DNA from: Hymenobacter busanensis | Lineage (GTDB): Bacteria > Bacteroidota > Bacteroidia > Cytophagales > Hymenobacteraceae | NCBI RefSeq assembly: GCF_008727865.1 | Contig: NZ_VTWU01000007.1 | Coordinates: 248,001 to 312,000, forward strand | Direction of reading: 5' to 3' | Length of the DNA: 64,000 bases | Shown here: positions 1 to 64,000 of the stretch, one piece after another | How the letters are laid out: each line of letters opens with the position of its first letter | Numbering within the stretch: the stretch's first letter is position 1 | Notes under the pieces: model-generated | The model's database searches: none | Seen by the model: only the letters and a program-made list of their open reading frames with translations | What the model was told of the DNA's origin: nothing | Translations under genes and position numbers: made by a program

Positions 1-131
1 CGGGCAGGCGCAGCGGAGCTGGGGCGTGGAGCCCAGTTTAAGTGCGCGGTAGCTCCTCGGTGTCGCACTATAAATAAATAACTTGCGTTGTGGAGCCGTC
101 TTTACCTGTTGGTTCCTTTTTCACCTCGTAT

Positions 132-1247
132 ATGCCACACCTTTTCCCGCGTCGTTTTGCTATGCCGTTGGCCGTGTCCCTGCTGGGCACGGTGGGCGCT
201 GCGCAGGCCCAAACCACCGATAAAACCGACACCACGCCCAAGTACGTCAACGAATTCCTCTACATCGGCGTGGGCGGGCGGGCCCTGGCCTTGGGCAACA
301 CGCAGGTGAGCCTGGCCCAGGATGCCACGGCCGGTTACTGGAACCCCGCCGGCCTGTTGCGTCAAAAGGCGAAGTACGATGCCGTGGTGATGCACTCGGA
401 GCTGTTTTCGGGCATCGTGAAAAACGACTATGCGGCCTTTGCCATGCCCCTCGACGAGCGAAGCGCCATTGGCGTATCGGCCGTGCGGGTAGGGGTCGAC
501 GATATTGCCGATACCCGCAGCCTCGTGGACCCCTACACCGGCTACATCGACTACAGCAAAGTCACCCGCTTTTCGGTGGCCGACTACGGCCTGCTGCTGT
601 CGTATGCCCGCAAGCTCGAAGCCGTCGAAGGCCTGCAGGTGGGCGCCAGCGCCAAGGTCATTTACCGCAACGTGGGCTCGTTTGCCAATGCCTGGGGCTT
701 TGGCGTCGATGCCGGCGTGCAGTACCAGCGCAACAACTGGCAATTGGGCCTGATGGCCCGCGACATTACCACCACCTTCAACTCGTGGTCGGTCAACTCC
801 AAGGAATTCGTAGCCACCACCGACCCCGATGACAAGACGCCCAAGAACAGCACCGAGGTGTCGTTGCCGCGCTTTGTGCTGGGCGTGGGCCGCTACGTGC
901 AGCTGCCCGGCCAGTTTTCGGCCCTGGCGGCCGTCGATCTGGAAATGACCACCGACGGCCGCCGCAACGCACCCGTTTCCACCGGCCTCATCAGCATTGC
1001 ACCCCACGGCGGGCTGGAACTTGGCTACCGCAACGTGGTGTTTCTGCGCGGCGGCGTGACCAATGCGCAGCAAGTGAAAGCCTTCGACGGCAACGAGAAA
1101 TGGCGGGTGCAGCCCACCATGGGCGTGGGCGTGGCCACCAACGGTCTGCGCCTCGACCTGGCCCTGACCAAGCTGGCCGTGGAGTCGCTGGGGCAGAGTG
1201 CCCAGGCCAATTCCATTATCGTTTCGCTCGGCTACGGCTTCAACTAA
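132..1247 (+). CDS. porV: T9SS outer-membrane protein PorV (LptO-like)
   Basis: This 371-aa protein belongs to the PorV/PorQ family of outer-membrane beta-barrels. PorV carries type IX secretion cargo from the translocon to the PorU sortase at the cell surface. The N-terminus is a short basic stretch, a hydrophobic segment and an AQAQ cleavage region, so it is exported. The mature part opens with YVNEFLYIGVGGRALALG and then DATAGYWNPAGL, both typical of the family, and ends in a barrel-like strand with terminal aromatic residues. The ATG at 132 is preferred over a TTG at 90 because it gives a normal signal peptide. porU lies 91 bp downstream on the same strand, a common pairing in Bacteroidota. 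Family assignment is confident; the promoter is not visible. Confidence 0.9.
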   Translation: MPHLFPRRFAMPLAVSLLGTVGAAQAQTTDKTDTTPKYVNEFLYIGVGGRALALGNTQVSLAQDATAGYWNPAGLLRQKAKYDAVVMHSELFSGIVKNDYAAFAMPLDERSAIGVSAVRVGVDDIADTRSLVDPYTGYIDYSKVTRFSVADYGLLLSYARKLEAVEGLQVGASAKVIYRNVGSFANAWGFGVDAGVQYQRNNWQLGLMARDITTTFNSWSVNSKEFVATTDPDDKTPKNSTEVSLPRFVLGVGRYVQLPGQFSALAAVDLEMTTDGRRNAPVSTGLISIAPHGGLELGYRNVVFLRGGVTNAQQVKAFDGNEKWRVQPTMGVGVATNGLRLDLALTKLAVESLGQSAQANSIIVSLGYGFN

Positions 1248-1258
1248 TCCGCGTATAA

Positions 1259-1312
1259 CCGGCAGCGGCTTGCGCAGTACGCATTTATAGGCACTGCGCA
1301 AGCCGCTGCCGG
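1259..1312. other. Hairpin between porV and porU
   Basis: Perfect 20-bp arms (1259-1278 and 1293-1312) enclose a 14-base loop and start a few bases after the porV stop. No T-run follows, so this is more likely a partial attenuator or mRNA-stabilising hairpin than a full terminator. It may set the PorV to PorU ratio; that role is inference. Confidence 0.6.
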
Positions 1313-1338
1313 TCCATCACTACTACTCGCTTCGCTAC

Positions 1339-4300
1339 ATGAAACAAGTATACCATCGATTACGGCTGGGCCTGGCCGCGCTTGTCGGCGCTGTAGGCCT
1401 AACGATGAGCGCGCTGCCCATGGTAGCCCAGTCGGGGCCGTACGGCAACGAGTGGATTAATTACAGCCAGCAGTACGCCAAGATTCCGGTTCTGAAAGAC
1501 GGCATCTACCGTCTCGACTACCAATACCTGCAGCAGGCGGGTGTGCCGGCCGGTCTCAACCCGGCCCGGCTGCAGCTGTTTCGGCGCGGGCGCGAAGTGG
1601 CCATTCACCTCGGCGGCAATACCGCCAGCGTGGACGCCACCAGCTACGTGGAGTTCTACGGCCAGCGCAACGACGGCCAGCTGGACCGGGAAATGTACAA
1701 GGACCCGAACCTGCACGTAAACAAGATTCTGAGTCAGTACACCGATACGGCCGCCTACTTCCTGACGTGGAACACGGCCACCTCGGGCAACAAGCGCATG
1801 GCAACGGTCAACCAGACGTTGCCCAACGTGCCCACCCAGCCGTACCGGCTGGCCACGCGCACCATCATGTTTCCCTATGCCGGCCAAACCAATGGCGGTA
1901 ACCAGAGCGGTGGCGACGGAGGGGGCGACCCGAATGCCGAATCCTTTTACCCGTGGTTTGATCGGGGCGAAGGATTTGCATCACCGTTACGAGGCTATGT
2001 TAACAGTGCGGAAACAAGTCCGGGTGTGGCCTTTGTGGTTGATTCGCTGGTGAACGTGGAGCCCAATGGGGCGGTGCCGCGAATCAGTATTATGGTTCAC
2101 GGCCTGTCGTACATGCAGCACAACGTGAAGCTGCAGGTGCGGCAGCCGAACGGCACGATCAGGCAACTGGGCAACGTCGTGACCATTGATACGCACGAAG
2201 GGCGAATCTTCAACCTGCCGCTGGAAAGAAACGACATTTCGGCCGACGGCAAGGTGCAGGTGCTGGTGACTACGGCCCCGGTATTTCCGCTGCCCACCAA
2301 CGACCTGCTCACGGTTGGCTTCATCCGGGTAACCTATGCTCAAACGATGCAGTGGGTGACCGGCTCGAGCAATGCCTTTCAAAACGACTCGACGCTTACT
2401 ACCGCTGTTACTTCTTTTGAGCTGAATAATGCTCCTGCCCAAACAGTTGGCTACGACGTTACCAACCCGTTCGCAGTTAGCCGTTATCCGGGTCAGCCGG
2501 TAGCTGCGGGACGGCAATTGCTGGTATTCAGCACCACGGCCCTGCCTACTACCCACCGCTACCACGTAGCCGACGCGACTTTGCCACTTAAGCCCGCGGG
2601 GCCGCGCCGTGTGCGTTTCCGCAATATCTCGCCGGCGGCCCACAACTTCTTTATTATTACCAGTGAAGTGCTGATGAAGCCTGCCGGTAGCGTAGCTAAC
2701 CCCGTGCGGGCTTATGCTACGTACCGGGCTTCGGCCGCTGGTGGCCGGTACGATACCCTAGTGGTGACCAGTCAACAGCTGTATGACCAGTTTCATTACG
2801 GCGAGAAATCGGCGTTGGGTATTCGGCACTTCGCCTTGTGGATGGTTGCCAACAACACCCGGCAGAAATACATGTTGCTGCTTGGCAAAGGCTTGGAAAC
2901 GCATTCCCGAGCCCGAGACGCCGCCGGGGTGGAGTTCGTGTACCGCACCAACGCTGCGCGCAGCACCACACCCGATTTGGTACCGCCCAGCAGCCGCGCC
3001 ACGTCCGATATCTTTTTCTCGGCCCGCTGGGACCAGAGCAACTACATTCCCCAGATTGCAACGGGCCGCGTTATGGCCCAAACGCCGCAGCAGGTAATCA
3101 ACTACCTGGATAAACTGAAAGAGCACGAAACGCCGCTGGCTTCGCAGCAAGCATGGCGGAAAAACCTGCTGCACCTGTCGGGGGGCGAAACGACGGTGGA
3201 GCAGAGCGAGTTTTTGGGCTACGTAAACCAATACAAAGCCTACGCCGAGCGGCCGTGCTTTGCGGGCAAGGTGGTAAAGACGTATTCCCGCACCACCATC
3301 GGAACCTACACGTCGCTGCCGGTTACCATCGACATCAGCCCGGAACTGAACGCCGGCGTGGCCATGATTACGTACTTCGGCCACGGCTCCAACACCGCCT
3401 TCGACTTGAACTTGGGCGACCCCAACAGCTACAACAACGGCGGCAAATACCCCGTCATGTTCTACAACGGTTGTGCCGGTGGCCGCTCGTTTGTGCCGGG
3501 CCTGACCACGGCCGAGGAGTGGACCCTAGCCCAGGGCAAGGGCGCTATCGGCTTCTTAGCCAGCTCCGACTTTGGCTACGGGCCGCAGCTGCACAAATAC
3601 AGCACCGAGCTCTACCGCACGCTCTTCAACGACCCCGCGTGGTACGGCAAACCCATTGCGGTGGTGCAGGCCGAGGTGGCGCGGCGCGTGCTGCAGTACT
3701 TCGGCAACAACGACCGGATTGCCATTATTTCGGCCATGTCGACCACCTGGCAGGGCGACCCGGCGCTGAAGCTCTACTCGCCCGAAAAGCCCGACCTGGC
3801 CATTACGGCCGGCAACATCAGTGTGGAGCCTATTGCGCCGGCCACCGGCACAGTACTGGCTACCACGGCCAATTTCAACCTCCGCGTGCCGCTGCAGCAA
3901 ACCGGCAGCGCCTGCTACGGCGACTCGCTCTACGTGCGCGTGACCCGCAACTTCGGTAAGCCCGGCGTGGCCGACGAGGTAACGCTGTTTCCGATGCTGG
4001 CACCGCAGCGCGACACCGTGCTGCTGCTGACGCTGCGCAACCTGGATGCCACCAAGGTGTTCGGCCAGAACTCCTTCCGCATCGACGTGGACCCGGCCAA
4101 CAAAATCGACGAGCTGTCGGAAACCAACAACTCGGCCACCATTAACTACACTTTCCTGCAGGGCGGCGTTACGCTGCTCGCGCCCAATAACTTCAGCATC
4201 GTCGGCAAAACCGATGTGCGGCTGGTGGCCCAGAGCAACCTCGCCCAAACTCAGGCCCGCATCTACCAGTTTGAGCTGGACACGGCTTCCACGTTCACCA

Positions 4301-6519
4301 CGCCGCTCATGCAGCGGCAGGTGTCGGCCACGGACGTAGCCGAGTGGCGGCCGGGCTTGCCCACGCCCACGGCGGGGCGCGACTCGGTGGTGTACTACTG
4401 GCGCGTGCGCTTTGATCCGGCCACGGTGCAGCCCAACGAAAACGGCAACTGGGTAACCAGCTCGTTCCGCCTGATTCGCAACAGCCAGGGCGGCTGGTCG
4501 CAGAGCCATTACGGGCAGTTTGCCAGCGCCACCAAAACGGGCATTGTGCAGAATGCGCCTTCGGGCAAGTGGGAGTTTCCCGAGCAGCAGCGCAGCTTGT
4601 TGCTGCGCACCATAGGGGGCGGGGCCGGCACCACGGCTACTTTCCAAACGGCTACGCACGGCATCATTTCCAACAACACGCCGGTGAGTGCGCTCTGCGG
4701 CGTGACGGCGCCCAACCTGCTGGTGGCGGTGTTCAACCCCACCACGCTGGAAGGCCAAAGCAGCCTGCCCGGCGGCAACTTCCAAACTTGCGGCCAGGGC
4801 ACCGACACGTATTTCTTCTTCAGCGGTACGGGCAACGACAACATCAACGCCGCCGCCCGGCAGGCCCAACTAACTACGCTGCTCCAGAACGTGCCGGCCG
4901 GATACTACGTGGCCATCGTAAGTGCCAACCGGGTCGCGTTCAGCACCCTATCGGCCGCCCTGAAAGCGGAGCTGACGGCGCTGGGCTCCCAGAAAATCGG
5001 TACGCTGCAAGACGGCGACCCATACGTGCTGCTGGCCCAGAAAGGCAACCCGGCCGCCGCCCAGGAACGCACCGCCGACCCGGCGTCGAGCACCCCGCGC
5101 AACGCGCAGGATGTGGCGCTGACGCAGGCGTTGCGGGTGCGCGGCGTGGCTGGCACCATAATCAGCCCGCGCATCGGGCCGGCCCAGCAGTGGCAGACGC
5201 TCTACCACACCGTGAAGCTGCCCGACGCCACCGACCACTACCGCCTGCAGCTCATCGGCTACGACAAAACGACCAACGCGCCCACGGTGCTCGACCCCAA
5301 CGTGACCAGCCGCGCCCTGCCGCTGAACGTGTCGGCCACGCAGTACCCGTACCTCGCCCTGCAGGTGATGGTGTGGGACTCGGTAAACCGCACCGCGCCG
5401 CAGCTCAAGCAGTGGCTGATTACCTACAAGGGAGTGCCCGAAGGCGTGGTGCGCCGCGACAAAGCCCAGCCCAACGACTACGCCCCGGCGCAGCTCAGCG
5501 CACAAGTGGCCAGCACTGGCCTGCTCACGTTCCCGGTATACTTCGAGAACGTGTCGACCGAAGACTTCCCCGACAAGGTGACGGCCCGCGCCTCGGTGCA
5601 GATGGCCGACAACAGCACCATCGCGCCGGTGGAGCTGGTATCGGCCCGGGCCCTGAAGTCGGACTCGACGGTGATGTACCGCTTCAGCCTCGACGTGCGC
5701 CGCCTGAAGGGCGACGGCCGCGTGCGGGTGGAAGTCAACCCCGGCTTGCTGCCCGAGCAGTTCTATTTCAACAACGAACTGAACCTGACCTTCACCGCGC
5801 CCAACATCAACCTGCCGCCCACCGTCGACGTGGCCTTCGACGGCACGCGCATTCTGAACGGGGACATCGTGTCGCCGAACCCGGAAATTCTGGTGGACGT
5901 GAAGTACGAGGACAAGCGCAACCCGCTCGACGACCCCAACAAGATTGAGCTGTACCTGACCCGTCCCGGCCAGGCGCCCGAAAAAGTGCTCATGACCGGT
6001 GGCAACATCTCGTTCGCGGTCGATAAGGACGCCGGCCGCGCCAAGGTGCTCTACCGGCCCGGTTCCCTCGAAAATGGGGTGTACAAGCTGGAAGCGCAGG
6101 CTACCGACATGGCCGGCAACGCCGCGGCCGGGCAGCGCTACGCTGTCACGTTCACCGTCGTGAAGGAGTCGACCATCAGCAACTTCTATCCCTACCCGAA
6201 CCCCATTACCAGCAAGGCGCGCTTCGTGTTCACGCTGACGGGCTCGGAGCTGCCGCGCAACCTGAAAATCCAGATCATGACGCTGACCGGCAAAGTGGTG
6301 CGCGAAATCATGCAGAGTGAGCTGGGGCCGTTGCGCATCGGCAACAACATCACCGAGTTTGCCTGGAACGGCACCGACGAATACGGCGACCGGCTGGCCA
6401 ACGGCACCTACCTCTACCGGGTGCTGCTCGACGACCCCGACGGTACGTTCAAGCAGCGCAACACCGCTGCCGACTGGTCTTTCAAGAAAAACTGGGGCAA
6501 GCTGGTGCTGCTGCGCTAA
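1339..6519 (+). CDS. porU: T9SS sortase PorU (C25 gingipain-like peptidase)
   Basis: PorU is the cell-surface cysteine transpeptidase that removes T9SS C-terminal signals and attaches cargo to anionic LPS. The 1,726-aa protein has a signal peptide (about residues 1-30, ending MVAQ). A large N-terminal region is followed by a C25 peptidase domain with the His of YFGHGSNT at residue 682 and the Cys of FYNGCAGG at residue 712, the expected dyad. After that come CARDB/Ig-like beta domains. A C-terminal module of about 100 residues begins YPYPNPITSKARF and contains FAWNGTDEYG, a FlgD-like fold typical of PorU. The length is long for the family but usual in Cytophagales. It follows porV, so the carrier and the sortase are encoded together. 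A strong terminator follows directly. Confidence 0.93.
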   Translation: MKQVYHRLRLGLAALVGAVGLTMSALPMVAQSGPYGNEWINYSQQYAKIPVLKDGIYRLDYQYLQQAGVPAGLNPARLQLFRRGREVAIHLGGNTASVDATSYVEFYGQRNDGQLDREMYKDPNLHVNKILSQYTDTAAYFLTWNTATSGNKRMATVNQTLPNVPTQPYRLATRTIMFPYAGQTNGGNQSGGDGGGDPNAESFYPWFDRGEGFASPLRGYVNSAETSPGVAFVVDSLVNVEPNGAVPRISIMVHGLSYMQHNVKLQVRQPNGTIRQLGNVVTIDTHEGRIFNLPLERNDISADGKVQVLVTTAPVFPLPTNDLLTVGFIRVTYAQTMQWVTGSSNAFQNDSTLTTAVTSFELNNAPAQTVGYDVTNPFAVSRYPGQPVAAGRQLLVFSTTALPTTHRYHVADATLPLKPAGPRRVRFRNISPAAHNFFIITSEVLMKPAGSVANPVRAYATYRASAAGGRYDTLVVTSQQLYDQFHYGEKSALGIRHFALWMVANNTRQKYMLLLGKGLETHSRARDAAGVEFVYRTNAARSTTPDLVPPSSRATSDIFFSARWDQSNYIPQIATGRVMAQTPQQVINYLDKLKEHETPLASQQAWRKNLLHLSGGETTVEQSEFLGYVNQYKAYAERPCFAGKVVKTYSRTTIGTYTSLPVTIDISPELNAGVAMITYFGHGSNTAFDLNLGDPNSYNNGGKYPVMFYNGCAGGRSFVPGLTTAEEWTLAQGKGAIGFLASSDFGYGPQLHKYSTELYRTLFNDPAWYGKPIAVVQAEVARRVLQYFGNNDRIAIISAMSTTWQGDPALKLYSPEKPDLAITAGNISVEPIAPATGTVLATTANFNLRVPLQQTGSACYGDSLYVRVTRNFGKPGVADEVTLFPMLAPQRDTVLLLTLRNLDATKVFGQNSFRIDVDPANKIDELSETNNSATINYTFLQGGVTLLAPNNFSIVGKTDVRLVAQSNLAQTQARIYQFELDTASTFTTPLMQRQVSATDVAEWRPGLPTPTAGRDSVVYYWRVRFDPATVQPNENGNWVTSSFRLIRNSQGGWSQSHYGQFASATKTGIVQNAPSGKWEFPEQQRSLLLRTIGGGAGTTATFQTATHGIISNNTPVSALCGVTAPNLLVAVFNPTTLEGQSSLPGGNFQTCGQGTDTYFFFSGTGNDNINAAARQAQLTTLLQNVPAGYYVAIVSANRVAFSTLSAALKAELTALGSQKIGTLQDGDPYVLLAQKGNPAAAQERTADPASSTPRNAQDVALTQALRVRGVAGTIISPRIGPAQQWQTLYHTVKLPDATDHYRLQLIGYDKTTNAPTVLDPNVTSRALPLNVSATQYPYLALQVMVWDSVNRTAPQLKQWLITYKGVPEGVVRRDKAQPNDYAPAQLSAQVASTGLLTFPVYFENVSTEDFPDKVTARASVQMADNSTIAPVELVSARALKSDSTVMYRFSLDVRRLKGDGRVRVEVNPGLLPEQFYFNNELNLTFTAPNINLPPTVDVAFDGTRILNGDIVSPNPEILVDVKYEDKRNPLDDPNKIELYLTRPGQAPEKVLMTGGNISFAVDKDAGRAKVLYRPGSLENGVYKLEAQATDMAGNAAAGQRYAVTFTVVKESTISNFYPYPNPITSKARFVFTLTGSELPRNLKIQIMTLTGKVVREIMQSELGPLRIGNNITEFAWNGTDEYGDRLANGTYLYRVLLDDPDGTFKQRNTAADWSFKKNWGKLVLLR

Positions 6520-6540
6520 CTCGCTACTCCCAACCACGGC

Positions 6541-6580
6541 CAACGGGGCCACGGCACGCCGCCGTGGCCCCGTTGTTTTT
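6541..6580 (+). terminator. Rho-independent terminator of porU
   Basis: A perfect 15-bp GC-rich stem (6541-6555 with 6561-6575) and a 5-base loop are followed by a run of five Ts. It lies 22 bp after the porU stop codon. Confidence 0.85.
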
Positions 6581-6641
6581 CGGCCGCGGCTGGTCCACAT
6601 CCGGTCCGGTTCCGGCCCGGTTAGTCCAGCGGGTTTGCTGC

Positions 6642-6649
6642 TACCTTTG
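6642..6649 (+). promoter_or_regulatory. Bacteroidota -7 element (TACCTTTG)
   Basis: TACCTTTG matches the TAnnTTTG consensus of the Bacteroidota primary sigma factor. It lies 55 bp before the acyltransferase ATG and just after the porU terminator, where a new promoter is needed. No convincing -33 TTG at the usual spacing was seen. Confidence 0.5.
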
Positions 6650-6703
6650 CCGGGCTGGTACCCGCGGTTTACGTGGCTGGCTCATCTGAAAACGACTCTT
6701 CTC

Positions 6704-7987
6704 ATGCCGTTGCGCGCCGCGCCTGTTCCTGCTGCTCCCCCGACCGCGCCCGAAGCCTTAGCGGCATCGGCGGCTCCCGTTACCAGCGCGCCGGTACGGC
6801 ACCTGCGTTACCTCGACGGCCTGCGCGGGCTTGTGGCGCTGTCCATTATGCTCCGCCACAACCTGCCGGCGTTTTATCCCGCCCTCATCACCGGCGACCC
6901 GGCCGTGCGGCACATTGCGCGCTTCCCCAACCTGGAAATGGCCTTTGCCGGGACGCCGCTCGACTTGGTACACGGTAACAGCGTGGGCTTCTGCGTGTTT
7001 TTTGTGCTGAGCGGCTTTGTGCTGAGCGAAGCGTATTTCAACAAGCCCACCCTCCAGACCTTGCAAGCCAAAGCCGCCACCCGCTACCAGCGCCTGATGC
7101 TGCCGGTGTTCGTGTCGGCTTTGATGGGTTACCTATGCATGCGCCTGGGCTTGTTTTTCAACCACGAGTTGGCCGCCGTGAGCGGGGCCGCGTGGTACAA
7201 CAAGGCCTGGCCCACGGTGCCGGGAATAGCCACGCTGCTCAAGGACCTGGCGGTGGATTTGCCGCTGGCCGGCGAAACGGCCTACAACCCCGTGCTTTGG
7301 ATGTTTCACCTGGAGCTGAAAGGGTCGTTCCTGGTGTTTGTGCTGCTGGCATTCTTTGCCAACTTCCGCCACCGCGGCTTGGTCTACGGCGTGGCGGCGT
7401 TGCTGCTCGTCCTCGGGCCCTTCGATTCGCTGCTGGCGTGCTTTGTGGTGGGCGTGGCCATCAACGATTTCCGCCACCACGGGCCGCGGCCGCAGTGGTG
7501 GTCGGCGCGGGCGCGGGGCTTGGTGGTAGTCGCCTTGCTGCTGGTGTTTCTGGTAGTGGCCACGTACCCGACCACGTACTTTGTGGGCATGACTACCTCG
7601 CCCTACCGCTACCTGCAGCTGCCGCGCCTCAGTCCCGACTACAACGAGCTGCTTTACCACTGCACCGCCGCCACATTGCTGTTGCTGGCGGTGCTGCTTT
7701 CGCCGCGCCTCCAACGGCTGCTGCAGGCCCGCTGGCTGCTATTTCTAGGCAGCATGTCCTTCGGCCTCTACCTGATGCACTTTCTGGTGCTGGGCTCGTT
7801 CTCGTCGCGGCTGTTTCTGGCGCTGCTGCCGCACCTGGGCTACCACCTCAGCTTTGCCGCCACTATGCTGGCCTCGGCGCCGCTGGTACTGTTGAGCGCC
7901 TACCTGTTCACGCGGTGGGTTATCCGGCCCAACAGTCGCTGGGCGCAACGGGTGTACGAGCGGTGGTTTAAGCCGATGAGCAGTTAA
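6704..7987 (+). CDS. Membrane acyltransferase (OafA/YrhL, acyltransferase-3 family)
   Basis: This 427-aa polytopic membrane protein has the acyltransferase-3 signature near its N-terminus: RYLDGLRGLVALSIMLRH, with the conserved DGLRG and the active-site-type His. About ten hydrophobic segments follow, including the typical NSVGFCVFFVLSGFVLSEAYF segment and a late SMSFGLYLMH. Family members O-acylate cell-surface sugars, peptidoglycan or lipids using acyl donors from the cytoplasm; the substrate here cannot be told. The ATG at 6704 is chosen because the open frame upstream of it overlaps the porU terminator. The first 35 residues are rich in Ala and Pro and probably disordered. It appears to be a single-gene unit. 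Confidence 0.85.
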   Translation: MPLRAAPVPAAPPTAPEALAASAAPVTSAPVRHLRYLDGLRGLVALSIMLRHNLPAFYPALITGDPAVRHIARFPNLEMAFAGTPLDLVHGNSVGFCVFFVLSGFVLSEAYFNKPTLQTLQAKAATRYQRLMLPVFVSALMGYLCMRLGLFFNHELAAVSGAAWYNKAWPTVPGIATLLKDLAVDLPLAGETAYNPVLWMFHLELKGSFLVFVLLAFFANFRHRGLVYGVAALLLVLGPFDSLLACFVVGVAINDFRHHGPRPQWWSARARGLVVVALLLVFLVVATYPTTYFVGMTTSPYRYLQLPRLSPDYNELLYHCTAATLLLLAVLLSPRLQRLLQARWLLFLGSMSFGLYLMHFLVLGSFSSRLFLALLPHLGYHLSFAATMLASAPLVLLSAYLFTRWVIRPNSRWAQRVYERWFKPMSS

Positions 7988-7995
7988 CCAGCTAC

Positions 7996-8091
7996 GTCAT
8001 CCTGAGCGCAGCGAAGGACCTTGTCAGGATAGAGCGAGTTGAGACAACATCGTTCCAACGTGACAAGGTCCTTCGCTGCGCTCAGGATGAC
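7996..8091. repeat. Long interspersed palindrome, copy 1
   Basis: Perfect 31-bp arms begin with GTCATCCTGAGC and end with GCTCAGGATGAC. The element fills the gap between the convergent acyltransferase and folA genes, where it can also act as a bidirectional terminator. Related elements lie at 9671, 13869, 24579 and 24931. Confidence 0.85.
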
Positions 8092-8126
8092 AGAAAATCG
8101 TGGTCCTTGCTTTTTTGACTAGCCCC

Positions 8127-8612
8127 TTAGTGCCGCCGCAGCGTCACAAAGCTGTAGGGGTAGGCGTGCTTTTCATCGGGTTCGTGCCGCTCGCGGTTTT
8201 CCTCGCGCCACTCGTCGGTGGTGAAGGGCGGCAACGCCGCGTCGCCTGGCACGGTGTGGTGCACTTCGGTCAGGTACACGGTGTCGGCGGCGGGCAGGGC
8301 CTGGCGGTAGATTTCGGCCCCGCCAATCACGAATACCTGCTCGTCGTACTGGCGGGCCAGCTCCAGGGCCCCCAGCACCGAGTGGGCTACCTCGCAGCCC
8401 TCAGCCTTCCAGTCGCTTTGGCGCGTCACCACAATGTTGCGGCGCCCCGGTAGCGGCCGGCCGATGCTTTCGTAGGTGCGCCGCCCCATCACGATGGGGT
8501 GGCCCATGGTTACCTGCTTGAACTGCTTCAAATCGTTGGGCAGGTGCCAGGGCAATTGGTTGTCGCGCCCAATCACGCCGTTTTCGGCCACTGCTACTAC
8601 CAATGCTACCAT
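8127..8612 (-). CDS. folA: Dihydrofolate reductase
   Basis: FolA reduces dihydrofolate to tetrahydrofolate with NADPH in the cytoplasm. The 161-aa length is normal. Family motifs appear in order: ALVVAVAENGVIGRDNQLPWHLPNDLKQFK, here shown by its parts GVIGRDNQLPWHLP and the acidic active-site residue in PNDLKQF, then GHPIVMGRRTYESIG, RNIVVTR, and VFVIGGAEIY near the C-terminus. The start is set at the ATG giving MVALVVAVAENG; the longer open frame upstream runs into fmt. fmt ends 11 bp upstream on the same strand, so the two genes, both of one-carbon folate metabolism, are likely co-transcribed. Confidence 0.95.
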   Translation of the reverse strand: MVALVVAVAENGVIGRDNQLPWHLPNDLKQFKQVTMGHPIVMGRRTYESIGRPLPGRRNIVVTRQSDWKAEGCEVAHSVLGALELARQYDEQVFVIGGAEIYRQALPAADTVYLTEVHHTVPGDAALPPFTTDEWREENRERHEPDEKHAYPYSFVTLRRH

Positions 8613-8623
8613 GTTGCTGTTCG

Positions 8624-9580
8624 TTAACCGGGTTGGTTGAGAGCCGCCGTGTTGAAGCCGCGCAGAAATTCGCCCACCGGCATGCGCTTTTTGCCTTCGA
8701 GCTGCACGTCGAGCAGGTCCAGTTGGCCCTCGGCGGTTTGTACGCGCAAATACGTGCGGCTGTCGGTTAGCCACTGGCCCGCTGCGTGGTCAGCAGCCTT
8801 GTCAGCTACGGCCTGGGCGCGGAACACCTTCAGCGTGCGGCCGTCGGGCAGGGTGGCAAAGGCGGTGGGAATGGGCGAGAGGCCCCGCACCAGGTTGACC
8901 AATGCCGCGGCAGGCTGCGCGAAATCGAGGCGGCCGGTTTCCTTCTGAATCTTGGGGGCGCTGCGCAGCTCGGCCGAGGCCACCTGCGGAATGCTGGGCG
9001 CCGTGCCCGCCGCAATGGCCTGCACCGTGCGCAGGGCCAGAGCCGCGCCGGCCACCTTCAGCTTGCCGTAAAGCGTGCCGAAATCGTCCTCGTCGGCAAT
9101 GGGCACCACGTCCTGGAAAATCAGGTTGCCGGTGTCGATTTCATGCTGCAAAAAGAACGACGTCACGCCCGTTTCCCGCTCCCCGTGAATGAGCGCCCAG
9201 TTGATGGGCGCCGCGCCCCGGTACTGCGGCAGCAGCGAGGCGTGCACGTTGATGGAGCCCCGCGGCGGCATGTTCCACACCGCCTCCGGCAGCATCCGAA
9301 ACGCCACCACCACCTGCAAATCGGCCGCGTAGCCCCGCAGCTCATCCTGAAAATCGGGCGCCTTCAGGTTCGTGGGCTGCAGCACCGGCACGCCGTGGGC
9401 CACCGCCGCCTGCTTCACCGCCGACTCGCTCAGCTGCCGTCCGCGCCCGGCCGGCTTGTCGGCCGCCGTCACCACGGCCACCACCCGGCAGCCGGGCCAG
9501 CTAAGCAGCGCTTCCAGCGTGGGCACGGCAAACTCGGGCGTACCCATAAAAACGATGCGGAGCGGGGTGGTTTCGGACAT
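8624..9580 (-). CDS. fmt: Methionyl-tRNA formyltransferase
   Basis: Fmt transfers a formyl group from 10-formyl-tetrahydrofolate to initiator Met-tRNA. The 318-aa protein has the N-terminal LRIVFMGTPEFAVPTLEAL motif. The catalytic core carries INVHASLLPQYRGAAPINWA (Asn, His) and the later HEIDTGNLI motif with the conserved Asp. A C-terminal OB-fold-like domain starts near residue 210. The start MSETTPLRIVF is chosen over an upstream in-frame codon 24 bp earlier because it fits the family N-terminus. It is followed by folA, which regenerates the folate pool that Fmt draws on. Confidence 0.95.
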   Translation of the reverse strand: MSETTPLRIVFMGTPEFAVPTLEALLSWPGCRVVAVVTAADKPAGRGRQLSESAVKQAAVAHGVPVLQPTNLKAPDFQDELRGYAADLQVVVAFRMLPEAVWNMPPRGSINVHASLLPQYRGAAPINWALIHGERETGVTSFFLQHEIDTGNLIFQDVVPIADEDDFGTLYGKLKVAGAALALRTVQAIAAGTAPSIPQVASAELRSAPKIQKETGRLDFAQPAAALVNLVRGLSPIPTAFATLPDGRTLKVFRAQAVADKAADHAAGQWLTDSRTYLRVQTAEGQLDLLDVQLEGKKRMPVGEFLRGFNTAALNQPG

Positions 9581-9670
9581 AGCAAGGCGGAAAGGAGCGG
9601 GCAAAAGTAGAAAGCCAGCGGTTAGGCCGCTACATAACTGCTAAGAGCGTGTTGTGGATTTCAGGTTTGG

Positions 9671-9760
9671 GTCATGCTGAGCCTGTCGAAGCATCTCTAC
9701 CGCCTTGCTAGATAGCATGCAACGAAGCGGTAAAGATGCTTCGACAGGCTCAGCATGACG
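9671..9760. repeat. Long interspersed palindrome, copy 2 (variant)
   Basis: Perfect 26-bp arms begin GTCATGCTGAGCC and end GGCTCAGCATGAC. They are enclosed by imperfect outer arms, so the whole fold spans about 9643-9788. The core differs from copy 1 by one base (ATGCTGAG for ATCCTGAG) and then diverges, marking a second subfamily. It lies between fmt and the XRE gene. Confidence 0.8.
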
Positions 9761-9784
9761 TTTTCAGCAAAATCCAACCACGTT

Positions 9785-10345
9785 CTAAGCGGGCGGCAAC
9801 TCAGCCAGGATTTCCGCCAGCACCTCGGCCTCCCGCTCAAGCCCGGCGATGCGGGCTTCCAGCAGCCGCTGCGGCCTCGTACCGCAGTCGTACTCCAGGC
9901 CGTCCTGCGCTTCGCCCTCAATCAGGGCCAGCCAGTTTTCCTCGCGGGCCGGGTTAGACACGGGTCCAGCCCAGGCCCGCAGGGCCGGCAGAACCTGTAA
10001 GCGGGCTTCGTAGTGAGCGGCCTTCGCACGCAAGTCCTGCAGCTCGAAGCCTAGACGCTTGATGTGGTAGCGGCAGTCGTCCAGTCGCCGCTGCAGCGGT
10101 TGGCGGTCTACCGGGGGCGCGGGTAGCGGTGGTGGAGCCGGGAGGGGCGTGGTGTCGGGTACACCGGGCGGCTGCATCACCAAGCCCATTGTGGCCAGGT
10201 TCAGGCGCGACTCCTGCAGCCATTTGCCTGGTGGCAGGTTACGACGGCCCGTTTCTACCTGCGCCAGCGTATTGCGGTTGATGCCCAGCCAAGAGGCCAT
10301 AAGCTGCTGCGAGAGGCCTAGCTGTTTCCGAATAGAATCGGTCAT
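9785..10345 (-). CDS. XRE-family helix-turn-helix protein
   Basis: This 186-aa protein starts with a Cro/C1-type HTH: LGLSQQLMASWLGINRNTLAQVETGRR, visible as SQQLMASWLGI followed by RNTLAQVETGRR (residues about 8-36). The rest has a Pro-rich linker near residues 58-78 and a charged, probably helical C-terminal half with no recognised domain. It is therefore a likely DNA-binding regulator with its own effector or oligomerisation part. Its start codon is embedded in a 52-bp palindrome, so it probably represses itself. The targets are unknown. The only nearby candidate besides itself is namZ, which is transcribed toward it on the same strand. Confidence 0.8.
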   Translation of the reverse strand: MTDSIRKQLGLSQQLMASWLGINRNTLAQVETGRRNLPPGKWLQESRLNLATMGLVMQPPGVPDTTPLPAPPPLPAPPVDRQPLQRRLDDCRYHIKRLGFELQDLRAKAAHYEARLQVLPALRAWAGPVSNPAREENWLALIEGEAQDGLEYDCGTRPQRLLEARIAGLEREAEVLAEILAELPPA

Positions 10346-10396
10346 GAAACAATTTTTTATGCAACAAAAGAAATTGTTGCATAAAAAATTGTTTCA
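10345..10396. promoter_or_regulatory. Palindromic operator at the XRE start codon
   Basis: Perfect 23-bp arms (10345-10367 and 10374-10396) surround a 6-base centre. The left arm overlaps the XRE ATG by one base. Each arm carries ACAATTTTTTATGCAACA-like AT-rich sequence, unlike the GC-rich surroundings. Position and symmetry fit an autoregulatory operator; binding is inferred. Confidence 0.65.
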
Positions 10397-10406
10397 ACGA
10401 GCCTGT

Positions 10407-10452
10407 AACAAAACCGACTTCCACAAAATGTTTTGTTGCAGCCGGTTTTGTT
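10407..10452. promoter_or_regulatory. Second nested palindrome upstream of the XRE gene
   Basis: Outer arms AACAAAACCG and CGGTTTTGTT (10407-10416, 10443-10452) enclose an inner ACAAAATGTTTTGT palindrome (10423-10436). It lies between the XRE operator and the end of namZ, so it may be a second operator or the namZ terminator. Confidence 0.45.
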
Positions 10453-10493
10453 GCCAAGAAGCGAGTTACACACTCGCTCCGTGGGCCCAGTCC

Positions 10494-11741
10494 TTACTTC
10501 TCCGCGTACAGCAAATATTTCTTGCGCATCTGCTTGTACTGCCCCAGCGCCGGCTCCCACGATTTGCGGATTTCCTTTTCCGAGCGGCCTTCGATGATCT
10601 GCTGGCGCAGGGTGGCCGTGCCCGTCAGCTGCTCGAAGTACTTGCCGAAGAACTTGTCCTTGGCCGTGCTCTGCTGGTAGAAATCAATCAGGTAACGCAG
10701 CGTGAGGCCTTCCGACTGGGCGGTGGGCAGCTGGCGCAAATCGAGGCCGTAGCACTCCTTGCCGTTTTGGGGCGGGGTGGGCGAGCCAGACGTGGGACGG
10801 GGCGTAAACTTGAACGGCCGCGTGCGGGGCTGCGTCGGCGCGCCGATGAACTCAAATGGCGCCTCGGTGCCGCGCCCCACGCTCACGTCGGTGCCCTCAA
10901 ACAGGCAGATGCTGGGGTAGAGCGTGATGCTGTGGGCGGTGGGCAGGTTGGGGGAGGGGCGCACGGGCAGCACGTAGGGCGTGGCGTGGGTATAACCCGC
11001 CACCGGCACCACCGTGAGGGCGCATTGCCGCTCCCCGGCCAGCCATTTTTCGCCGTTGATCATCTGGGCCAGCTCGCCCACCGTGAGGCCGTGCAGAATG
11101 GGAATGGGGTGCATGCCCACAAACGACTTATGCTTGGGCTCCATCACGGGGCCGTCCACGAAGCGTCCGTTGGGGTTGGGCCGGTCGAGCACCAGCACGG
11201 TTTTGCCCTGCTCGGCCGCCGCTTCCATCACGTAGTGCAGCGTGCTGATGTATGTATAGAAGCGCGTGCCCACGTCCTGGATGTCAAACACCAGCACGTC
11301 GAGGTCGGCCAGCATGTCGGGAGTGGGCTTTTTGGTGGCGCCGTAGAGCGAGCGAACCGGCAGGCCGCTGCGCTGGTCTTTGCCGTCTTTGATGGTAGCC
11401 CCGTCGGCCGCTTCGCCCCGGAAACCGTGCTCAGGCGAAAAAATGGCTTTGACGGTGATGCCCTGGGCCACCAGCGTATCGACAAGGTGACTGGGCCCCG
11501 TGCGCGAGGTTTGATTCACCACCAGCCCCACGCGCTTGCCGCGCAGCTGGGGCAGGTATTTCTCAAACTGGTCGGCCCCCATTTGCAGCGGGCTGGCCGG
11601 CGGTTTAGGCGCTGATTGCGAAGCGGTAACAGCCCGAGTGGCGGCTGTTGCGAGGGCGTCGGTGGCGGGCTGGGCGGGGCGGGCGCAGTCCGAAAACGAC
11701 AAAAACAGCGAACAAGCAGCGAGAATCACGTATGAGGCCAT
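10494..11741 (-). CDS. DUF1343 protein, exo-beta-N-acetylmuramidase NamZ-like
   Basis: This 415-aa protein matches DUF1343, the NamZ family that removes N-acetylmuramic acid from the non-reducing ends of peptidoglycan fragments. Family hallmarks visible are GKRVGLVVNQTSRT, IFSPEHGFRGEAADGA, VFDIQDVGTRFYTYISTLHY, VLDRPNPNGR and the later CLFEGTDVSVGRGTEAPFEFIG. The N-terminus AACSLFLSFSDCARP suggests a lipoprotein signal, so it probably acts in the periplasm in cell-wall recycling. A low-complexity linker (residues about 22-50) precedes the catalytic part. It is divergent from the permease gene, whose start lies 50 bp away, so the two share a short promoter region. Confidence 0.88.
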   Translation of the reverse strand: MASYVILAACSLFLSFSDCARPAQPATDALATAATRAVTASQSAPKPPASPLQMGADQFEKYLPQLRGKRVGLVVNQTSRTGPSHLVDTLVAQGITVKAIFSPEHGFRGEAADGATIKDGKDQRSGLPVRSLYGATKKPTPDMLADLDVLVFDIQDVGTRFYTYISTLHYVMEAAAEQGKTVLVLDRPNPNGRFVDGPVMEPKHKSFVGMHPIPILHGLTVGELAQMINGEKWLAGERQCALTVVPVAGYTHATPYVLPVRPSPNLPTAHSITLYPSICLFEGTDVSVGRGTEAPFEFIGAPTQPRTRPFKFTPRPTSGSPTPPQNGKECYGLDLRQLPTAQSEGLTLRYLIDFYQQSTAKDKFFGKYFEQLTGTATLRQQIIEGRSEKEIRKSWEPALGQYKQMRKKYLLYAEK

Positions 11742-11791
11742 CAGCAGAGTGGGGCGTTGAAACTGACCCCGTTCGTGTAGCTTTACGCCCA

Positions 11792-13006
11792 GTGAACGTC
11801 TCGCGGTACATATCCCACAAGATCGACGGGGCCGACTCGGGTTCTTTCACCTCGTCGGTCACAAAGATAGCCATCATCAGCATCGCGCTGGGGGTGGCCG
11901 TCATGATTGTGTCATTTGCTATTCTGGAAGGGTTTCGCAACGAGATTCAAGGCAAAATCTTCTCGTTTGGCGCCCACCTCACCATCAGCAAGTACGACAA
12001 CAATAACTCCCTTGAAGTGGAGCCCATCAACGGGGCCGAGCTGACGCAGGAGATGCGCAAGTTTCCCCAGATCAAGGGGGCGCAGCCGTTCGCCCGCAAA
12101 ACGGCCATCATCAAAACCAAGGACGAGGTGCTGGGCATCGTGCTCAAAGGCGTCGACGAGAAGTCGGGGCCGTCGCCGATGCGCGCCAACCTGGTGGCCG
12201 GCAAGTTTCCCGTCTTCGCCGACTCGGCCGCTTCCGACGAGGTGCTGGTGTCGCGCAAGGTGGCAGACAAGCTGCGCCTGAAGGTGGGCGACGACGCCCT
12301 GTTTTACTTCATCCAGAACCCGCCGCGGGTGCGCAAGTTCACGGTGGCCGGCGTGTACCAAACCGGCCTCGACGAATTCGACGAAGTGTACGTGCTCGGC
12401 GACATTCGCCAGATTCAGGACCTGAACGGCTGGAACGACTCGCTGGTGGGCGGCTACGAAGTGGTGCTGAAAGACTTCCGTCAGCTCGATGCCACGGCCG
12501 AAAGCATGTACAACACACTGCGCTACGACCTGAAGGTGGACAAAATCACCGACCAGTACGCGCAGCTCTTCGACTGGCTGCAGCTGCTGAACCGCAACGT
12601 CATCATCTTTCTGCTGCTGATCATCTTCGTGGCCACGTTCAACATGGTGGCCACCATTTTCATCATGATTCTGGAGCGCACCAACATGATTGGCGTGCTG
12701 AAGGCCATCGGCGCCACCGACAACCAGATTCGGCGCATGTTTTTCTTCCGGGGCCTGAACCTGACGCTGAAAGGCATGCTGTGGGGCAACCTGATTGGGC
12801 TGGGCTTCTGCTCCATTCAGTACTTCCTGCACCCCATTCCGCTCGACCCGGAAAACTATTACATGGACCGCGTGCCCATCTTCTGGGACCCGGTTATCAT
12901 CGGCGTTATCAACTTGGCCGTCTTCGTCACCTCGCAGCTGGCCGTGCTCATTCCCACGTACCTGATTGCCCGTATCAAGCCGGTGGTGGCTATCAAATTC
13001 GACTAG
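11792..13006 (+). CDS. ABC transporter permease, LolC/LolE-like (FtsX family)
   Basis: This 404-aa inner-membrane protein resembles the LolC/LolE permeases that, with an ATPase, release lipoproteins from the inner membrane. It has one N-terminal transmembrane segment (ITALGVAVMIVSFAILEGF-type, residues about 25-48), a large periplasmic domain, and three C-terminal segments after FNMVATIFIMILERTNMIG. That last motif, with GVLKAIGATDNQIRRMF, is the FtsX coupling region. The GTG at 11792 is chosen because a -7-like TAGCTTTA sits at 11778-11785, which would make an ATG at 11732 untranscribed. No ATP-binding partner lies nearby, so its ATPase must be encoded elsewhere. Confidence 0.87.
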   Translation: MNVSRYISHKIDGADSGSFTSSVTKIAIISIALGVAVMIVSFAILEGFRNEIQGKIFSFGAHLTISKYDNNNSLEVEPINGAELTQEMRKFPQIKGAQPFARKTAIIKTKDEVLGIVLKGVDEKSGPSPMRANLVAGKFPVFADSAASDEVLVSRKVADKLRLKVGDDALFYFIQNPPRVRKFTVAGVYQTGLDEFDEVYVLGDIRQIQDLNGWNDSLVGGYEVVLKDFRQLDATAESMYNTLRYDLKVDKITDQYAQLFDWLQLLNRNVIIFLLLIIFVATFNMVATIFIMILERTNMIGVLKAIGATDNQIRRMFFFRGLNLTLKGMLWGNLIGLGFCSIQYFLHPIPLDPENYYMDRVPIFWDPVIIGVINLAVFVTSQLAVLIPTYLIARIKPVVAIKFD

Positions 13007-13057
13007 AACTAAGCCTGGCATTGCAAGGAGGAACGACGAAGCAACCCTCTCTGTTAG

Positions 13058-13115
13058 AAACCGAACGAGCCTGACCAACTGAATCTGTTTTCGGTTGGTC
13101 AGGCTCGTTCGGTTT
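13058..13115. terminator. Bidirectional hairpin terminator
   Basis: Perfect 22-bp arms (13058-13079, 13094-13115) begin AAACCGAACG and end CGTTCGGTTT. They lie between the convergent permease and M23 peptidase genes. Confidence 0.75.
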
Positions 13116-13133
13116 GCGCTTGCCACGACAGGC

Positions 13134-13829
13134 TTATGGATTCAGCCAGCGGCTTTGCAGCACCAAATTGGGGTCGGGGCAGAAAGCGGCCCATTTTTCC
13201 CGGTCTTCAACCAAGCCCACGCCGGGGAAGTCGCCGCGGTGTTCCTGAATGTCGGTGATTAGCTGAAAGTGCAGGTGAGGGGGCCAGTCGCCGTTTTCGG
13301 GCCAGGGGCCGATGGTGGCAAAGGCTTCGCCCTGGGCTAGCCGCTGGCCGGCTTGCACGGCGGCCAGCTCGGCGCGGCTGAGGTGGCCGTAGAGCGAATA
13401 GAATGTAGTGCCCTCCAATTCGTGCTCCAGAATCACGGTGGGGCCGTAGTTGCCGAAGCTGTCGTTGTCGGCTACGCTGTGCACCACCGAAGGCATAAAG
13501 GCCAGCACCGGCGTGCCGGCGGCCATCCACACGTCTACGCCGAGGTGCAGGGAGCGGGCGGGCACGGCTGGGTCGCCAAACAAGCCGGGGCTGCGGCGGT
13601 AGATAACGCGGTTTTCGAGGTAGCCCCCCACGCCGATTCGGGCGTGCTGAGCCGCCAGCAAGTCGTTGACCAGCGCATCGAAAGCGGCGGTGTCGCGCAG
13701 GTCGGCATCGCGCACCACCGGGTTGGCGGCGCTGAAATCGAGCCGCGCCACCTCGGGCGCATTCAGGTCGACGGGCAAAACCGGGCCGAAAGCGGCTTGG
13801 TGACGGCGGAGCAGATCGGGAAGGAGCAT
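13134..13829 (-). CDS. M23 family metallopeptidase
   Basis: This 231-aa protein carries the LytM/M23 zinc peptidase signature. SLHLGVDVWMAAGTPV holds the first zinc His and Asp, YSLYGHLS is the typical connecting motif, and PPHLHFQL has the HxH pair. The family cleaves peptidoglycan cross-links or acts on peptide bridges. No signal peptide is obvious: the N-terminus is MLLPDLLRRHQAAFGPV. Hence location is uncertain, though some related cytoplasmic or unconventionally exported forms exist. The last 30 residues hold a conserved-looking FCPDPNLVL tail. It stands alone between a terminator and an interspersed palindrome. Confidence 0.88.
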   Translation of the reverse strand: MLLPDLLRRHQAAFGPVLPVDLNAPEVARLDFSAANPVVRDADLRDTAAFDALVNDLLAAQHARIGVGGYLENRVIYRRSPGLFGDPAVPARSLHLGVDVWMAAGTPVLAFMPSVVHSVADNDSFGNYGPTVILEHELEGTTFYSLYGHLSRAELAAVQAGQRLAQGEAFATIGPWPENGDWPPHLHFQLITDIQEHRGDFPGVGLVEDREKWAAFCPDPNLVLQSRWLNP

Positions 13830-13868
13830 GCGGGGGTGGTTGTCGGTTGCGAGTTAGCAGTAAAGTAA

Positions 13869-13956
13869 CGTCATCCTGAGCGCAGCGAAAGACCTTCTTC
13901 CGCCAGCCCGACTCGCTGCGTGGTGAAAAACGCCTTCGTTCACGCTCAGGATGACG
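13869..13956. repeat. Long interspersed palindrome, copy 3 (degenerate)
   Basis: The outer 14 bp (CGTCATCCTGAGCG and its complement) are intact, while the inner arms have drifted. It lies upstream of the M23 gene and ahead of paaE. Confidence 0.75.
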
Positions 13957-14128
13957 CACCAATCGACAAGCACCCGACAACTCGCCCCCGGCAACTGACA
14001 ACTGACAAGCCCTTTTGCCGTACCTTGCACGCCCGTTGGCCGCGCAGAAAAACCGTTTGGCCGGCGGTCTGTTTCCCTGTTCCACCGAACCCCGTTTTCG
14101 CACGCCGCCCCTAGTGGCCGAGAACCGC

Positions 14129-15235
14129 ATGAGCACCAGCCCGTACCTCACCCTTACCGTCGTCGACCTGACGCGCGAAACCGACGACTGCGTTACCATC
14201 CACCTCGAGCGCCCCGACCGGCAGCCCATTGCCAGCCAGCCGGGTCAGTTCCTGACGCTCATCGTGCCCTGCGGCGCGGGCACGCGCCCCGAGCGCCGCT
14301 CGTATTCCCTCAGCAGCACGCCCCACGAATCCCCGCGCCTCTCGGTAACGGTGAAGCGCGTGCCGGGCGGCTTGGTAAGCAACTACCTGCTCGACAACGT
14401 GCAGGTGGGCCAGCAAATGGAGGTAATGGCGCCGATGGGCAACTTCACGGTGGAGCCGAAAGCCGGCGCGGCACGGTCGTTGGTGCTTATCGGGGCGGGC
14501 TCGGGCGTCACGCCGCTCATGTCCATTCTGAAATCGGTGCTGCACACCGAGCCCCAGAGCCACGTGCTGCTGGTGTACGGCAACCGCAGCGAGGATTCCG
14601 TTATTTTCAAAGACCAGCTGCAGGCGCTGGAGCAACAGTACGCGGGCCGCTTCCAGGTAGAGCACGTGTACAGCCAGCCGCAAAACCCGGCGGCCGTGGC
14701 CCACAAAGGCCGCCTGAACCGCACCATGCTGCTGCGCATTCTGGAGCAGCGCCACCAGTTTCCGGCCGCCCAGGCCGAGTACTTTATGTGTGGCCCCGAG
14801 GGCATGATGACCGAAGCCCGCGCCGCGCTGGAGCTGCTGGGCGTGCCCGCCAACCACATCCGCCGCGAGAGTTTCGTGGCCTCGGCCGACTCGGCCGAAA
14901 CCGCGGCTAGCCAGCCCGACGGCCACGGCACCGTGACGGCCGACGACGACGACGCCATTACGACGCGCACCGTCACCATTCAGTACGAGGGCACCGACTA
15001 CCAGGTGGAGGTGCAGCCCAACCAAACCATTCTCGAAGCCGCCCTCGACCTCGACATCGACCTGCCCTACAGTTGCCAGGCGGGCCTGTGCACCGCCTGC
15101 CGCGGCAAGTGCCTTTCGGGCAAAGTGCACCTCGACGAGCGCGAAGGCCTGTCCGACTCGGAGCTGAAGCAAGGCTACGTGCTCGTGTGCGTCGGCCACC
15201 CGCTCACCTCCGACGTCGTCATCGAAATCGGGTAA
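14129..15235 (+). CDS. paaE: PaaE-type ferredoxin reductase of phenylacetyl-CoA epoxidase
   Basis: This 368-aa flavoprotein has three parts. An FAD-binding barrel holds ERRSYSLSSTP (residues about 55-65). An NAD(P)-binding domain holds LVLIGAGSGVTPLMSILK and MCGPEGMM. A C-terminal plant-type 2Fe-2S ferredoxin has cysteines in PYSCQAGLCTACRGKC and a fourth in VLVCVGHP. This order matches PaaE, which passes electrons from NADPH to the PaaAC di-iron oxygenase. The gene is not in the paaABCD cluster about 3.3 kb downstream on the other strand, so it is separately transcribed. A near-consensus -7 (TACCTTGC) lies at 14021. Other reductases of this fold, such as HmpX-like ones, remain possible. Confidence 0.82.
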   Translation: MSTSPYLTLTVVDLTRETDDCVTIHLERPDRQPIASQPGQFLTLIVPCGAGTRPERRSYSLSSTPHESPRLSVTVKRVPGGLVSNYLLDNVQVGQQMEVMAPMGNFTVEPKAGAARSLVLIGAGSGVTPLMSILKSVLHTEPQSHVLLVYGNRSEDSVIFKDQLQALEQQYAGRFQVEHVYSQPQNPAAVAHKGRLNRTMLLRILEQRHQFPAAQAEYFMCGPEGMMTEARAALELLGVPANHIRRESFVASADSAETAASQPDGHGTVTADDDDAITTRTVTIQYEGTDYQVEVQPNQTILEAALDLDIDLPYSCQAGLCTACRGKCLSGKVHLDEREGLSDSELKQGYVLVCVGHPLTSDVVIEIG

Positions 15236-15457
15236 CCAAGCGGCTCGTTGCCGTGTTTCCTTTTTCGGCAACCGTTGTCGAAGCCCCGCCGGTTGTGCCG
15301 CTGCGGGGCTTCTGCGTTGGGGGCCGCGCCCACCGGTTGCTTTTCGCCAGAGTTCTTACATTCACCAGCCGCAACCGATTTTCTGCTGTGTAAACTGTGC
15401 CCCTCGGCCGTTTTCTACGTAGAAAACCTTCTTTGTCTTCGCTGTCGTTTCCTTTCT

Positions 15458-17200
15458 ATGAGTTACTCCACACCAGAACTCACCGCCGACGTAACCACCC
15501 AAGCCCGGCCGCCGCGTCGGTACCTGCCCGAGTCCTTTGTTGTTACCGACTGGGCAGCCATCGAACCGTATTTCATTGAGCTGCGCGACCGGGCCATCAA
15601 TTCGGCCGAGGAGCTGGAAAGCTGGCTGCTCGACCGCTCGGAGCTGGAATCGGTGCTGAGCGAAGACTTGGCCTGGCGCTACATCCGCATGACCTGCGAC
15701 ACCCAGGACGAGGAGCGCAGCACGGCCTTCCAGTATTTCGTGAGCGAAATCGAGCCCAACGCCGCGCCCTACGACCACGCCCTGAACGAGAAGCTGGTGC
15801 AGTCGCCCTACGCTGCCGGCCTCGACCCCGAGCGGTACCGCATTTTCCTCCGCTCCGTGCGCCGGGCACTGGAAATTTATCGGGCCGAAAACATCCCGCT
15901 CAAAACCGATATCAGCACCAAGCAGCAGCAGTACGCCGCCGCCGTGGGGGCCATGACGGTGACCCTCGACGGCGAGGAAATGACCTTGCAGCGCGCCTCC
16001 GACCGCCTCAAAGACACCGACCGCGCCAAGCGCGAGGAGGCGTGGCGGGCTGTGCAGGAGCGCCGCGCCCAGGATGTGCAGCCGCTCGACGCGCTGTTTG
16101 CCGAGCTGGTGCAGCTGCGGCACCAGATGGCGCTGAACGCAGACTTCCCGAACTTCCGCGACTACATGTTTGCCGCCCTCGGCCGCTTCGACTATACCCC
16201 GCAGGACTGCTTCGATTTCCACCAGGCCATTCACGAAACCGTGGTGCCGCTCATCGACGAGCTGGACCGGCACCGCCGCCGCGACCTGGGCCTGAGCGAC
16301 CTGCGTCCCTGGGACTTAGACGTGGACGTGTCGGGCAAGGCGCCGTTGCGGCCGTTTGGCACGGGACAGGAGCTGCTAGAAAAAACCATCACCGTGTTTC
16401 AGCGCCTCGACCCGTTTTTGGGCGACTGCCTGACCACGATGCGCGACATGGGCCACCTCGACCTCGAATCGCGCAAGGGCAAGGCACCCGGCGGCTACAA
16501 CTACCCGCTCGACGAAACCGGCGTGCCGTTCATTTTCATGAACGCCACCTCCTCGCTGCGCGACGTTATTACGATGCTCCACGAGGGCGGCCACGCCGTG
16601 CACTCGTTCCTGACGCGCCGCCTGCCCATGGGTGCCGACAAGCACCCGCCAAGCGAAGTAGCCGAACTGGCCTCGATGTCGATGGAGCTGATTTCGATGG
16701 ACCACTGGGACGTGTTTTTCCAGGATGCCGACGAGCTGCGCCGCGCCAAACAAACCCACTTGGAATCAGTGCTCGAAACCTTCCCCTGGGTGGCTACCAT
16801 TGACAAGTTTCAGCACTGGGTGTACGAGAATCCCACGCATACTTCGGCCGAGCGGCAAGCCCGCTGGGTGGAGGTGTTCGACGAGTTTAATCAGCGCACG
16901 GTGAACTGGCAGGGGCTGGAAAACTACAAGCCGTGGCTGTGGCAGAAGCAGCTGCACCTCTACGAAGTGCCGTTCTACTACATCGAGTACGCCATGGCTC
17001 AGTTGGGCGCCATTGCCGTATGGCGCAACTTCCGCCACGACCCGAAAGCCGGCCTCGAAGCGTACAAGCGCGCCCTGGCGTTGGGTTACACGGCTTCCAT
17101 CGGCGAGATTTACGAGGCCGCGGGCATCCGCTTCGACTTCAGCACGGAGTACCTGCGCAGCCTCGCCGATTTCGTGCGCGAAGAAATGGCTCAGCTATAG
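15458..17200 (+). CDS. M3 family oligoendopeptidase (PepF-like)
   Basis: This 580-aa zinc metallopeptidase of the M3 (thimet/PepF) family hydrolyses short peptides in the cytoplasm. The HExxH zinc site is HEGGH at residues 375-379, inside ITMLHEGGHAVHSFL. The third ligand region follows in ASMSMELISM. The first 280 residues are helical, as in PepF. The start MSYSTPELTAD is chosen over a longer frame at 15248, whose extra residues are unrelated to the family. No signal peptide is present. The gene is followed 12 bp later by a very strong hairpin terminator. Confidence 0.92.
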   Translation: MSYSTPELTADVTTQARPPRRYLPESFVVTDWAAIEPYFIELRDRAINSAEELESWLLDRSELESVLSEDLAWRYIRMTCDTQDEERSTAFQYFVSEIEPNAAPYDHALNEKLVQSPYAAGLDPERYRIFLRSVRRALEIYRAENIPLKTDISTKQQQYAAAVGAMTVTLDGEEMTLQRASDRLKDTDRAKREEAWRAVQERRAQDVQPLDALFAELVQLRHQMALNADFPNFRDYMFAALGRFDYTPQDCFDFHQAIHETVVPLIDELDRHRRRDLGLSDLRPWDLDVDVSGKAPLRPFGTGQELLEKTITVFQRLDPFLGDCLTTMRDMGHLDLESRKGKAPGGYNYPLDETGVPFIFMNATSSLRDVITMLHEGGHAVHSFLTRRLPMGADKHPPSEVAELASMSMELISMDHWDVFFQDADELRRAKQTHLESVLETFPWVATIDKFQHWVYENPTHTSAERQARWVEVFDEFNQRTVNWQGLENYKPWLWQKQLHLYEVPFYYIEYAMAQLGAIAVWRNFRHDPKAGLEAYKRALALGYTASIGEIYEAAGIRFDFSTEYLRSLADFVREEMAQL

Positions 17201-17212
17201 ACGTAGTGCCTA

Positions 17213-17264
17213 CAACAGCAAGGCCCCGGCCAGACGATACTGTCCGGCCGGGGCCTTGCTGTTG
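17213..17264. terminator. Strong hairpin terminator after the M3 peptidase gene
   Basis: Perfect 19-bp arms (17213-17231, 17246-17264) contain the GGCCCCGGCC core. They lie between two convergent genes, so the hairpin can serve both. Confidence 0.82.
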
Positions 17265-17281
17265 ACGGTTAGTTTTATGGG

Positions 17282-17632
17282 CTAGTTGGAGGCGGAGGGA
17301 GTCTGTCCGTTGGCTTGCTGAATGCAGCTGAGTTTGACGGTGGTGCCCACCATGCAAATGCTGCCGCGTGGGTCATCGGCGTAGGCAATGGTTACTTTCT
17401 CGCCGTCGTGCTTGGGGTAGGCCTCCCACATGGCGCCGGCCGGCTCCAGTCGTTTGCCGTCGGCCAGCTCCAGCACGTAGCCGCAGCCATCGAGGCCGGC
17501 GAGGTTGCGCACCGTGGCGGCCGTTGTGCAGGCGGGAATGGGCTCTTCGCCTTCTCCGCACATAGTTTGGCACTGGAAGGCAAATTGGGTGCAAGCCATG
17601 ACGAGCAGCAGAACCGGAAGTCGACGACGCAT
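17282..17632 (-). CDS. Small secreted protein, unknown
   Basis: This 116-aa protein has an N-terminal signal-like stretch (MRRRLPVLLLVMACTQFAF) and five further cysteines, suggesting disulfides in the periplasm. A middle block, LDGCGYVLELADGKRLEPAG, then IAYADDPRGSICMVG, recalls small Bacteroidota proteins of one-domain beta fold. The ATG at 17632 is preferred to the longer frame because it begins with the signal sequence. No function can be assigned. The downstream neighbour on this strand is only the M3 terminator; the lipoprotein gene upstream ends 130 bp away. Confidence 0.7.
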   Translation of the reverse strand: MRRRLPVLLLVMACTQFAFQCQTMCGEGEEPIPACTTAATVRNLAGLDGCGYVLELADGKRLEPAGAMWEAYPKHDGEKVTIAYADDPRGSICMVGTTVKLSCIQQANGQTPSASN

Positions 17633-17762
17633 AACGAAAGCAGGTTGGGTGTGCTTTGAAGATGGCGGACGAGTTGAGTAAGGTTGCATCCCGTAGCGAA
17701 ACAGCCGTAAAAAAGCCGGCAATGCTGTATTGCCGGCTTTCGAACACCTGCGTTGGCAAGGC

Positions 17763-18356
17763 TTAGTTTTTCAACTCGAACAGCGGCAGCGGCTGCAGGT
17801 TGGCGTATTTGCGGCCGGCTTGTTTGAGCGTTTCGGCGTGCAGTTGCAGGTAGTTGTTGTACATCTTGGCGGCGCGGTCGTAGCGCACCCGGTAGCCAAT
17901 TACTTCGTCGTCGGCAGCCCGAATGGCCGCGGTCAGGGCCTCCACGTCTTTGTTTTTATTGACTTGGGGCTCCACTAGGTTGTACACCGCCCGCAGCACC
18001 GAATCCTGGGCCAAGTCGTAGGCATCAATGCGCTCAGACGACGCCATGGTTTCCTGGTCGTAACGGATGCCCACCAACTGGTCGTTGGCGTTGTCGAGGC
18101 GCCGGATCAGGTCTTTGTTGCTGCCGGGCAGGCGGCGCAACTCCTGCAACACGGCCTTGGTGGCCACCAGCTTCTGGTTGTCGCTGTCGCGCATCACGCG
18201 CCAGCGGGCTTCCACGGTGTCGCGCAGCACCTTGAGTTGGGTGCGGGCGGCGGTAGGGGAAGTAGGGTCGAGTAGGACGGGGGTATCGGCCGTTTTGCGG
18301 CACGAGGCAGCTGCCAGCAACAGCAGCAGCGGAAGGTAGATCAGCAGTTTACGCAT
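17763..18356 (-). CDS. Putative lipoprotein, unknown
   Basis: This 197-aa protein has a clear lipoprotein signal: LLIYLPLLLLLAAASC with Cys at residue 19. The mature part is almost entirely helical and charged and may form a coiled coil or helical bundle, with stretches such as TQLKVLRDTVEARWRVMRD. Its layout loosely recalls LemA-type helical proteins, but no diagnostic motif was found. It would be anchored on the periplasmic side of a membrane. The gene stands alone. Confidence 0.75.
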   Translation of the reverse strand: MRKLLIYLPLLLLLAAASCRKTADTPVLLDPTSPTAARTQLKVLRDTVEARWRVMRDSDNQKLVATKAVLQELRRLPGSNKDLIRRLDNANDQLVGIRYDQETMASSERIDAYDLAQDSVLRAVYNLVEPQVNKNKDVEALTAAIRAADDEVIGYRVRYDRAAKMYNNYLQLHAETLKQAGRKYANLQPLPLFELKN

Positions 18357-18452
18357 AACACAGGCACAACGCCGGGCCGCACAAGATTATTCCGCACCGA
18401 GCGTAGTTAGCGAAGAAAAGGCAAAACCAGCAGCAAACCTATTCGGCTGCGC

Positions 18453-18932
18453 CTACACCGGCTTAAACTGCTCAAAGCCCTGGCGGCAGTCGTTGCAGTA
18501 GTGCAGGGCACGGCACAGCGTGGGGCCGAAGGGCGAGCGGAGCGTGGTGTTGTGGGAGCCGCAGTTGGGGCACTCAGCGTATTCCAGAATGTCCAGATCG
18601 ACGATGCCCTGGTGCATGGGCGGCGGCGAGAGGCGGTGGGCACGCAGGGCCTCGCGGCCGCGCTCGGTCACCCAGTTGCTGCTCCAGGCTTCTTCCAGCG
18701 ACATTTCTACGGTGAAATCGGCCACGCCGTGTTCCCGCAGCACGCGCTCCACGTCGCGGCGCATGTAGTCCATGGCCGGGCAACCCGAGAAGGTCGGCGT
18801 CATGCGCACGGTCACGTGGCCGGTGTCAGCAATACGCACGTCGCGGATGACCCCCAAATCCACGAGCGAAATCGTGGGAATTTCGGGGTCTTTGACTTCC
18901 AGGAGCCAGTCGAGTACGGTTGCCTTGTCCAT
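18453..18932 (-). CDS. paaD: Phenylacetyl-CoA epoxidase assembly protein PaaD
   Basis: PaaD is the MIP18/DUF59-family protein needed to mature the PaaABCE epoxidase. The 159-aa protein has the DUF59 core (LLEVKDPEIPTISLVDLGV, VTVRMTPTFSGCPAMDYM with the reactive-type Cys). Its C-terminal cysteine pairs are in AECPNCGSHNTTL and ALHYCNDCRQGFEQFKPV, a zinc-ribbon-like end typical of PaaD. The ATG at 18932 removes a low-complexity upstream extension. It is the last gene of the paaR-paaABCD operon, 103 bp after paaC. Confidence 0.93.
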   Translation of the reverse strand: MDKATVLDWLLEVKDPEIPTISLVDLGVIRDVRIADTGHVTVRMTPTFSGCPAMDYMRRDVERVLREHGVADFTVEMSLEEAWSSNWVTERGREALRAHRLSPPPMHQGIVDLDILEYAECPNCGSHNTTLRSPFGPTLCRALHYCNDCRQGFEQFKPV

Positions 18933-19035
18933 TTTAGTTGCCAGTTGCGGGTTGCCCGTTGCCAGTTGGGAGTTTTGAGGTGGTCGTAAGTTTGGAACGA
19001 ACGGACAACTCGTAACCCGCAACAGACAATTCCAA

Positions 19036-19791
19036 TTACCAGTCGGCGGTAGGGTCGAGGCGGAACACCTCGGCCATTTCGTCGAGCAGGGGTTGCAGGT
19101 GCTCGGTGTGTGCGCCGCCGCGGCCGCCGAAAACGGGCGTGAGCGTGGTCAGGTCGGGCAGCTCCAAGCTGGTTTGGGCCAGCACTTTCGTGATGCTTTC
19201 CTGCCAGCGGGCTTTCAGCGCGTCTTCGCCGGGAAAGATACCCTCGGCAATGATGGCTGCTTCCTGCGCCGTGGTTTCGAAGATGCCCAGTGCGTAGGGC
19301 AGCGTGTCGTTCAGCGCCTTTTGCAGCATTCCAATGGCTTCCTCAGTGCTGGTACCCAGTTGCTTCACCCAGGTGTTGGCGTGCAGCACGTGGTACTTCA
19401 GCTCACCTTTCAGCTTGCGGGCCACCTGGGCCAGCGGCTCGTAGCTGCTGGTAGCCAGCAGTTCGAAGCGCAACAGCTCGGCGTGGTCGAAAAGGAAGTG
19501 ACGAATGAGGCTGAAGGCGTAGTCGCCGATGGGCAGCTCTACCAGCTGGCAGCAGTGAAACTGCGGCGCGTTGCGGGTAAAGGCCACGGTATCGGGCTCG
19601 GCTTCGCCCAGCTGGTGCAGCAGGCCGTAGAGCTGCAGGCTGTGCCCCAGCTTGTCCTGCGCCATCGAGGAAAACGCAATGTCTTCTTCCAGAATGGGGC
19701 CGAGGCCGTTCCATTCGGAGTTGCGGTGGCCGAGGATGAGCTGGTCGTCGGCGAGGCGGTAGAGCAGGTCTTTGAGCGCGTCGGTGTTCAT
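19036..19791 (-). CDS. paaC: Phenylacetyl-CoA epoxidase structural subunit PaaC
   Basis: PaaC is the ferritin-like partner of the catalytic subunit PaaA and stabilises the oxygenase core. The 251-aa protein has the normal length. It shows the ferritin-like helices starting RLADDQLILGHRNSEWNG and EEDIAFSSMAQDKLGHSLQL, then ELKYHVLHANTWVKQLG. It lies 15 bp downstream of paaB in the same operon, with no promoter visible between them. Confidence 0.94.
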   Translation of the reverse strand: MNTDALKDLLYRLADDQLILGHRNSEWNGLGPILEEDIAFSSMAQDKLGHSLQLYGLLHQLGEAEPDTVAFTRNAPQFHCCQLVELPIGDYAFSLIRHFLFDHAELLRFELLATSSYEPLAQVARKLKGELKYHVLHANTWVKQLGTSTEEAIGMLQKALNDTLPYALGIFETTAQEAAIIAEGIFPGEDALKARWQESITKVLAQTSLELPDLTTLTPVFGGRGGAHTEHLQPLLDEMAEVFRLDPTADW

Positions 19792-19806
19792 CGGGGGAGG
19801 CAGAAA

Positions 19807-20481
19807 TCAGTTGGCAGGGGAGGCAGCTTGTTCCTGCTTGAATCGGTCGATGCGGTCCTGCACTTTATAGGCAATGGCGTCGCGGTACTTCTTCTCGGGC
19901 GTGGTACTCCAGATGTCGCGGTCCTCCTCGTCGGAAGTCAGCACATCGGCCCAACGCACCACCCACACGTTCACCACCGGGCGCTGCTCGCCAAAAGCCG
20001 CCTTGGCTTGCAGCAGCGCTTCGGCCGGCGAGGCGGCACGCACCATGCCCACGTGCACGTGTGCCTTGCCGCGCTTCTTGAGGTGAAAAATGGCGTAATC
20101 CTCTTCGCCGCGGGCATAGGCTTCGGCTTGCTGCATGCTCTCGTCGGGTGCCGCGCCAGCATGGGTCGGCAGGCTTTCCGTCAGCGTGTCGTACACCGAT
20201 TCGGTATCGCCGACGTACCTAGTCAGGCTGATGGCGCGGGTGGGCGTGACCCACATGCCGGTGCATGGGAATCGGCGGCTGTATTGCTCTTTGGCAAACA
20301 GAAACGCCACGTCGGCCGAAGGCGCGTGCACCGGGCCCACGTAGGCGTAGGCGGTGCCGTCTTTTTTCTGGTGAAAGACCTCGAAGGTCTCAAACTGGTC
20401 CAGCGCCTCTTTGGGCTCGATGGTCGGCTGCGAGTCGGGCAGCCCGAGCCGGGCAATGCGCGGGTCGAGGGAAGTCAGCAT
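19807..20481 (-). CDS. paaB: Tandem-duplicated PaaB (phenylacetyl-CoA epoxidase subunit B)
   Basis: PaaB bridges the PaaAC heterodimers. Canonical PaaB is about 95 aa and has one domain. This 224-aa protein contains two PaaB-like halves. The first has FEVFHQKKDGTAYAYVGPVHA and then MWVTPT (residues about 33-90). The second has AIFHLKKRGKAHVHVGMVRA and then VWVVRW (residues about 129-180). Both halves keep the order F-H-x-K-x, H-V-G, A-E-A and a W-V strand. The ATG at 20481 excludes an unrelated extension. It lies between paaA and paaC, where a single paaB is expected, so it presumably replaces it. The effect on complex stoichiometry is unknown. Confidence 0.9.
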   Translation of the reverse strand: MLTSLDPRIARLGLPDSQPTIEPKEALDQFETFEVFHQKKDGTAYAYVGPVHAPSADVAFLFAKEQYSRRFPCTGMWVTPTRAISLTRYVGDTESVYDTLTESLPTHAGAAPDESMQQAEAYARGEEDYAIFHLKKRGKAHVHVGMVRAASPAEALLQAKAAFGEQRPVVNVWVVRWADVLTSDEEDRDIWSTTPEKKYRDAIAYKVQDRIDRFKQEQAASPAN

Positions 20482-20592
20482 AACGGGGAAAGGGCAGGGG
20501 AGAAACGGCAGAACGAGCGAACGAACCGCGGCCAAAGTGGGGAAAACCTTCCGCCGCGAGTTCGTTGCTCATTCAACCCGTCGCCAACAGGC

Positions 20593-21591
20593 TTAGGCCA
20601 GCGGGCGAACGTACTTGGGAGCTTGCTGCTTGGCTTTGAGGGCGCGGCGCACCCAGGCGCCGTTGTCCTCGGCCGCACGGCGCACGGCCAGGCGCTCCTT
20701 GTTGCAGGGACCGTCGCCGTTAATCACGCGCTTCAGCTCCTCCCAATCGGGCTCGGTGTATTCCCAGCGGCCGGTTTCCTCGTTTTTGCGCAGGTTCGGG
20801 TCGGGAATGGTCAGGCCGATTTCCAGAATCTTCGGCACGTACATGTCGAGGAACTGCTGGCGGCAATCGTCGTTGGAGGCCATTTTTACCTTCCAGCGCA
20901 TCAGAATTTCGGTGTGCTGGCTGGCTTTGTCGGCCGGGCCGAAGAACGTCATGATGGGCGGCCACCAACGGTTAAGGGCTTCCTGCATCATGCGGCGCTG
21001 CGTGGGCGTGCCGGTGGCCATGTGCACCACGGCGTCGTGGCCGTACTTGAGGTGAAACGACTCCTCGGCACAAATCCGCTCCAGGGCGCGGCAGTAGGGA
21101 CCATACGAGCCCTTGGCGTTGGCCATCTGGTTGACGATAGCGCCGGCATCAATCAGCCAGGAAATGACGTTTGAGTCGGCCCAGGTGGGCGTGGGGTAGT
21201 TGAAGACGTTTGAGTACTTCGACTTGCCGTTGATGAGGTCGGTAATCATGTCCTCGCGCGTTTTGCCGAGGGTTTCGGCCGCCGAGTACAGCAGCTGCGC
21301 ATGGCCCACTTCGTCCTGCACCTTGGCCATCTGGGCCATTTTGCGGCGGAAGCCGGGCGCACGGGTAATCCATGTCCCCTCGGGCAACGAGCCGATGATT
21401 TCAGAGTGCGCGTGCTGCTCAATCATGCGGATGAGCTGCTTGCGGTAGAGCGCCGGCATGTAGTCGTCGGGCTCTATTTTCTCGCCGCGGGCAATGCGGG
21501 CCTCAAACGCGGCCAGCAGCTGCGGGTCCTCGTTTTCGAGGCCCGTGGAGGCGTTGGCCGGAATGTCGTGGGTGCTGGCAGATCCGTACAT
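20593..21591 (-). CDS. paaA: Phenylacetyl-CoA epoxidase catalytic subunit PaaA
   Basis: PaaA holds the di-iron site that epoxidises the ring of phenylacetyl-CoA. The 332-aa protein has the family blocks [29 protein letters not shown], seen here as [12 protein letters not shown] and [14 protein letters not shown]. The carboxylate/His pair follows in [19 protein letters not shown], and [15 protein letters not shown] is the second iron-ligand helix. Length and motifs are normal. It is the first enzyme gene of the operon, 54 bp after paaR, and probably is transcribed from the paaR promoter. Confidence 0.96.
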
Positions 21592-21645
21592 GGCGTTGGT
21601 GGTGTGGAGTGCGTAGGAAGTCGAGGGGAAACGAGAACGGGCAGA

Positions 21646-22233
21646 TCAATTGGCCAAACCGCCCAGCAATTGGTCGGCGAGGCGTTCGGCAATTTGCTCG
21701 GCGCCCAGCTTGCCATCGGGGCGGTACCAAGAGGGCAGCCAGGCGAGGCTGGCCAGCAGGGTGAGGGCAGCAAAAGCGGGGTCGGGGGTGTGCAGCTCGC
21801 CGGCTGCTACGCCGCGGGCAATCAGTTCCCGGAAGCCAACCTCGTAGCCGTGGCGCAGCTGCAGGAACTCGCCGTGGGCGGGTTCGGAAAGGTGCCGCCA
21901 CTCGTGCATAAACACCGCCGACGCGTCGACGTGGTGAATGAGCACGCGCACGTGGCTTTCGATGGCGCGGCGCAGCTGCGTGGCCACGGGCGCCGAGGCA
22001 TCGGCGGTGGCGTTGCGCCAGCCGGCCATAAACTCGTCGGCCAGCCGGAAGCAGATGCGGTGCAGGATTTCCTCCTTCGAGCGGATGTGCGAGTAGATGC
22101 TGCCCGCCTCAATGCCCAGCGCCGCGGCCAACTCCCGCATGCTGGTGGCCGCGTAGCCGCGCCGCCGAAACAGCGCGGTGGCCGTCTGGTCGATTTGCGC
22201 CTTGCGCGAGAGGGTGGGAGAGGCGGTTTCCAT
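21646..22233 (-). CDS. paaR: TetR-family regulator PaaR
   Basis: This 195-aa protein has an N-terminal TetR HTH (IDQTATALFRRRGYAATSMRELAAALGIEAGSIYSHIRSKEE, seen as FRRRGYAATSMRELA and GSIYSHIRSKEE) and a helical ligand domain. TetR-type PaaR proteins repress phenylacetate genes and are released by phenylacetyl-CoA. The gene is first in the paa operon and its own promoter contains a matching palindrome at 22266-22279, so it likely controls itself and paaABCD. The ATG at 22233 is used because an alternative start at 22254 would overlap the -7 element. Confidence 0.88.
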   Translation of the reverse strand: METASPTLSRKAQIDQTATALFRRRGYAATSMRELAAALGIEAGSIYSHIRSKEEILHRICFRLADEFMAGWRNATADASAPVATQLRRAIESHVRVLIHHVDASAVFMHEWRHLSEPAHGEFLQLRHGYEVGFRELIARGVAAGELHTPDPAFAALTLLASLAWLPSWYRPDGKLGAEQIAERLADQLLGGLAN

Positions 22234-22251
22234 ACAGTGCTGAAGTCCCAA

Positions 22252-22285
22252 CAAATGTATGGTTCCTAACGTTCGTTAGCAACAA
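22252..22285 (-). promoter_or_regulatory. paa operon promoter with PaaR-type operator
   Basis: On the minus strand, TTG at 22280-22282 (or 22283-22285) is followed by a 20- or 23-base spacer and TACATTTG (22252-22259), a good Bacteroidota promoter. The palindrome CTAACGTTCGTTAG (22266-22279) fills the spacer, so a bound repressor would block RNA polymerase. It agrees with the pattern CNAACGNNCGTTNG that I recall for Thermus PaaR; that comparison is from memory. Confidence 0.78.
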
Positions 22286-22367
22286 TTTGTTGGCATCTAT
22301 TTAACGGCAAGAACTAAGGAGTATTCCTGCTTATTTGTTGTTTGCAGGCTGATTCTAATGTTGAGAA

Positions 22368-23006
22368 ATGAAGTTCTGTACGCAATTGCTTTTGGTATGT
22401 GGGCTGGCCAGTTGTGCTTCCGATTCCGGCTCTTCGCCTACAAATAATGGAGCTGATGCATTTATTAGCCATCCAAAGGCGGCTAAAGAAGTTGAGCCGG
22501 CTTTGGAAAAAGGGTCAAGAGAGGCGGTAAGTAAATTTCTGCAGTGGTATCAGGTACACATGCCGCAACTAGAGGCGCAATTGGCGGCGACAGTGAGCAA
22601 GCAGGGTCAAGGAGACACCGCGCATTATCAGGTGAATTTTGCGTTGGCCGAACGCTACGTACTCACCTTGGCAGAATCGAAGTTGTTCAGCAACCAGTTT
22701 CTGGCAGACCAACGAGCCCAATTTCAACGCAGCAACGCGACTCTTTTCCGCACCCGGCAGGCCTACGGGCCACCGGTTGGCTTTGAGTTCGGTTGGCTGC
22801 TTTACACACCTCAACCTGGCAAAGTACTGGCCAATGCCTTGCGGGCGAAAACAACGGAAGTCACTGCAACACCAGAGGGGCAAACTCGGGTACGGCTGTA
22901 CCTTCCGAGCAGTGGCTACTTGGATTTCGAAGTTGTCGAGGAATCGGGGACGCTCAGAATTGCCAGTATTATGCCCAACGGCATCGAGGTAGAGGCTGAG
23001 GGGTGA
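22368..23006 (+). CDS. Putative lipoprotein, unknown
   Basis: This 212-aa protein begins MKFCTQLLLVCGLASCASD, a lipoprotein signal with the lipobox Cys at residue 16. The rest is a mixed alpha/beta protein that includes AVSKFLQWYQVHMPQLEAQL and a C-terminal beta region (RVRLYLPSSGYLDFEVVEE). That arrangement resembles DUF3828-like periplasmic proteins, but the match is weak. Local GC is lower than in the neighbours. It is divergent from paaR and overlaps nothing; thiL follows 56 bp later. No function is assigned. Confidence 0.72.
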   Translation: MKFCTQLLLVCGLASCASDSGSSPTNNGADAFISHPKAAKEVEPALEKGSREAVSKFLQWYQVHMPQLEAQLAATVSKQGQGDTAHYQVNFALAERYVLTLAESKLFSNQFLADQRAQFQRSNATLFRTRQAYGPPVGFEFGWLLYTPQPGKVLANALRAKTTEVTATPEGQTRVRLYLPSSGYLDFEVVEESGTLRIASIMPNGIEVEAEG

Positions 23007-23062
23007 TATTGGGCAGGCGCAGCTGTTACCTTTGCGCCCCGCTCACCGTAGTGTCCGTTGCT

Positions 23063-24100
23063 ATGTCAGAACAAGTCACCCCGCTCAATCAAGTCGGCGA
23101 AATCGGCCTGATTCGCCTCATTCAGGATACCATCACGCTGCACCAGCCCAGCTCGGTGCTCGGCATCGGCGACGATGCCGCCATTCTGGCGCCACCCGCC
23201 GAGCACGACATCGTCGTCAGCACCGATTTGCTGGTGGAAGGCGTGCATTTCGACCTCTCGTTTTGCCCGCTCAAGCACCTCGGCTACAAGGCCGTGGCCG
23301 TGAACGTGTCGGACATTGCGGCCATGAACGCGCTGCCCACCCAGATTACCGTGAGCCTGGCCCTGCCCGGCCGGTTTTCGGTGGAGGCGGTGCAGGAATT
23401 CTACGAAGGCGTGCGCCTGGCCTCCGAGGCCTACCGCGTGGACGTGGTGGGCGGCGACACCACCAACTCGCGCGGTGGCCTCGTGATTTCCGTCACGGCG
23501 CTGGGCACGGTGGCCCGCGGGCAGGCCGTGCGCCGCTCGGGTGCCCGCGTCAACGACCTGATTTGCGTGACCGGCGACCTGGGCGCGGCCTACCTCGGCC
23601 TGCAGATTCTGGAGCGCGAAAAGCAGGCCTACCTCGCCGACCCCGAAACGCAGCCCAAACTTGACGCCTACGACTACGTAGTGCAGCGCCAGCTGCGCCC
23701 CGAGGCCCGCATGGACGTGATTCACATGCTGCGCGACCTGAACGTGACGCCCACCAGCATGATTGACATTTCCGACGGGCTGGCTTCCGAAATCATGCAC
23801 CTCTGCGCCGCCTCGGGCGTGGGCGCCACCATCTTCTCCGACCGCCTGCCCGCCGACCAGCAGGTGTACAACGTGGCCGACGAATTCCGCCTCGACCCGG
23901 TGATGTGCATCCTAAACGGCGGCGAAGACTACGAGCTGCTCTTCACCGTGCCGCTCACCGACTTCGACAAGCTCAAGAACCACCCCGACGTGACCATCAT
24001 CGGCAAAATCACCGAGGCATCGGAAGGCGCTATTCTGGCGGCGAAGGGCGGCAACGCCGTGCCACTGCGGGCGCAGGGCTGGTCGCACTTCGGAAGATAG
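23063..24100 (+). CDS. thiL: Thiamine-monophosphate kinase
   Basis: ThiL phosphorylates thiamine monophosphate to the active cofactor thiamine diphosphate. The 345-aa protein has the PurM/ThiL fold signature: GIGDDAAIL, STDLLVEGVHFDL, then AVAVNVSDIAAMNALP and VVGGDTTNSRGG, with SMIDISDGLASE and GGEDYELLF further on. The start MSEQVTPLNQVGE fits the family; a TACCTTTG -7 element lies at 23027-23034, 29 bp before it. The upstream lipoprotein gene ends just before that element. The gene is followed by a hairpin terminator. Confidence 0.95.
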   Translation: MSEQVTPLNQVGEIGLIRLIQDTITLHQPSSVLGIGDDAAILAPPAEHDIVVSTDLLVEGVHFDLSFCPLKHLGYKAVAVNVSDIAAMNALPTQITVSLALPGRFSVEAVQEFYEGVRLASEAYRVDVVGGDTTNSRGGLVISVTALGTVARGQAVRRSGARVNDLICVTGDLGAAYLGLQILEREKQAYLADPETQPKLDAYDYVVQRQLRPEARMDVIHMLRDLNVTPTSMIDISDGLASEIMHLCAASGVGATIFSDRLPADQQVYNVADEFRLDPVMCILNGGEDYELLFTVPLTDFDKLKNHPDVTIIGKITEASEGAILAAKGGNAVPLRAQGWSHFGR

Positions 24101-24118
24101 GCACTGCACCTTGTGAAA

Positions 24119-24158
24119 AACAGAAACGCCCGCGGCAGTTGTCGCGAGCGTTTCTGTT
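24119..24158. terminator. Hairpin terminator after thiL
   Basis: Arms AACAGAAACGC and GCGTTTCTGTT (24119-24129, 24148-24158) with a GC-rich inner stem lie between two convergent genes. Confidence 0.72.
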
Positions 24159-24174
24159 TGGTTCTGCTTCCGGC

Positions 24175-24549
24175 CTAATCCTCCGGGTAGGGCACGAAGA
24201 CGAACTTCGTGAACTCGCCGTCGGCGACGAAGAGGCAGCAGAATTCGTCGGGGTCTTTGTAGGCGGCCTGGAAGTCGTCGATGCGCTCGGGTGCGATGCC
24301 ACCCTGCTGCACGAAAATGTCGAGGTAAGAGGCCAGCACGTACCACTCGGTGGCCATTTCATCGGGCGAGATGAGCAGGGAGCCGAAGGGCACGGGCATG
24401 CGGGCAAACACGAAGATGGGGTACTTCGAGATGCCGCGCTTGCGGATTTGGTAGGAGGCTTCCTTGAGCGTATCCGATACCACGGCGAAGTCCTTGGTGA
24501 TGGTGCCGAGGTATTTGCCGCTCAGTTCGGGGTCATTGGCATAATCCAT
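24175..24549 (-). CDS. Conserved hypothetical protein
   Basis: This 124-aa soluble protein begins MDYANDPELSGKYLGTITKDFAVVSDTL and is seen as short blocks such as QIRKRGISKYPIFVFAR, MATEWYVLASYLDIFVQQG and a C-terminal FTKFVFVPYPED. It is acidic, has no signal peptide or membrane segment, and is likely a compact alpha/beta cytoplasmic protein. I do not recognise a named family, though the even composition and GC match the neighbours, so it is a real gene. It is convergent with thiL and lies next to an interspersed-repeat arm. Confidence 0.75.
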   Translation of the reverse strand: MDYANDPELSGKYLGTITKDFAVVSDTLKEASYQIRKRGISKYPIFVFARMPVPFGSLLISPDEMATEWYVLASYLDIFVQQGGIAPERIDDFQAAYKDPDEFCCLFVADGEFTKFVFVPYPED

Positions 24550-24578
24550 GGGTGGGGTGCGTTAATCGTGTTTAGCGT

Positions 24579-24609
24579 GTCATCCTGAGCGAAGCGAAGG
24601 ACCTTATCA
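24579..24609. repeat. Interspersed palindrome, copy 4 (single arm)
   Basis: One arm reading GTCATCCTGAGCGAAGCG and then AAGGACCTTATCAC is present. The opposite arm is missing apart from a short GTGTCAC. It lies 3' of the GIY-YIG gene. Confidence 0.7.
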
Positions 24610-24627
24610 CGTGTCACTGGAAAACAA

Positions 24628-24909
24628 TTAGACAATTAAGAACTCTCGTTCTGGGTTGAGCGAATCAATCAACAACTCCTTTTTAGCGCGCGTCCAGCCT
24701 TTCAATTCCTTCTCGCGGGCAATAGCCGTCATGCTGCTCTGATGCACTTCGAAATAAACCAGATTGTAGCAGAAATACCGCCCGGCAAAGGTTGCTGGCT
24801 GGCCTCGGTTTTCGTAGTGCTGAGCCAATCGAGAGGTCAGATTATTCGTCACGCCAATGTACAGTACCGACTTGGCCGGGTTAGTAGTGATGTACACGTA
24901 ATACGGCAT
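24628..24909 (-). CDS. GIY-YIG nuclease family protein
   Basis: This 93-aa protein is a minimal GIY-YIG domain (UPF0213/YhbQ type). YYVYITTNPAKSVLYIGVTNNL is seen as the YVYI and YIGVTNNL strands, with an Arg in TSRLAQH, and YFEVHQSSMTAIAREKELK holds the catalytic-type Glu near AREKELKGW. Such proteins are small DNA-cleaving domains of uncertain role. The ATG at 24909 begins the domain directly. The gene sits between copy 4 and copy 5 of the GTCATCCTGAG palindrome family, which may not be chance. Confidence 0.85.
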   Translation of the reverse strand: MPYYVYITTNPAKSVLYIGVTNNLTSRLAQHYENRGQPATFAGRYFCYNLVYFEVHQSSMTAIAREKELKGWTRAKKELLIDSLNPEREFLIV

Positions 24910-24930
24910 GATGACGGTAAAATAAATTCT

Positions 24931-25034
24931 GTCATCCTGAGGCGTAGCCAAAGGACCTTCTCATGGTAAACCGAGCCGTCTTTACGACAGCCGTTCAACT
25001 GGCATAAGGTCCTTCGGCTACGCCTCAGGATGAC
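24931..25034. repeat. Long interspersed palindrome, copy 5
   Basis: The arms start GTCATCCTGAGGCGTAGCC and end with the near-complement at 25034. The loop is about 40 bases. It lies between the GIY-YIG gene's 5' end and the rlmD 3' end. Confidence 0.82.
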
Positions 25035-25060
25035 GAATAACTTCTATGCTGGCTTCCGTT

Positions 25061-26473
25061 CTACTTCAGCTCCAGCAGCACCACGTTTTCTACGTGGTGG
25101 GTGTGCGGGAACATGTCCACCGGCTGCACGCGGGTTACGCGGTAGGTATCGGCCAGCAGCTCCAGGTCGCGGGCCTGGGTGGCGGGGTTGCAGCTTACGT
25201 ACACCACGCGCGGGGCGCGCAGCTCGATGAGGCGCTGCACCACGTCGGGGTGCATGCCGGCGCGGGGCGGGTCGGTGATGATGACGTCGGGGCGGCCGTG
25301 CTCGTCGGTGAAGTCCTTGGTGAGCACGTCCTTCATGTCGCCGGCGTAGAATTTGGTGTTCGGCACGCCGTTGATTTCCGAGTTCAGCTTAGCGTCTTCA
25401 ATGGCCTGCTCCACGTACTCGATGCCGATGACCTCGCGGGCCTGCTTGGCCACAAAGTTGGCAATGGTACCAGCGCCGGTGTAGAGGTCGTACACCAGCT
25501 CGGTACCCGTCAGGCCGGCGAAGTCGCGGGTGATTTTGTACAGCTCGTAGGCCTGCTCGGAGTTGGTTTGGTAAAACGACTTCGGCCCCACGCGGAAGCG
25601 CAGGCCTTCCATCTCTTCGTGGATGTAGGGCAGGCCCTTGTAGCACACCACGTCCAGGCCGTCGAGCGAGTCGTTGCCCTTGTCGTTGAGCACGTAGTTC
25701 ATCGACGTGACTTCCGGGAACAGCTCCAGCAGGTGGTCGAGAATGACGGGAATGAGCTGGTGCTGGCGGTAGAACACGGCCACCACCATCAGCTCGCCGG
25801 TGCTCTTGGCGGTGCGGATGGTGAGCGTGCGCAGCAGCCCGGTATGCTTGAAGAGGTTGCCGAAGCGCAGGTTGTTCTGGCGGGCGTAGTCGCGGAAGGC
25901 CAGGCGAATCTGGTTGCTTGGGTCGGGCTGCAGCCAGCAGTGCTGGATGTCGATGATCTTGTCGAAACGGCTGGGCAGGTGGTAGCCCAGCACGCGGCGG
26001 TCGTACTGCTGCGTTTCGTCCGCAATCTGCTCCGAGGTCAGCCAGCCATTGTAGCTGAAGGTGTATTCGAGCTTGTTGCGGTAGTAGGTCGTCTCCTTCG
26101 AGCCGAGGATGGGCATGATGTCGGGCAGTTCCACTTTGCCGATGCGCTGCAAGGTGTCGCTCACCTGCTGCTGCTTGTACTGGAGCTGGGTTTCGTAGCC
26201 CAGGTGCTGCCACTTGCAGCCGCCGCAGGTACCGAAGTGAATGCAGAAGGGCTGCACGCGCAGCTCGGAGTACTTGTGGAAGTGCACGGGCACGGCTTCC
26301 AGGAAGCTCTTTTTCGACTTGGTGATGCGCAGGTCGACCACGTCGCCGGGCGCTACGCCCGAGACGAAGATGACCAGGTTGTTGTGGCGCACCAGGCACT
26401 TGCCTTCGGCGACCATGTCTTGAATGACCACTTCGCGGAGGTCCTCCGCGGGGATTTTCTTCGGGTTGGGCAT
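25061..26473 (-). CDS. rlmD: 23S rRNA uracil-C5 methyltransferase (RlmD family)
   Basis: This 470-aa enzyme belongs to the TrmA/RlmCD family that makes 5-methyluridine in RNA with SAM. An N-terminal TRAM domain (about residues 5-60) precedes the iron-sulfur cysteines in PFCIHFGTCGGCKWQ and a later HCW. The SAM site is VYDLYTGAGTIANF, the motif DVIITDPPRAGMHP follows, and the catalytic nucleophile lies in VVYVSCNPATQARD. The -7 element TATCTTTG (minus strand, 26491-26498) is so close that the ATG at 26485 would be leaderless; the ATG at 26473 fits better. Which uridine it modifies cannot be told. Confidence 0.92.
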   Translation of the reverse strand: MPNPKKIPAEDLREVVIQDMVAEGKCLVRHNNLVIFVSGVAPGDVVDLRITKSKKSFLEAVPVHFHKYSELRVQPFCIHFGTCGGCKWQHLGYETQLQYKQQQVSDTLQRIGKVELPDIMPILGSKETTYYRNKLEYTFSYNGWLTSEQIADETQQYDRRVLGYHLPSRFDKIIDIQHCWLQPDPSNQIRLAFRDYARQNNLRFGNLFKHTGLLRTLTIRTAKSTGELMVVAVFYRQHQLIPVILDHLLELFPEVTSMNYVLNDKGNDSLDGLDVVCYKGLPYIHEEMEGLRFRVGPKSFYQTNSEQAYELYKITRDFAGLTGTELVYDLYTGAGTIANFVAKQAREVIGIEYVEQAIEDAKLNSEINGVPNTKFYAGDMKDVLTKDFTDEHGRPDVIITDPPRAGMHPDVVQRLIELRAPRVVYVSCNPATQARDLELLADTYRVTRVQPVDMFPHTHHVENVVLLELK

Positions 26474-26599
26474 TACATCGTTCACGGGTGCAAAGATAAA
26501 CCACGGATGCGAGCGGATTTTTCTGGATTTCGCGGATTTTGTGGACGGCCCGGGCTGCTGCTCGAACCGCTGGTATACCTGATGAACAAGCTATAAACG

Positions 26600-26850
26600 G
26601 GTTTCCGCTCGTGTAAGAAGGTGCTTTAGTAGCTTCGATTGGTTCTACATCCGTTTCGCGTGTTTCTACGTTGGTCTTGTCCGCTTCTAAGACGGTTTCG
26701 CAGCTTCTAAGAGTCTTTCGGCCGCTTCTAAGACCGTTTCAGTTGTTACCAAGAAGCCTCCGGTTGGTTCTACATCCATTGTGGGGCTTCTAAGTAGGTT
26801 TCTGTTGCTTCTAAGACGGTTTCGCGCACTTCTAAGCAGCTTTCGTCCCT
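26600..26850. repeat. Degenerate ~21-bp tandem repeat array, non-coding
   Basis: About ten imperfect units with a 20-22 bp period carry the core CTTCTAAGACGGTTTCG; seven have CTTCTAAG and others vary to TTCTACATCC or TTACCAAG. The core contains stop codons on both strands at nearly every unit, so it is not coding. It lies between the rlmD promoter and the adhesin gene terminator. Confidence 0.75.
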
Positions 26851-26902
26851 GCCAGCCCGGTATAGAAAAGGGCCTTCGAGCGAGTTGCTGATGCGGGCAT
26901 AA

Positions 26903-26937
26903 AAAAAGGCCGCCCGGAAGCTCCGGGCGGCCTTTTT
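26903..26937 (-). terminator. Rho-independent terminator of the adhesin operon
   Basis: A perfect 16-bp stem (26903-26918, 26922-26937) with a GGCCGCCCGG core is flanked by A and T runs. It lies 15 bp past the adhesin stop on the minus strand. Confidence 0.88.
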
Positions 26938-26952
26938 AGAATAGCGAGGTTC

Positions 26953-29900
26953 TTACTTCACCACTTCAAACGTGCCGCGGGTTACGGTGCCGTTGGCTTG
27001 CTTGAAGAGGAAATAGTAGGTACCGGCCGGCTGGTCGGGCGCGTTCCAGGTGTTGAGGTAGTTGGTGGTTTTGTACACCTCGCGGCCCCAGCGGTTCAGA
27101 ATCGTGAGCGTGTTGCCGGGGTAGAGCTCCACGCTGCGGATGTAGAACGTCTCATTCAGCCCGTCGTTGTTGGGGGTAATCACGTTGAAGAACTCCAGCT
27201 TGTTCTCGAAGCTGGCATCGGCCCCGTTCGACCACGCCGTGCGGGCCTGGGCGTCGGTGCTGATGGCCTTCACGCGGAAGCTCTGCGCAAAGCCGGCTCG
27301 CGACGAGGCAAACTCCTCGGTGTAGGTGGCAGCGGCCGTAGCCGGTACCGTTTTCACCAGCTCCAGGGCGCCGCCGTCGGCCTGGCGGTACAGCTCGTAC
27401 TGCTTCACGGGGAAGCCCGCGTAGGCGTTCCAGCCCACTTTCACCGTGCCCTCGGCCCGGCCCGCGCCGGGTTCGGTGCTTTGGATGGTGGCGCGGATGG
27501 TGGTGTGCTGGGTGCTGCTGAGCAGGGTGCCGCAGGCGTTGGTCAGTTCCACGCGGTAGTCGTACGACTTGGCATCGGCATCCACGCCGGTATCGGTGAA
27601 GGAGGTAGCCGTGTTCGGAGCCGTGCCCACCTGAGCGAAGGTGCCCGTGCCAGCGTCGCGGCGCAGGATGCGCACCTGGTTGGTGTTGCCGGCGTTGTTG
27701 GGCACGCTCAGGGCCACCACCACTTTCCGGTCGTCGGTCTGGTCGACGGAGGCCGTGTTCAGGGCCACGGTGGCGTTGTCGAGCGGCAGGGTAATGGTGG
27801 TAGCCGGGCCGGCGCAGCCGAACTGCGAGGTTTCCTGCACCACCACGGTACGCGAGGCGGCCGTCGGGTTGAAGTTCACCGTGATGCTGCCCGTGCCGTT
27901 GCCGCTGACGATGGTACCGCCCGTTACCGTCCACTGGAAGGTGCTGCTGCTGCTGGCGTTGTTGATGGTGTAGCTCAGGCCGCTGAGGGACTCGGGGCAG
28001 AGCTGACGCGGACCCACCACGGTGGCGGCGGCAGGCAGCGGATCAACGGTAAACGGATGGCTGGCCGCCAAGCCCTGGCAGCCCGCGGCGTTGGTTTCGC
28101 GGGCCGTGAGCAGGTACGTGCCCGGGGCCAACGACGGCAGCGAGACGGTGATGCCCGTTACACCGGGAATTACCACGTTGTTCAACGACCATTGGTAGAG
28201 GCCGTTGCTGACGCGCGGCAGGGTGAAGGTAGCCGTGGTACCCGTGCAGAAGCGCGTGGGACCCACCAACTGCTGCAGCACCGGCGAGGGGTTCACCGTT
28301 ACGTAAAGCGTATCGGATACGCCCAAGCAGCGGATGGTGCCGCCGGCCGTAGAGCTGTTTTCCGTCACCACAATCTTGTTGATGCCGGGACGTGTCCACT
28401 GCACTTGCACCGAGGCCAGGTTGGTGCTGACCTGGGTGCCGCCGATGATCTGCCAGGAATACACCGAGCCGTTGGTGTACTGGGTCTGGTAGGTGAAGGG
28501 GCCTTCGGCCTGGCACACCTGCAGCGGACCAGCCGGTTTCTGGGTAGCCAGAATTTGGTTGATGCGCACCGGGAATACCACCGTGTCGGACGAGCAGCCG
28601 AACTGGTTCAATTGGAAGGCTTCCACCTTGGCCGTGGTCGAAGCACCCTGCCAGTCCACCGTAATGGCGGGCGTGCCCTGGCCGCTGACGATGGTGCCGC
28701 CCGTTACTTTCCACTGGTAGGCGGTATTGCGCGGGTTGCGGATGGTGTAGGCCACGCCCGTTACCTGCGGGCACACCGAGGCGCTGCCCTGGATGCTATC
28801 CGTGGCCGGGCGCGGGTTCACCGTCACCAGTACCTGGTCGGTGGCGGTGCAACCCTGCGGGTTGGTAGCGGTGACGGTGTAGGTAATGGTTTGAGCGGTG
28901 GCCACGTTGGCCGTAAACGTGGGCTGGGCGGCGGTGGCGCTGCTCAGGTTGGCAGCAGGGCTCCACTGGTAGGAGTAGCCCGCCAGTGCCGGCGTGCCCA
29001 GGCGCGTCGACTTCTCCGAGCACAGCGTCGCGTCGACCCCGGCATTGACTACGGCGGCCGGATTCACAGTTACATCAATTGTGTCGCGGCTCACACAGCC
29101 GGCCAGCGTGGTTGCCGTCAGTACGTAGCGGGAGACAAGGGGGCTGGCGGTAGTGTTGGTGAGGGTAACAGAAGTAAACGAAGCTGTGGGACCGGCCACG
29201 CCGGTAGTCGGGCTCCAGGCAAACGTGGTGCCGGTGGGGTACAAGGCCGTGGTGCCGATGGGGGTGCTCTGGCCGGAACACACGGTTTTGTCGGTGCCGG
29301 CAAAAGCCACCACCTTCGGGTTCACGGTTACCTCTACCGTGTCACGCGCTACGCAGCCCAGGGTGGTAGTTGCCGTCAGCACGTACTTCGTTACCAGCGG
29401 CGCGGTAGAGACGTTGGAGACGTGCGTGAGGGTAACGGCCGAAGTGGCCGAGGTCGGGTTAGCCAAGCCAGTAGTCGGACTCCATTGATAGGTGGTGCCC
29501 GCTATTACCGAGGCCGCGTTGCCCAGCAGGGCGGTGCCGCCCGAGCAGAACGTCGCGTCGGTGCCGGCGCTGGCCACGGCGGCCGGGTTCACCGTCACGG
29601 TTACCTGGGAGGTGGCGCTGCAGCCTTCGGCCGTGGTAGCCGTGAGGGTGTAGGTAAACGTCAGCGGGGCGCCGGTGGGGTTAGTGGTGGCCGAGAAGGT
29701 TGGCTGCGCAACGGTCGGGTTGCTAAGTGCCGTCGACGGGCTCCAGGAGTAGGTGTAGCCGGGCAGCGGCGCCGAGCCCAACTGCCGGGATTCACCCGAG
29801 CAGAGCGTCAGGTTGGGGCCGGCAGCGGCCACAGCGGCCGGGTTCACCGTCACCACCACTTGGTCGGTGGCAGTGCAGCCTTCGGTCGTGGTTACGGTCA

Positions 29901-32900
29901 GGGTGTAGGTAGTCGACTGCAGGGTAGTGCCGGTATTGGTCAGCGTCACTTGCGGGCGGGCCGTAGTAGCGCTGCTCAGGCCCGTGGCCGGGCTCCAGGC
30001 ATACGTAGAGCCGGCGGTGGCTGCCGTACCCAACTGGACGGAAGCGCCCGAGCAGAAGGCCACATCGGCGCCAGCTTGCGCAATGGCGGCCGGGTTTACC
30101 GTTACCGTTACCTGGCTGGTGGCAGTACAGCCCTCCGGCGAAGTGGCCGTAACGGTGTACGTCTGCACGGTGGGAGTGGAGCCGGTGGTCAGTGTCACCG
30201 TCGGTTGCGCGGCGGTGGCGCTGCTGAGGCCGGCAGCGGGACTCCACTGGTAGGTGTAGCCCGGCAAGGCGGGTGTGCCAATTTGCGTGGTGGTGCCCGA
30301 GCAGAACGCGCGGGACGGACCGGCAGCGGCCACAGCGGCGGGGTTCAGGGTCACGGTCACCTGGTCGGTAGCGGTGCAGCCCTGGGTCGTAGTCGCCGTT
30401 ACCGTGTAGGTAAAGGTTTGAACCGTGCCGGTTGTGTTCGTGAGCGAGAAGGTAGGCTGGGCGGCGGTGGCGCTGCTCAGGCCCGTGGCTGGGCTCCACT
30501 GGTAGCTCTGGCCAAAGGCCGCAGCCGTGCCGAGGGCGGCCGAAGCACCCGAGCACAGCGTGGCATCGGCGCCGGCGTTGGCCGAAGCGGCCGGGTTCAG
30601 GGTCACCGTTACCTGGTCGGTAGCGGTGCAGCCCTCTGCCGTCGTAGCCGTGACGGTGTATACCGTCGTAAGCGGCGCCGAACCCGGACCCAGCGTCTGG
30701 CTGAAGAAGGGCTGAGCTATGGTGGCGTTGCTTAGGCCGGTGGCCGGGCTCCACTGGTAGCGGTAGCCCGCGCGAGCTAGGGCGCCAAGCTGGACCGTAG
30801 CACCCGAGCAAAGACTTAGATCTGAGCCTGCCTCGGCTACGGCAGCCGGGTTCACCGTCACCGTTACCTGGTCGGTGGCGGTGCAGCCTTCGGCGGTAGT
30901 CACGGTTACGGTGTAGGTAAACGACTGCGTGGCAGAGGTGGTGTTAATCAGCGAAACCGTGGGCTGGGCCACCGTCGGGCTGCTCAAGCCGGTAGCGGGG
31001 CTCCACTGATAGGAGTAGCCCGGCTGCGGAGCCGCGCCCAATTGGGCCGAAGCGCCCGAGCAGAAGCTGGGGTCGGTGCCGGCATTGGCCACGGCCGCGG
31101 GGTTCAGGGTCACCGTCACCTGGTCGGTGGCGGTGCAGCCCTGGCCCGTGGTGGTGGTTACGGTGTAGGTAATGGTTTGCGGGGCCGAGCCGGGCGCCAG
31201 CGTTTGGCTGAACGTAGGCTGGGCAGCGGTGGCGCTGCTCAGGCCGGTGGCCGGGCTCCACTGGTAGGTTTGGCCCGCTACCGAGGCTGCACCAAGCGTA
31301 ACCGAAGTACCCGAGCACACGGTGGCATCGGCTCCGGCATTGGCCACGGCTACCGGGCTGACCGTTACGGTAATTTGCCGGGTGTCGGTGCAGGTGCCGG
31401 TGGTGCTGGTTACGGTGTAGGTAGTGGTTTGAGTAGGCGAAACGCTGATGCGCGGCCCCGTGAAGGTTTGCGAGCCGGCGGTCCACACGTAGGTGCCGCT
31501 GCCGCCCGTTACCGTCAGAATTGCCGACTGACCCAGGCAGATGCTGGTGTTGCCGCTCACGGCCAGGGTGCTGGCCGGCTGAATCTGAATGTCGCGGCTT
31601 ACCGAGTCGCTCAAACAGCCGAATGCGGAAACGTTCTTGAGCGTGATGCGGCCCTGGCCGGTGTTGCTCCACAACACCTGCACGTTGTTGCCGGTGGCGG
31701 GGCCCTGAATGGTGCCGCCCGTTACGCGCCAGTTGTAGCCGCCCGTGGGAACCGGCCCCACGGCGGTGTAGGTGCGCACCACCGTCCGGTCGCAGATGGT
31801 GGTGTCGCCGTTAATGCGCGTGGGCGCGGCGGCTTTGTTCACGAAAATCTGGAACACGTCGGCCACCAGCTTAATCGGGCAGCCGTTGTCGGTAGCCGTA
31901 ATCGATACGTCGTAGGGCGTGGGGCGGCCGTCGCCGCAACGGGCCGTGAAGCGGAATACCCCGCTGACGTTGCCGCCCGTGCCCGTAACCGAAGCGTTGC
32001 CGACGCTACTGCCTGCCGGAACTACGCCTTCCTGGTTGTTAAACGTTGCGTTGAAGCCCCCGGCGCCATCGAGCAGGACGCTGCCGGCGCGCAGGTTTAG
32101 GTTGTTGCCGTCAGCGTCGGTCGCGGCAACGGGGAAGCTGATGGTTTCGCCTTCTTCCAGCGTAAAGGTGCGCTGACTAGTGCTGGCGGGCGTAAGCTGC
32201 GGGGCGTTGTTGGGCGGGCATGTTCGCGACACCAGCTGCACGTCGCGCCTGGTTACGCCTACTAACACCTCCGTGCCGTTGATGCGGCGGTATTCGCGCA
32301 CGTCAACCGCCACGGCGTATTCGCCAATCTGCGGAGCGGCGTACTTCGAGAGGCCGGTGCTGGCATTGAGCGAAGCGTAGCTGCCCGCGCCGGGGCCGAA
32401 CGGCTGCGCCGCGCTGAAGCCGGTGTTGTAGGTGGCCGGGGTAGGAGGAGGCGTGAAGGTACCGGGCGGAATAACCCCGCCCGAAGGCGTACCAAACGAG
32501 TAAATCAGACGGTCGCCGTCGGCATCCACGGCGTTGTTGAGCACCAGGCTCGTGTCGCCCTGGCAGATGATGGCCACGGCGGTATCGGCAAACGTGGGCG
32601 AGCTGTTGGGAATCAGCGGCGGGGCCATTTCCATGTACAGCGTCATGCGGGTGCCGCCCGAGTTGGCAATGTTCTCGAGGCCATCGTTGCGGGCGTTGTC
32701 GGAATACACCGCGTAGTAGCCGGCAAACGAGAGCGGCAGGTTCACGATGGTGGTGTAGCGCGTAATGCGCACCGGAATGTTGCCGTTGGGAATGGTGCAG
32801 CCGCTGGGTGTGGGCGGCAAGGCCACCACCGAAGCACCCCGGGCAATGCACAGGTCGTTGGCATTGTCGACGGCCATGTTCGGCGGTGCCGGGCTGCAGG

Positions 32901-33195
32901 TCGGCCCGTTCACGGCCGTCATCGGAATGCGGACGTTGCCCTGGGAGCGGTTGTAAATAGCCACTTCCACGGCGGGGCGGGTCCCGTTGATACCGCCTAC
33001 CCCCAGCCCCCGGACGTTATCGGTGTAAATCGTCACGGTCACTTCGTAGCGGAACGGCGCGGCGGCCGGGCCGTTGGCATCGAGGTAACGATACGTCATT
33101 TCGCCGCCCATTAAGTGGGAAGCCGCTGCCTGGCCCGTGGCAAGGCCCAACAGCGCAAGCAGCACCAGCAAGCTGCGGAGTAGAGTTGTTCGCAT
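26953..33195 (-). CDS. Giant T9SS-exported adhesin-like protein with ten Ig-like repeats
   Basis: This 2,080-aa protein has a signal peptide (residues 1-25, ending GQAAA) followed by SHLMGGEMTYRYLDANG, a common start for Bacteroidota surface proteins. After about 550 residues come ten repeats of about 85 residues. Each opens with a form of AGADATVCSGxSxxLG, contains YQWSPATGLSSATAAQPTF and ends GCTATDQVTVTLNP. Further PKD/Ig-like and fibronectin-like domains follow. The C-terminal 80 residues (ITPNNDGLNETFYI and LTILNRWGREVYKT) are the gliding-motility/T9SS type B sorting domain. It is therefore a cell-surface protein handled by PorU/PorV, perhaps in adhesion or gliding. It lies 78 bp downstream of the GEVED gene and is probably co-transcribed. 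Confidence 0.92.
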   Translation of the reverse strand: MRTTLLRSLLVLLALLGLATGQAAASHLMGGEMTYRYLDANGPAAAPFRYEVTVTIYTDNVRGLGVGGINGTRPAVEVAIYNRSQGNVRIPMTAVNGPTCSPAPPNMAVDNANDLCIARGASVVALPPTPSGCTIPNGNIPVRITRYTTIVNLPLSFAGYYAVYSDNARNDGLENIANSGGTRMTLYMEMAPPLIPNSSPTFADTAVAIICQGDTSLVLNNAVDADGDRLIYSFGTPSGGVIPPGTFTPPPTPATYNTGFSAAQPFGPGAGSYASLNASTGLSKYAAPQIGEYAVAVDVREYRRINGTEVLVGVTRRDVQLVSRTCPPNNAPQLTPASTSQRTFTLEEGETISFPVAATDADGNNLNLRAGSVLLDGAGGFNATFNNQEGVVPAGSSVGNASVTGTGGNVSGVFRFTARCGDGRPTPYDVSITATDNGCPIKLVADVFQIFVNKAAAPTRINGDTTICDRTVVRTYTAVGPVPTGGYNWRVTGGTIQGPATGNNVQVLWSNTGQGRITLKNVSAFGCLSDSVSRDIQIQPASTLAVSGNTSICLGQSAILTVTGGSGTYVWTAGSQTFTGPRISVSPTQTTTYTVTSTTGTCTDTRQITVTVSPVAVANAGADATVCSGTSVTLGAASVAGQTYQWSPATGLSSATAAQPTFSQTLAPGSAPQTITYTVTTTTGQGCTATDQVTVTLNPAAVANAGTDPSFCSGASAQLGAAPQPGYSYQWSPATGLSSPTVAQPTVSLINTTSATQSFTYTVTVTTAEGCTATDQVTVTVNPAAVAEAGSDLSLCSGATVQLGALARAGYRYQWSPATGLSNATIAQPFFSQTLGPGSAPLTTVYTVTATTAEGCTATDQVTVTLNPAASANAGADATLCSGASAALGTAAAFGQSYQWSPATGLSSATAAQPTFSLTNTTGTVQTFTYTVTATTTQGCTATDQVTVTLNPAAVAAAGPSRAFCSGTTTQIGTPALPGYTYQWSPAAGLSSATAAQPTVTLTTGSTPTVQTYTVTATSPEGCTATSQVTVTVNPAAIAQAGADVAFCSGASVQLGTAATAGSTYAWSPATGLSSATTARPQVTLTNTGTTLQSTTYTLTVTTTEGCTATDQVVVTVNPAAVAAAGPNLTLCSGESRQLGSAPLPGYTYSWSPSTALSNPTVAQPTFSATTNPTGAPLTFTYTLTATTAEGCSATSQVTVTVNPAAVASAGTDATFCSGGTALLGNAASVIAGTTYQWSPTTGLANPTSATSAVTLTHVSNVSTAPLVTKYVLTATTTLGCVARDTVEVTVNPKVVAFAGTDKTVCSGQSTPIGTTALYPTGTTFAWSPTTGVAGPTASFTSVTLTNTTASPLVSRYVLTATTLAGCVSRDTIDVTVNPAAVVNAGVDATLCSEKSTRLGTPALAGYSYQWSPAANLSSATAAQPTFTANVATAQTITYTVTATNPQGCTATDQVLVTVNPRPATDSIQGSASVCPQVTGVAYTIRNPRNTAYQWKVTGGTIVSGQGTPAITVDWQGASTTAKVEAFQLNQFGCSSDTVVFPVRINQILATQKPAGPLQVCQAEGPFTYQTQYTNGSVYSWQIIGGTQVSTNLASVQVQWTRPGINKIVVTENSSTAGGTIRCLGVSDTLYVTVNPSPVLQQLVGPTRFCTGTTATFTLPRVSNGLYQWSLNNVVIPGVTGITVSLPSLAPGTYLLTARETNAAGCQGLAASHPFTVDPLPAAATVVGPRQLCPESLSGLSYTINNASSSSTFQWTVTGGTIVSGNGTGSITVNFNPTAASRTVVVQETSQFGCAGPATTITLPLDNATVALNTASVDQTDDRKVVVALSVPNNAGNTNQVRILRRDAGTGTFAQVGTAPNTATSFTDTGVDADAKSYDYRVELTNACGTLLSSTQHTTIRATIQSTEPGAGRAEGTVKVGWNAYAGFPVKQYELYRQADGGALELVKTVPATAAATYTEEFASSRAGFAQSFRVKAISTDAQARTAWSNGADASFENKLEFFNVITPNNDGLNETFYIRSVELYPGNTLTILNRWGREVYKTTNYLNTWNAPDQPAGTYYFLFKQANGTVTRGTFEVVK

Positions 33196-33273
33196 ATAAG
33201 CAGAGGAGAAAAGCAAGGAAAAATGGCCGGACGCCGCTCGCCCGCGAGCAGCATCCGGCCACGGCAAGGAGAG

Positions 33274-35523
33274 TTAGTCGCGCAGCACGCGGCGCACCAG
33301 CGGCTGGCCGTCGGTGCCTTGCAGGCGCAGCAGGTACAGCCCGCGCGGCAGGGTCGAGAGGTCGACAGCCGCGGCGGTGCCGGGCACCAGGCGCACCTGC
33401 GAGCGGAGCACCACGGCACCCAGGGTGTTTTCCACCGTCAGGGCGTAGGTGTCGGTGGCGCGTCCCTCGGCCAGCTGCAGGTGCACACGACCGTCGGGGG
33501 TGGGGTTCGGGTACACGCTCAGGCTAGCTAGGCTGCGCGCTTCCTGCGCCGACAGCAGCGGGGTAATATTCACCGAGTAGTCCTCGGTTTCGGCGTTTGC
33601 CTGGTTGACTTGACACGCAAACGGGGCGTTGTTGTTCAGCCGGGTGATGATGCGCATGCGGGTGAAGCCAACCACGCTGGCAAGGTTGGGCACGGTGAAA
33701 TTGGCGCTGAGCGCGGCCCCCGACTGCGTGTTGTATAGGATTTCGCTGGCGTTGTCGAACACCCCGTTGCGGTTGTAGTCAATCCAGGCCGTGGTGGTGC
33801 GGTTGAACGTGGTGCCCGACACCACCGACATGTTGTAGGTGCTTCCCTGGCGCAGCGACATGACCTTGGTAGTGTAGTCGCCGTAGCCGTTGGCCTCGGC
33901 GGCCGAGCTGTTGGAAAACGGTGTGGGCAACGTCGAGCCGCTCACCGTTACGTTGGCAATCCAGATGTTCGCGGTGGTGCCGGAGGAAGTCGAGGCGCAG
34001 TACGTGATACACGGCACGGCTACGGCTATGTAGTTGGCTTTGGTCGAAATGTTCTGACCAAACGCGTTGCTGGCCGTCAGCGTCACAGTGTATACTCCCG
34101 ACGTGGTGTAGGCGTGGGTGGGGTTCTGCTGGGTGCTGGTGGTGTTGTCGCCGAAATTCCAGAGCCACGACGTGGGCGCGTTCTGGCTTTGGTCGGTGAA
34201 CTGCACCGTGCTGGCGCAGGTGCTGGAGTAGTTCGAGGTGAAGTTGGCAATGGGCGGCTGCGTGTTGGGCAGCACCGTCACCGAGTAGTCTTCGGCCTGC
34301 CCGAACTGCACACTGCCGCAAGGGCTGACGATAGAGCCGGCGAAGTCGGAAATGACGCGCAGGCGCAAGGGCGTATTCTTGAGGGCGCTTCCCGGGATGG
34401 TAAGGGTAGCGAAGACGTTCGTGGTACGGTTCAGGGCCGTCAGCAGCAGCTCGTTGCTCGTAAAGGTGCCGTCGTTGTTCAAATCCAGCCACACCCGCGT
34501 ATCCTGGGCGTTGGTGTTGCCGGTCTGTACACTAACGGTGTAGCTGTTGCCCTCTATCAAACTTACCCGTTTGGTGCAGGTGAAATCCTGGTAGCCCACC
34601 GAGCCGTCGGCCGACGAGTTGGAGAGCGAGCCGAGCGCGAAGCCGGTGATGCCGTAGCCGCAGCAGTAGTTGACGGTGGCCGCGGCGCAGGTGGCGGCGG
34701 CCGGGGCCGGCACCTGGGTGTTGTAGGTGATGTAACCCGCGCGGGTGCTCAAGTTGTTGCCGGCCGCGTTGGTGGCCGTCAGCGTCACAGTGTAGGTGCC
34801 GGGCGTGGTGTAGCAGTGGCGCGGGTTCTGCTGGGTGCTGGTGGTGTTGTCGCCGAAATTCCAGAGCCACGACGTGGGCGCGTTCTGGCTTTGGTCGGTG
34901 AACTGCACGCAGCCCGAGCAGGTCAGCGGCTGGTCGCCCACGAAAGCGGCCACGGGCGCGGCCGTGCTGGCCTGCAGCGTCACGGCGTAGTCTTCGGTTT
35001 GCGAGTACTGCGACGTGGTGCAGGGCCCCGGAAGGGTCGTCAGGCTGTAGTCGGCGGCCACGCGCAGGCGCAGCGGCACGCCCACCGCCGCCCCGGCCCC
35101 GATGCGCACCGTGCGCGTTTGCAGGCCCGTACCCGAGGAGGCGAAGATTTCCTCCGTGCTGGTGTTGAACTGCCCGTCGTTGTTGAGGTCGAGCCAGGCG
35201 CGCACGTTCTCGGCCGCGCCGGCGTTGGTCGTCACCCGCATCACGTAGTCCACACCCACGGTGAGGGTGGTGGCCACGGCCGGTACCGGGCCCACGGCGC
35301 AGGAATAATCCTTGTAGCCGTCGCGCACGCCCGCCGTGGTGTTGTTGATCGTGTTGAGCGTCACGTTCAGAATCCCCATGTTAAAGGGGTAGTTTGCCGC
35401 CGGGGCCGAGCCCGGCACGCACGCCGCCACTGGGCACTGCGCCTGCACTGCAGGTGCCAGCAACGTCAACAAAGGCAGTAAAATAGCCGGCGCCCAGCGC
35501 CGTAGGGGTAGCATGTGTGGCAT
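33274..35523 (-). CDS. T9SS-exported GEVED/PKD-domain surface protein
   Basis: This 749-aa secreted protein has a signal peptide (PAILLPLLTLLAPAVQAQ). Three GEVED-type domains follow, each with a VWLDLNNDGxF-type motif and ending in EDYAVT or EDYSV. Two PKD domains share the stretch QFTDQSQNAPTSWLWNFGDN almost unchanged. The C-terminus (SVYPNPTPDGRVHLQL to LYLLRLQGTDGQPLVRRVL) is a type A T9SS sorting signal. It would be exported through the T9SS and processed by PorU. ATGs at 35523 and 35514 are both possible. A near-consensus -7 (TACCTTTA, minus strand, 35559-35566) precedes it. Function is unknown; adhesion or polymer binding is the usual guess. Confidence 0.9.
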   Translation of the reverse strand: MPHMLPLRRWAPAILLPLLTLLAPAVQAQCPVAACVPGSAPAANYPFNMGILNVTLNTINNTTAGVRDGYKDYSCAVGPVPAVATTLTVGVDYVMRVTTNAGAAENVRAWLDLNNDGQFNTSTEEIFASSGTGLQTRTVRIGAGAAVGVPLRLRVAADYSLTTLPGPCTTSQYSQTEDYAVTLQASTAAPVAAFVGDQPLTCSGCVQFTDQSQNAPTSWLWNFGDNTTSTQQNPRHCYTTPGTYTVTLTATNAAGNNLSTRAGYITYNTQVPAPAAATCAAATVNYCCGYGITGFALGSLSNSSADGSVGYQDFTCTKRVSLIEGNSYTVSVQTGNTNAQDTRVWLDLNNDGTFTSNELLLTALNRTTNVFATLTIPGSALKNTPLRLRVISDFAGSIVSPCGSVQFGQAEDYSVTVLPNTQPPIANFTSNYSSTCASTVQFTDQSQNAPTSWLWNFGDNTTSTQQNPTHAYTTSGVYTVTLTASNAFGQNISTKANYIAVAVPCITYCASTSSGTTANIWIANVTVSGSTLPTPFSNSSAAEANGYGDYTTKVMSLRQGSTYNMSVVSGTTFNRTTTAWIDYNRNGVFDNASEILYNTQSGAALSANFTVPNLASVVGFTRMRIITRLNNNAPFACQVNQANAETEDYSVNITPLLSAQEARSLASLSVYPNPTPDGRVHLQLAEGRATDTYALTVENTLGAVVLRSQVRLVPGTAAAVDLSTLPRGLYLLRLQGTDGQPLVRRVLRD

Positions 35524-35659
35524 AGAAAGTCCCAGTGAGAGTGGGGAATTCGGGTCGTTAAAGGTAGCGACTAAATCCAATCAACCATACCGACAATGCA
35601 ACCTCTTATGTGATTAATCGTATGGGCGCGCCCGATTGGGCCGCCGTTTCCAAAGCCCG

Positions 35660-35667
35660 TAGCTTTG
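35660..35667 (+). promoter_or_regulatory. Bacteroidota -7 element (TAGCTTTG)
   Basis: TAGCTTTG matches the consensus. A TTG lies 21 bases upstream (35636-35638), and the SDR start codon is 44 bp downstream. Confidence 0.6.
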
Positions 35668-35711
35668 CGGGCCCGCAGCCGCAGGGTTGCGCGTTCCAAT
35701 TGATCCAGCAT

Positions 35712-36542
35712 ATGCAAGGAAAAGTAGTCTTGATTACGGGTGGTACCTCGGGCATTGGGCGCGCCTGCGCCGTAGCCTTTGGTCAGGCGGGCGCCCGCGT
35801 TGCCGTTACCGGCCGCGACGAAGCGCGCCTGCGCGAAACCGCCGAGCAACTCCGCGCTTTGGGCATCGACGCCCGCACCATTCGGGCCGACGTGGCTTCG
35901 GAAGCCGACTGCCGCCGCGCCGTGGAGGAAACTGTGCAGGCGTTTGGCCGCCTCGACGTGCTGCTCAACAACGCCGGCATTTCTATGCGCGCCCTGTTCC
36001 AAGATGCCGAGTTGGAGGTAATTCAGCGGCTGATGCAAACCAATTTTTTCGGCACCGTGTACACCACCAAATACGCCCTGCCGCACGTGCTGGCGGCGCG
36101 GGGTAGTGTCGTGGGCGTGTCGAGCATTGCTGGCTACCGCGGCTTGCCGGGCCGCACCGGGTATTCGGCTTCCAAATTTGCCATGCAGGGCTTTCTGGAA
36201 GCGCTGCGCACCGAAGTGCACCCGCAGGGCGTGCACGTGCTGACGGCCTGCCCGGGTTTCACCAGCTCCAACATCCGCAATACCGCCCTGGCCGCCGACG
36301 GCTCCCAGCAAGGCGAGTCGCCGCGCGACGAAAACCAGATGATGAGCAGCGAGGAGGTGGCCCGGCATATCCTGCACGCCGTGCAAACCCGCAAGCCCAC
36401 ACTGGTGCTGACGGGCAAGGGCAGGTTGACGGTCTTTCTCAACAAGTGGCTGCCCGCCAGTATAATGGACCGCCTCGTGCTCAACGAATTTCAAAAAGAG
36501 AAAAATTCGCCGGTTGGTCACAAGCCCGCCCCCAGCCAGTAA
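35712..36542 (+). CDS. SDR family oxidoreductase
   Basis: This 276-aa short-chain dehydrogenase has the nucleotide-binding VLITGGTSGIGRACA motif at the N-terminus, LDVLLNNAGISM in the middle and the catalytic Tyr and Lys in GYSASKFAMQ, with the Ser in VVGVSSIAGYRG. NAD(P)-dependent oxidation or reduction of a small alcohol or ketone is expected, substrate unknown. The tail, which includes KPTLVLTGKGRLTVFLNKWLP, resembles DltE/YqjQ-type short-chain dehydrogenases. The ATG at 35712 starts directly at the fold; the upstream open frame covers the promoter. It is divergent from the GEVED gene. Confidence 0.9.
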   Translation: MQGKVVLITGGTSGIGRACAVAFGQAGARVAVTGRDEARLRETAEQLRALGIDARTIRADVASEADCRRAVEETVQAFGRLDVLLNNAGISMRALFQDAELEVIQRLMQTNFFGTVYTTKYALPHVLAARGSVVGVSSIAGYRGLPGRTGYSASKFAMQGFLEALRTEVHPQGVHVLTACPGFTSSNIRNTALAADGSQQGESPRDENQMMSSEEVARHILHAVQTRKPTLVLTGKGRLTVFLNKWLPASIMDRLVLNEFQKEKNSPVGHKPAPSQ

Positions 36543-36880
36543 GCGGCTGGTTTAGGTCGAGGCAATAGAGGTGGAGTAGGTAAGTAAAGTAACAAAGGTG
36601 GCCACGCAGCAGCCTTTGTATGCAACGTCCCTAACTACCTCTGAGCCCCGGCCATCGACTAGTAGACATTATGAGTCCATGGCCGGGCTGCGCGGCTGAT
36701 GGTTTCCGTCAGCACCGTTGCGGCTTGGCTTTAGGTGTTCCTCACTTGTGTCTATGCCTCGTTGCTGGTAATGCTCTGGTCATGGCTTCAACGGGCCAAA
36801 CTTGAACCGCCGGGTCCCTATTCTGCTGGATACTGAGCCAGCCTAATGGGCTTCAGTGGCATCAGGCTCATGGAAGGCTA
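36543..36880. other. Intergenic stretch without a supported gene
   Basis: This 338-bp gap separates two convergent genes. The only structure seen is a weak inverted repeat, CCCGGCCAT with ATGGCCGGG (about 36646-36686, loop near 23 bases). No open frame, promoter or tRNA was recognised. Confidence 0.5.
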
Positions 36881-37609
36881 TTACTGGACCAGCAGCAAAT
36901 CGTGCTGACGGATGTAGGCCATGCGGCCGCGCCACACCACTTGGTACCAGATGTCGCGCTTGCCTCTTACCAAGAGCCGGTCCCCGCTGGCTACGGTAGT
37001 CAGCCAGTCGCTAGCAGCGCTCGGGGCTGCCATAAGTGCTGCATGAGGTTGGCAAACCAAGCCTGCAGTCGGCGGAGCCAGCAACTCCATAAATGCTCCC
37101 ACCAGCAGCAGGTAGCAACCATATACCACCCACCAACCACGCCCCACCCGGCGTTGCCGCAATAGCAATAGCATGCCCACTACCACGGCCACGGTGAGCA
37201 GGCTTTGTAGCACAACCGGGTAATAGCGCCTCACCGAAACCATCAACTGCTGCTGCCAAGTGCTCGGATAGCCTGTCAACTGACGGTTTTGCGCCATCTC
37301 GACCATTTTGCGCCACACAGCCCAAGTGGGGTAGCGGGCTTGGTATAGGCTTAAGTAGTACAGCGCCGAAGCACTACGGTTGTGGCTTTCTTGGGTAGCA
37401 GCCATTCGCAATAACATCCGCGGGCTTGCTTGCTGGTGTTTGAGGATCTTCCGGTAAAGGGGGTAAGCCCGCTCAGCTTGTCCGTGTGTAGTCAAAGAAT
37501 CTGCTCGAAGCAGTGCTTTGCTAGTTTCTTGAGCTTGAGCAATTTGAGTAAAAAACGCTAGTAGCGCTAAAAAAAACGTGATTTTTTTCTGTCTAAAGTT
37601 TGGCATCAA
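36881..37609 (-). CDS. Membrane protein with TPR-like region and C-terminal SH3-like domain
   Basis: This 242-aa protein has a signal peptide (FFLALLAFFTQIAQAQ), a TPR-like region (residues about 30-100, with ALLRADSLTTHGQAERAYPLY), two transmembrane helices (VVLQSLLTVAVVVGMLLLL and VVYGCYLLLVGAFMEL), and a C-terminal SH3-like domain ending WRGRMAYIRQHDLLLV. The same order is found in BatE-type proteins of Bacteroidota aerotolerance operons, but no bat neighbours are present here, so that name is not used. The first two codons are both ATG. It is divergent from tRNA-Lys, and its start overlaps the tRNA promoter. Confidence 0.75.
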   Translation of the reverse strand: MMPNFRQKKITFFLALLAFFTQIAQAQETSKALLRADSLTTHGQAERAYPLYRKILKHQQASPRMLLRMAATQESHNRSASALYYLSLYQARYPTWAVWRKMVEMAQNRQLTGYPSTWQQQLMVSVRRYYPVVLQSLLTVAVVVGMLLLLRQRRVGRGWWVVYGCYLLLVGAFMELLAPPTAGLVCQPHAALMAAPSAASDWLTTVASGDRLLVRGKRDIWYQVVWRGRMAYIRQHDLLLVQ

Positions 37610-37630
37610 TGCTTCAGCCCGCTACTTTTG
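37600..37630 (+). promoter_or_regulatory. Promoter of tRNA-Lys
   Basis: TTG (37600-37602), a 20-base spacer and TACTTTTG (37623-37630) form a near-ideal Bacteroidota promoter. The expected start is about 40 bases before the tRNA. Confidence 0.7.
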
Positions 37631-37675
37631 TACCCGCAATTCAACAACAACTAGTCGCTGAATCGCAAAGGAAAT

Positions 37676-37748
37676 GATTCTGTAGCTCAGCTGGTAGAGC
37701 AGTACACTTTTAATGTACGGGTCCTGGGTTCGAATCCCAGCGGAATCA
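37676..37748 (+). tRNA. tRNA-Lys(TTT)
   Basis: The 73-nt cloverleaf folds without gaps. The acceptor is GATTCTG with CGGAATC, the D stem GCTC with GAGC, the anticodon stem GTACA with TGTAC, and the T arm CTGGG-TTCGAAT-CCCAG. The loop CTTTTAA gives anticodon TTT. CCA is not encoded. Its 3' 30 bases are the left attachment site of the island, and the tRNA remains intact because the element restores the same sequence. Confidence 0.96.
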
Positions 37749-37749
37749 C
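37719..37749 (+). other. attL: 31-bp direct repeat in the tRNA-Lys 3' end
   Basis: GGGTCCTGGGTTCGAATCCC and the following AGCGGAATCAC are repeated exactly at 59785-59815. The tRNA T arm and acceptor end form the core, as is usual for tyrosine recombinases. Confidence 0.92.
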
Positions 37750-37754
37750 AGAAC

Positions 37755-37787
37755 GCCCTGTAAGTCAAGTACTTACAGGGCTTTTTT
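37755..37787 (+). terminator. Terminator of tRNA-Lys supplied by the island
   Basis: Arms GCCCTGTAAGT and ACTTACAGGGC are followed by TTTTTT. It lies just inside attL, whereas the presumed original tRNA terminator lies beyond attR at 59817. Confidence 0.85.
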
Positions 37788-37798
37788 GTGCTTGTTAA

Positions 37799-37823
37799 GT
37801 TTCTAGTCGAGTTACTTCTCGCT
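37799..37823 (+). repeat. Candidate integrase arm site, left
   Basis: The 25-bp sequence starting GTTTCTAGTCGAGTT and ending TCGCT is nearly the same as 59680-59704, in the same orientation. It lies 50 bp inside attL. Confidence 0.5.
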
Positions 37824-38212
37824 CGGTTTAGAGCTGCTGAATCGCTCTGAGCCGGTTAAAACACTATTAAGCACGCATTTCGGCTCGTCTGTTGAGCCCG
37901 GATGCCTGGACTAGCCTTTCTGCTTGCTTAGAGGACAGAATGCGATACAGGAGCCGATTTGATCCTACATCAGCTCTGCCGTAAGGGCAGCAGCCCATGA
38001 GTCGGAAGTAGGCGTTTATTTTTCCTTGGTTTCCAGTCGGGAAGTACTGTACATTGTTACCCCGCTCCCGGCGCATTAACAACTAGCCAGTTCTACGACA
38101 GCTTGGCTACTCGATCAGCTTGAGTCGCACATTGAACCTGCCCTCTAGAACTCAAGATGCTTGCCCAGGCGCTGGTGTAGTGGATTCGCTAGACACTCAT
38201 TAACCCGCTTGC
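37824..38212. other. Left-end stretch of the island without a supported gene
   Basis: This 389-bp stretch holds one minus-strand open frame of about 70 codons (37867-38076) with no recognisable domain or promoter. It may be the remains of a left-end gene or an integrase-binding region. Confidence 0.4.
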
Positions 38213-38683
38213 ATGGAAAACTTTTTACTTGACGGTGAAGAATTAATCAGGCACACACCGAACAACGTTGTCGTGCTGACAACGCACCGGCTACGGTACA
38301 GCGCAGCTAACTCCAGCCACTCTCGCCTCGTTTCGATGATGCTGGATAAGGTCAGCTCGTGCGAGGTTCGCTATGAAAGTCAACCCGGACTGTGGGTTAT
38401 CGGCTCGCTTTTCGCTATCCTGGGAGGCATGGCCCTGTTTGCAGGGGGGACTATCCAGCTGTTTGGTGTGCTGGCAATTGTATTAGGCCTCGTACTAATC
38501 GTAGCCTATTTGTCTACCAGAAGGCACATCGTCAGTATCACCTCGGATGGCGGAACCCGCATTGGTTTTGAAACCAAAGGACTGAAAAGAGAAGCTGTAA
38601 TCGCTTTTGTGAACGAGATCGAAAAGGCTAAAACGGAGCGAGTCGAGCGCCTGTATCAACTCGCCAATTCTGTTTTGGCTTAA
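38213..38683 (+). CDS. Membrane protein with bacterial PH-like domain
   Basis: This 156-aa protein starts MENFLLDGEELIRHTPNNVVVLTTHRLRY, read here as DGEELIRHTPNN and VVVLTTHRLRY, the strand pattern of bacterial PH-like (bPH/YdbT-type) domains. Two adjacent transmembrane helices follow (GLWVIGSLFAILGGMALF and IQLFGVLAIVLGLVLIVAY), then a second beta-rich half with HIVSITSDGGTRIGFETKG. Membrane-anchored PH-like proteins of this kind are common small genes of unknown role. The nuclease gene starts 22 bp downstream, so the two are probably an operon. Confidence 0.75.
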   Translation: MENFLLDGEELIRHTPNNVVVLTTHRLRYSAANSSHSRLVSMMLDKVSSCEVRYESQPGLWVIGSLFAILGGMALFAGGTIQLFGVLAIVLGLVLIVAYLSTRRHIVSITSDGGTRIGFETKGLKREAVIAFVNEIEKAKTERVERLYQLANSVLA

Positions 38684-38705
38684 GCTGTATTTACCTGTCA
38701 TTCCC

Positions 38706-39740
38706 ATGAACACCAAACCAAATCTCTTCAGCCTTGCCACCAAAGAGCTGTCTCAGGATGCCTTTTTCACCTGGCTGTTGCAATGGGCCGACCAAAGTGC
38801 AGCCTCATTCGATCAACAGCTTCACCAAGTAGCCAAAGCTTTTGTCCAGCTTCTTCTGGGCGAGTCCAGCGACTACATTGTGAACCAAGTCCAAGCGGGG
38901 CGGCAGTGGAAGAACATCGATGTATGGGCGGAAGTCAATGGGGAATATTTCATTGCCATCGAAGACAAGACGACAACCGGTGAGCATTCCGAGCAACTGG
39001 AGAAGTACAAGAGAGCTGCTGAAGAACACTACAAGGAAACTGGTTTTAAGCTTGTTTTCATCTACTTGAAGACCGGCAACGAAAGCCTTACAACCTTGAA
39101 GAAAATAACGGACAAGGGCTATACTGTAATCGGCCGGAAGGCCATCTTGGGCGTGTTACAGGCCAAGGGCGTTAACAACGAGATATTCGTCGATTTCGTC
39201 GAATATCTCGCAACCATCGAAAACCAAACCCAGACTTACAGCACCATTCAGAATATCATTTCCGATTGGAGAGCAGCAGAGGGGTTTTACCTACAATTGC
39301 AAGAGCAGTTAGGTAAATGGAGCGATTGGGGGTATGTATCCAACCCCACGGGGGGATTTTTGGGTTTCTGGTACAACTGGGCAGAAACCAACGACTATAG
39401 CCTCTACATCCAGATCGAGAATAGATTTGATAGCGGCATCAAAGTGGTTGTCAAGATTGGCGACTGGGAGCCCACTATTGATACGCTTTACCGGATTGTT
39501 GCGGAGTTGCAGCCATACGCAGTGAAGCACGAGCTTACCCTTGTGAAACCAGACAAGTACAGAACAGGCGACACGTCTACGCTGGCCGTTGTCAAAAACG
39601 CTTTTGCCGATGGTGGCGACGGTAACTTTGACCTTGCTGGATTTGTGCAGGTATTGAAACGTCTGGAATTGGTATTGAACGAGTACGTTGCAGACGCAGA
39701 GCGTGTCCTGTCAAGTGCTGAGGTTAATGATCCTAGCTAG
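38706..39740 (+). CDS. PD-(D/E)XK nuclease superfamily protein
   Basis: This 344-aa protein shows a PD-(D/E)XK core of the PDDEXK_4 type. The Asp is residue 72 in QWKNIDVWAEV, and the ExK residues 86 and 88 lie in YFIAIEDKTTTGEHSEQL, followed by the usual helix. The N-terminus (ATKELSQDAFFTWLLQWAD) is the conserved start of this family. The C-terminal half has no known domain. Members occur in defence islands and are thought to cut DNA, but no target is known. A strong hairpin terminator follows. Confidence 0.85.
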   Translation: MNTKPNLFSLATKELSQDAFFTWLLQWADQSAASFDQQLHQVAKAFVQLLLGESSDYIVNQVQAGRQWKNIDVWAEVNGEYFIAIEDKTTTGEHSEQLEKYKRAAEEHYKETGFKLVFIYLKTGNESLTTLKKITDKGYTVIGRKAILGVLQAKGVNNEIFVDFVEYLATIENQTQTYSTIQNIISDWRAAEGFYLQLQEQLGKWSDWGYVSNPTGGFLGFWYNWAETNDYSLYIQIENRFDSGIKVVVKIGDWEPTIDTLYRIVAELQPYAVKHELTLVKPDKYRTGDTSTLAVVKNAFADGGDGNFDLAGFVQVLKRLELVLNEYVADAERVLSSAEVNDPS

Positions 39741-39746
39741 GTCATG

Positions 39747-39807
39747 AGCAAGACCGGAAAGAGTAGAAAGCTGGGCGGCCTAGCTTTCTACTCTTTCCGG
39801 TCTTGCT
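39747..39807. terminator. Hairpin terminator between convergent genes
   Basis: Perfect 26-bp arms (39747-39772, 39782-39807) lie just after the nuclease stop. It can stop transcription from both sides. Confidence 0.8.
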
Positions 39808-39964
39808 TGGCTCCCTAGGATGGGCGAATACTATCCGCAAACAGGCGGTTTCTTGTTGTTGGGTAAGAGCTTTTACGAAGGCGGTGACAAGTGGCTTGTT
39901 CGCAGCATCAGGGCGGAGGCTGAGGCTACATCTGTTTGCAAGGGCAAGGCTTACGTGCTTCCCT

Positions 39965-40339
39965 CTAATAATCGCCTTTCCCGGCTACACAGTGCCGTAC
40001 CCCACCCCTAGGACTTTCCATGTCCCCCAAATAACGAGGAATGACATGGCAGTGGAAGTGGAAAACCGTCTGCCCAGCAGCTTGCCCGCAGTTCATTCCC
40101 AAGTTGTAGCCGTCGGGGCGGTGGCTTTCTTCGATGTTCGCTTTTACCATCTTGATTACGGCGGGCAACTCCTGTAGTTCTTCTTCGCTAAGCTCGAAAT
40201 AATCCCTGCGCAGTTGCTTGGTGATAATTAGAGAATGCCCGGGGCTAACCGGGTATCCATCCCTGATCACAAAAAAGTGATCAGTAGTTATAATGTGGTT
40301 GTCCGGGCTAATTGAAAAGAAAACCGAGGGCTTTTCCAT
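39965..40339 (-). CDS. HIT-family protein
   Basis: This 124-aa protein has the histidine triad HFHCHVIPR (His 94, 96 and 98) and the preceding VSPGHSLIITK and YNLGMNCGQAAGQTV blocks of HIT hydrolases. Such proteins hydrolyse or transfer nucleoside phosphates (HINT/FHIT-like). The ATG at 40339 is used; an upstream TTG would add three residues. It is the last gene of a three-gene minus-strand cassette after the HNH and coiled-coil genes (gaps of 41 and 36 bp). A role in removing nucleotide signals or repairing adenylylated DNA ends in a defence module is possible but untested. Confidence 0.88.
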   Translation of the reverse strand: MEKPSVFFSISPDNHIITTDHFFVIRDGYPVSPGHSLIITKQLRRDYFELSEEELQELPAVIKMVKANIEESHRPDGYNLGMNCGQAAGQTVFHFHCHVIPRYLGDMESPRGGVRHCVAGKGDY

Positions 40340-40380
40340 GTGCGACAAGGGTAAAGCAAATACTGGTTGCGTCGGGGAGT

Positions 40381-40872
40381 TTAGGCCAGCAACGCTTTGA
40401 GCCGCTTGTTCTCCTCAGTAAGCTTGGCTATTCTTTCTTTCAGCTGAAGGTTCTCGTGCGTCAAATCGTACGCCTCCCAGCTATCAAATTTTGAAACCTG
40501 CGTGAGGGCTTTGCTTATCAGGTACACCGTATTGGAGGCGCTGATATTGGCGGGTTCTGTATGCAGTTGCCGCACTATTCCTCTAGGGTCTATCAGGTCA
40601 AAATAAATCCGATCAGGAAAGTAGTTCGTCGCACTTCCCCAATGGGCCCCAGTTGTCCATTTGCTGTTCCCAAAGCCTGTTGCCTTACCGGCCAAGTCGA
40701 AGACCTCAAAGTGCTGAGCCCAGTTCTGCCCACAAGTATTCTTGGTGCCGTGGGTGATGTATGCCTTCAAAACATACGCTACAGCAGCATTCCGTGCCAG
40801 TTCAAAGGAATCGTGGCGACTTACACGTTTGTTATCGAATACGGCGTAAAATTCCTCTTGCAAGTGCTTCAT
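40381..40872 (-). CDS. Unknown protein with C-terminal coiled coil
   Basis: This 163-aa protein begins MKHLQEEFYAVFDNKRVSRHD and ends with a heptad-like helix, LTHENLQLKERIAKLTEEN and KRLKALLA, with Leu at regular spacing. The middle contains a YLISKALTQVSKFD helix and a beta-rich NYFPDRIYFDLIDPRG segment. No known domain was found. It sits between HNH and HIT genes on the same strand with short gaps, so its protein may join the two or bind one of them through the coiled coil. Confidence 0.72.
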   Translation of the reverse strand: MKHLQEEFYAVFDNKRVSRHDSFELARNAAVAYVLKAYITHGTKNTCGQNWAQHFEVFDLAGKATGFGNSKWTTGAHWGSATNYFPDRIYFDLIDPRGIVRQLHTEPANISASNTVYLISKALTQVSKFDSWEAYDLTHENLQLKERIAKLTEENKRLKALLA

Positions 40873-40908
40873 ATGATCAGTTGGTATTGGTCATTTCTTT
40901 AGCCCTAT

Positions 40909-41925
40909 TCAAAATGCGCCCTTCTTGTTGTTCAGGCGGGTGATGAGTTTGCGATAGAAAGAATCAGCCTCCGGGTTGTAACCGGCAGCGCCCCCCCAAT
41001 AATAAGCCCCCAAGATCTCCTTTGCGTTGTCGTAGTGCTTTCGCAGACTCTTGGCACGTTGAGCGGGGGAAGAGCCGAGCTCTCTTTCTATCTTTCCTTT
41101 CCAGGGGTGGTTGCTGCCCATGATGTTCTCGTTGCGGGCAATCAGCTTCTGGATGAAGTGCTCCCCGACGAGCCTATCGCTCTTGCTGAGATTACAGTCC
41201 TGATGGGCAAGCACCAGGTTCCAGATCTCGTCGTGGTGCAGTACTTGCCTGGGCAGGACATGGTCAACGTGGACCCCGCCTGCAGCCATGGGTTCGCCGC
41301 AGTAGAAGCAGGTGTTGGCTTGGTAGCCTTCCAAGAAAGGAATGTTAGCCGTCAGGTTGGTTCGGTGGTAGCCGTTTAACAGGTAGATGCCCCGCAGGTC
41401 GTTGGCGAGTTGTGAGTGGTCGTGAGAAATCTGAAAGGCACCCTCCAGCAGCCCCCATCGGCTGTCCAGTTGGCTTTGCAGGTTTGCTACTTCGCCGTCG
41501 GCCACCCGAAACAAGGCCTCGGTGAGGTTTAGCGAACGGCCGAAATCAGCGTTGTAAAATTTACCCTGCACGATTTCCCTGTCGGTGCCAATGGTCTGAA
41601 ACCGGGGTATGACATCGTGAAAGGCCCGCAGCCCGACTTCCTCCACAGCCTGGGCGTACGTGAGCTTCCCAAGCTGGTACTCCCTGACGATTCGCTCCAT
41701 GATGGTGAGCCGGGCCGGGTTGGACTGCTGCGGCATCGCTTGAGCAGCTGCAAGCCGGCTGAGGTAGTTGTCCAGATAAGCTTGCGAAAGGGCATCCCAG
41801 GTAACCACCTGCTGGTTGCGTTGGGTGAGGTCCAGCAGGGTTTTGCCTAGCGCTATCTTGTACGTTGCCGCATTCAGGCCATAGAGGATGATCCCGTTCC
41901 AGTATTCTGCCTCGCTGAATTTCAT
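40909..41925 (-). CDS. HNH endonuclease-domain protein
   Basis: This 338-aa protein has a zinc-supported HNH domain near residues 205-250. The first Cys pair is in NTCFYCGEPM (206, 209), GGVHVDHVLPRQ gives the catalytic His region (219, 222), and WNLVLAHQDCNLSKSD supplies the Asn and last Cys (244). The N-terminal 200 residues are helical and unassigned. It is the first gene of the HNH/coiled-coil/HIT cassette and is divergent from the EVE-HNH gene (114 bp). It is likely a DNA-cutting defence effector. Confidence 0.85.
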   Translation of the reverse strand: MKFSEAEYWNGIILYGLNAATYKIALGKTLLDLTQRNQQVVTWDALSQAYLDNYLSRLAAAQAMPQQSNPARLTIMERIVREYQLGKLTYAQAVEEVGLRAFHDVIPRFQTIGTDREIVQGKFYNADFGRSLNLTEALFRVADGEVANLQSQLDSRWGLLEGAFQISHDHSQLANDLRGIYLLNGYHRTNLTANIPFLEGYQANTCFYCGEPMAAGGVHVDHVLPRQVLHHDEIWNLVLAHQDCNLSKSDRLVGEHFIQKLIARNENIMGSNHPWKGKIERELGSSPAQRAKSLRKHYDNAKEILGAYYWGGAAGYNPEADSFYRKLITRLNNKKGAF

Positions 41926-42039
41926 ATCGGTCTATCAAGTGTATAGGTACTTACCCATAGGTTTGCCCTTCAATTGCACAGGGTAAAATACACTTGGTTT
42001 TTAGTTTTCACCCGTTGCCTAACCTCAATCGGAACTCCC

Positions 42040-43221
42040 ATGCCCTCCGGTCCTCACATTAGCACGGCCACCTTCGTCGAGATCCTACAGAATGATAAGT
42101 TGGTGCGGAAGGACGAAGTACTGATTTTCCAAACGCTGCACGCACTGGCAGCTCGGGAGGCCTCCGCAACGGAATTGGCTCGGTTGCTGGGGTGGCGGGG
42201 CAAGAACGATGTGCAAAACAAGATACTGGGCTTGGGCCGGCGAATACTGCAGAAGTACGACATTCAGCAAAGCAAAAGGACCAACGGCACCAAAAGGTAT
42301 TGGGACTTATTCTTCACCGGCCGTTACGAAGGAGTATATTTTCTCTACCGATTGAAGCCGGAGTTGGAAGCCGCTTTGGCCGAGTGTGGCCTGCTTCGAA
42401 ACATCAGTTTACCTATCAGTCGACCGGCGTATTTATTTGCCTGGAACCCTGCTAAATGGCAGTGGGCAGACTTGGAGCAGCAGGTAGAAGAGTGGCAAAA
42501 GACCGGAAAGTCAACCCAGGTTTGGAGCTGCGTCAGCCACCGCAGGATCAGGCCTGGCGATCGGGTATTCTTGGTTCGGTTGGGTTCCACACCCCGGGGG
42601 ATCATGGCCTCGGGTAAGGTCGTGTCCGAGCCCTTTACTGCGCCTCACTGGAACGGGGAAGACCGGGAAATCTGGAAGGTGGTTATTGAGTTCGACGTGT
42701 TGCTCAACCCTGGGCGGGACTCCATCTTAACCTTGGAATTCCTCGATACGGGTGCCCTAGCCAAACAGCAGTGGACACCCATGTCTTCAGGAGTGCCAAT
42801 CCTGCCGGAAGCAGCCCAGGAACTGGAAGAGGAGTGGTTTCACTTCCTCACCACGCAGCAACTTCGGTTCCCTCCGTTTGCCGACGCTTCGCAGCATGGT
42901 TCGCAATTGTACGAGGGTGCTGCCATTGAGACGGTGCAAACCCGGTATGAGCGCAATACCTACGCTAGGAACCTCTGTCTGGAACACTATGGCTACGCAT
43001 GTGCTGCCTGTGAATTCGATTTTGAGAAAACCTATGGTAGCCTTGGGCACAAGTTCATTCATGTGCATCACCGGACCATGATCTCAACGGCTGGGCAGCC
43101 TTACCAAGTGGACCCTGTCAAGGACCTGGTGCCTGTTTGCCCGAACTGTCATGCCATGCTGCACAGACAGAATCCGCCCCTTACTGTCGATGAATTGAAG
43201 CATAGGATGGCCCGTGACTAA
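42040..43221 (+). CDS. EVE-HNH protein, probable modification-dependent restriction enzyme
   Basis: This 393-aa protein joins three parts. A winged-helix-like N-terminus covers residues about 25-90 (ATELARLLGWRGKNDVQNKI). An EVE/PUA-like domain (129-255) has YLFAWNPAKW, VWSCVSHRRIRPGDRVFLVR and PRGIMASGKV. A C-terminal HNH domain has Cys 321 and 324, His 343 and 344, and Cys 367 and 370, in CAACEFDF, IHVHHRTM and VCPNCHAML. EVE-HNH fusions are known type IV-like enzymes that read modified cytosine and cut nearby. The ATG at 42040 fits best. A glycosylase-like gene follows 66 bp downstream. Confidence 0.88.
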   Translation: MPSGPHISTATFVEILQNDKLVRKDEVLIFQTLHALAAREASATELARLLGWRGKNDVQNKILGLGRRILQKYDIQQSKRTNGTKRYWDLFFTGRYEGVYFLYRLKPELEAALAECGLLRNISLPISRPAYLFAWNPAKWQWADLEQQVEEWQKTGKSTQVWSCVSHRRIRPGDRVFLVRLGSTPRGIMASGKVVSEPFTAPHWNGEDREIWKVVIEFDVLLNPGRDSILTLEFLDTGALAKQQWTPMSSGVPILPEAAQELEEEWFHFLTTQQLRFPPFADASQHGSQLYEGAAIETVQTRYERNTYARNLCLEHYGYACAACEFDFEKTYGSLGHKFIHVHHRTMISTAGQPYQVDPVKDLVPVCPNCHAMLHRQNPPLTVDELKHRMARD

Positions 43222-43287
43222 GACAGCACATGTGTTGCTCCCTTGGCTCAAGGGAATTGCTAGTATCATCTCCGTTTACTTTTCCCA

Positions 43288-43833
43288 ATGCCCATCATCA
43301 ACCACCGGTTCTTGTCCCACAGCATACACCCGGACACCGAGACCTTAATTGTCGGAACATTCAATCCAGAAACGGCAGAGAACGAGGCGGATTTCTTTTA
43401 CGGGCGAAGCCGGAATTTCCTGTGGCGCTTGCTGCCCGCTGCATACGGGAGCGAAGATCTAAAGGGCCGGGCCGTCGCAGACAAGATCAATTTCATCCGC
43501 ACGCACAAGATTGATTTTATCGATTTGATTGCCCGAGTCGAAGTAGAAGCTGGGCAGGAAGCTAATTATGACGACATCTACCTGGACAGTAAAAAACCTG
43601 CGTGGAATGATGTCATTGCTCAATTAGAGCAATTGCAACATATCAAGCGGGTCTGCTTTACCAGGAAAACGCTGGGTGGTATTCCGCACATGAAAGTACG
43701 GGTCGAGGAAATCCAGCGCTATTGCAACGCTCATGGCATTGAGTTCTCGCTGTTGAAGACGCCTGCGAGAACGTACTCCGTCCATAAGCAGGCGATCTGG
43801 TCCAACTTCTTTGGTAAGACCTCAACCAACTAA
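43288..43833 (+). CDS. Uracil-DNA-glycosylase-like protein
   Basis: This 181-aa protein has the UDG-fold start ETLIVGTFNPETAENEADFFY and YGRSRNFLWRLLPAAYG, which matches the motif 1 region of Mug/HDG-like glycosylases with an Asn. A later SLLKTPART stretch with HKQAIWSNFF resembles the family end. Most of these enzymes remove deaminated or modified bases. It lies 66 bp after the EVE-HNH gene, and its 3' end overlaps the convergent DUF3883 gene by 12 bp. It may repair or edit bases that the restriction system targets; this is inference. Confidence 0.8.
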   Translation: MPIINHRFLSHSIHPDTETLIVGTFNPETAENEADFFYGRSRNFLWRLLPAAYGSEDLKGRAVADKINFIRTHKIDFIDLIARVEVEAGQEANYDDIYLDSKKPAWNDVIAQLEQLQHIKRVCFTRKTLGGIPHMKVRVEEIQRYCNAHGIEFSLLKTPARTYSVHKQAIWSNFFGKTSTN

Positions 43834-44667
43834 CGCACGGTAGTGGGTGGGTTCCAATGTGCAGGATTGGTCAAGGAGACCTGGCAATACAAAGACCTTA
43901 GGGCCTTTACCATAATTGAAAACTCGGTAGAGCTGGTAATTATCGAGCAGGCGAGAAACGTTTACCTCATTATTAGAGGCATAAAAGGGCGTTAAAGGAC
44001 CAAAGCGAGTTGTTTTCACCTCGATGGGCCTTTCCTTGCCCGATATCTCAAAAGAGAGCACATCGTAGCCCAGCCCATCGCCTTGCGTTTGTGAAACGTG
44101 TTCGATGCGTTCGGCTAAACTGCGGTGTCCAGCCTTCCATAAACGGGCATGCTCTACTTCCAATACAAACTCCTCACCCGCCTTTCCTAGGGAAGCATTG
44201 TTTGCTTCCCTTTCCAAGTAGTTTACTCCCAAGCGAGGCCGATTGACTCGTTCCCCCCGGCCAGTTCTATGAAAAGTACTCGGTTGTCGTTGTGGCGCAG
44301 GTACGAAGGCGAGTTCTAAATCAACATCCGTAGCCGCTACAAGTGCCGGTTGCTCCACGAGGTTCTTCACAGTAACCAGCAGGGACTTATCAAGTGCTAG
44401 GTGTGCTTCTACTACCTCCCGTAGCAGCTCTTGGTAATTGCTGCGTGGCTTGTACCCATCAACGTACGGGAAGCCAAGGTCCAAAAGCACAGCGCTCATG
44501 TTGGCATGCTTGAATTCGATAGAAGCCAACGTTCGTCCAGTCAGTATTCGATTTAACTGGCGATTTGCTTCTTTCTTGTTGACCCGCTCACCATGCAGTT
44601 CTTTGTTGAGCATGTCAAAGTACGTCCTGACAATTGCCTCGACTTCAATGCGGGACCAATGCGACAT
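43822..44667 (-). CDS. DUF3883 nuclease-like protein
   Basis: This 281-aa protein has a C-terminal DUF3883 (PD-(D/E)XK-like) domain with GLGYDVLSFE (Asp 202) and RPIEVKTTR (Glu 216, Lys 218). The conserved lead helix is LGKAGEEFVLEVEHARL. The N-terminal half (IEVEAIVRTYFDMLNKEL and TGRTLASIEFKHANMSAVL) resembles a domain often fused to DUF3883 in restriction-type proteins. It is likely a DNA-binding or nuclease effector. It is convergent with and overlaps the UDG gene. Confidence 0.85.
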   Translation of the reverse strand: MSHWSRIEVEAIVRTYFDMLNKELHGERVNKKEANRQLNRILTGRTLASIEFKHANMSAVLLDLGFPYVDGYKPRSNYQELLREVVEAHLALDKSLLVTVKNLVEQPALVAATDVDLELAFVPAPQRQPSTFHRTGRGERVNRPRLGVNYLEREANNASLGKAGEEFVLEVEHARLWKAGHRSLAERIEHVSQTQGDGLGYDVLSFEISGKERPIEVKTTRFGPLTPFYASNNEVNVSRLLDNYQLYRVFNYGKGPKVFVLPGLLDQSCTLEPTHYRALVG

Positions 44668-44684
44668 GGTAAGCAGGAGGTAGC

Positions 44685-44870
44685 TTGGTGAATGATATGG
44701 GTATGCTTTCGATACATTCGAGAACCGTTAACCGAAAGCGCCACCTGCTGCAACAGATAGCCGACGAACTGAACCAAAGTGGCTACGTGACCTGCATGGG
44801 CAAGCAGTTCACATCCACTGGTGTATTGCGCTTACTGAAACGGGTAAAGCAACTATCTGGATCTCTGTGA
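44685..44870 (+). CDS. Short recombinase-like fragment (GTG start)
   Basis: This 61-aa frame starts with GTG. Its core HLLQQIADELNQSGYVTCMG then KQFTSTGVLRLLKR resembles the 'Recombinase' helix-turn-helix unit found in serine recombinases and similar small proteins, where LNxxGxxTxxGKxFT is typical. It overlaps the next convergent gene by 18 bp. It may be a tiny HTH protein or a remnant; confidence is low. Confidence 0.4.
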   Translation: MVNDMGMLSIHSRTVNRKRHLLQQIADELNQSGYVTCMGKQFTSTGVLRLLKRVKQLSGSL

Positions 44871-45596
44871 AACAGCTGCTTCCATACTCAAAAGATGTTG
44901 ATATGCCGCCTTTCTAAAGGCTAATATTTTATCTGAAGCGTCAGCCCATATTGGACGATGCTCTTCGCCTTGCGTATCCATGAGCGCCGATATAGCTCGC
45001 TCATGCTCCCCCATTAACTGCTTCATTTGTTCTAAATCCTTCTCATTGCCAATTTTAATTTTATATAAAGCCAATTCGCTTCTGTATTTTAAATAATGTG
45101 AGCCAGCAAGCCTATATTGTTTAAATATCGCTTCGCCAGCATTAAGCAACATCTCAACTAAGTCAGAGTTACCTACATACAACTTCGTTTTTGCTTCAGC
45201 AATTTTATAATTAGTATAATAATCATCAAGCTTTTTTATTGTAGACATGATTTCCTCATAATTATCTTCATCATATCCCAAGTACTTTACACTACTGAAA
45301 TGCCTTAGAACTTCCATAGCCTCGAAACATTCGACTATAGCTTTTTTCTCTTCACCACGTAAAGAAATACGCATCTGATTTTTGTATTGCAAATCAGTGC
45401 GCAGTTGTTCTAGATCCTTACTAAACTCATTTTTGACTGCTTCTACTTGTTGCGTAATTCCAGCAATGTCTTCTTGAGTTGCTACGTTCTTACCCTTTTC
45501 GGTAAAGTAAGACTTAAAGAATGCTTGGTACATAGCCAGCATGAACAAAACAAACGCAAAGGCAGCGTTGAAGATTAGCAAGGCGTAGTTTGACAT
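44853..45596 (-). CDS. Single-pass membrane protein with cytoplasmic coiled coil
   Basis: This 247-aa protein has one N-terminal transmembrane helix (LLIFNAAFAFVLFMLAMYQAFF), a coiled-coil-like segment (ITQQVEAVKNEFSKDLEQLR) and a long helical, charged C-terminal part. No enzymatic motif was seen. The ATG at 45596 begins at the membrane helix; the longer frame upstream overlaps the hairpin side. Its AT-rich composition differs from the flanking core genes. Similar small TM plus helical proteins occur as unnamed cargo in defence islands. Confidence 0.75.
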   Translation of the reverse strand: MSNYALLIFNAAFAFVLFMLAMYQAFFKSYFTEKGKNVATQEDIAGITQQVEAVKNEFSKDLEQLRTDLQYKNQMRISLRGEEKKAIVECFEAMEVLRHFSSVKYLGYDEDNYEEIMSTIKKLDDYYTNYKIAEAKTKLYVGNSDLVEMLLNAGEAIFKQYRLAGSHYLKYRSELALYKIKIGNEKDLEQMKQLMGEHERAISALMDTQGEEHRPIWADASDKILAFRKAAYQHLLSMEAAVSQRSR

Positions 45597-45673
45597 AAAA
45601 GAGCGGAAACTTGGTCGGATACAATGATGCAAGCTATTAAACTCGCACGGACGTGCCAAACGTATGCTCTATA

Positions 45674-45723
45674 GAGTCCGGCCCGACTGGTAAGCTATTT
45701 CGCTTACCAGTCGGGCCGGACTC
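45674..45723. terminator. Strong hairpin between divergent units
   Basis: Perfect 21-bp arms (45674-45694, 45703-45723) have the core CCGGCCCGACTGG. It lies upstream of the membrane protein gene and before the RHH-like frame, so it may insulate the two units. Confidence 0.65.
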
Positions 45724-45871
45724 CTTATAAGCAGTGTATTATGCCCTTTTACAACTACGCAATTTTGCACATAAAAAAGACCGCAAGTGCCGCAGTGGTG
45801 TCGTTCGGTACTGCGGCCTAGGCAGTACACCAAACAACAATCCCCAACCACTTACTACTATGGTATAGTAA

Positions 45872-46351
45872 AACGCTACCGTCCAAGTTCAAGCCGCCCA
45901 GTCGCAGCAAAGCGCAGCTGCGCAGGTAGATGCACCGGAATTTGCACTCAGCCTAGAAAAGGCACCTGTCGCTGAAGTAGCCGAGGCTGCTGCCGAAGCT
46001 GCTGTTACGCTGCAACTCGATGGCCAGCCCACCAGCGCTGCCAAGCGTGAGCGCAACTACTCGCAGACGACCGTTGACAAGGAGGACCTCGACCGCCTCA
46101 ACGCCTTCAAGGCCCACGTCAAGGACACCATCGGCGTCAACGTGAGCAACCAGCGTATTATTAAGACCGCACTCGATGTGCTCACCAACAACCTTGAGCC
46201 CTTCATGCAGGAGCTGACTAACGAGGCGCACAACAAGAAGCGGCAGAAGGACCTCGCAGCGTACGAGGCGCTCAAGAAGCAGTTGGAGGCCGATGGTCTG
46301 CTCGGCGACAAGGCAGAAGCTCATGCAGAAGCCGAAGCAGCCGCCAAATGA
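45872..46351 (+). CDS. RHH-like protein with no normal start codon
   Basis: A clean frame of 159 codons follows two stop codons. The peptide starts NATVQVQAAQSQQSAAAQVD, is Ala-rich, and ends in a charged helix with ALKKQLEADGLLGDKAEAH as a typical stretch. A middle segment, TTVDKEDLDRLNAFKAHVKD followed by NVSNQRIIKTALDVL, has the strand-helix-helix pattern of ribbon-helix-helix DNA-binding proteins. The only ATG in frame (45860) is followed by GTA, TAG and TAA. The first alternative start is GTG at 46142, which would drop two thirds of the conserved-looking part. Either the gene is damaged or initiation is unusual. It could be a partner of the replication module. Confidence 0.55.
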   Translation, partial: NATVQVQAAQSQQSAAAQVDAPEFALSLEKAPVAEVAEAAAEAAVTLQLDGQPTSAAKRERNYSQTTVDKEDLDRLNAFKAHVKDTIGVNVSNQRIIKTALDVLTNNLEPFMQELTNEAHNKKRQKDLAAYEALKKQLEADGLLGDKAEAHAEAEAAAK

Positions 46352-46469
46352 GCTACAAAAGCCCTCTGGATTGGTTCTGAAGCCTTTTTTTATTCAATGC
46401 TTATGAGTTTATATGTTCTGAGTACAGGAAGTATGGTATCTTAGTCTTGGCGTATCAACAAGCATCCAA

Positions 46470-47435
46470 ATGAATATTGAATTAAAAATCAAACGGTTAG
46501 AAAGAGTACTTGATATGGCTGCCGAACTAAACGGCAAAACCATAGGGAATAGTGATTTTAAAGCTTGGCAAACTTATACAACTAGTGTCTTTAATGCTGT
46601 GTTTGGCGAAGAAGCCTTTCAAACTAAGCACTTTAAGTCAATTAAATTCATCCCTCATAGTGCATTTCAGCTGCCAGGTGAAACAGAAGAAGATTATAAA
46701 AAGCGAAGAGTAACAGCTGCAAACTATGGGCTAAATATCGTCAAAGGTGCCATCAAGGGTTATTTGGTAGACTTGAATGATGAAAAAGGGCATATTCAAG
46801 TAAGTCAAAGCCCTGCTGCATTGTCTACATCTTATTCTAAAGTCAAACGGGTGTTTGTAAGCCATGCTTCAAAGGATGTGAATTACGTTGAAGAACTAAT
46901 TGACCTACTTAAGCTTATTGGCTTACACAGAGACCAAGTATTTTGTACATCAGTCAAGGGTTACGGAATCCCACTCGGCTCTAATTTCTTAAGTGAATTA
47001 AAGGAGCGAATAAACGATGATGTATTAGTTTTATTTGTATTCTCACCTAACTTTTACGCAAGTCCAGTTTGCTTAGCTGAAATGGGGGCTGCCTGGGCAC
47101 TCTCTAAAGAACACATTCCGATTGTCATTCCCCCTTTTAAGTTTAGTGATATAAAAGGTGTGCTGCCTCATACCCAAGGTCTTATGATTAACGACAAACT
47201 TGAATTAAACGCATTAGCTGACAGAGTTGAGGAATTGTTTAAGCAGCCTAGCCACACGACAAATCCAGATTGGGAACGCAGTAGAGATAGAATCTTAGAA
47301 CGTATCAATAATTTAATTTACTTAGAGCAAGCAATAAAAGATGCCGAATACCTGGCGGATGAGCTAGAGAAAAGTGATAAAAATTATCAAAAGGCAAAAA
47401 AATATTTGAACAACAAGAACAGTAGGAGTAACTAA
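46470..47435 (+). CDS. TIR-domain protein (probable NADase defence effector)
   Basis: This 321-aa protein has an N-terminal helical region (residues 1-120, with a KAWQTYTTSVFNAVFG helix) followed by a TIR domain (126-250). The TIR shows KRVFVSHASKD at its first strand, a GYGIPLG loop, VLVLFVFSPNFYASPVCLAE and the catalytic-type Glu at residue 204 in CLAEMGAAWAL. TIR proteins with this Glu usually break down NAD. A C-terminal helix (LIYLEQAIKDAEYLADELE) ends the protein. It is not adjacent to Thoeris (5.4 kb away) and stands as its own unit, convergent with the HEPN/Toprim gene. Confidence 0.88.
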   Translation: MNIELKIKRLERVLDMAAELNGKTIGNSDFKAWQTYTTSVFNAVFGEEAFQTKHFKSIKFIPHSAFQLPGETEEDYKKRRVTAANYGLNIVKGAIKGYLVDLNDEKGHIQVSQSPAALSTSYSKVKRVFVSHASKDVNYVEELIDLLKLIGLHRDQVFCTSVKGYGIPLGSNFLSELKERINDDVLVLFVFSPNFYASPVCLAEMGAAWALSKEHIPIVIPPFKFSDIKGVLPHTQGLMINDKLELNALADRVEELFKQPSHTTNPDWERSRDRILERINNLIYLEQAIKDAEYLADELEKSDKNYQKAKKYLNNKNSRSN

Positions 47436-47562
47436 TACAATCTTATGCAAAAAGCGACAACGAAATGTGTGGCTCACTACTGCACCAAGGTAGAATAAAT
47501 TTTACTAATAAAGCATTGTTGAAAATTTAGGTCATTCCTCAGGGGGGAATTGGTGGTTTTAA

Positions 47563-48738
47563 TCATGAGCAGGCCTTGCAAATCGCATCTATCAATAGGC
47601 TTAATTTGGAGAAATTATATTTATCATCTATGGATTTAATATGTTTAAACTTTCTAATATAATCCTCCTTATTTTCAAGCGAACCGTGATAACAATTACA
47701 CTCTTTTACGTAATTTGTCCATCTGACTTTTGGTATTTGCCGCATTTTGTATTGTAAATCCAAGAAGCATTCAATCGCAACTGCCTTTCCATTAATATTT
47801 TCTACAGATTCACCGATAGGCCCTACCGTGGTAAAGCTTGTGAATTCTACTAAGTGGGGCAGTTTCATTACTTTCATCTGAGTTGGTAGTTTCATTGCAG
47901 CAATTTTATTGTATTTATCATTGCCTTCTATATCATTGTCAAAGATTACCAGTACTTTATTTTGAATGCCTATACTCACCAGCCCTTGACAAAATCTGAA
48001 TAAATTCCCGCTACCCGTAAATGGGTATCCATCTTCCATGTCAATGAAAGTGAAGAAGCCAGCTACATCGGGCCTTGTCATCTCCATTGCTTTTTTGATA
48101 ATGAAAGTATCCGTGTTGCCCTCCGTAACAATAAGGAATTTACCTTCTTTTGCAACGCCGCCCGTCAATTCTGATTCTGTAGCCCAGCCGCCCTCAATCA
48201 AATCAGCAGTGTGCCATTCAAGCCATATATCTTGATTCTTATCATTTTCTGCGAATAAACGAAGTAAGACAAGGGGGTCAAGTAAATCGCAGAAATACAC
48301 AACATCAAATTCAGTTAAAGCATTATTCTCGCAATGTTTTATAAATGGTTCATAATTAATTAATTCTTGGTAAAGAAAATTACCCATTTCATATTCGATA
48401 TAGCCTTGATACTTATAATTATTTATATTAACCTGGCTAAGCCAGTCGAATAACACCTTGGGTTCTACTTTAATATCAGCGCCATAAATGTATCTCAGAT
48501 TTACTTCATATATAGATTCGAGCTTTGCAAGCGAATAACCAATTAAGTCAAGTCGGGCTTTAACGTCCTTTAATTTGCATGCGCTTGCAAGTTTGTGTTC
48601 CTCAACTTCGTCAGCATAACTATAGGGGACCTTCTTTCTGTCAGATGGAAGAAACAAATTGGAATAGTCTCTATATCCATGGTTCTTACCCCAATCGAGT
48701 TGCAACCCATTCACTCTAAGAGTAATCATTGATCCCAT
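47563..48738 (-). CDS. HEPN/Toprim-domain protein
   Basis: This 391-aa protein has an N-terminal HEPN/Toprim-type module starting MGSMITLRVNGLQLDWGKN, which is the standard opening of that family. A Toprim domain follows with Glu 206 in FLIVTEGNTDTFIIKKA and the DxD pair at 267/269 in KVLVIFDNDIEGND. Toprim proteins of this group are nicking or cleaving enzymes in putative abortive-infection systems. AT-rich codons suggest recent acquisition. It lies convergent with the TIR gene and is otherwise alone. Confidence 0.87.
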   Translation of the reverse strand: MGSMITLRVNGLQLDWGKNHGYRDYSNLFLPSDRKKVPYSYADEVEEHKLASACKLKDVKARLDLIGYSLAKLESIYEVNLRYIYGADIKVEPKVLFDWLSQVNINNYKYQGYIEYEMGNFLYQELINYEPFIKHCENNALTEFDVVYFCDLLDPLVLLRLFAENDKNQDIWLEWHTADLIEGGWATESELTGGVAKEGKFLIVTEGNTDTFIIKKAMEMTRPDVAGFFTFIDMEDGYPFTGSGNLFRFCQGLVSIGIQNKVLVIFDNDIEGNDKYNKIAAMKLPTQMKVMKLPHLVEFTSFTTVGPIGESVENINGKAVAIECFLDLQYKMRQIPKVRWTNYVKECNCYHGSLENKEDYIRKFKHIKSIDDKYNFSKLSLLIDAICKACS

Positions 48739-48804
48739 ATAACTGGCGTGGTTTACTGTAAAACAATTTGTTTGACAAAACTTTATTGCAATACAAGTCT
48801 TCGA

Positions 48805-48981
48805 CTAATCACTCAGGAGTAAGTCGCCGATCTTGATGTAACCGTTGCAATATTCAAGGCAATAATCGCTGGTGAAGTTACAGGTGCGAACGATGCCGTT
48901 CTCATACTGATCGTAAAAGACTTCGCAGAAGTACGTGCCCATGTGGTAGAGGTTGATAGCGACTTCCTCTTCATATTTCAT
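48805..48981 (-). CDS. Small unknown protein (58 aa)
   Basis: A 58-residue frame reads MKYEEEVAINLYHMGTYFCE, then VFYDQYENGIVRTCNFT, and ends IKIGDLLLSD. It is acidic and aromatic-rich with four cysteines, so it looks like a folded small protein rather than random sequence. No family was recognised. The AT-rich region upstream may hold its promoter. Confidence 0.5.
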   Translation of the reverse strand: MKYEEEVAINLYHMGTYFCEVFYDQYENGIVRTCNFTSDYCLEYCNGYIKIGDLLLSD

Positions 48982-49080
48982 AGCAACTATAATAGTACCT
49001 CTCCTGCACGATAGGGGTCATTCGAGGTACATCCATTACGAACAGAGTGGAGATAGGTGCCAACAGTGATGGGCTATGTC

Positions 49081-49110
49081 ATAGGACAGGTGTCACCGGG
49101 TTTTCGCACT
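49081..49110 (+). repeat. Outlying iteron-like copy
   Basis: ATAGGACAGGTGTCACCGGG followed by TTTTCGCACT matches the iteron consensus of 50283-50560 apart from five bases. It lies far left of the main cluster. Confidence 0.55.
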
Positions 49111-49269
49111 GTTGTGATAATGCCCTTTTTTGGTGTTTTTCACCACCTAGCTATAGGGCCATTTAACTTTTTTGAATGTTACTAACATAATTATTATTGA
49201 ACTAATCCGTGTTAGTCGGCGGCCCTTTATACAAAGATCTTTTTATAAGCATTGCACTGCGCTAGAACT

Positions 49270-49289
49270 CTATCAACAATTGTTGATAG
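49270..49289. promoter_or_regulatory. Perfect 20-bp palindrome (operator)
   Basis: CTATCAACAATTGTTGATAG is self-complementary. It lies 17 bp upstream of the -33 of the next promoter, so a dimeric regulator probably binds there. Confidence 0.65.
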
Positions 49290-49306
49290 AATGCCGTGAA
49301 CTGCTT

Positions 49307-49338
49307 TTGCAGTTGCGGTTTTCGTGCTATTATCTTTG
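49307..49338 (+). promoter_or_regulatory. Strong Bacteroidota promoter of the replication module
   Basis: TTG (49307-49309), a 21-base spacer and TATCTTTG (49331-49338) make a good promoter. It starts a leader of about 215 nt before the 49563 gene. Confidence 0.7.
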
Positions 49339-49562
49339 CAGGGCAAGAGGGGAACACCACCCCAGGGAGTTACTAGCGCAGACCCTGAGGTCGCACTTAT
49401 CAGGCCGAGCCGCCGCCCCCGCCTTGTACCACTTCTTGGCGATTTGACTAACACCCCGACGGAATGGGGAGGGTGTACCGTGTGCTGCAGACTGCGGGGT
49501 CAATTCGCCAGCGTCCGCTCGGCCTATCCATTTCTTCTTATCCAACCTAACCCCTCAGTAAC
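49339..49562 (+). ncRNA. Long GC-rich leader, possible regulatory RNA
   Basis: This stretch has no open frame that fits the neighbours, but contains several GC-rich segments able to pair. It lies between a strong promoter and the ATG at 49563. It may be a structured 5' leader or a copy-control RNA; neither is proven. Confidence 0.3.
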
Positions 49563-50105
49563 ATGAGCAACAAAGACGTGCGTCCGAACGAGGATGCAAA
49601 TGCAAACACCAACAACCGCAAAGGGCTTGATCCCGACATCCAAGACTTCTCGCAGTGGCTAGACGAGAACATGGATGCCGCCGACAACCAGCGTGAGTTG
49701 ACCGACGAAGAGCACGAGCGGCTCGCCGCCAAGATGGACTACCACGACTACGTGGAGCAGTTTGAAAGCCTGAGTCCAGCTGAGCAGCTGTTCCTCGGCA
49801 AGGCAGAAGATGCCTTTAACAACCTCGGAAGCATGCTGCCTGACGCTGATCGTCGGTTCTTCGGCACGCTATCCGAAGCCGTTGACCTGGGGATAAAAAA
49901 CGCATTGGCTATGCCCTTGGGCACCAGTGGTGAGCGGTCTGTGGCCTATGCTGCAATAGTAGCCCCTGCGTACAATGCGTTACGGATGCGGCATGAGGCA
50001 ACGCACAAGCAGGAGGTAGATGCCTTCTTCGACGAGATGCAGGACGCCTTGGTCGATGCCTTGCGCTTAGCCCTAAGACTCGACGGCTCCACAGGCAGAA
50101 GCTAG
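49563..50105 (+). CDS. Acidic unknown protein of the replication module
   Basis: This 180-aa protein is rich in Asp, Glu and Asn. It begins MSNKDVRPNEDANANTNNRK, carries DIQDFSQWLDENMDAADNQ, and has a helical second half (ATHKQEVDAFFDEMQDALVD). No domain was recognised. Its place between the strong promoter and the iteron cluster suggests a plasmid-maintenance or replication-accessory role. A hairpin terminator follows 16 bp later. Confidence 0.7.
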   Translation: MSNKDVRPNEDANANTNNRKGLDPDIQDFSQWLDENMDAADNQRELTDEEHERLAAKMDYHDYVEQFESLSPAEQLFLGKAEDAFNNLGSMLPDADRRFFGTLSEAVDLGIKNALAMPLGTSGERSVAYAAIVAPAYNALRMRHEATHKQEVDAFFDEMQDALVDALRLALRLDGSTGRS

Positions 50106-50121
50106 AGTGGGTCTGCTCGTA

Positions 50122-50163
50122 CCCGAAAGCATCAACTCGGCTTTCAGAGTTGATGCTTTCGGG
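50122..50163 (+). terminator. Hairpin terminator after the 49563 gene
   Basis: Perfect 17-bp arms CCCGAAAGCATCAACTC and its complement end at 50163. It lies upstream of the iteron cluster. Confidence 0.75.
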
Positions 50164-50282
50164 CACTTGACTTGACCAGGTTACGCTTCGGCAACGTCTC
50201 GGGCCTGGCGCCTTGACGGCGGCCCGTCAACGTCCGGCCAGTAAGAACAGTGCGGTGCGAGGGGGAAGGGCGGGGGCAGGTT

Positions 50283-50560
50283 TATAGGATAAGTGTGTCC
50301 GGGTTTTCGCACGTATAGACAGGCAAGGGGAAGGGAGGCCGTCGGCCCATGCAGATATAGGATAAGTGTGTCCGGGTTTTTGCACCCACAGCTCAAGTGT
50401 CCGGGTTTTCGCTCGCATGAGTTGAACTGCTGGTGCCTGATACAAAAACTCGGACACACTTATCCTATAAACCTGCTCCGCTCACCTGCCCCTGCTATGC
50501 CCATTGCCTTGCTTGGTCCGTGTATCCGGGGTGCGAAAACCCGGACACACTTATGCTGTA
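50283..50560. repeat. Iteron-like repeat cluster (five copies, both orientations)
   Basis: The consensus TATAGGATAAGTGTGTCCGG followed by GTTTTCGCAC occurs forward at 50283-50312, 50356-50385 and, shortened, 50391-50415. It occurs reversed at 50444-50469 and 50531-50560. Spacing and divergent arrangement resemble a plasmid origin where an initiator binds direct and inverted iterons. The genes that follow encode a RHH-like protein and a polymerase-like protein. Confidence 0.8.
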
Positions 50561-50703
50561 TCATCGCCCCTAGTCCGCCCAACCTCCCCTCGCCTCTGGC
50601 TTGGCCCCCGAAGGGCGTTTAGTGAAGCGTATAGTTGAGAAATAAACTTCTGACTGTCTGAGACTTTTGGGCAATAGTAGCGTATAATAATCATATATAA
50701 AGC

Positions 50704-50880
50704 ATGGAAAACGACGCTATTACCCCCGAGCGCAAGCTGAGCAAAACCATCACGCTCACCCCCACGGCGCACGCTAATCTGGTGGCCTTGTCGAAGCGGC
50801 TGCGTGCTGAGCACGACCGCTACGTGACGGCCAGCGAGACCATCACCATCCTACTTGCTGCCTACGAGGCGGCGAGCTAA
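50704..50880 (+). CDS. Small RHH-like protein (58 aa)
   Basis: The protein reads MENDAITPERKLSKTITLTP, then TAHANLVALSKRLRAEHDRY and VTASETITILLAAYEAAS. The KTITLTPTAHANL strand and two helices, the second starting TASETITILLAAY, fit a CopG/Arc-type ribbon-helix-helix protein. It lies 143 bp after the iteron cluster and 100 bp before the polymerase-like gene, the usual place for a small copy-number repressor. The function is inferred from fold pattern and position. Confidence 0.65.
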   Translation: MENDAITPERKLSKTITLTPTAHANLVALSKRLRAEHDRYVTASETITILLAAYEAAS

Positions 50881-50980
50881 AAGAACCACAGGCAACGGCT
50901 CCCGACGTCATCTAGGGAGATAGCAAGGAGGGATGGCCATCCTTCCTTGCGCCTACCGTGTACAACCAGATGACACGACG

Positions 50981-52663
50981 ATGACACCTAAGAAAAGACT
51001 TTCCACTGCTGAACAAGCAGTAGCCAACGGCGCTTTGCAGCCGCTACGGGTTTGGCTGCCCGCCACCGTGAATGAGGCCACCTTCCGCCAGCAGTTCCAG
51101 CGCTGGATTGCCGCTGAACAGCCCACGTTTGAAACAGGCAAAGGGGCCTTCCTGGAGGACGAGTGCCTGCACCTGTTCTCCACGCTGGCCCTGACGGCGG
51201 GCCTGACCATCTACCGCTCGAAGCGTAGCGCCGATACGTTCAAGGACGGCTCGAAAGCCGTGACCAAGCAAACGGCCCTCGGCTACACCGGCCTGAGCCG
51301 TGACAACCTGCGCCAGCAGTTTGGCAACGGCTACGCCAAGTACATCGAGTTCCTACGCACCCACAACTACTTGCAGGTGTACGAGTTCTACGACAAGGAG
51401 GGCCTAATTAGCACGGGAGACGACCTGTTTGGCGTGGCCCCGGTCAAGCGTAACTACAGCTACAAAGCTAAGGGCCACAAGAAGGCCAACACGGGTTCGT
51501 ACATCGGAAAGAACTCCAGCAGCAGCGAGCAGGGCATGCCCAAGCACTACCGCCTGCACAACGACCATGCGCTGCCAACGGAGAACGGTAGCTTTGACGT
51601 GCTGTACTCCGTTGAGATGGGGCCCAAGTATTCCCACAAGGCCCACCGCTACTACACCAAACTCAAAGATCAGACGCTGGCTCGTCGTGCCGGCTTCCCG
51701 AAGCACCGGCAAGTGCTGGCCGAGTACGTGGACACGCTCGTGCGCAACGTGGACTTCGAGGACATGGAAGCTTGGCTACGCACGACAACCGACCAGATGC
51801 AGGACATGCCGCCCGTGTGGAGCCTGTACTACGTGGACCTGTTACGACAGGGCATCATTCAGTACGAGAACCTCTCCTGCGGCTTCGGCCACCGCCTGCA
51901 CACGCCGCTCACGAACATCGCCACGGAGCTACGGCGCTTTTTCAAGGTGGACGGTAGCCCTGTCGCCAGCCTAGACATTCGTTGCTCGCAGTTCGTGCTG
52001 GCCTCGTACCTATTCGAGTACCCGGAGCAGTGCTACCAGCTGCTGACGGCCGACGGCGACATGCCTACTGCCACGGTGAGCTACGTACTCGACACGCTGC
52101 ACGCTGCCTACAACGCTGACCCCAAGATTCGCCAGTACTGCCACGACGTGCGGACGCAAGACCTGTACGCCCACACGGCCGCTGAACTGGGCCTGAGCGA
52201 CCGTGGTACTGGCAAGAACCTGTGGTTCGGGGCGTTCTTCTCGATGCCCGGCGAGTTCGAACATACCAAGCAGAAGCTGAGACCACTTTACGGCACCTTG
52301 CTGGACGTTACCAGTGCCCTGAATGGTCCGGGTGAGGGCGACACCGAGAAGCGCAACCTCATGCCCATGATGCTGCAGCGCCTGGAGCAGCAGTTGATTA
52401 TCGAGGGAGTTGCTGCCCGCTTGCTAGACGCAGGCATCGGCCCGTTCGCAACCATCCACGACAGCATCCACACCAACGCCACAAGTGTTGACGCTGTCAT
52501 CAGTGCGCTGCAGGCTACCTACACAGACGCAGGGTTGCCGGTGCCCACGTTTAAGGTCGAAACCGAGGATGAGCAGGGGGCATTCATAAAGCAGCTGATC
52601 GAGCCAGCGGCTGCCCTAGTCGCAGTACAAGCGTCTATTGAAGTAATAGTGGCGAATCCCTAA
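50981..52663 (+). CDS. Replication-type protein with family-A DNA polymerase palm motifs
   Basis: This 560-aa protein shows three ordered blocks like those of family-A DNA polymerases. Motif A-like is VASLDIRCSQFVLASYLF (Asp 332). Motif B-like is RGTGKNLWFGAFFSM (Arg 408, Lys 412, Phe-Gly 416-417). Motif C-like is TIHDSIHTN (His 493, Asp 494). The N-terminal half (about residues 1-300) has no polymerase exonuclease domain. The ATG at 50981 is used; another ATG at 50933 would add 16 residues. With the iterons and small RHH protein this suggests the replication protein of the integrated element. The call rests on motifs alone; a degenerate or non-catalytic relative is possible. Confidence 0.6.
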   Translation: MTPKKRLSTAEQAVANGALQPLRVWLPATVNEATFRQQFQRWIAAEQPTFETGKGAFLEDECLHLFSTLALTAGLTIYRSKRSADTFKDGSKAVTKQTALGYTGLSRDNLRQQFGNGYAKYIEFLRTHNYLQVYEFYDKEGLISTGDDLFGVAPVKRNYSYKAKGHKKANTGSYIGKNSSSSEQGMPKHYRLHNDHALPTENGSFDVLYSVEMGPKYSHKAHRYYTKLKDQTLARRAGFPKHRQVLAEYVDTLVRNVDFEDMEAWLRTTTDQMQDMPPVWSLYYVDLLRQGIIQYENLSCGFGHRLHTPLTNIATELRRFFKVDGSPVASLDIRCSQFVLASYLFEYPEQCYQLLTADGDMPTATVSYVLDTLHAAYNADPKIRQYCHDVRTQDLYAHTAAELGLSDRGTGKNLWFGAFFSMPGEFEHTKQKLRPLYGTLLDVTSALNGPGEGDTEKRNLMPMMLQRLEQQLIIEGVAARLLDAGIGPFATIHDSIHTNATSVDAVISALQATYTDAGLPVPTFKVETEDEQGAFIKQLIEPAAALVAVQASIEVIVANP

Positions 52664-52812
52664 ACTAGCCTCTTCGACGACGCTGAATCTTTGGGATTCA
52701 GAACGGAGTTAGTATGGCCTGAATTGCCTCGGCTTGAACTCAGTGAACCAGGCTCACCCCAAGCGTCACCTAGTAATTAAGTCAATCAACTATTGCACTA
52801 ACTTGAAATGAT

Positions 52813-52838
52813 ACAGGCAGGTTTCTAAACCTGCCTGT
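52813..52838. terminator. Hairpin terminator between convergent genes
   Basis: Perfect 12-bp arms (ACAGGCAGGTTT and complement) with a two-base loop lie between the polymerase-like gene and thsB. Confidence 0.7.
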
Positions 52839-52847
52839 ACAAAGTAT

Positions 52848-53336
52848 TTATCTACCTGCATCTTTTGCCGCTGCCTCAATCCATTTATCAATGTTGAGGC
52901 GCCCTAGATCTCCTTCCCAACTGTAAGTTCGGTATTTCCCCAGTGAGGCCAAAGAACGCCCTACAGAATCAAAAGAGGTTGCCAAGGGGCTTGTACCGGG
53001 CGGGTCTACTTGGCTCTGCATGTTCCTCATGCCAGCAAGATTGATGCAAAGAATACCTCTGCCATCTCTGTGAGCCTTTTCTAGTTCATACTTAACCCAC
53101 CTGCGACTAGCTGTTTCATAGCCAGCAAGTACTACGACTACACCGCACCCGTTCATATTCGTGTCTATCCAATTTTGGATAGCTCTGTCACCTTGGCGTT
53201 CAATTGTTTCCCAGTCAGCACCTGACAGAAAAGGAGTCTGCTCGAAATGGTTTGATATAGTGTTGCACTCTCGAATTTGAGAAACTCGGATTGCGTCTCG
53301 CTTGTAATGAAAACTGAAAAAAACTCTGCGTGCCAT
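52848..53336 (-). CDS. thsB: Thoeris ThsB (DUF1863 TIR-like)
   Basis: This 162-aa protein is a TIR-like DUF1863 protein. It starts RRVFFSFHYKRDAIRVSQIR, and VVVVLAGYETASRRWVKYEL contains the catalytic-type Glu at residue 84. In known Thoeris systems ThsB senses infection and makes a cyclic ADP-ribose-type signal. The length and Glu position match Bacillus ThsB closely (from memory). It follows thsA by 4 bp. Together with thsA and an upstream TIR gene it forms a three-gene Thoeris operon. Confidence 0.93.
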   Translation of the reverse strand: MARRVFFSFHYKRDAIRVSQIRECNTISNHFEQTPFLSGADWETIERQGDRAIQNWIDTNMNGCGVVVVLAGYETASRRWVKYELEKAHRDGRGILCINLAGMRNMQSQVDPPGTSPLATSFDSVGRSLASLGKYRTYSWEGDLGRLNIDKWIEAAAKDAGR

Positions 53337-53340
53337 TTGC

Positions 53341-54795
53341 TTAACTGTTGAAGGTTCTGAGAATTTCTTTTACTGTTTTTATGTGTTCATCCAGAGGGAT
53401 GTCAGTGTTGTCAAGGCTTGTATATAGTTCATGCAATTTGGCTATGTCTTTGTGTTGAAAACGTTCTAAAGGCGAAGGCATTTGCTCCATTACCTGTTCC
53501 CAAATTCTCCTGGCTGCATAACCAGTTGCGCTGATAGGAATAGGTAAAAGCCCTTGTTCAATAGCTAAAGAGTACTCGTCAAGTACCCCTTTGGCGATAT
53601 TATTATCTGTTTCATCTGAGTTGCCAAATACAAATATTGCTACGCCTGCGAATTTTATCATTTGCTGTCGATATTCAGACCATAAATCTGACAGCTTCTT
53701 TTCCCCTGTTTGATACTGAGGGAATGGACGCATAATGAGCTGAGTTTCTGAATACTTTGTTGGTTCGCTATATATTGCCTCGAGTGCGCCGTTCATAACA
53801 GCAGTGCCCACTCCAAGTCCAAATCCATTCACAATAGTATAGTTTGATTTAACTAGCTCATTGCTGAGTTTATGGATAAATCTTAGAGCTTCTTCATTAG
53901 TATACTTTCCGTATTCTGTTGCACTGCCCGATATGAAAGTAGTTCTCTGTTTATATAGTTGTTCTATTTCTAATAGCATTTCAGTTATTTCAGAGTATTC
54001 ATTTACAAGGATCGGGGTGATATGAAAACGGGATAGTTCATCTAACATTAATTCCTGTTTTTGACAACTGTAATCATACTCTGCTTCGGTTTCTGAGCCT
54101 TTTTCGCCCTTTTTGACCTTTCTAATAATCGCATAATGGTTTTTATAGTTGTCGTCAAAGTACATGCGTACTCGGCTAAGTATCCTGTCTAAGTTTGGGT
54201 CTGTAAAGCTGAAGCCAACAAAGAGGAAGGTTTTTGTAATTAGGTCGCTGCTTAGTGCAGTGATAAAAGGCTGATGAGTCAAGTGATATTTCTCATAGTC
54301 ATATTTAGTGATAATGGCTTCGGTGGAGTGATGAACATCTCCATGCATTTTGTATATGGTCACATCTTTCTTAGCAAGGCTGAGTGATAAATGCAGATTT
54401 GCGTGCTTTATATCCGCACGCTTACTAGCCGTTCTGTAAGCTTCTTCAAAAACAGTATCATAGTTTGTTGTCCATATAGTAGCAATGGGTAGCCTAGCTA
54501 TGATGTCATGGTTAATGCTGGGTTTGGCTTGGTGGGAGAATTCATCCAGTATTTTTTGGTTTATTTTATTTCTTCCCTTTTTATTGGTATGGTATTGTGC
54601 AATAGAAATTAGGTCGTTTTCAATATCTATATCTAGGTCAATGTCTTCGGCTATTTCTCTTAATAGCTCACGCCAGTTTACAAATCCTACGCCTGCTGAA
54701 AAACCAGCGCCGGCGAATATTGCAGCGTCTCCATCAAATAGATGTTTGACAAAGTCCTTAACAAATTTCTGTTTCTCTCTTTGTTCTTTTGTCAT
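53341..54795 (-). CDS. thsA: Thoeris ThsA (SIR2-SLOG NADase)
   Basis: This 484-aa protein has an N-terminal SIR2 domain with AAIFAGAGFSAGVGF (GAGFSAG 29-35), Asn 111 in WTTNYDTVF and the catalytic-type His 151 in IYKMHGDVHHS. The C-terminal SLOG-type sensor domain starts with FISGSATEYG (287-296) and has TQLIMRPFPQY, with Arg 356. ThsA breaks down NAD when it binds the signal made by ThsB, killing the infected cell. Asn 111 and His 151 fall one residue from the catalytic positions known in B. cereus ThsA (from memory). It lies 4 bp before thsB and 3 bp after the TIR gene. Confidence 0.95.
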   Translation of the reverse strand: MTKEQREKQKFVKDFVKHLFDGDAAIFAGAGFSAGVGFVNWRELLREIAEDIDLDIDIENDLISIAQYHTNKKGRNKINQKILDEFSHQAKPSINHDIIARLPIATIWTTNYDTVFEEAYRTASKRADIKHANLHLSLSLAKKDVTIYKMHGDVHHSTEAIITKYDYEKYHLTHQPFITALSSDLITKTFLFVGFSFTDPNLDRILSRVRMYFDDNYKNHYAIIRKVKKGEKGSETEAEYDYSCQKQELMLDELSRFHITPILVNEYSEITEMLLEIEQLYKQRTTFISGSATEYGKYTNEEALRFIHKLSNELVKSNYTIVNGFGLGVGTAVMNGALEAIYSEPTKYSETQLIMRPFPQYQTGEKKLSDLWSEYRQQMIKFAGVAIFVFGNSDETDNNIAKGVLDEYSLAIEQGLLPIPISATGYAARRIWEQVMEQMPSPLERFQHKDIAKLHELYTSLDNTDIPLDEHIKTVKEILRTFNS

Positions 54796-54798
54796 GAT

Positions 54799-55416
54799 TT
54801 ATCTTTGAAGTGGCTCCAAGTTGTACTTAATCCAGCCTTCGTACATTATGTACTTCGTTGAAGTCTCATGTACCCAAAGCTTGTTTTGGTTTTGTAGATC
54901 TGGATTTATGACTATGTAGTAGTAGAGGCCTAAGTATTCGCTCCCATAGTAAGAATCAGTGTTTTGATAATTTGATGCCCTAATTGGTAGCACAGCTGCC
55001 TTTTGCTTAATACCGTCGAAGTAGCCTAGTTCCCAAGGCATCCACTTGGAATTAACTGCGTTGATTGAATAAGCATAAAAAAGTGATTTGCAAGATTTCA
55101 TCCTCTCTCGCAGAATGTCAGCAGTTTTCTTTGTGACATTACTTCTATCAAGCTGAGGGTCATCTATCCAATCAACATAGACGCTATAGCCCAAATCCTC
55201 TAAAGTCAGCTTTAGGCCAAGTACCTGTTCACTGTCTGTGGTGCTATGAGAAAGAAAAATGTCATAAATTTTTGTTTCAGCTGCGCTGAGCTGGATTTTT
55301 CGGGCTTCGTTAATTGATGCTTTAGCCCTTGTATAAGGTGTGTCACTAAAAGTGCGTGTTGTTCCTACTTCAGCTTGGGCACGAAGTAGTAGTTGCTGTT
55401 CAGTGAAGAGCCCCAT
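54799..55416 (-). CDS. Second Thoeris TIR protein (ThsB-type)
   Basis: This 205-aa protein has a helical N-terminus (residues 1-48) and a TIR domain: KIYDIFLSHSTTDSEQ starts it and KWMPWELGYFDG holds the catalytic-type Glu 129. It is the first clear Thoeris gene of the operon (TIR, thsA, thsB) and differs in sequence from ThsB, so this locus has two sensors. Multi-TIR Thoeris loci are known, in which each TIR may sense different phages. The upstream repeat-protein gene ends 60 bp before it. Confidence 0.9.
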   Translation of the reverse strand: MGLFTEQQLLLRAQAEVGTTRTFSDTPYTRAKASINEARKIQLSAAETKIYDIFLSHSTTDSEQVLGLKLTLEDLGYSVYVDWIDDPQLDRSNVTKKTADILRERMKSCKSLFYAYSINAVNSKWMPWELGYFDGIKQKAAVLPIRASNYQNTDSYYGSEYLGLYYYIVINPDLQNQNKLWVHETSTKYIMYEGWIKYNLEPLQR

Positions 55417-55476
55417 AACAGTTATATGTGATGCAGATGCATCACACAGAATTTGTCAAATACTTATGTTCAAAAA

Positions 55477-55902
55477 TTAATTGAAGTAGCCAACTGACTT
55501 TAATAGTCGGACGATGCTGGTCATGTTGGTGTCCTCTAAGTATTTCAGTAGCATATGAGGTGGAGGCCAGTTACTATGATATGGATTATTGCACGGGCCA
55601 TTATACAGCCCGCCGCCAGGACCGTTATACAATCCTCCGCCCGGGCCGTTGTACAACCCTCCTCCTGGGCCATTATACAATCCCCCCCCTGGACCATTGT
55701 ACAGCCCCCCGCCAGGACCGTTGTAAAGCCCGCCTCCCGGTCCATTATACATACCTCCACCTGGGCCGTTATAAGCTCCGCCCCCAGGACCATTGTAAGC
55801 TCCACCTCCGGGGCCATTGTACATTCCGCCGCCAGGACCATTATACAATCCCCCGCCAGGCCCATTGTATCTGTCTCTTGGCCAAGTATTCTTCACTGCC
55901 AT
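55477..55902 (-). CDS. YNGPGGG octapeptide-repeat protein upstream of Thoeris
   Basis: This 141-aa protein reads MAVKNTWPRDR, then eleven copies of YNGPGGG followed by Leu, Met or Ala (residues 12-99, DNA 55606-55869), a half copy YNGPCNNP, and a distinct end: PYHSNWPPPHMLLKYLEDTN then MTSIVRLLKSVG. Codon choice varies between repeats, so the peptide rather than the DNA is conserved. I recall similar (Y)xGPGGG proteins with a similar end in many bacteria, uncharacterised. It is on the same strand as Thoeris, 60 bp before the TIR gene, with no terminator between, so it may be a fourth gene of the operon. Confidence 0.8.
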   Translation of the reverse strand: MAVKNTWPRDRYNGPGGGLYNGPGGGMYNGPGGGAYNGPGGGAYNGPGGGMYNGPGGGLYNGPGGGLYNGPGGGLYNGPGGGLYNGPGGGLYNGPGGGLYNGPCNNPYHSNWPPPHMLLKYLEDTNMTSIVRLLKSVGYFN

Positions 55903-56028
55903 AGTCTGTTGTTTGCTAAGTTTTGTGGAAGCTGTACTTTTTTGCTAATATATGTAGTCAAAGGTATGTTTTGATAAAGTATGTTCACTTTTATACAAGG
56001 ACTAGTTCAAGAGCTCCAAAGTAAAGAA

Positions 56029-56090
56029 GCGCCTGCGCAAACAAAAAAGGCCGTCCTAAACAAGACGGCCTTTTTTGTTTGCGCAGGCGC
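56029..56090. terminator. Very strong bidirectional hairpin
   Basis: Perfect 27-bp arms (56029-56055, 56064-56090) contain an inner GGCCGTC stem and flanking A/T runs. It lies just 3' of the 56094 gene and separates it from the Thoeris group. Confidence 0.82.
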
Positions 56091-56093
56091 ATT

Positions 56094-56438
56094 CTATAGA
56101 CTAGCAAAGAACTGGCGGACATCTGATAAGGGCGTGGCGTTTGTGAATGACTTAAGGGTGTTCCCTTGGATACCGTCTTCACGCATGTCGATAGCACCTG
56201 TGCTATGGTTGTACACCAGTGCGTAGCGCTGGCTATTGATGACTACCCAAAGCACATTTTTTGCTTGACCATCACGGGTCATTACTCGAATATCTTGGTC
56301 TTCGTCCTTACGCCAGATCATAGCGCCCATCAGCGCTAGCGCAATCTCATGCACGTTACCTGCGTGATGATCTGCTCTTTCCATTACGCCGATAAGATAG
56401 TTGCGTAGTTCTTCTACCTCAGTTACTGTTAGTGCCAT
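56094..56438 (-). CDS. Unknown 114-aa protein
   Basis: This protein begins MALTVTEVEELRNYLIGVME and contains HAGNVHEIALALMGAMIWR, IRVMTRDGQAKNVLWVVING-like strand NVLWVVINSQRYALVYNH, and ends LSDVRQFFASL. It looks like a compact alpha/beta protein without membrane or signal segments. I do not recognise a specific family; integron-cassette-like small proteins have a similar layout, but this is not firm. Confidence 0.65.
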   Translation of the reverse strand: MALTVTEVEELRNYLIGVMERADHHAGNVHEIALALMGAMIWRKDEDQDIRVMTRDGQAKNVLWVVINSQRYALVYNHSTGAIDMREDGIQGNTLKSFTNATPLSDVRQFFASL

Positions 56439-56681
56439 GTTGGTAAACTTAAAAGTGGAGATTTAAGCGAAGCCACAGGCTTCACCTACCAGATCTAAGA
56501 TATAGGTATTGATGTCAAAACATTGACAGACACGCTAGCCATCTGCGCCTATTGTCTCACAAACGTTCCTGCGCAAGCACGTTTTTGATCCGTAAGTATT
56601 GAAAAGAAGTGACCTTGACATACAGAAGGATTGGATAGATTGCCTCTCAACGCTCCAATATTGAGTCATGCCCTCCGTCAT

Positions 56682-57803
56682 ATGTACACCCCCTTGCGTA
56701 TCTACGAAACACTAGGAAAGTTTGACAAGGCTGTAAATATCTCCTTTAGGCGAGGCAGTGCCACTCATGAGGCGTTCGGTGACGATATCAATGTAGTCTT
56801 CATGTACACGCAAGTGGAACGAGAAGGAATGGATGCATTGCTGGCAAATGGTGAGGCAGGAGAGCCAACGGGCTACATCAAAGCTCGTTATTTGGGCTTT
56901 GACCTTCCTGACGACAAAGTTCGGTTGTTGACTTCGCCAGGGATTTTGAGTTCTGATATCACGTCGATTCTGTCGGCGACATGGTCACCTGAAAAGAATA
57001 CATTTCATTCAACAGATACACGACAACTTAACAAAATCGAGGTTCCCTTCCGTAGACTGCCCAAAGGCGGCGACTACAACTGGATGTATGGCTTCGACAA
57101 AGAACGAGTAGCTGAAGGTATAGGGCTAAGCCCTTACGAACGAAGCGTTTACTTAGGAAGGAAGCTCTACTTCGAGCCGGATTCATTAACCGCCGAGGAA
57201 CATGTAGAAATGCTCGATGATAATGGCATCGTTGAGGACGTAGAACGTGAGTATCTAGCAGTCCTTTATAAGCGGGAAGAAGCCAACGAAGAGCAGAAAA
57301 AGAACCTGCTTGCCTTGCTAAAAAAACACCGGGCAGATCGCTTTAAAGCATTGGATGATGAACTGAAAAAGATAGGCAGCAGCATCAAAAAGCTCATCAA
57401 AGTCGATGAAGATAAAGCAGGGGAACTATTGCTGAGTGTTGTCCAATTCAGTGAGCGACGCTTAAACATTACGGGAAAGTATCCCATCTACCTTGACCTA
57501 AAGGGATTCCTGCACATTTGGATGAGACATGTCGAAGACATGAAAATCAACCAGCAGTTTGCCAACAAAGACAACTATCAGTGGGAAGAACCTGATGTAA
57601 TCAGAGTGATGGGCCACATTGTAGAGCAGATCAATGAAGAAGTCCAAGCCTACTTTGATGCTACACCGAACACTCGATTCAGTAAGTACGGACGAGAAAG
57701 CGTCTACTATGAAGGCGACTACTATACTTTACACATAGAGCCTAGCGGACGTATTGACACTATGCATAAGAACCGTAAGACCCATGAGCAAAAGCCTAGT
57801 TAA
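56682..57803 (+). CDS. Unknown cytoplasmic protein with His/Tyr-rich C-terminal domain
   Basis: This 373-aa protein starts MYTPLRIYETLGKFDKAVNIS in a frame that could begin 51 bp earlier at a TTG. The first 150 residues contain GYIKARYLGFDLPDDKV. The middle is a charged helix with many Lys/Glu (REEANEEQKKNLLALLKKH). The end has KYPIYLDLKGFLHIWMRHVEDM, and YYEGDYYTLHIEPSGRIDTMHKN with several His and Tyr residues, which could be a BECR-like nuclease or toxin-type fold, but the call is not safe. It lies alone between the small 56094 gene and the HNH gene. Confidence 0.6.
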   Translation: MYTPLRIYETLGKFDKAVNISFRRGSATHEAFGDDINVVFMYTQVEREGMDALLANGEAGEPTGYIKARYLGFDLPDDKVRLLTSPGILSSDITSILSATWSPEKNTFHSTDTRQLNKIEVPFRRLPKGGDYNWMYGFDKERVAEGIGLSPYERSVYLGRKLYFEPDSLTAEEHVEMLDDNGIVEDVEREYLAVLYKREEANEEQKKNLLALLKKHRADRFKALDDELKKIGSSIKKLIKVDEDKAGELLLSVVQFSERRLNITGKYPIYLDLKGFLHIWMRHVEDMKINQQFANKDNYQWEEPDVIRVMGHIVEQINEEVQAYFDATPNTRFSKYGRESVYYEGDYYTLHIEPSGRIDTMHKNRKTHEQKPS

Positions 57804-57837
57804 AGCACATCTTGAATCTAGCAGTTTAGGTTAGCCG

Positions 57838-58353
57838 CTACCAAGAGCGGCCAATAAGAAGTGACCGAATGGCCGTATGCGACACGCCGTGCTTCTTGGC
57901 CAGCTTGTACATGGAGGTGCCGCCAGCTGCGTACTCGGCCCGGATGCTCTGCGCCAACGCCTCGGTCAGCTTGGCGTTAGGCTTTGCGCTGCCCCTGGGC
58001 CGATGGATGCGCTTATCGGCTGAGGCACGACCAGAATTATCAGCATTGGAGAGCCAGCGCAGATTGCAGAGCCGGTTGTCGGCCTTGTCGTAGTTGATAT
58101 GGTCGACCGTGGGCTTCTCCATGCCTTCGGGAACAGGTAGAAATGCTTGAGCCACCAGCCGGTGAACGTGCACCAGCTTCACCTTGCCACCGATGCTCAG
58201 GCCGACGTGGTAGTAGCCCAGCTTGCCCTTCTGCGGCTTCAGATAGCGGTTGAAGCGGATGGAGTACACACGCCCCTCGCTCGTTACCTCGTAGCAGCCT
58301 TCAAAACCAGTTATTTCTAGTCGCTTTTCTGTGTTCGTATTTGATGTTTGCAT
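57838..58353 (-). CDS. NUMOD4/HNH homing-type endonuclease with HTH
   Basis: This 171-aa protein starts with a NUMOD4-type module (ITGFEGCYEVTSEGRVYSI), then an HNH_3 block (KPTVDHINYDKADNRLCNLRW with the His of VDHIN and the Asn of DNRL). It ends with an HTH (TSMYKLAKKHGVSHTAIRSLL). These are free-standing HNH endonucleases, often in phages and mobile elements, that cut near a fixed site. It lies 35 bp past the integrase stop on the same strand, with high GC and no intron to match it. Confidence 0.88.
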   Translation of the reverse strand: MQTSNTNTEKRLEITGFEGCYEVTSEGRVYSIRFNRYLKPQKGKLGYYHVGLSIGGKVKLVHVHRLVAQAFLPVPEGMEKPTVDHINYDKADNRLCNLRWLSNADNSGRASADKRIHRPRGSAKPNAKLTEALAQSIRAEYAAGGTSMYKLAKKHGVSHTAIRSLLIGRSW

Positions 58354-58388
58354 CACCTTCTACTTCCGTAGAGGGCGAAAGTCCTAGC

Positions 58389-59624
58389 CTAAGCAGCTTT
58401 CATCTTGCGCTTCAACACGCCGCCGTCAACCTTGATGTAGCGCCGGAGCACGGCTGCGTCGGTTGAGCCTATCATGGCTAGAATCTCCGTCTCAGCAAAG
58501 CCCCGAGCAAAGCAGTTGCTGATGAACGTGCGGCGGCCAGAGTGCAGCGAGATGAGTTCGTGCTTGGGCTTCGTGAAGGCAATGGCTTCGGCCAGCTTGT
58601 GGCGGTAGATAGTGATGGGCTGGCTCAGGCCGATGGTCTTGCAGCACGCCTTAATAGCGGCGTTCACCTTCTGCTCGGCCACTATATCGAGGTCCCAATC
58701 GTACTTCTGCAGGATGGCGAGTGCGTTGGGCGTAGCAGGCACTCGGGTCCAGCCTCTGTTCTTCTGCGTGCGCAATACCAGCAGCCCATCCTCCAGCCGT
58801 AGCTCCTTACTGCGTATCACGTCGGACCAGCGGTAGCCAGTTTCGCAGGCGTAGACGAATAAGTCCACGTACTTTCGGAGCGTGTCGTTCCAAGGGTAGG
58901 AGTAGAGCTGCTCGACTTCGGCAGGGGAGAGGTGCACCACCTCCTTGTCCTCGGTGTACACCTTGAACTTCTTGTAGGCTGGATTAACGGCTATTTGGTG
59001 CTCTTCCTCACACCACTTCAGGAACGCCTTCAGCCGCTTGATGACCGAGCCAAAGAAGCCGTTGTAGCTGCCCTTGTCGTAGAGCTCGTACTTGGCCAGC
59101 GCCTCGTAGAACTGGCTGTCCATGCCCTCGAAGGTGAGCGGCCAGCGCTTGGCCTTGCTGAACTCTCGCATCTTCTGCACGAAGGAGCTGCGTTGCTTCT
59201 TGGTGCCTGCCGTTACGTGTAAGCTGTCGGCGTTGTAGCGGTCCAGCATCTTGTCGAAAGCGGGCTGCTTGGGCTGCGGCTGGACCACCACCAGAGGCAA
59301 TACGGGCGCTTCTGCCGCTGCTGGTGCTGCTACAGGTGCGTTGGTGAACTTGGCCTTCACGGCGTCGATGGTGGGCTCTATGCCGCTCACGACGAGCATC
59401 CGGGCGCACTCCATCATGCGGGAGCGGATGCCCTCGATTACGAGGTTAATGGTCGTGGCCTCTTTGTAGTGCGGCCTGACGCAGCCCTTGTCTTTGTCCC
59501 ATTTATCGGGTGCGACGGATAATCCGGTGGCTTGGGCGAAGTACACCGTTTGGTGCGTGTACCAAACGTGGATGGGGCATTCGCCGCCACGGCCAGCCTT
59601 GCGTAAGTATGCCTTGGTCTGCAT
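58389..59624 (-). CDS. Tyrosine recombinase (integrase) of the island
   Basis: This 411-aa protein has an N-terminal Arm-binding part (MQTKAYLRKAGRGGECPIHVW), a core-binding SAM-like domain (residues about 120-215) and a C-terminal catalytic domain. Catalytic residues are Arg 265 in ETGYRWSDVI, His 361 and Arg 364 in LHSGRRTFIS, and the nucleophile Tyr 396 in LRRYIKVD. The usual second His of the GHxxx motif is Ser 387 (MIGSTDA), an odd substitution. The gene starts 160 bp from attR and reads into the island, as expected for an integrase that recombines the 31-bp tRNA-Lys core. Confidence 0.93.
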   Translation of the reverse strand: MQTKAYLRKAGRGGECPIHVWYTHQTVYFAQATGLSVAPDKWDKDKGCVRPHYKEATTINLVIEGIRSRMMECARMLVVSGIEPTIDAVKAKFTNAPVAAPAAAEAPVLPLVVVQPQPKQPAFDKMLDRYNADSLHVTAGTKKQRSSFVQKMREFSKAKRWPLTFEGMDSQFYEALAKYELYDKGSYNGFFGSVIKRLKAFLKWCEEEHQIAVNPAYKKFKVYTEDKEVVHLSPAEVEQLYSYPWNDTLRKYVDLFVYACETGYRWSDVIRSKELRLEDGLLVLRTQKNRGWTRVPATPNALAILQKYDWDLDIVAEQKVNAAIKACCKTIGLSQPITIYRHKLAEAIAFTKPKHELISLHSGRRTFISNCFARGFAETEILAMIGSTDAAVLRRYIKVDGGVLKRKMKAA

Positions 59625-59679
59625 CTTGCTCTTTAAAAAGTGCTATCGGCAAGATAGCAGAACCTGCGACTCGTGTCGG

Positions 59680-59704
59680 GTTTCTAGTCAAGTTTACTTT
59701 CGCT
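59680..59704 (+). repeat. Candidate integrase arm site, right
   Basis: GTTTCTAGTCAAGTT and its following TTACTTTCGCT match the left-end motif at 37799-37823. It lies 55 bp upstream of the integrase start codon and 80 bp before attR. Confidence 0.5.
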
Positions 59705-59784
59705 TAACTTAGACCCATTGAAAGCAACCTGCTCTTATAAGCGCTTGTAAACCAGCTAGTAGATTGGCTCGCCTTGGCGAGACA

Positions 59785-59815
59785 GGGTCCTGGGTTCGAA
59801 TCCCAGCGGAATCAC
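59785..59815 (+). other. attR: 31-bp direct repeat of the tRNA-Lys 3' end
   Basis: This copy is identical to 37719-37749, but the rest of the tRNA is absent here, so no second tRNA exists. It marks the right boundary of the element. Confidence 0.92.
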
Positions 59816-59816
59816 C

Positions 59817-59851
59817 AAAAACCCCGTTTGCAAGCTGCAAACGGGGTTTTT
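59817..59851. terminator. Presumed original tRNA-Lys terminator
   Basis: Perfect 16-bp arms (AAAAACCCCGTTTGCA and complement) with a three-base loop end in a T-run. Its place just after attR suggests it followed the tRNA before insertion. Confidence 0.85.
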
Positions 59852-60050
59852 CATTAGTGGGTATGTAAACCCGGAATTATTTGGACATGACGGCTTGGTG
59901 TATGTCAATTTCTATCAACCTACACTAAGCCTAGCCGATCCGTTTGGCAAGTGAAGTAAGGCCATGTAAAACGGCTGCGTTGCGACCTTGCAGCCATTGG
60001 GTATACCGCCAGGCTATTGTAGCTTGCGCGCTTCTCGACGCAGTTTACAA

Positions 60051-60857
60051 ATGACCCGCTCCAATTTACCTCCCTCTGCCGACGTGCAAGCCGCACGCCG
60101 CCGTGAGTGGGACACGTACGTCCCCAAGCTGGCCCGGCAGGCCTTGGAGCAATTGACCGAGCCACTCCCCTCCTTGGCATCGGACCTGCACCGGGCTGAA
60201 GTACTACGCTTGCTGCGAGAAGAAACCAGCGAGCAACTCCGGCGCCTCCCGCACTTCGCGCGGTACGATGCGCTGGACCCGTTGACTGTGCGCGACTCGG
60301 CTGTGTGCTTAGAAAGCGATGCGGAGTACAACGCCTTCCTGCTACTGGAAATCAAGCGTGAATTGCTGCACTACATGCGCGTGCTGCAATTGGAAATCTT
60401 AGGCTATAGTGAACGGCCTGGGGTACAAGAAAGCACCGAGGCAAGCTTACACCGGGCTCAGCGACAGGCTCAACGCCGCAAGCTTTTTGCGCCAGCGAAG
60501 CCGGCCCGCAAGGGTGCCCCGAGCTTTGATGAACTGTTTCGACGGGACGTAAACGTCCCCGGGTTGATTGCAACCCTAAAGCTGCATGGCGTAATCGACA
60601 GCGACGAGCAATGGGTGGGCTTAAGCGGAAAAAAAATCGAGTTAATCTCGTTGTTGGTGGCCTTGAATGAGGGCAACTAAATTAGCACCAACAAATCAGA
60701 GTTGGTACGTGCCTTTTCTGCCCGCTTCGGCTTCCCTTTATCGACCTCGACAGCTACGCGTTGGGAAAAAGCCCCAAGCGAGCAGGTTGAAGCCTTTGCG
60801 CGCATGTTTCCGCACCGCATTCGCTCGGCAAAGAAACCATTACAGGCAAAGCATTAA
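60051..60857 (+). pseudogene. RteC-like gene interrupted by a stop codon
   Basis: The frame from ATG 60051 encodes 209 aa up to TAA at 60678-60680, then continues in frame for 58 further codons to 60857 with sensible protein sequence. Motifs resemble RteC regulators of Bacteroidota conjugative transposons: SDAEYNAFLLLEIKRELLHYM in the middle and FDELFRRDVNVPGLIATLKL near the end. After the stop it reads STNKSELVRAFSARFGFPLS, the type of HTH end such proteins have. The stop is best read as a premature nonsense mutation, so this gene is probably inactive. It lies next to an excisionase-like gene, as in conjugative transposon operons. Confidence 0.7.
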
Positions 60858-60880
60858 ATATCTGATAGTTATACAGGGTC

Positions 60881-60912
60881 AATAATGCGAAATAGTGCGA
60901 TTTCGCATTATT
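60881..60912. promoter_or_regulatory. 13-bp-arm palindrome before the excisionase gene
   Basis: AATAATGCGAAAT and ATTTCGCATTATT (60881-60893, 60900-60912) surround AGTGCG. It lies 55 bp before the HTH gene, where a regulator could bind; a hairpin terminator for the upstream gene is an alternative. Confidence 0.5.
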
Positions 60913-60967
60913 GGCACTAATGCGCGAACCGCGTGTAGTTGTTTTGGGGCGTTAATCAACTACTCCC

Positions 60968-61261
60968 ATGAACGATTACCTAATCCATCTCAGCTTGGCT
61001 GACGCCGAGCAACTCATCACCGACTGCGTCACACGGGCCTTGGCACGTGCCGCTAGCACCAACAATCCAACTGTACCCGCTACACCGGGAGCCTTACTGG
61101 GTATGAAAGACGTGTGTCAGCTCTTGACAATTTCACGCCCTACCTGCTACAAATGGATGGACGCCGGCCGACTCCCCTTTTACCGCAAGGGGCGGCGGTT
61201 GTATTTCAAGTACAGCGAGGTGATGGCATCGCTGGAAAAACCTAAGCGCCGACTCGTATGA
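60968..61261 (+). CDS. Excisionase-like HTH (MerR-type) protein
   Basis: This 97-aa protein ends in a winged-helix of the excisionase type: MKDVCQLLTISRPTCYKWMD, then AGRLPFYRKGRRLYFKYSEV. That is the standard DNA-binding half of Xis proteins in Bacteroidota mobile elements. The first 45 residues are helical. Its stop overlaps the next ATG by 4 bp (ATGA), so it forms an operon with the following gene. It would have controlled excision of the now-broken element to the right. Confidence 0.85.
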   Translation: MNDYLIHLSLADAEQLITDCVTRALARAASTNNPTVPATPGALLGMKDVCQLLTISRPTCYKWMDAGRLPFYRKGRRLYFKYSEVMASLEKPKRRLV

Positions 61262-61518
61262 ACAACTGGGGCAAACTTCCGGATGCCAGAGAGTACCTGG
61301 TAGGGCAAAACATGCCGGCTCAACAAATGAAAAAGAGCGACATGGCGCAGCAGTTGGGCATGAGCCGTGAGTCTTTTCGTATCTTCTTAAGGCGCATGGA
61401 AAGAGGACTGGGATACTTCTATACAGGGAGATTGAAGTACTTAACCCCTGCACAACAGGTGGTCATCCGCCAATTCCTCAACCAGCAGACCAATGGGTGT
61501 CAGTTATTCCTGATTTAG
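61258..61518 (+). CDS. Small HTH-like protein
   Basis: This 86-aa protein begins MNNWGKLPDAREYLVGQNMP and has a HTH-like stretch, KSDMAQQLGMSRESFRIFLRR. It is translationally coupled to the excisionase gene (ATGA overlap). The last residues (NQQTNGCQLFLI) may be altered by the IS remnant starting right after. The function is unknown, probably regulatory. Confidence 0.6.
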   Translation: MNNWGKLPDAREYLVGQNMPAQQMKKSDMAQQLGMSRESFRIFLRRMERGLGYFYTGRLKYLTPAQQVVIRQFLNQQTNGCQLFLI

Positions 61519-61660
61519 ACCGTGGATATGAGCAATCTTGGGAGCGTGGACAGTTTGCGCATCCTGTTGAGGGCGGCGGACAGGTGGCCCAGGGCTAAAA
61601 TAGACGAGGTGGTTTTTTCATAGCGGGTGGAGAAGCCCCGTGCTTCATTAAGCCGCCCGA
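61515..61660 (-). pseudogene. IS5-type transposase C-terminal remnant
   Basis: On the minus strand the sequence reads FGRLNEARGFSTRYEKTTSS and ILALGHLSAALNRMRKL, the standard end of IS5-family DDE transposases (RGxxTRYxKxxxxxL...). Only about 45 residues remain and no inverted repeats were found. Its inner edge meets the integrase remnant near 61660, so the IS insertion probably removed the integrase N-terminus. Confidence 0.65.
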
Positions 61661-62361
61661 AGAAACTCACGTCGTACCTGCTGAATGTTGCCGGGCAAAC
61701 GGACAACACCATCGTCAAGCAACTCACGCGGAGCAAGCGGTTCGTGCGGTTTGCCGTGGAGCGGGGCTAAACGGATCACATAACCTGGACGGCCGAAGAG
61801 GTAGGTGCGCTGGAGAGGTAGGAATTGCCCGCCGGGTCCTACCTCGACAATGCCCGCGCCCTCTTCCTGTTAAGCTGTTACACGGGCCTTCGCTACTCGG
61901 ACTTGGTGAGCCTCCGGGCTGAGCACATACGGGGCACACGCTGCGTATCACCACGCAAAAGACCCGTGAGACGGTGGGCGTCCCGCTGCAGGCCCCACCT
62001 TGCGCATCGTCGACCGCTAATTAGTTGGCGGGGTCCGCTTGATCAGCAACAGAAACTTAATGACTACTTCAAAGAGCTTGGGCGTTAAGCAGCAATCGAG
62101 GCACCCATCGAAATAATCCGCTATCGGAAGGGAGAAGCTTACGCACACGGTGCCGAAGTATGAAAAGCTGGGTTACCCATACAGGCCGGCGGACATTTGT
62201 CACCTTAAGCCTGGAGCGGGGCTTGCGTCCGGAAATCGTCATGTAAATTACCGGCCATAAGGATTGGAAGTGCTTTCACCGGTACAACATCACCGAAACG
62301 GCGGTGGAGAAGGAGTTCGGACGGGTGTACGAAATGCCGACGGTACTGAAAGTGGCGTTAT
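61660..62361 (+). pseudogene. Degenerate tyrosine recombinase
   Basis: Parts of an integrase are visible in several frames. KKLTSYLLNVAGQTDNTIVK then ITWTAEEVGALER lies before a stop. SYLDNARALFLLSCYTGLRYSDL holds the catalytic Arg region. TLRITTQKTRETVGVPLQ is in a shifted frame. HTGRRTFVTLSLERG gives His and Arg, and ITGHKDWKCFHRYNITETAV contains GHKD and the nucleophile Tyr region. At least four stops or frameshifts separate them. It is therefore inactive. It belongs with the rteC-like and excisionase genes as the remains of a second integrated element. Confidence 0.8.
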
Positions 62362-62384
62362 AGGGAACCAACTGTGCGACGCTT

Positions 62385-62453
62385 TTATACCCGATCTGGT
62401 ATAAGTGTGTCGGTCGTGCTTCTATTTATACCCGATCGGGTATAAATAGAAGC
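62385..62453. promoter_or_regulatory. Two orphan operator palindromes (TATACCC-GGGTATA)
   Basis: TTATACCCGATCTGGTATAA (62385-62404) and a perfect 36-bp palindrome with the same TATACCCGATCGGGTATA core (62418-62453) lie 14 bp apart. This core resembles operators of HipB/XRE-type antitoxins, but no such gene is nearby; it may have been lost. Confidence 0.55.
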
Positions 62454-62486
62454 GTAAGCACCTTATTAACAAGAATATAACCGTAA

Positions 62487-62726
62487 TTAAAAGTTATCGG
62501 AACCTATGGCTGCCCTACAGACCGATTGACGGCCCAGGTAGTAACCTGAGGGGATGTACTTCGGGGCAGCTTGTTCTTCCTGCGTCAAGCGGTAGCCGGT
62601 GCTGCGGCCGCCGGCACGCTCCTTGACCAGAATGCTCTTGACGATCAAGTCGGCCGTGTCCTGGAAGCACTTGGCCCTGCGCGCCCACTTGGACGTAGTC
62701 AGCTTGCCCTCGAAGCCGTCGACCAG
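62487..62726 (-). pseudogene. Fic-family C-terminal remnant
   Basis: The minus-strand peptide contains LVDGFEGKLTTSKWARR, then QDTADLIVKSILVKERAGGR and STGYRLTQEEQ. This matches the winged-helix end of Fic/DUF4172 proteins, but residues between QDTA and DLI are missing (the family has several more) and the catalytic HPFxxGNGR part is absent. It is a deleted, non-functional remnant. Confidence 0.65.
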
Positions 62727-62801
62727 GCGCCAGCCTGTGTTACAGTGAAAGAAACCATTCGCGTCAAGGGAGTGTAAGTACATTGTACATACATTTGCTT
62801 G

Positions 62802-63062
62802 ATGAACACGCGTCTGATTCGGGTGGGCAATTCCCAGGGAATTGTGCTGCCCAAGAAATTACTGCAGCAGTACCACCTGGCCGGCGAGGTCGACCTGCAG
62901 CCCACGCCCGAGGGCTTGCTCATCAAGCCGGTTAGCAAGCCCCGCCGCCAGGGCTGGGACGAGCAGTTTCAGCACGCCCTTGCCCAAGGTCAGGCTCCGG
63001 AGGGCGAGCTGCTGGAGGGATTTTCGGACGAGGCCTTTGAGGAAACCGACTGGCAGTGGTAG
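62802..63062 (+). CDS. mazE: MazE-like antitoxin (AbrB/SpoVT fold)
   Basis: This 86-aa protein has the AbrB swapped-hairpin pattern: MNTRLIRVGNSQGIVLPKKL, then AGEVDLQPTPEGLLIKP. The C-terminal part is acidic and likely unfolded, ending FSDEAFEETDWQW, as in antitoxins that wrap the toxin. It overlaps mazF by several bases. A TACATTTG -7 element lies at 62790-62797 and a GTACATTGTAC palindrome precedes it, which fits autoregulation. The ATG at 62802 is used; a TTG just before is less likely. Confidence 0.88.
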   Translation: MNTRLIRVGNSQGIVLPKKLLQQYHLAGEVDLQPTPEGLLIKPVSKPRRQGWDEQFQHALAQGQAPEGELLEGFSDEAFEETDWQW

Positions 63063-63382
63063 CCGTGCAGCGCTTCGAGGTGTGGCTCATCAACCTCGAC
63101 CCGACCCAGGGCAGTGAAATCAATAAGACCCGGCCCTGCGTGGTGCTCTCCCCCGATGAGATGAACCGCTACCTGCGCACCGTGACCATTGCCGCCCTGA
63201 CCAGCACGCGCCGCGACTACCCCTCCCGGGTAGACTGCACCTTTCAGGGCAAAGCGGGCCAGGTTGCCCTGGACCACATCCGCTCCGTGGACAAAACCCG
63301 CTTCGTGCGCCGCTTGGGTGTGCTATCTAAAACCACGGCGCAGCAGGTCTGTGACCGGCTGCAGGAGATATTTCACTATTGA
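63056..63382 (+). CDS. mazF: MazF-family mRNA interferase toxin
   Basis: This 108-aa toxin shows the PemK/MazF motifs: FEVWLINLDPTQGSEINKTR, then RPCVVLSPDEMNRYLRTVTI, and ALDHIRSVDKTRFVRRLG. MazF cuts mRNA at short motifs when MazE is lost. GTG starts at 63056 or 63065 are both possible; the first overlaps mazE by 7 bases, the usual translational coupling. The pair appears intact, in contrast with the broken genes just before. Confidence 0.9.
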   Translation: MVAVQRFEVWLINLDPTQGSEINKTRPCVVLSPDEMNRYLRTVTIAALTSTRRDYPSRVDCTFQGKAGQVALDHIRSVDKTRFVRRLGVLSKTTAQQVCDRLQEIFHY

Positions 63383-63543
63383 TCCTACCAGAAACGGCTC
63401 GCTATTCCAATGGGCCGTTTCTGTCTGTTTTGCCCTTAATCACCTGTCTGATAAGTCCTGGGATAAAAAACGTACTTGTCATAACTCGACTTCTGTGACA
63501 GCTGCATGGCTCTTAACTGTTCTATTGCCTTGAGAAGTGCAGA

Positions 63544-63999
63544 TTAGGACAAGCTCACAACGGATGTAAGCCGGTAAGCGCCTCCGGCACTGGCATGAAT
63601 AGCGTAGAAGAGAGGCTCGATGTTGTAAGGCTCTCCCCATAGCTCGACGTTGAGGTGCAACGAGCGATCCCCAACGGCTGAACTCCACCACTGCCATTGC
63701 CGGGCGATTATGGTGGAAACCCAAGATTCAAAATGCCACTGGTCCGGCAGGTTCATGATTTGAGCCACGGTGTATTGGGTCATGCTGGTTACAAACCAAG
63801 CGGGCAAGTACGCTTCCCACTGCGTTTCGTACCCTTCTTGCCACAGGTCCTCGGGAACAGCAAGCACACCCAGTATGATTTCCTGCACGCGAGCCAGACA
63901 CCGGGCGGGGTCTGGCAACTGCTCCACGGCAATGCGGAGGCTGGGAAGCGGAGCTGGCTCGTCATGTATCAAGCTACCTATCCGTTGTTGTTCATTCAT
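63544..63999 (-). CDS. Unknown protein at the window edge
   Basis: This 151-aa protein begins MNEQQRIGSLIHDEPAPLPS and has many Trp and aromatic residues, including WEAYLPAWFVTSMTQYTVAQ and ARQWQWWSSAVGDRSLHLNVE. No signal or membrane segment is obvious. No family was recognised; the Trp-rich layout resembles small immunity-type or plasmid proteins, but that is a guess. The ATG at 63999 is at the last base, so an upstream start cannot be excluded. Confidence 0.55.
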   Translation of the reverse strand: MNEQQRIGSLIHDEPAPLPSLRIAVEQLPDPARCLARVQEIILGVLAVPEDLWQEGYETQWEAYLPAWFVTSMTQYTVAQIMNLPDQWHFESWVSTIIARQWQWWSSAVGDRSLHLNVELWGEPYNIEPLFYAIHASAGGAYRLTSVVSLS

Positions 64000-64000
64000 G

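Follow-up and report, generated by a model that had tools for sequence, protein, structure and literature searches.

Polyglycine-II and polyproline-II bundles are represented by the gp38 tip of phages S16 and PP01, by PE_PGRS proteins and by snow flea antifreeze protein, and GPGGX motifs combined with regularly spaced tyrosines recall the composition of silk and resilin. The Thoeris defence system consists of a ThsA protein with SIR2 and STALD domains and of ThsB proteins with a TIR domain, and the VCH_CASS14 family is one of integron cassette proteins. Two reports (PMC9122126, PMC9519451) describe hotspots at which P2-like prophages harbour defence genes, including one next to the portal gene.

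We analysed a 64,000-nucleotide stretch of Hymenobacter busanensis DNA (contig NZ_VTWU01000007.1, positions 248,001 to 312,000; hereafter the window) in which a gene for a glycine-rich octapeptide-repeat protein lies directly upstream of Thoeris genes. The protein belongs to a real, selected and unnamed family spread across many phyla, and its gene rides mobile elements wherever we examined this (the window element, an E. coli prophage and plasmids), mobility having been examined for the window, E. coli, 13 plasmid records and a few others, a minority of the genome-contig loci. The features of the window to which the text refers are as follows, counted from its first nucleotide.

37719-37749, plus strand: att-like 31-bp direct repeat, 3' end of tRNA-Lys (repeat search)
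52848-53336, minus strand: second ThsB (ThsB_TIR; PDLC00431, 3.4e-50)
53341-54795, minus strand: ThsA (SIR2 and STALD; PDLC00407, 9.3e-185; STALD, 4.9e-70)
54799-55416, minus strand: ThsB (TIR; PADLOC PDLC00422, 1.1e-57)
55428-55445, no strand assigned: 18-bp palindrome in the 60-bp junction, a hairpin without a T run by RNA folding and a possible operator
55477-55902, minus strand: octapeptide-repeat gene, 141 aa (ORF; 63-member alignment)
55480-55605, minus strand: C-terminal module of the repeat protein, residues 100-141, with a partial twelfth unit YNGP, Y-x-S-N-x-P-P and two predicted helices
55606-55869, minus strand: eleven YNGPGGG-x octads, residues 12-99 (octad codon comparison)
55870-55902, minus strand: N-terminal leader, residues 1-11, with the invariant W-x-R; W7-P8 forms one of two bridge segments in the model
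55959-55966, minus strand: TACCTTTG box, 57 bp before the repeat-gene start (consensus match only)
56029-56090, no strand assigned: long hairpin, nearly perfect and with T tracts, that separates the VCH_CASS14-type gene from the repeat gene
56094-56438, minus strand: VCH_CASS14-family gene (7.6e-37)
58389-59624, minus strand: tyrosine-recombinase-like integrase at the element's right end, recognised from its sequence and beside an att-like repeat
59785-59815, plus strand: the 31-bp repeat again, at the outer boundary of the ~22-kb element (repeat search)

The three genes downstream of the repeat gene are genuine Thoeris, as had been read from their sequence, with ThsB, a SIR2-STALD ThsA and a second ThsB all matching PADLOC models. 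The gap between the repeat gene and the first ThsB gene measures 60 bp on the same strand (55417-55476), and a consensus scan listed no minus-strand terminator-like site within it, which together with RNA folding agrees with the spacing and the terminator-free junction claimed in the original prediction. On the upstream side, the TACCTTTG box resembles the Bacteroidota -7 element, and no clear -33 partner accompanies it. The long hairpin at 56029-56090 lies in a stretch (56015-56095) that folds at -58.4 kcal/mol by RNA folding; it is absent from the terminator-like sites listed by the consensus scan, and we infer that it acts as a terminator. Since the junction holds no detected terminator and the hairpin and TACCTTTG box lie upstream, the repeat gene may be co-transcribed with the Thoeris genes as the head of their unit.

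The repeat protein has the layout MAVKNTWPRDR-(YNGPGGGx)11-YNGPCNNPYHSNWPPPHMLLKYLEDTNMTSIVRLLKSVGYFN by translation of the window ORF, and its eleven tandem octads stand as originally described. At the seven fixed positions, the 55 octad pairs comprise 129 codon pairs that are identical and 256 that differ synonymously, with 0 nonsynonymous differences, and the 24-bp units differ at 2-10 of 24 bases with 0 identical pairs of 24-mers. That all 256 codon differences at these positions are synonymous upholds the earlier suggestion of selection on the peptide. A chance origin of the array is ruled out by this codon comparison, and recent expansion of a DNA repeat by the 256 synonymous against 0 nonsynonymous differences. 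The C-terminus, which had merely looked conserved, proved to be so: W7, R9, P113 and P114 are invariant across 63 relatives, two of these four lying C-terminal to the array.

Relatives in other bacteria, mentioned in the original prediction, are real and spread over many phyla. A DNA pattern for two octads occurred in at least 118 stretches of genome contigs and in 15 of viral contigs, from records whose titles name members of Pseudomonadota, Bacillota, Bacteroidota, Actinomycetota, Chloroflexota, Planctomycetota, Acidobacteriota, Myxococcota, Spirochaetota and candidate phyla. For all this breadth the family is rare. With the centre genome included in each count, relatives were present in 3 of 395 genomes of the phylum (E<=1e-12) and in 3 of 395 genomes of the class (E<=1e-7); for a Silvania genome, the figure within its phylum was 2 of 299 (E<=1e-12). 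The closest relative shows 72% identity, with an identical protein in Hymenobacter edaphi, and adjoins a YegP-like gene recognised by eye. Some public annotations begin inside the array and give proteins that are too short (E. coli WP_024205920.1 at locus L143, 8035-8349; Weissella WP_172685697.1 at L210, 343-609), and other public records leave the gene unannotated.

Library searches placed the protein in no accepted family. The window protein matched no family at E<=1 in Pfam, NCBIfam or PADLOC-DB 2.0.0 and no entry in a sequence search of PDB, and five members matched 0 families of PHROGs v4. Six further members gave only weak, sub-cut-off matches in Pfam (DUF3432 at 0.01 and 0.29, DUF4774, V-ATPase_C), which we take as compositional. 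When PDB sequences were searched with a profile, Rhoptry neck protein 2 came up at 9.3e-8 and Dispase autolysis-inducing protein at 0.05; these too are probably compositional, because both are absent among the Foldseek matches listed. Literature searches found no paper on the octapeptide motif, none on glycine-rich or polyproline-II repeats with AlphaFold, nothing related on octapeptide repeats in defence islands and nothing judged related on Thoeris with accessory or repeat proteins. With no accepted family, fold match or paper found, what is new here is the protein; we claim no novelty for the mechanism.

The family takes two forms, a cytosolic one of the pattern M...WPRN-octads-YxSNxPPWxxF... 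and a second with a signal peptide, judged by eye, and terminal cysteines. The secreted-looking subfamily (L010, L025, L033, L036, L042, L060, L112, L118 and L128) bears C-x-GYxGPGGxC or a similar motif ahead of the octads and ends in a cysteine-bearing sequence like WNRPxPxC, with a slight deviation in L042. Wider variants built on LSTLRGGG, LSTALYGG and LSTGPYGG retain the W-x-R, GG and S-N-x-P-P positions.

The number of octads varies little. Exactly eleven were counted in 73 of 90 complete cytosolic-type relatives (90 of 102 such proteins, as 12 failed the tail-length or start filters), and octad 3 ends in alanine in 62 of these 73. The other 17 have 10 octads (8 proteins), 7 (2), 9 (2), 12 (2), 8 (1), 4 (1) or 3 (1), with L075 scored at 9 in spite of degenerate octads and L115 at 10 in spite of undetermined bases. 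Among 79 distinct proteins, a set pre-filtered for at least 7 octads and so without L069 (3 octads) and L035 (4 octads), 66 have eleven; the Bacteroidota-type variants L199 and L206 have clearly fewer. Conservation of the protein, usually with eleven octads, extends from Hymenobacter through E. coli and Bacillus to Actinomycetota and candidate phyla, and this usual number, together with octad-specific residues across phyla, argues for one folded unit.

Structure prediction points the same way. AlphaFold2 modelled the window protein from 63 sequences at a best pLDDT of 92.8 and a pTM of 0.84 (five models, 83.5-92.8), and a relative with irregular octads at a best pLDDT of 94.2 and a pTM of 0.87 (five models, 59.1-94.2, three of them scoring 59-67), figures to be read with the caution that AlphaFold2 may be overconfident on repeats. 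DSSP assigned the array neither helix nor strand in both best models and placed two helices after it; the bridge segments are two 2-residue stretches, W-P before the array and the other just after it. As these sole bridge segments flank the array, the DSSP strings suggest that they pair and close it, such that the array ends are predicted to be bridged end to end and the protein fold is probably compact. Foldseek found nothing credible in PDB for either best model (best E 5.8 and 1.4).

In the window, the repeat gene lies on an element of ~22 kb enclosed by an exact 31-bp direct repeat of the tRNA-Lys 3' end. GC content in 2-kb windows is 0.40-0.42 across the Thoeris-repeat stretch, 0.55 to its right, 0.54-0.58 at 49-53 kb and 0.37-0.46 at 44-49 kb. 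The element (37719-59815) holds several other cargo genes, including a HEPN/Toprim_N gene (47563-48738, Pfam 1e-25), a relative of which (4e-14) lies directly upstream of the repeat gene in Arthrobacter (L078). Relatives occur in 18 of 5,426 E. coli genomes, the same 18 records being found with a second query, and all six of the loci opened among these 18 lie between a P2-like prophage integrase and rcdA, one of the six in a record that is labelled plasmid and also contains rcdA. In the one E. coli P2-like prophage tested, a 14-bp direct repeat encloses the prophage with the repeat gene inside. The E. coli prophage at L143 also bears an AAA ATPase and DUF4276 pair between cI and int (5093-6826), a candidate defence pair. 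Related integrases are direct neighbours of the repeat gene in Silvania and in L139, a viral contig; in another viral contig, L141, it follows a phage portal gene.

On plasmids, blastn returned matches in 21 and 22 records and tblastn none, the latter likely due to low-complexity filtering since blastn found plasmid records; phages gave no match with either program. The smallest context is that of Weissella cibaria pJY33 (2,365 bp), whose only annotated genes are rep and the repeat gene. Seven of 13 plasmid records have Fic, HipA, ImmA/IrrE, DUF262, DUF1016, DUF4062, reverse transcriptase, RelE or AbrB/MazE genes nearby, five, the Weissella plasmid among them, show no gene annotated as defence or toxin in the stretch, and one is unannotated. 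A YjzC gene lies 51 bp upstream on one of two Enterococcus plasmids and on an Aerococcus plasmid; counting Pisciglobus, this small gene is found 46-51 bp upstream at L211 (4782-4949), L213 (4782-4949) and L097, and a two-gene unit with the repeat gene is possible.

We then compared neighbouring genes, taking those of at least 100 aa and omitting four duplicate loci. The nearest upstream gene at 114 loci encodes Fic in 11, Peptidase_M78 in 9 and an integrase in 3, the Fic and M78 counts being inflated because nine of the 11 Fic loci, the same as the nine M78 loci, have one Fic-M78 protein of related Bacilli/Clostridia MAGs. An HTH gene, the fused M78-Fic gene and the repeat gene follow each other in conserved order at L020, L022, L030, L046, L059, L073, L088 and L120 of such MAGs, the repeat gene of L088 having an internal stop. 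At PADLOC E<=1e-10, single members among the nearest upstream genes match GajB, DRT4, ThsB, SIR2 and other models, the GajB, ThsB and SIR2 matches being known as member counts from which we would assign them to single loci. Scanned directly against PADLOC, three of ten neighbours match DRT4, PDC-S46 and AbiH (4.3e-10), a fourth is pAgo-like (1.3e-18) and six match no model. Downstream genes at 103 loci include integrase (5), OmpW (3), RloB (2), N6 methylase (2) and YhaV toxin (2).

Surroundings of the repeat gene are richer in defence matches than control places chosen within those genomes. When two matched sets of 126 genes, both from the same 40 genomes, were compared, 78 PADLOC families matched near the gene at E<=1e-30 versus 42 at the control, and among the best 25 families of each set, 25 of 25 versus 2 of 25 reached E<=1.3e-82; each genome contributed a single fixed control place, and these figures count families, not proteins. 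Control places were available for 41 of 49 genomes (eight were without the requested stretch), and dropping 4 of 130 pairs over a residue limit left the 126 pairs and 40 genomes. The control places themselves match DISARM-like, AbiEi and methylase models. Many neighbourhoods of homologues do contain defence genes, but the link is not specific to Thoeris. An exclusive tie to nucleotide-signalling systems was also dismissed, as Gabija, DRT, Fic and Cas9 neighbours are equally clear.

These observations lead us to favour, tentatively and at somewhat less than even chances, the reading that the repeat protein is mobile cargo and acts by itself in conflicts between phage and host, probably by serving as a scaffold for binding. 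Its gene would travel as a passenger of integrative elements, prophages and plasmids. The eleven octads, the partial twelfth and a tail of two helices, with the N-terminal W-P-R strand apparently bridged to the segment that follows the array, would form a rigid scaffold whose many equivalent Tyr/Ser-Thr/Asn sites are open to a ligand or partner. A meeting of the array ends would explain the nearly fixed octad count. The protein would thereby help the mobile element or host against phages or rival elements; we infer that it acts autonomously, binds a ligand and takes part in phage conflict. The octad count with its alanine in octad 3, the two confident best models, the mobile contexts (the 31-bp-bounded element, the six E. 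coli loci and the plasmids), the stand-alone position beside rep and the excess of PADLOC families all favour this reading. Against it stand the many loci without a defence neighbour, the six unmatched neighbours in the direct scan, the lineage-inflated Fic and M78 counts, the 17 of 90 proteins with 3, 4, 7-10 or 12 octads and, for the structural part, possible overconfidence on repeats and the three second-protein models at 59-67.

The defence-free loci, whose neighbours include ribonucleotide reductase, cytochrome P450, LemA and transporters, and the six unmatched neighbours make a general cargo role possible. The repeat protein might accordingly be a fitness factor of mobile element or host outside phage conflict (in stress, replication control or the envelope), near defence genes solely because mobile cargo clusters, an explanation that we consider unlikely, yet the strongest of the alternatives. 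The subfamily with signal peptide and terminal cysteines fits it, suggesting that the array serves more than one compartment. So does a weak difference in relatives of one serine recombinase, which lie, at any distance, at 11 of 154 test loci versus 0 of 41 control loci. Against it, PADLOC matches near the gene exceed those at same-genome controls in both strength and number. In addition, P2-like prophages house the gene and a phage portal gene adjoins it, and elements of this kind are described as carrying defence genes (PMC9122126, PMC9519451).

Carriage by prophages and plasmids, including a plasmid with a single other annotated gene, would suit a protein that guards its mobile element against the host's immunity, for example by sequestering a nucleotide or NAD-derived signal or by capping a defence enzyme, with defence genes adjoining because both are cargo. 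Several neighbours do signal by nucleotides: Thoeris, the TIR gene of L012, and, at Bacteroidota-type variants, SMODS with AGS_C plus SLATT_4 (L198) and mCpol plus Cap15, the last a Panoptes-like pair (L200; compare PMC12657218). A multi-site, glycine-rich array could bind several ligands. But others, among them Gabija, Fic and the Mrr_cat and Cas9 domains beside the Bacteroidota-type variant L199, are not known to signal by nucleotides. A constitutive sponge would also disarm the host's own adjacent signalling system, the five members searched match no PHROG, and Foldseek of the first model against BFVD found no credible likeness to a viral model (best E 4.6), leaving counter-defence improbable.

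A bolder version of the scaffold idea, which we rate as quite improbable, would make the protein a pan-bacterial fold: a closed wheel of eleven octads and a capping unit, shut by the W-P-R strand, binding a signal or phage structure and serving mobile elements as a stand-alone weapon or shield. A cyclic nucleotide, an NAD-derived messenger or a repetitive phage structure would occupy its roughly twelve equivalent sites, and such binding would explain recurrence beside Thoeris, CBASS-like and Panoptes-like genes. Very unlikely is the opposite view of a disordered elastic or phase-separating repeat with no defined fold, like silk or resilin: composition, GPGGX motifs and a tyrosine every eight residues speak for it, but a protein of that kind would have variable copy number and no fixed fold, and here 73 of 90 relatives have eleven octads with octad-specific residues, several members replace tyrosine by serine through most or all octads, and the best models are predicted with confidence (pLDDT 92.8 for the window protein).

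The original prediction had suggested that the repeat protein could be a sensor, scaffold or inhibitor partner of Thoeris; the survey of carriers does not support a dedicated partnership. The STALD domain of ThsA was found in 2 of 49 carrier genomes at E<=0.001, one of them weakly over the cut-off, rather than consistently, and at E<=1e-8 in 3 of 395 genomes of the phylum, the window's own among the three. The octad array was absent around ThsA at both other Thoeris loci, over 9.2 kb (the whole contig) and 20 kb, a test that recovers the array at the window's own Thoeris locus. By phmmer, no relatives of the window ThsA or ThsB were found at other repeat loci, a weak test for TIR. A TIR gene does lie 80 bp before the array in Pseudomonas oleovorans (L012) and is probably the one neighbour matching the ThsB model at 3.3e-122; in viral contig L206 the gene that follows the array was read as TIR from its sequence and had no phmmer match in PDB. 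No TIR, SIR2 or SLOG domain of Pfam, NCBIfam or PADLOC was matched by the repeat protein at E<=1. With STALD in 2 of 49 carriers and two array-free Thoeris loci, Thoeris is one of many neighbours, and a Thoeris-only role was dismissed on the same two results. That the protein is a dedicated Thoeris component is thus the least probable explanation of all, the terminator-free same-strand junction, the upstream hairpin that would isolate the repeat gene with Thoeris and the Pseudomonas TIR gene being outweighed by the rarity of STALD, the phmmer result and the two loci without an array.

If the repeat protein acts in phage conflict, as we tentatively favour, it would bring a new protein architecture to that field; if outside it, it is still an unexplained, selected mobile gene. 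Its presence in an E. coli prophage and on a two-gene plasmid puts its role within reach of laboratory-strain testing. Among known systems, polyglycine-II and polyproline-II bundles would fit its best models, in which a glycine-rich segment is predicted confidently without helix or strand, but the protein differs in its octad period, usual count of eleven and capping ends, and has no credible Foldseek match to any PDB chain. With Thoeris it shares adjacency, strand and possible co-transcription in the window, whereas 47 of 49 carrier genomes have no STALD match and the protein itself has no Pfam, NCBIfam or PADLOC model. VCH_CASS14-type cassette proteins are comparable as a neighbouring small ORF on the same element, although the repeat protein has no VCH_CASS14 match. 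Like the cargo of P2-like prophages (old, tin, fun and the genes at the hotspots described in PMC9122126 and PMC9519451), it is a single small cargo gene; unlike the hotspot genes described there, the E. coli repeat gene sits between int and the att end.
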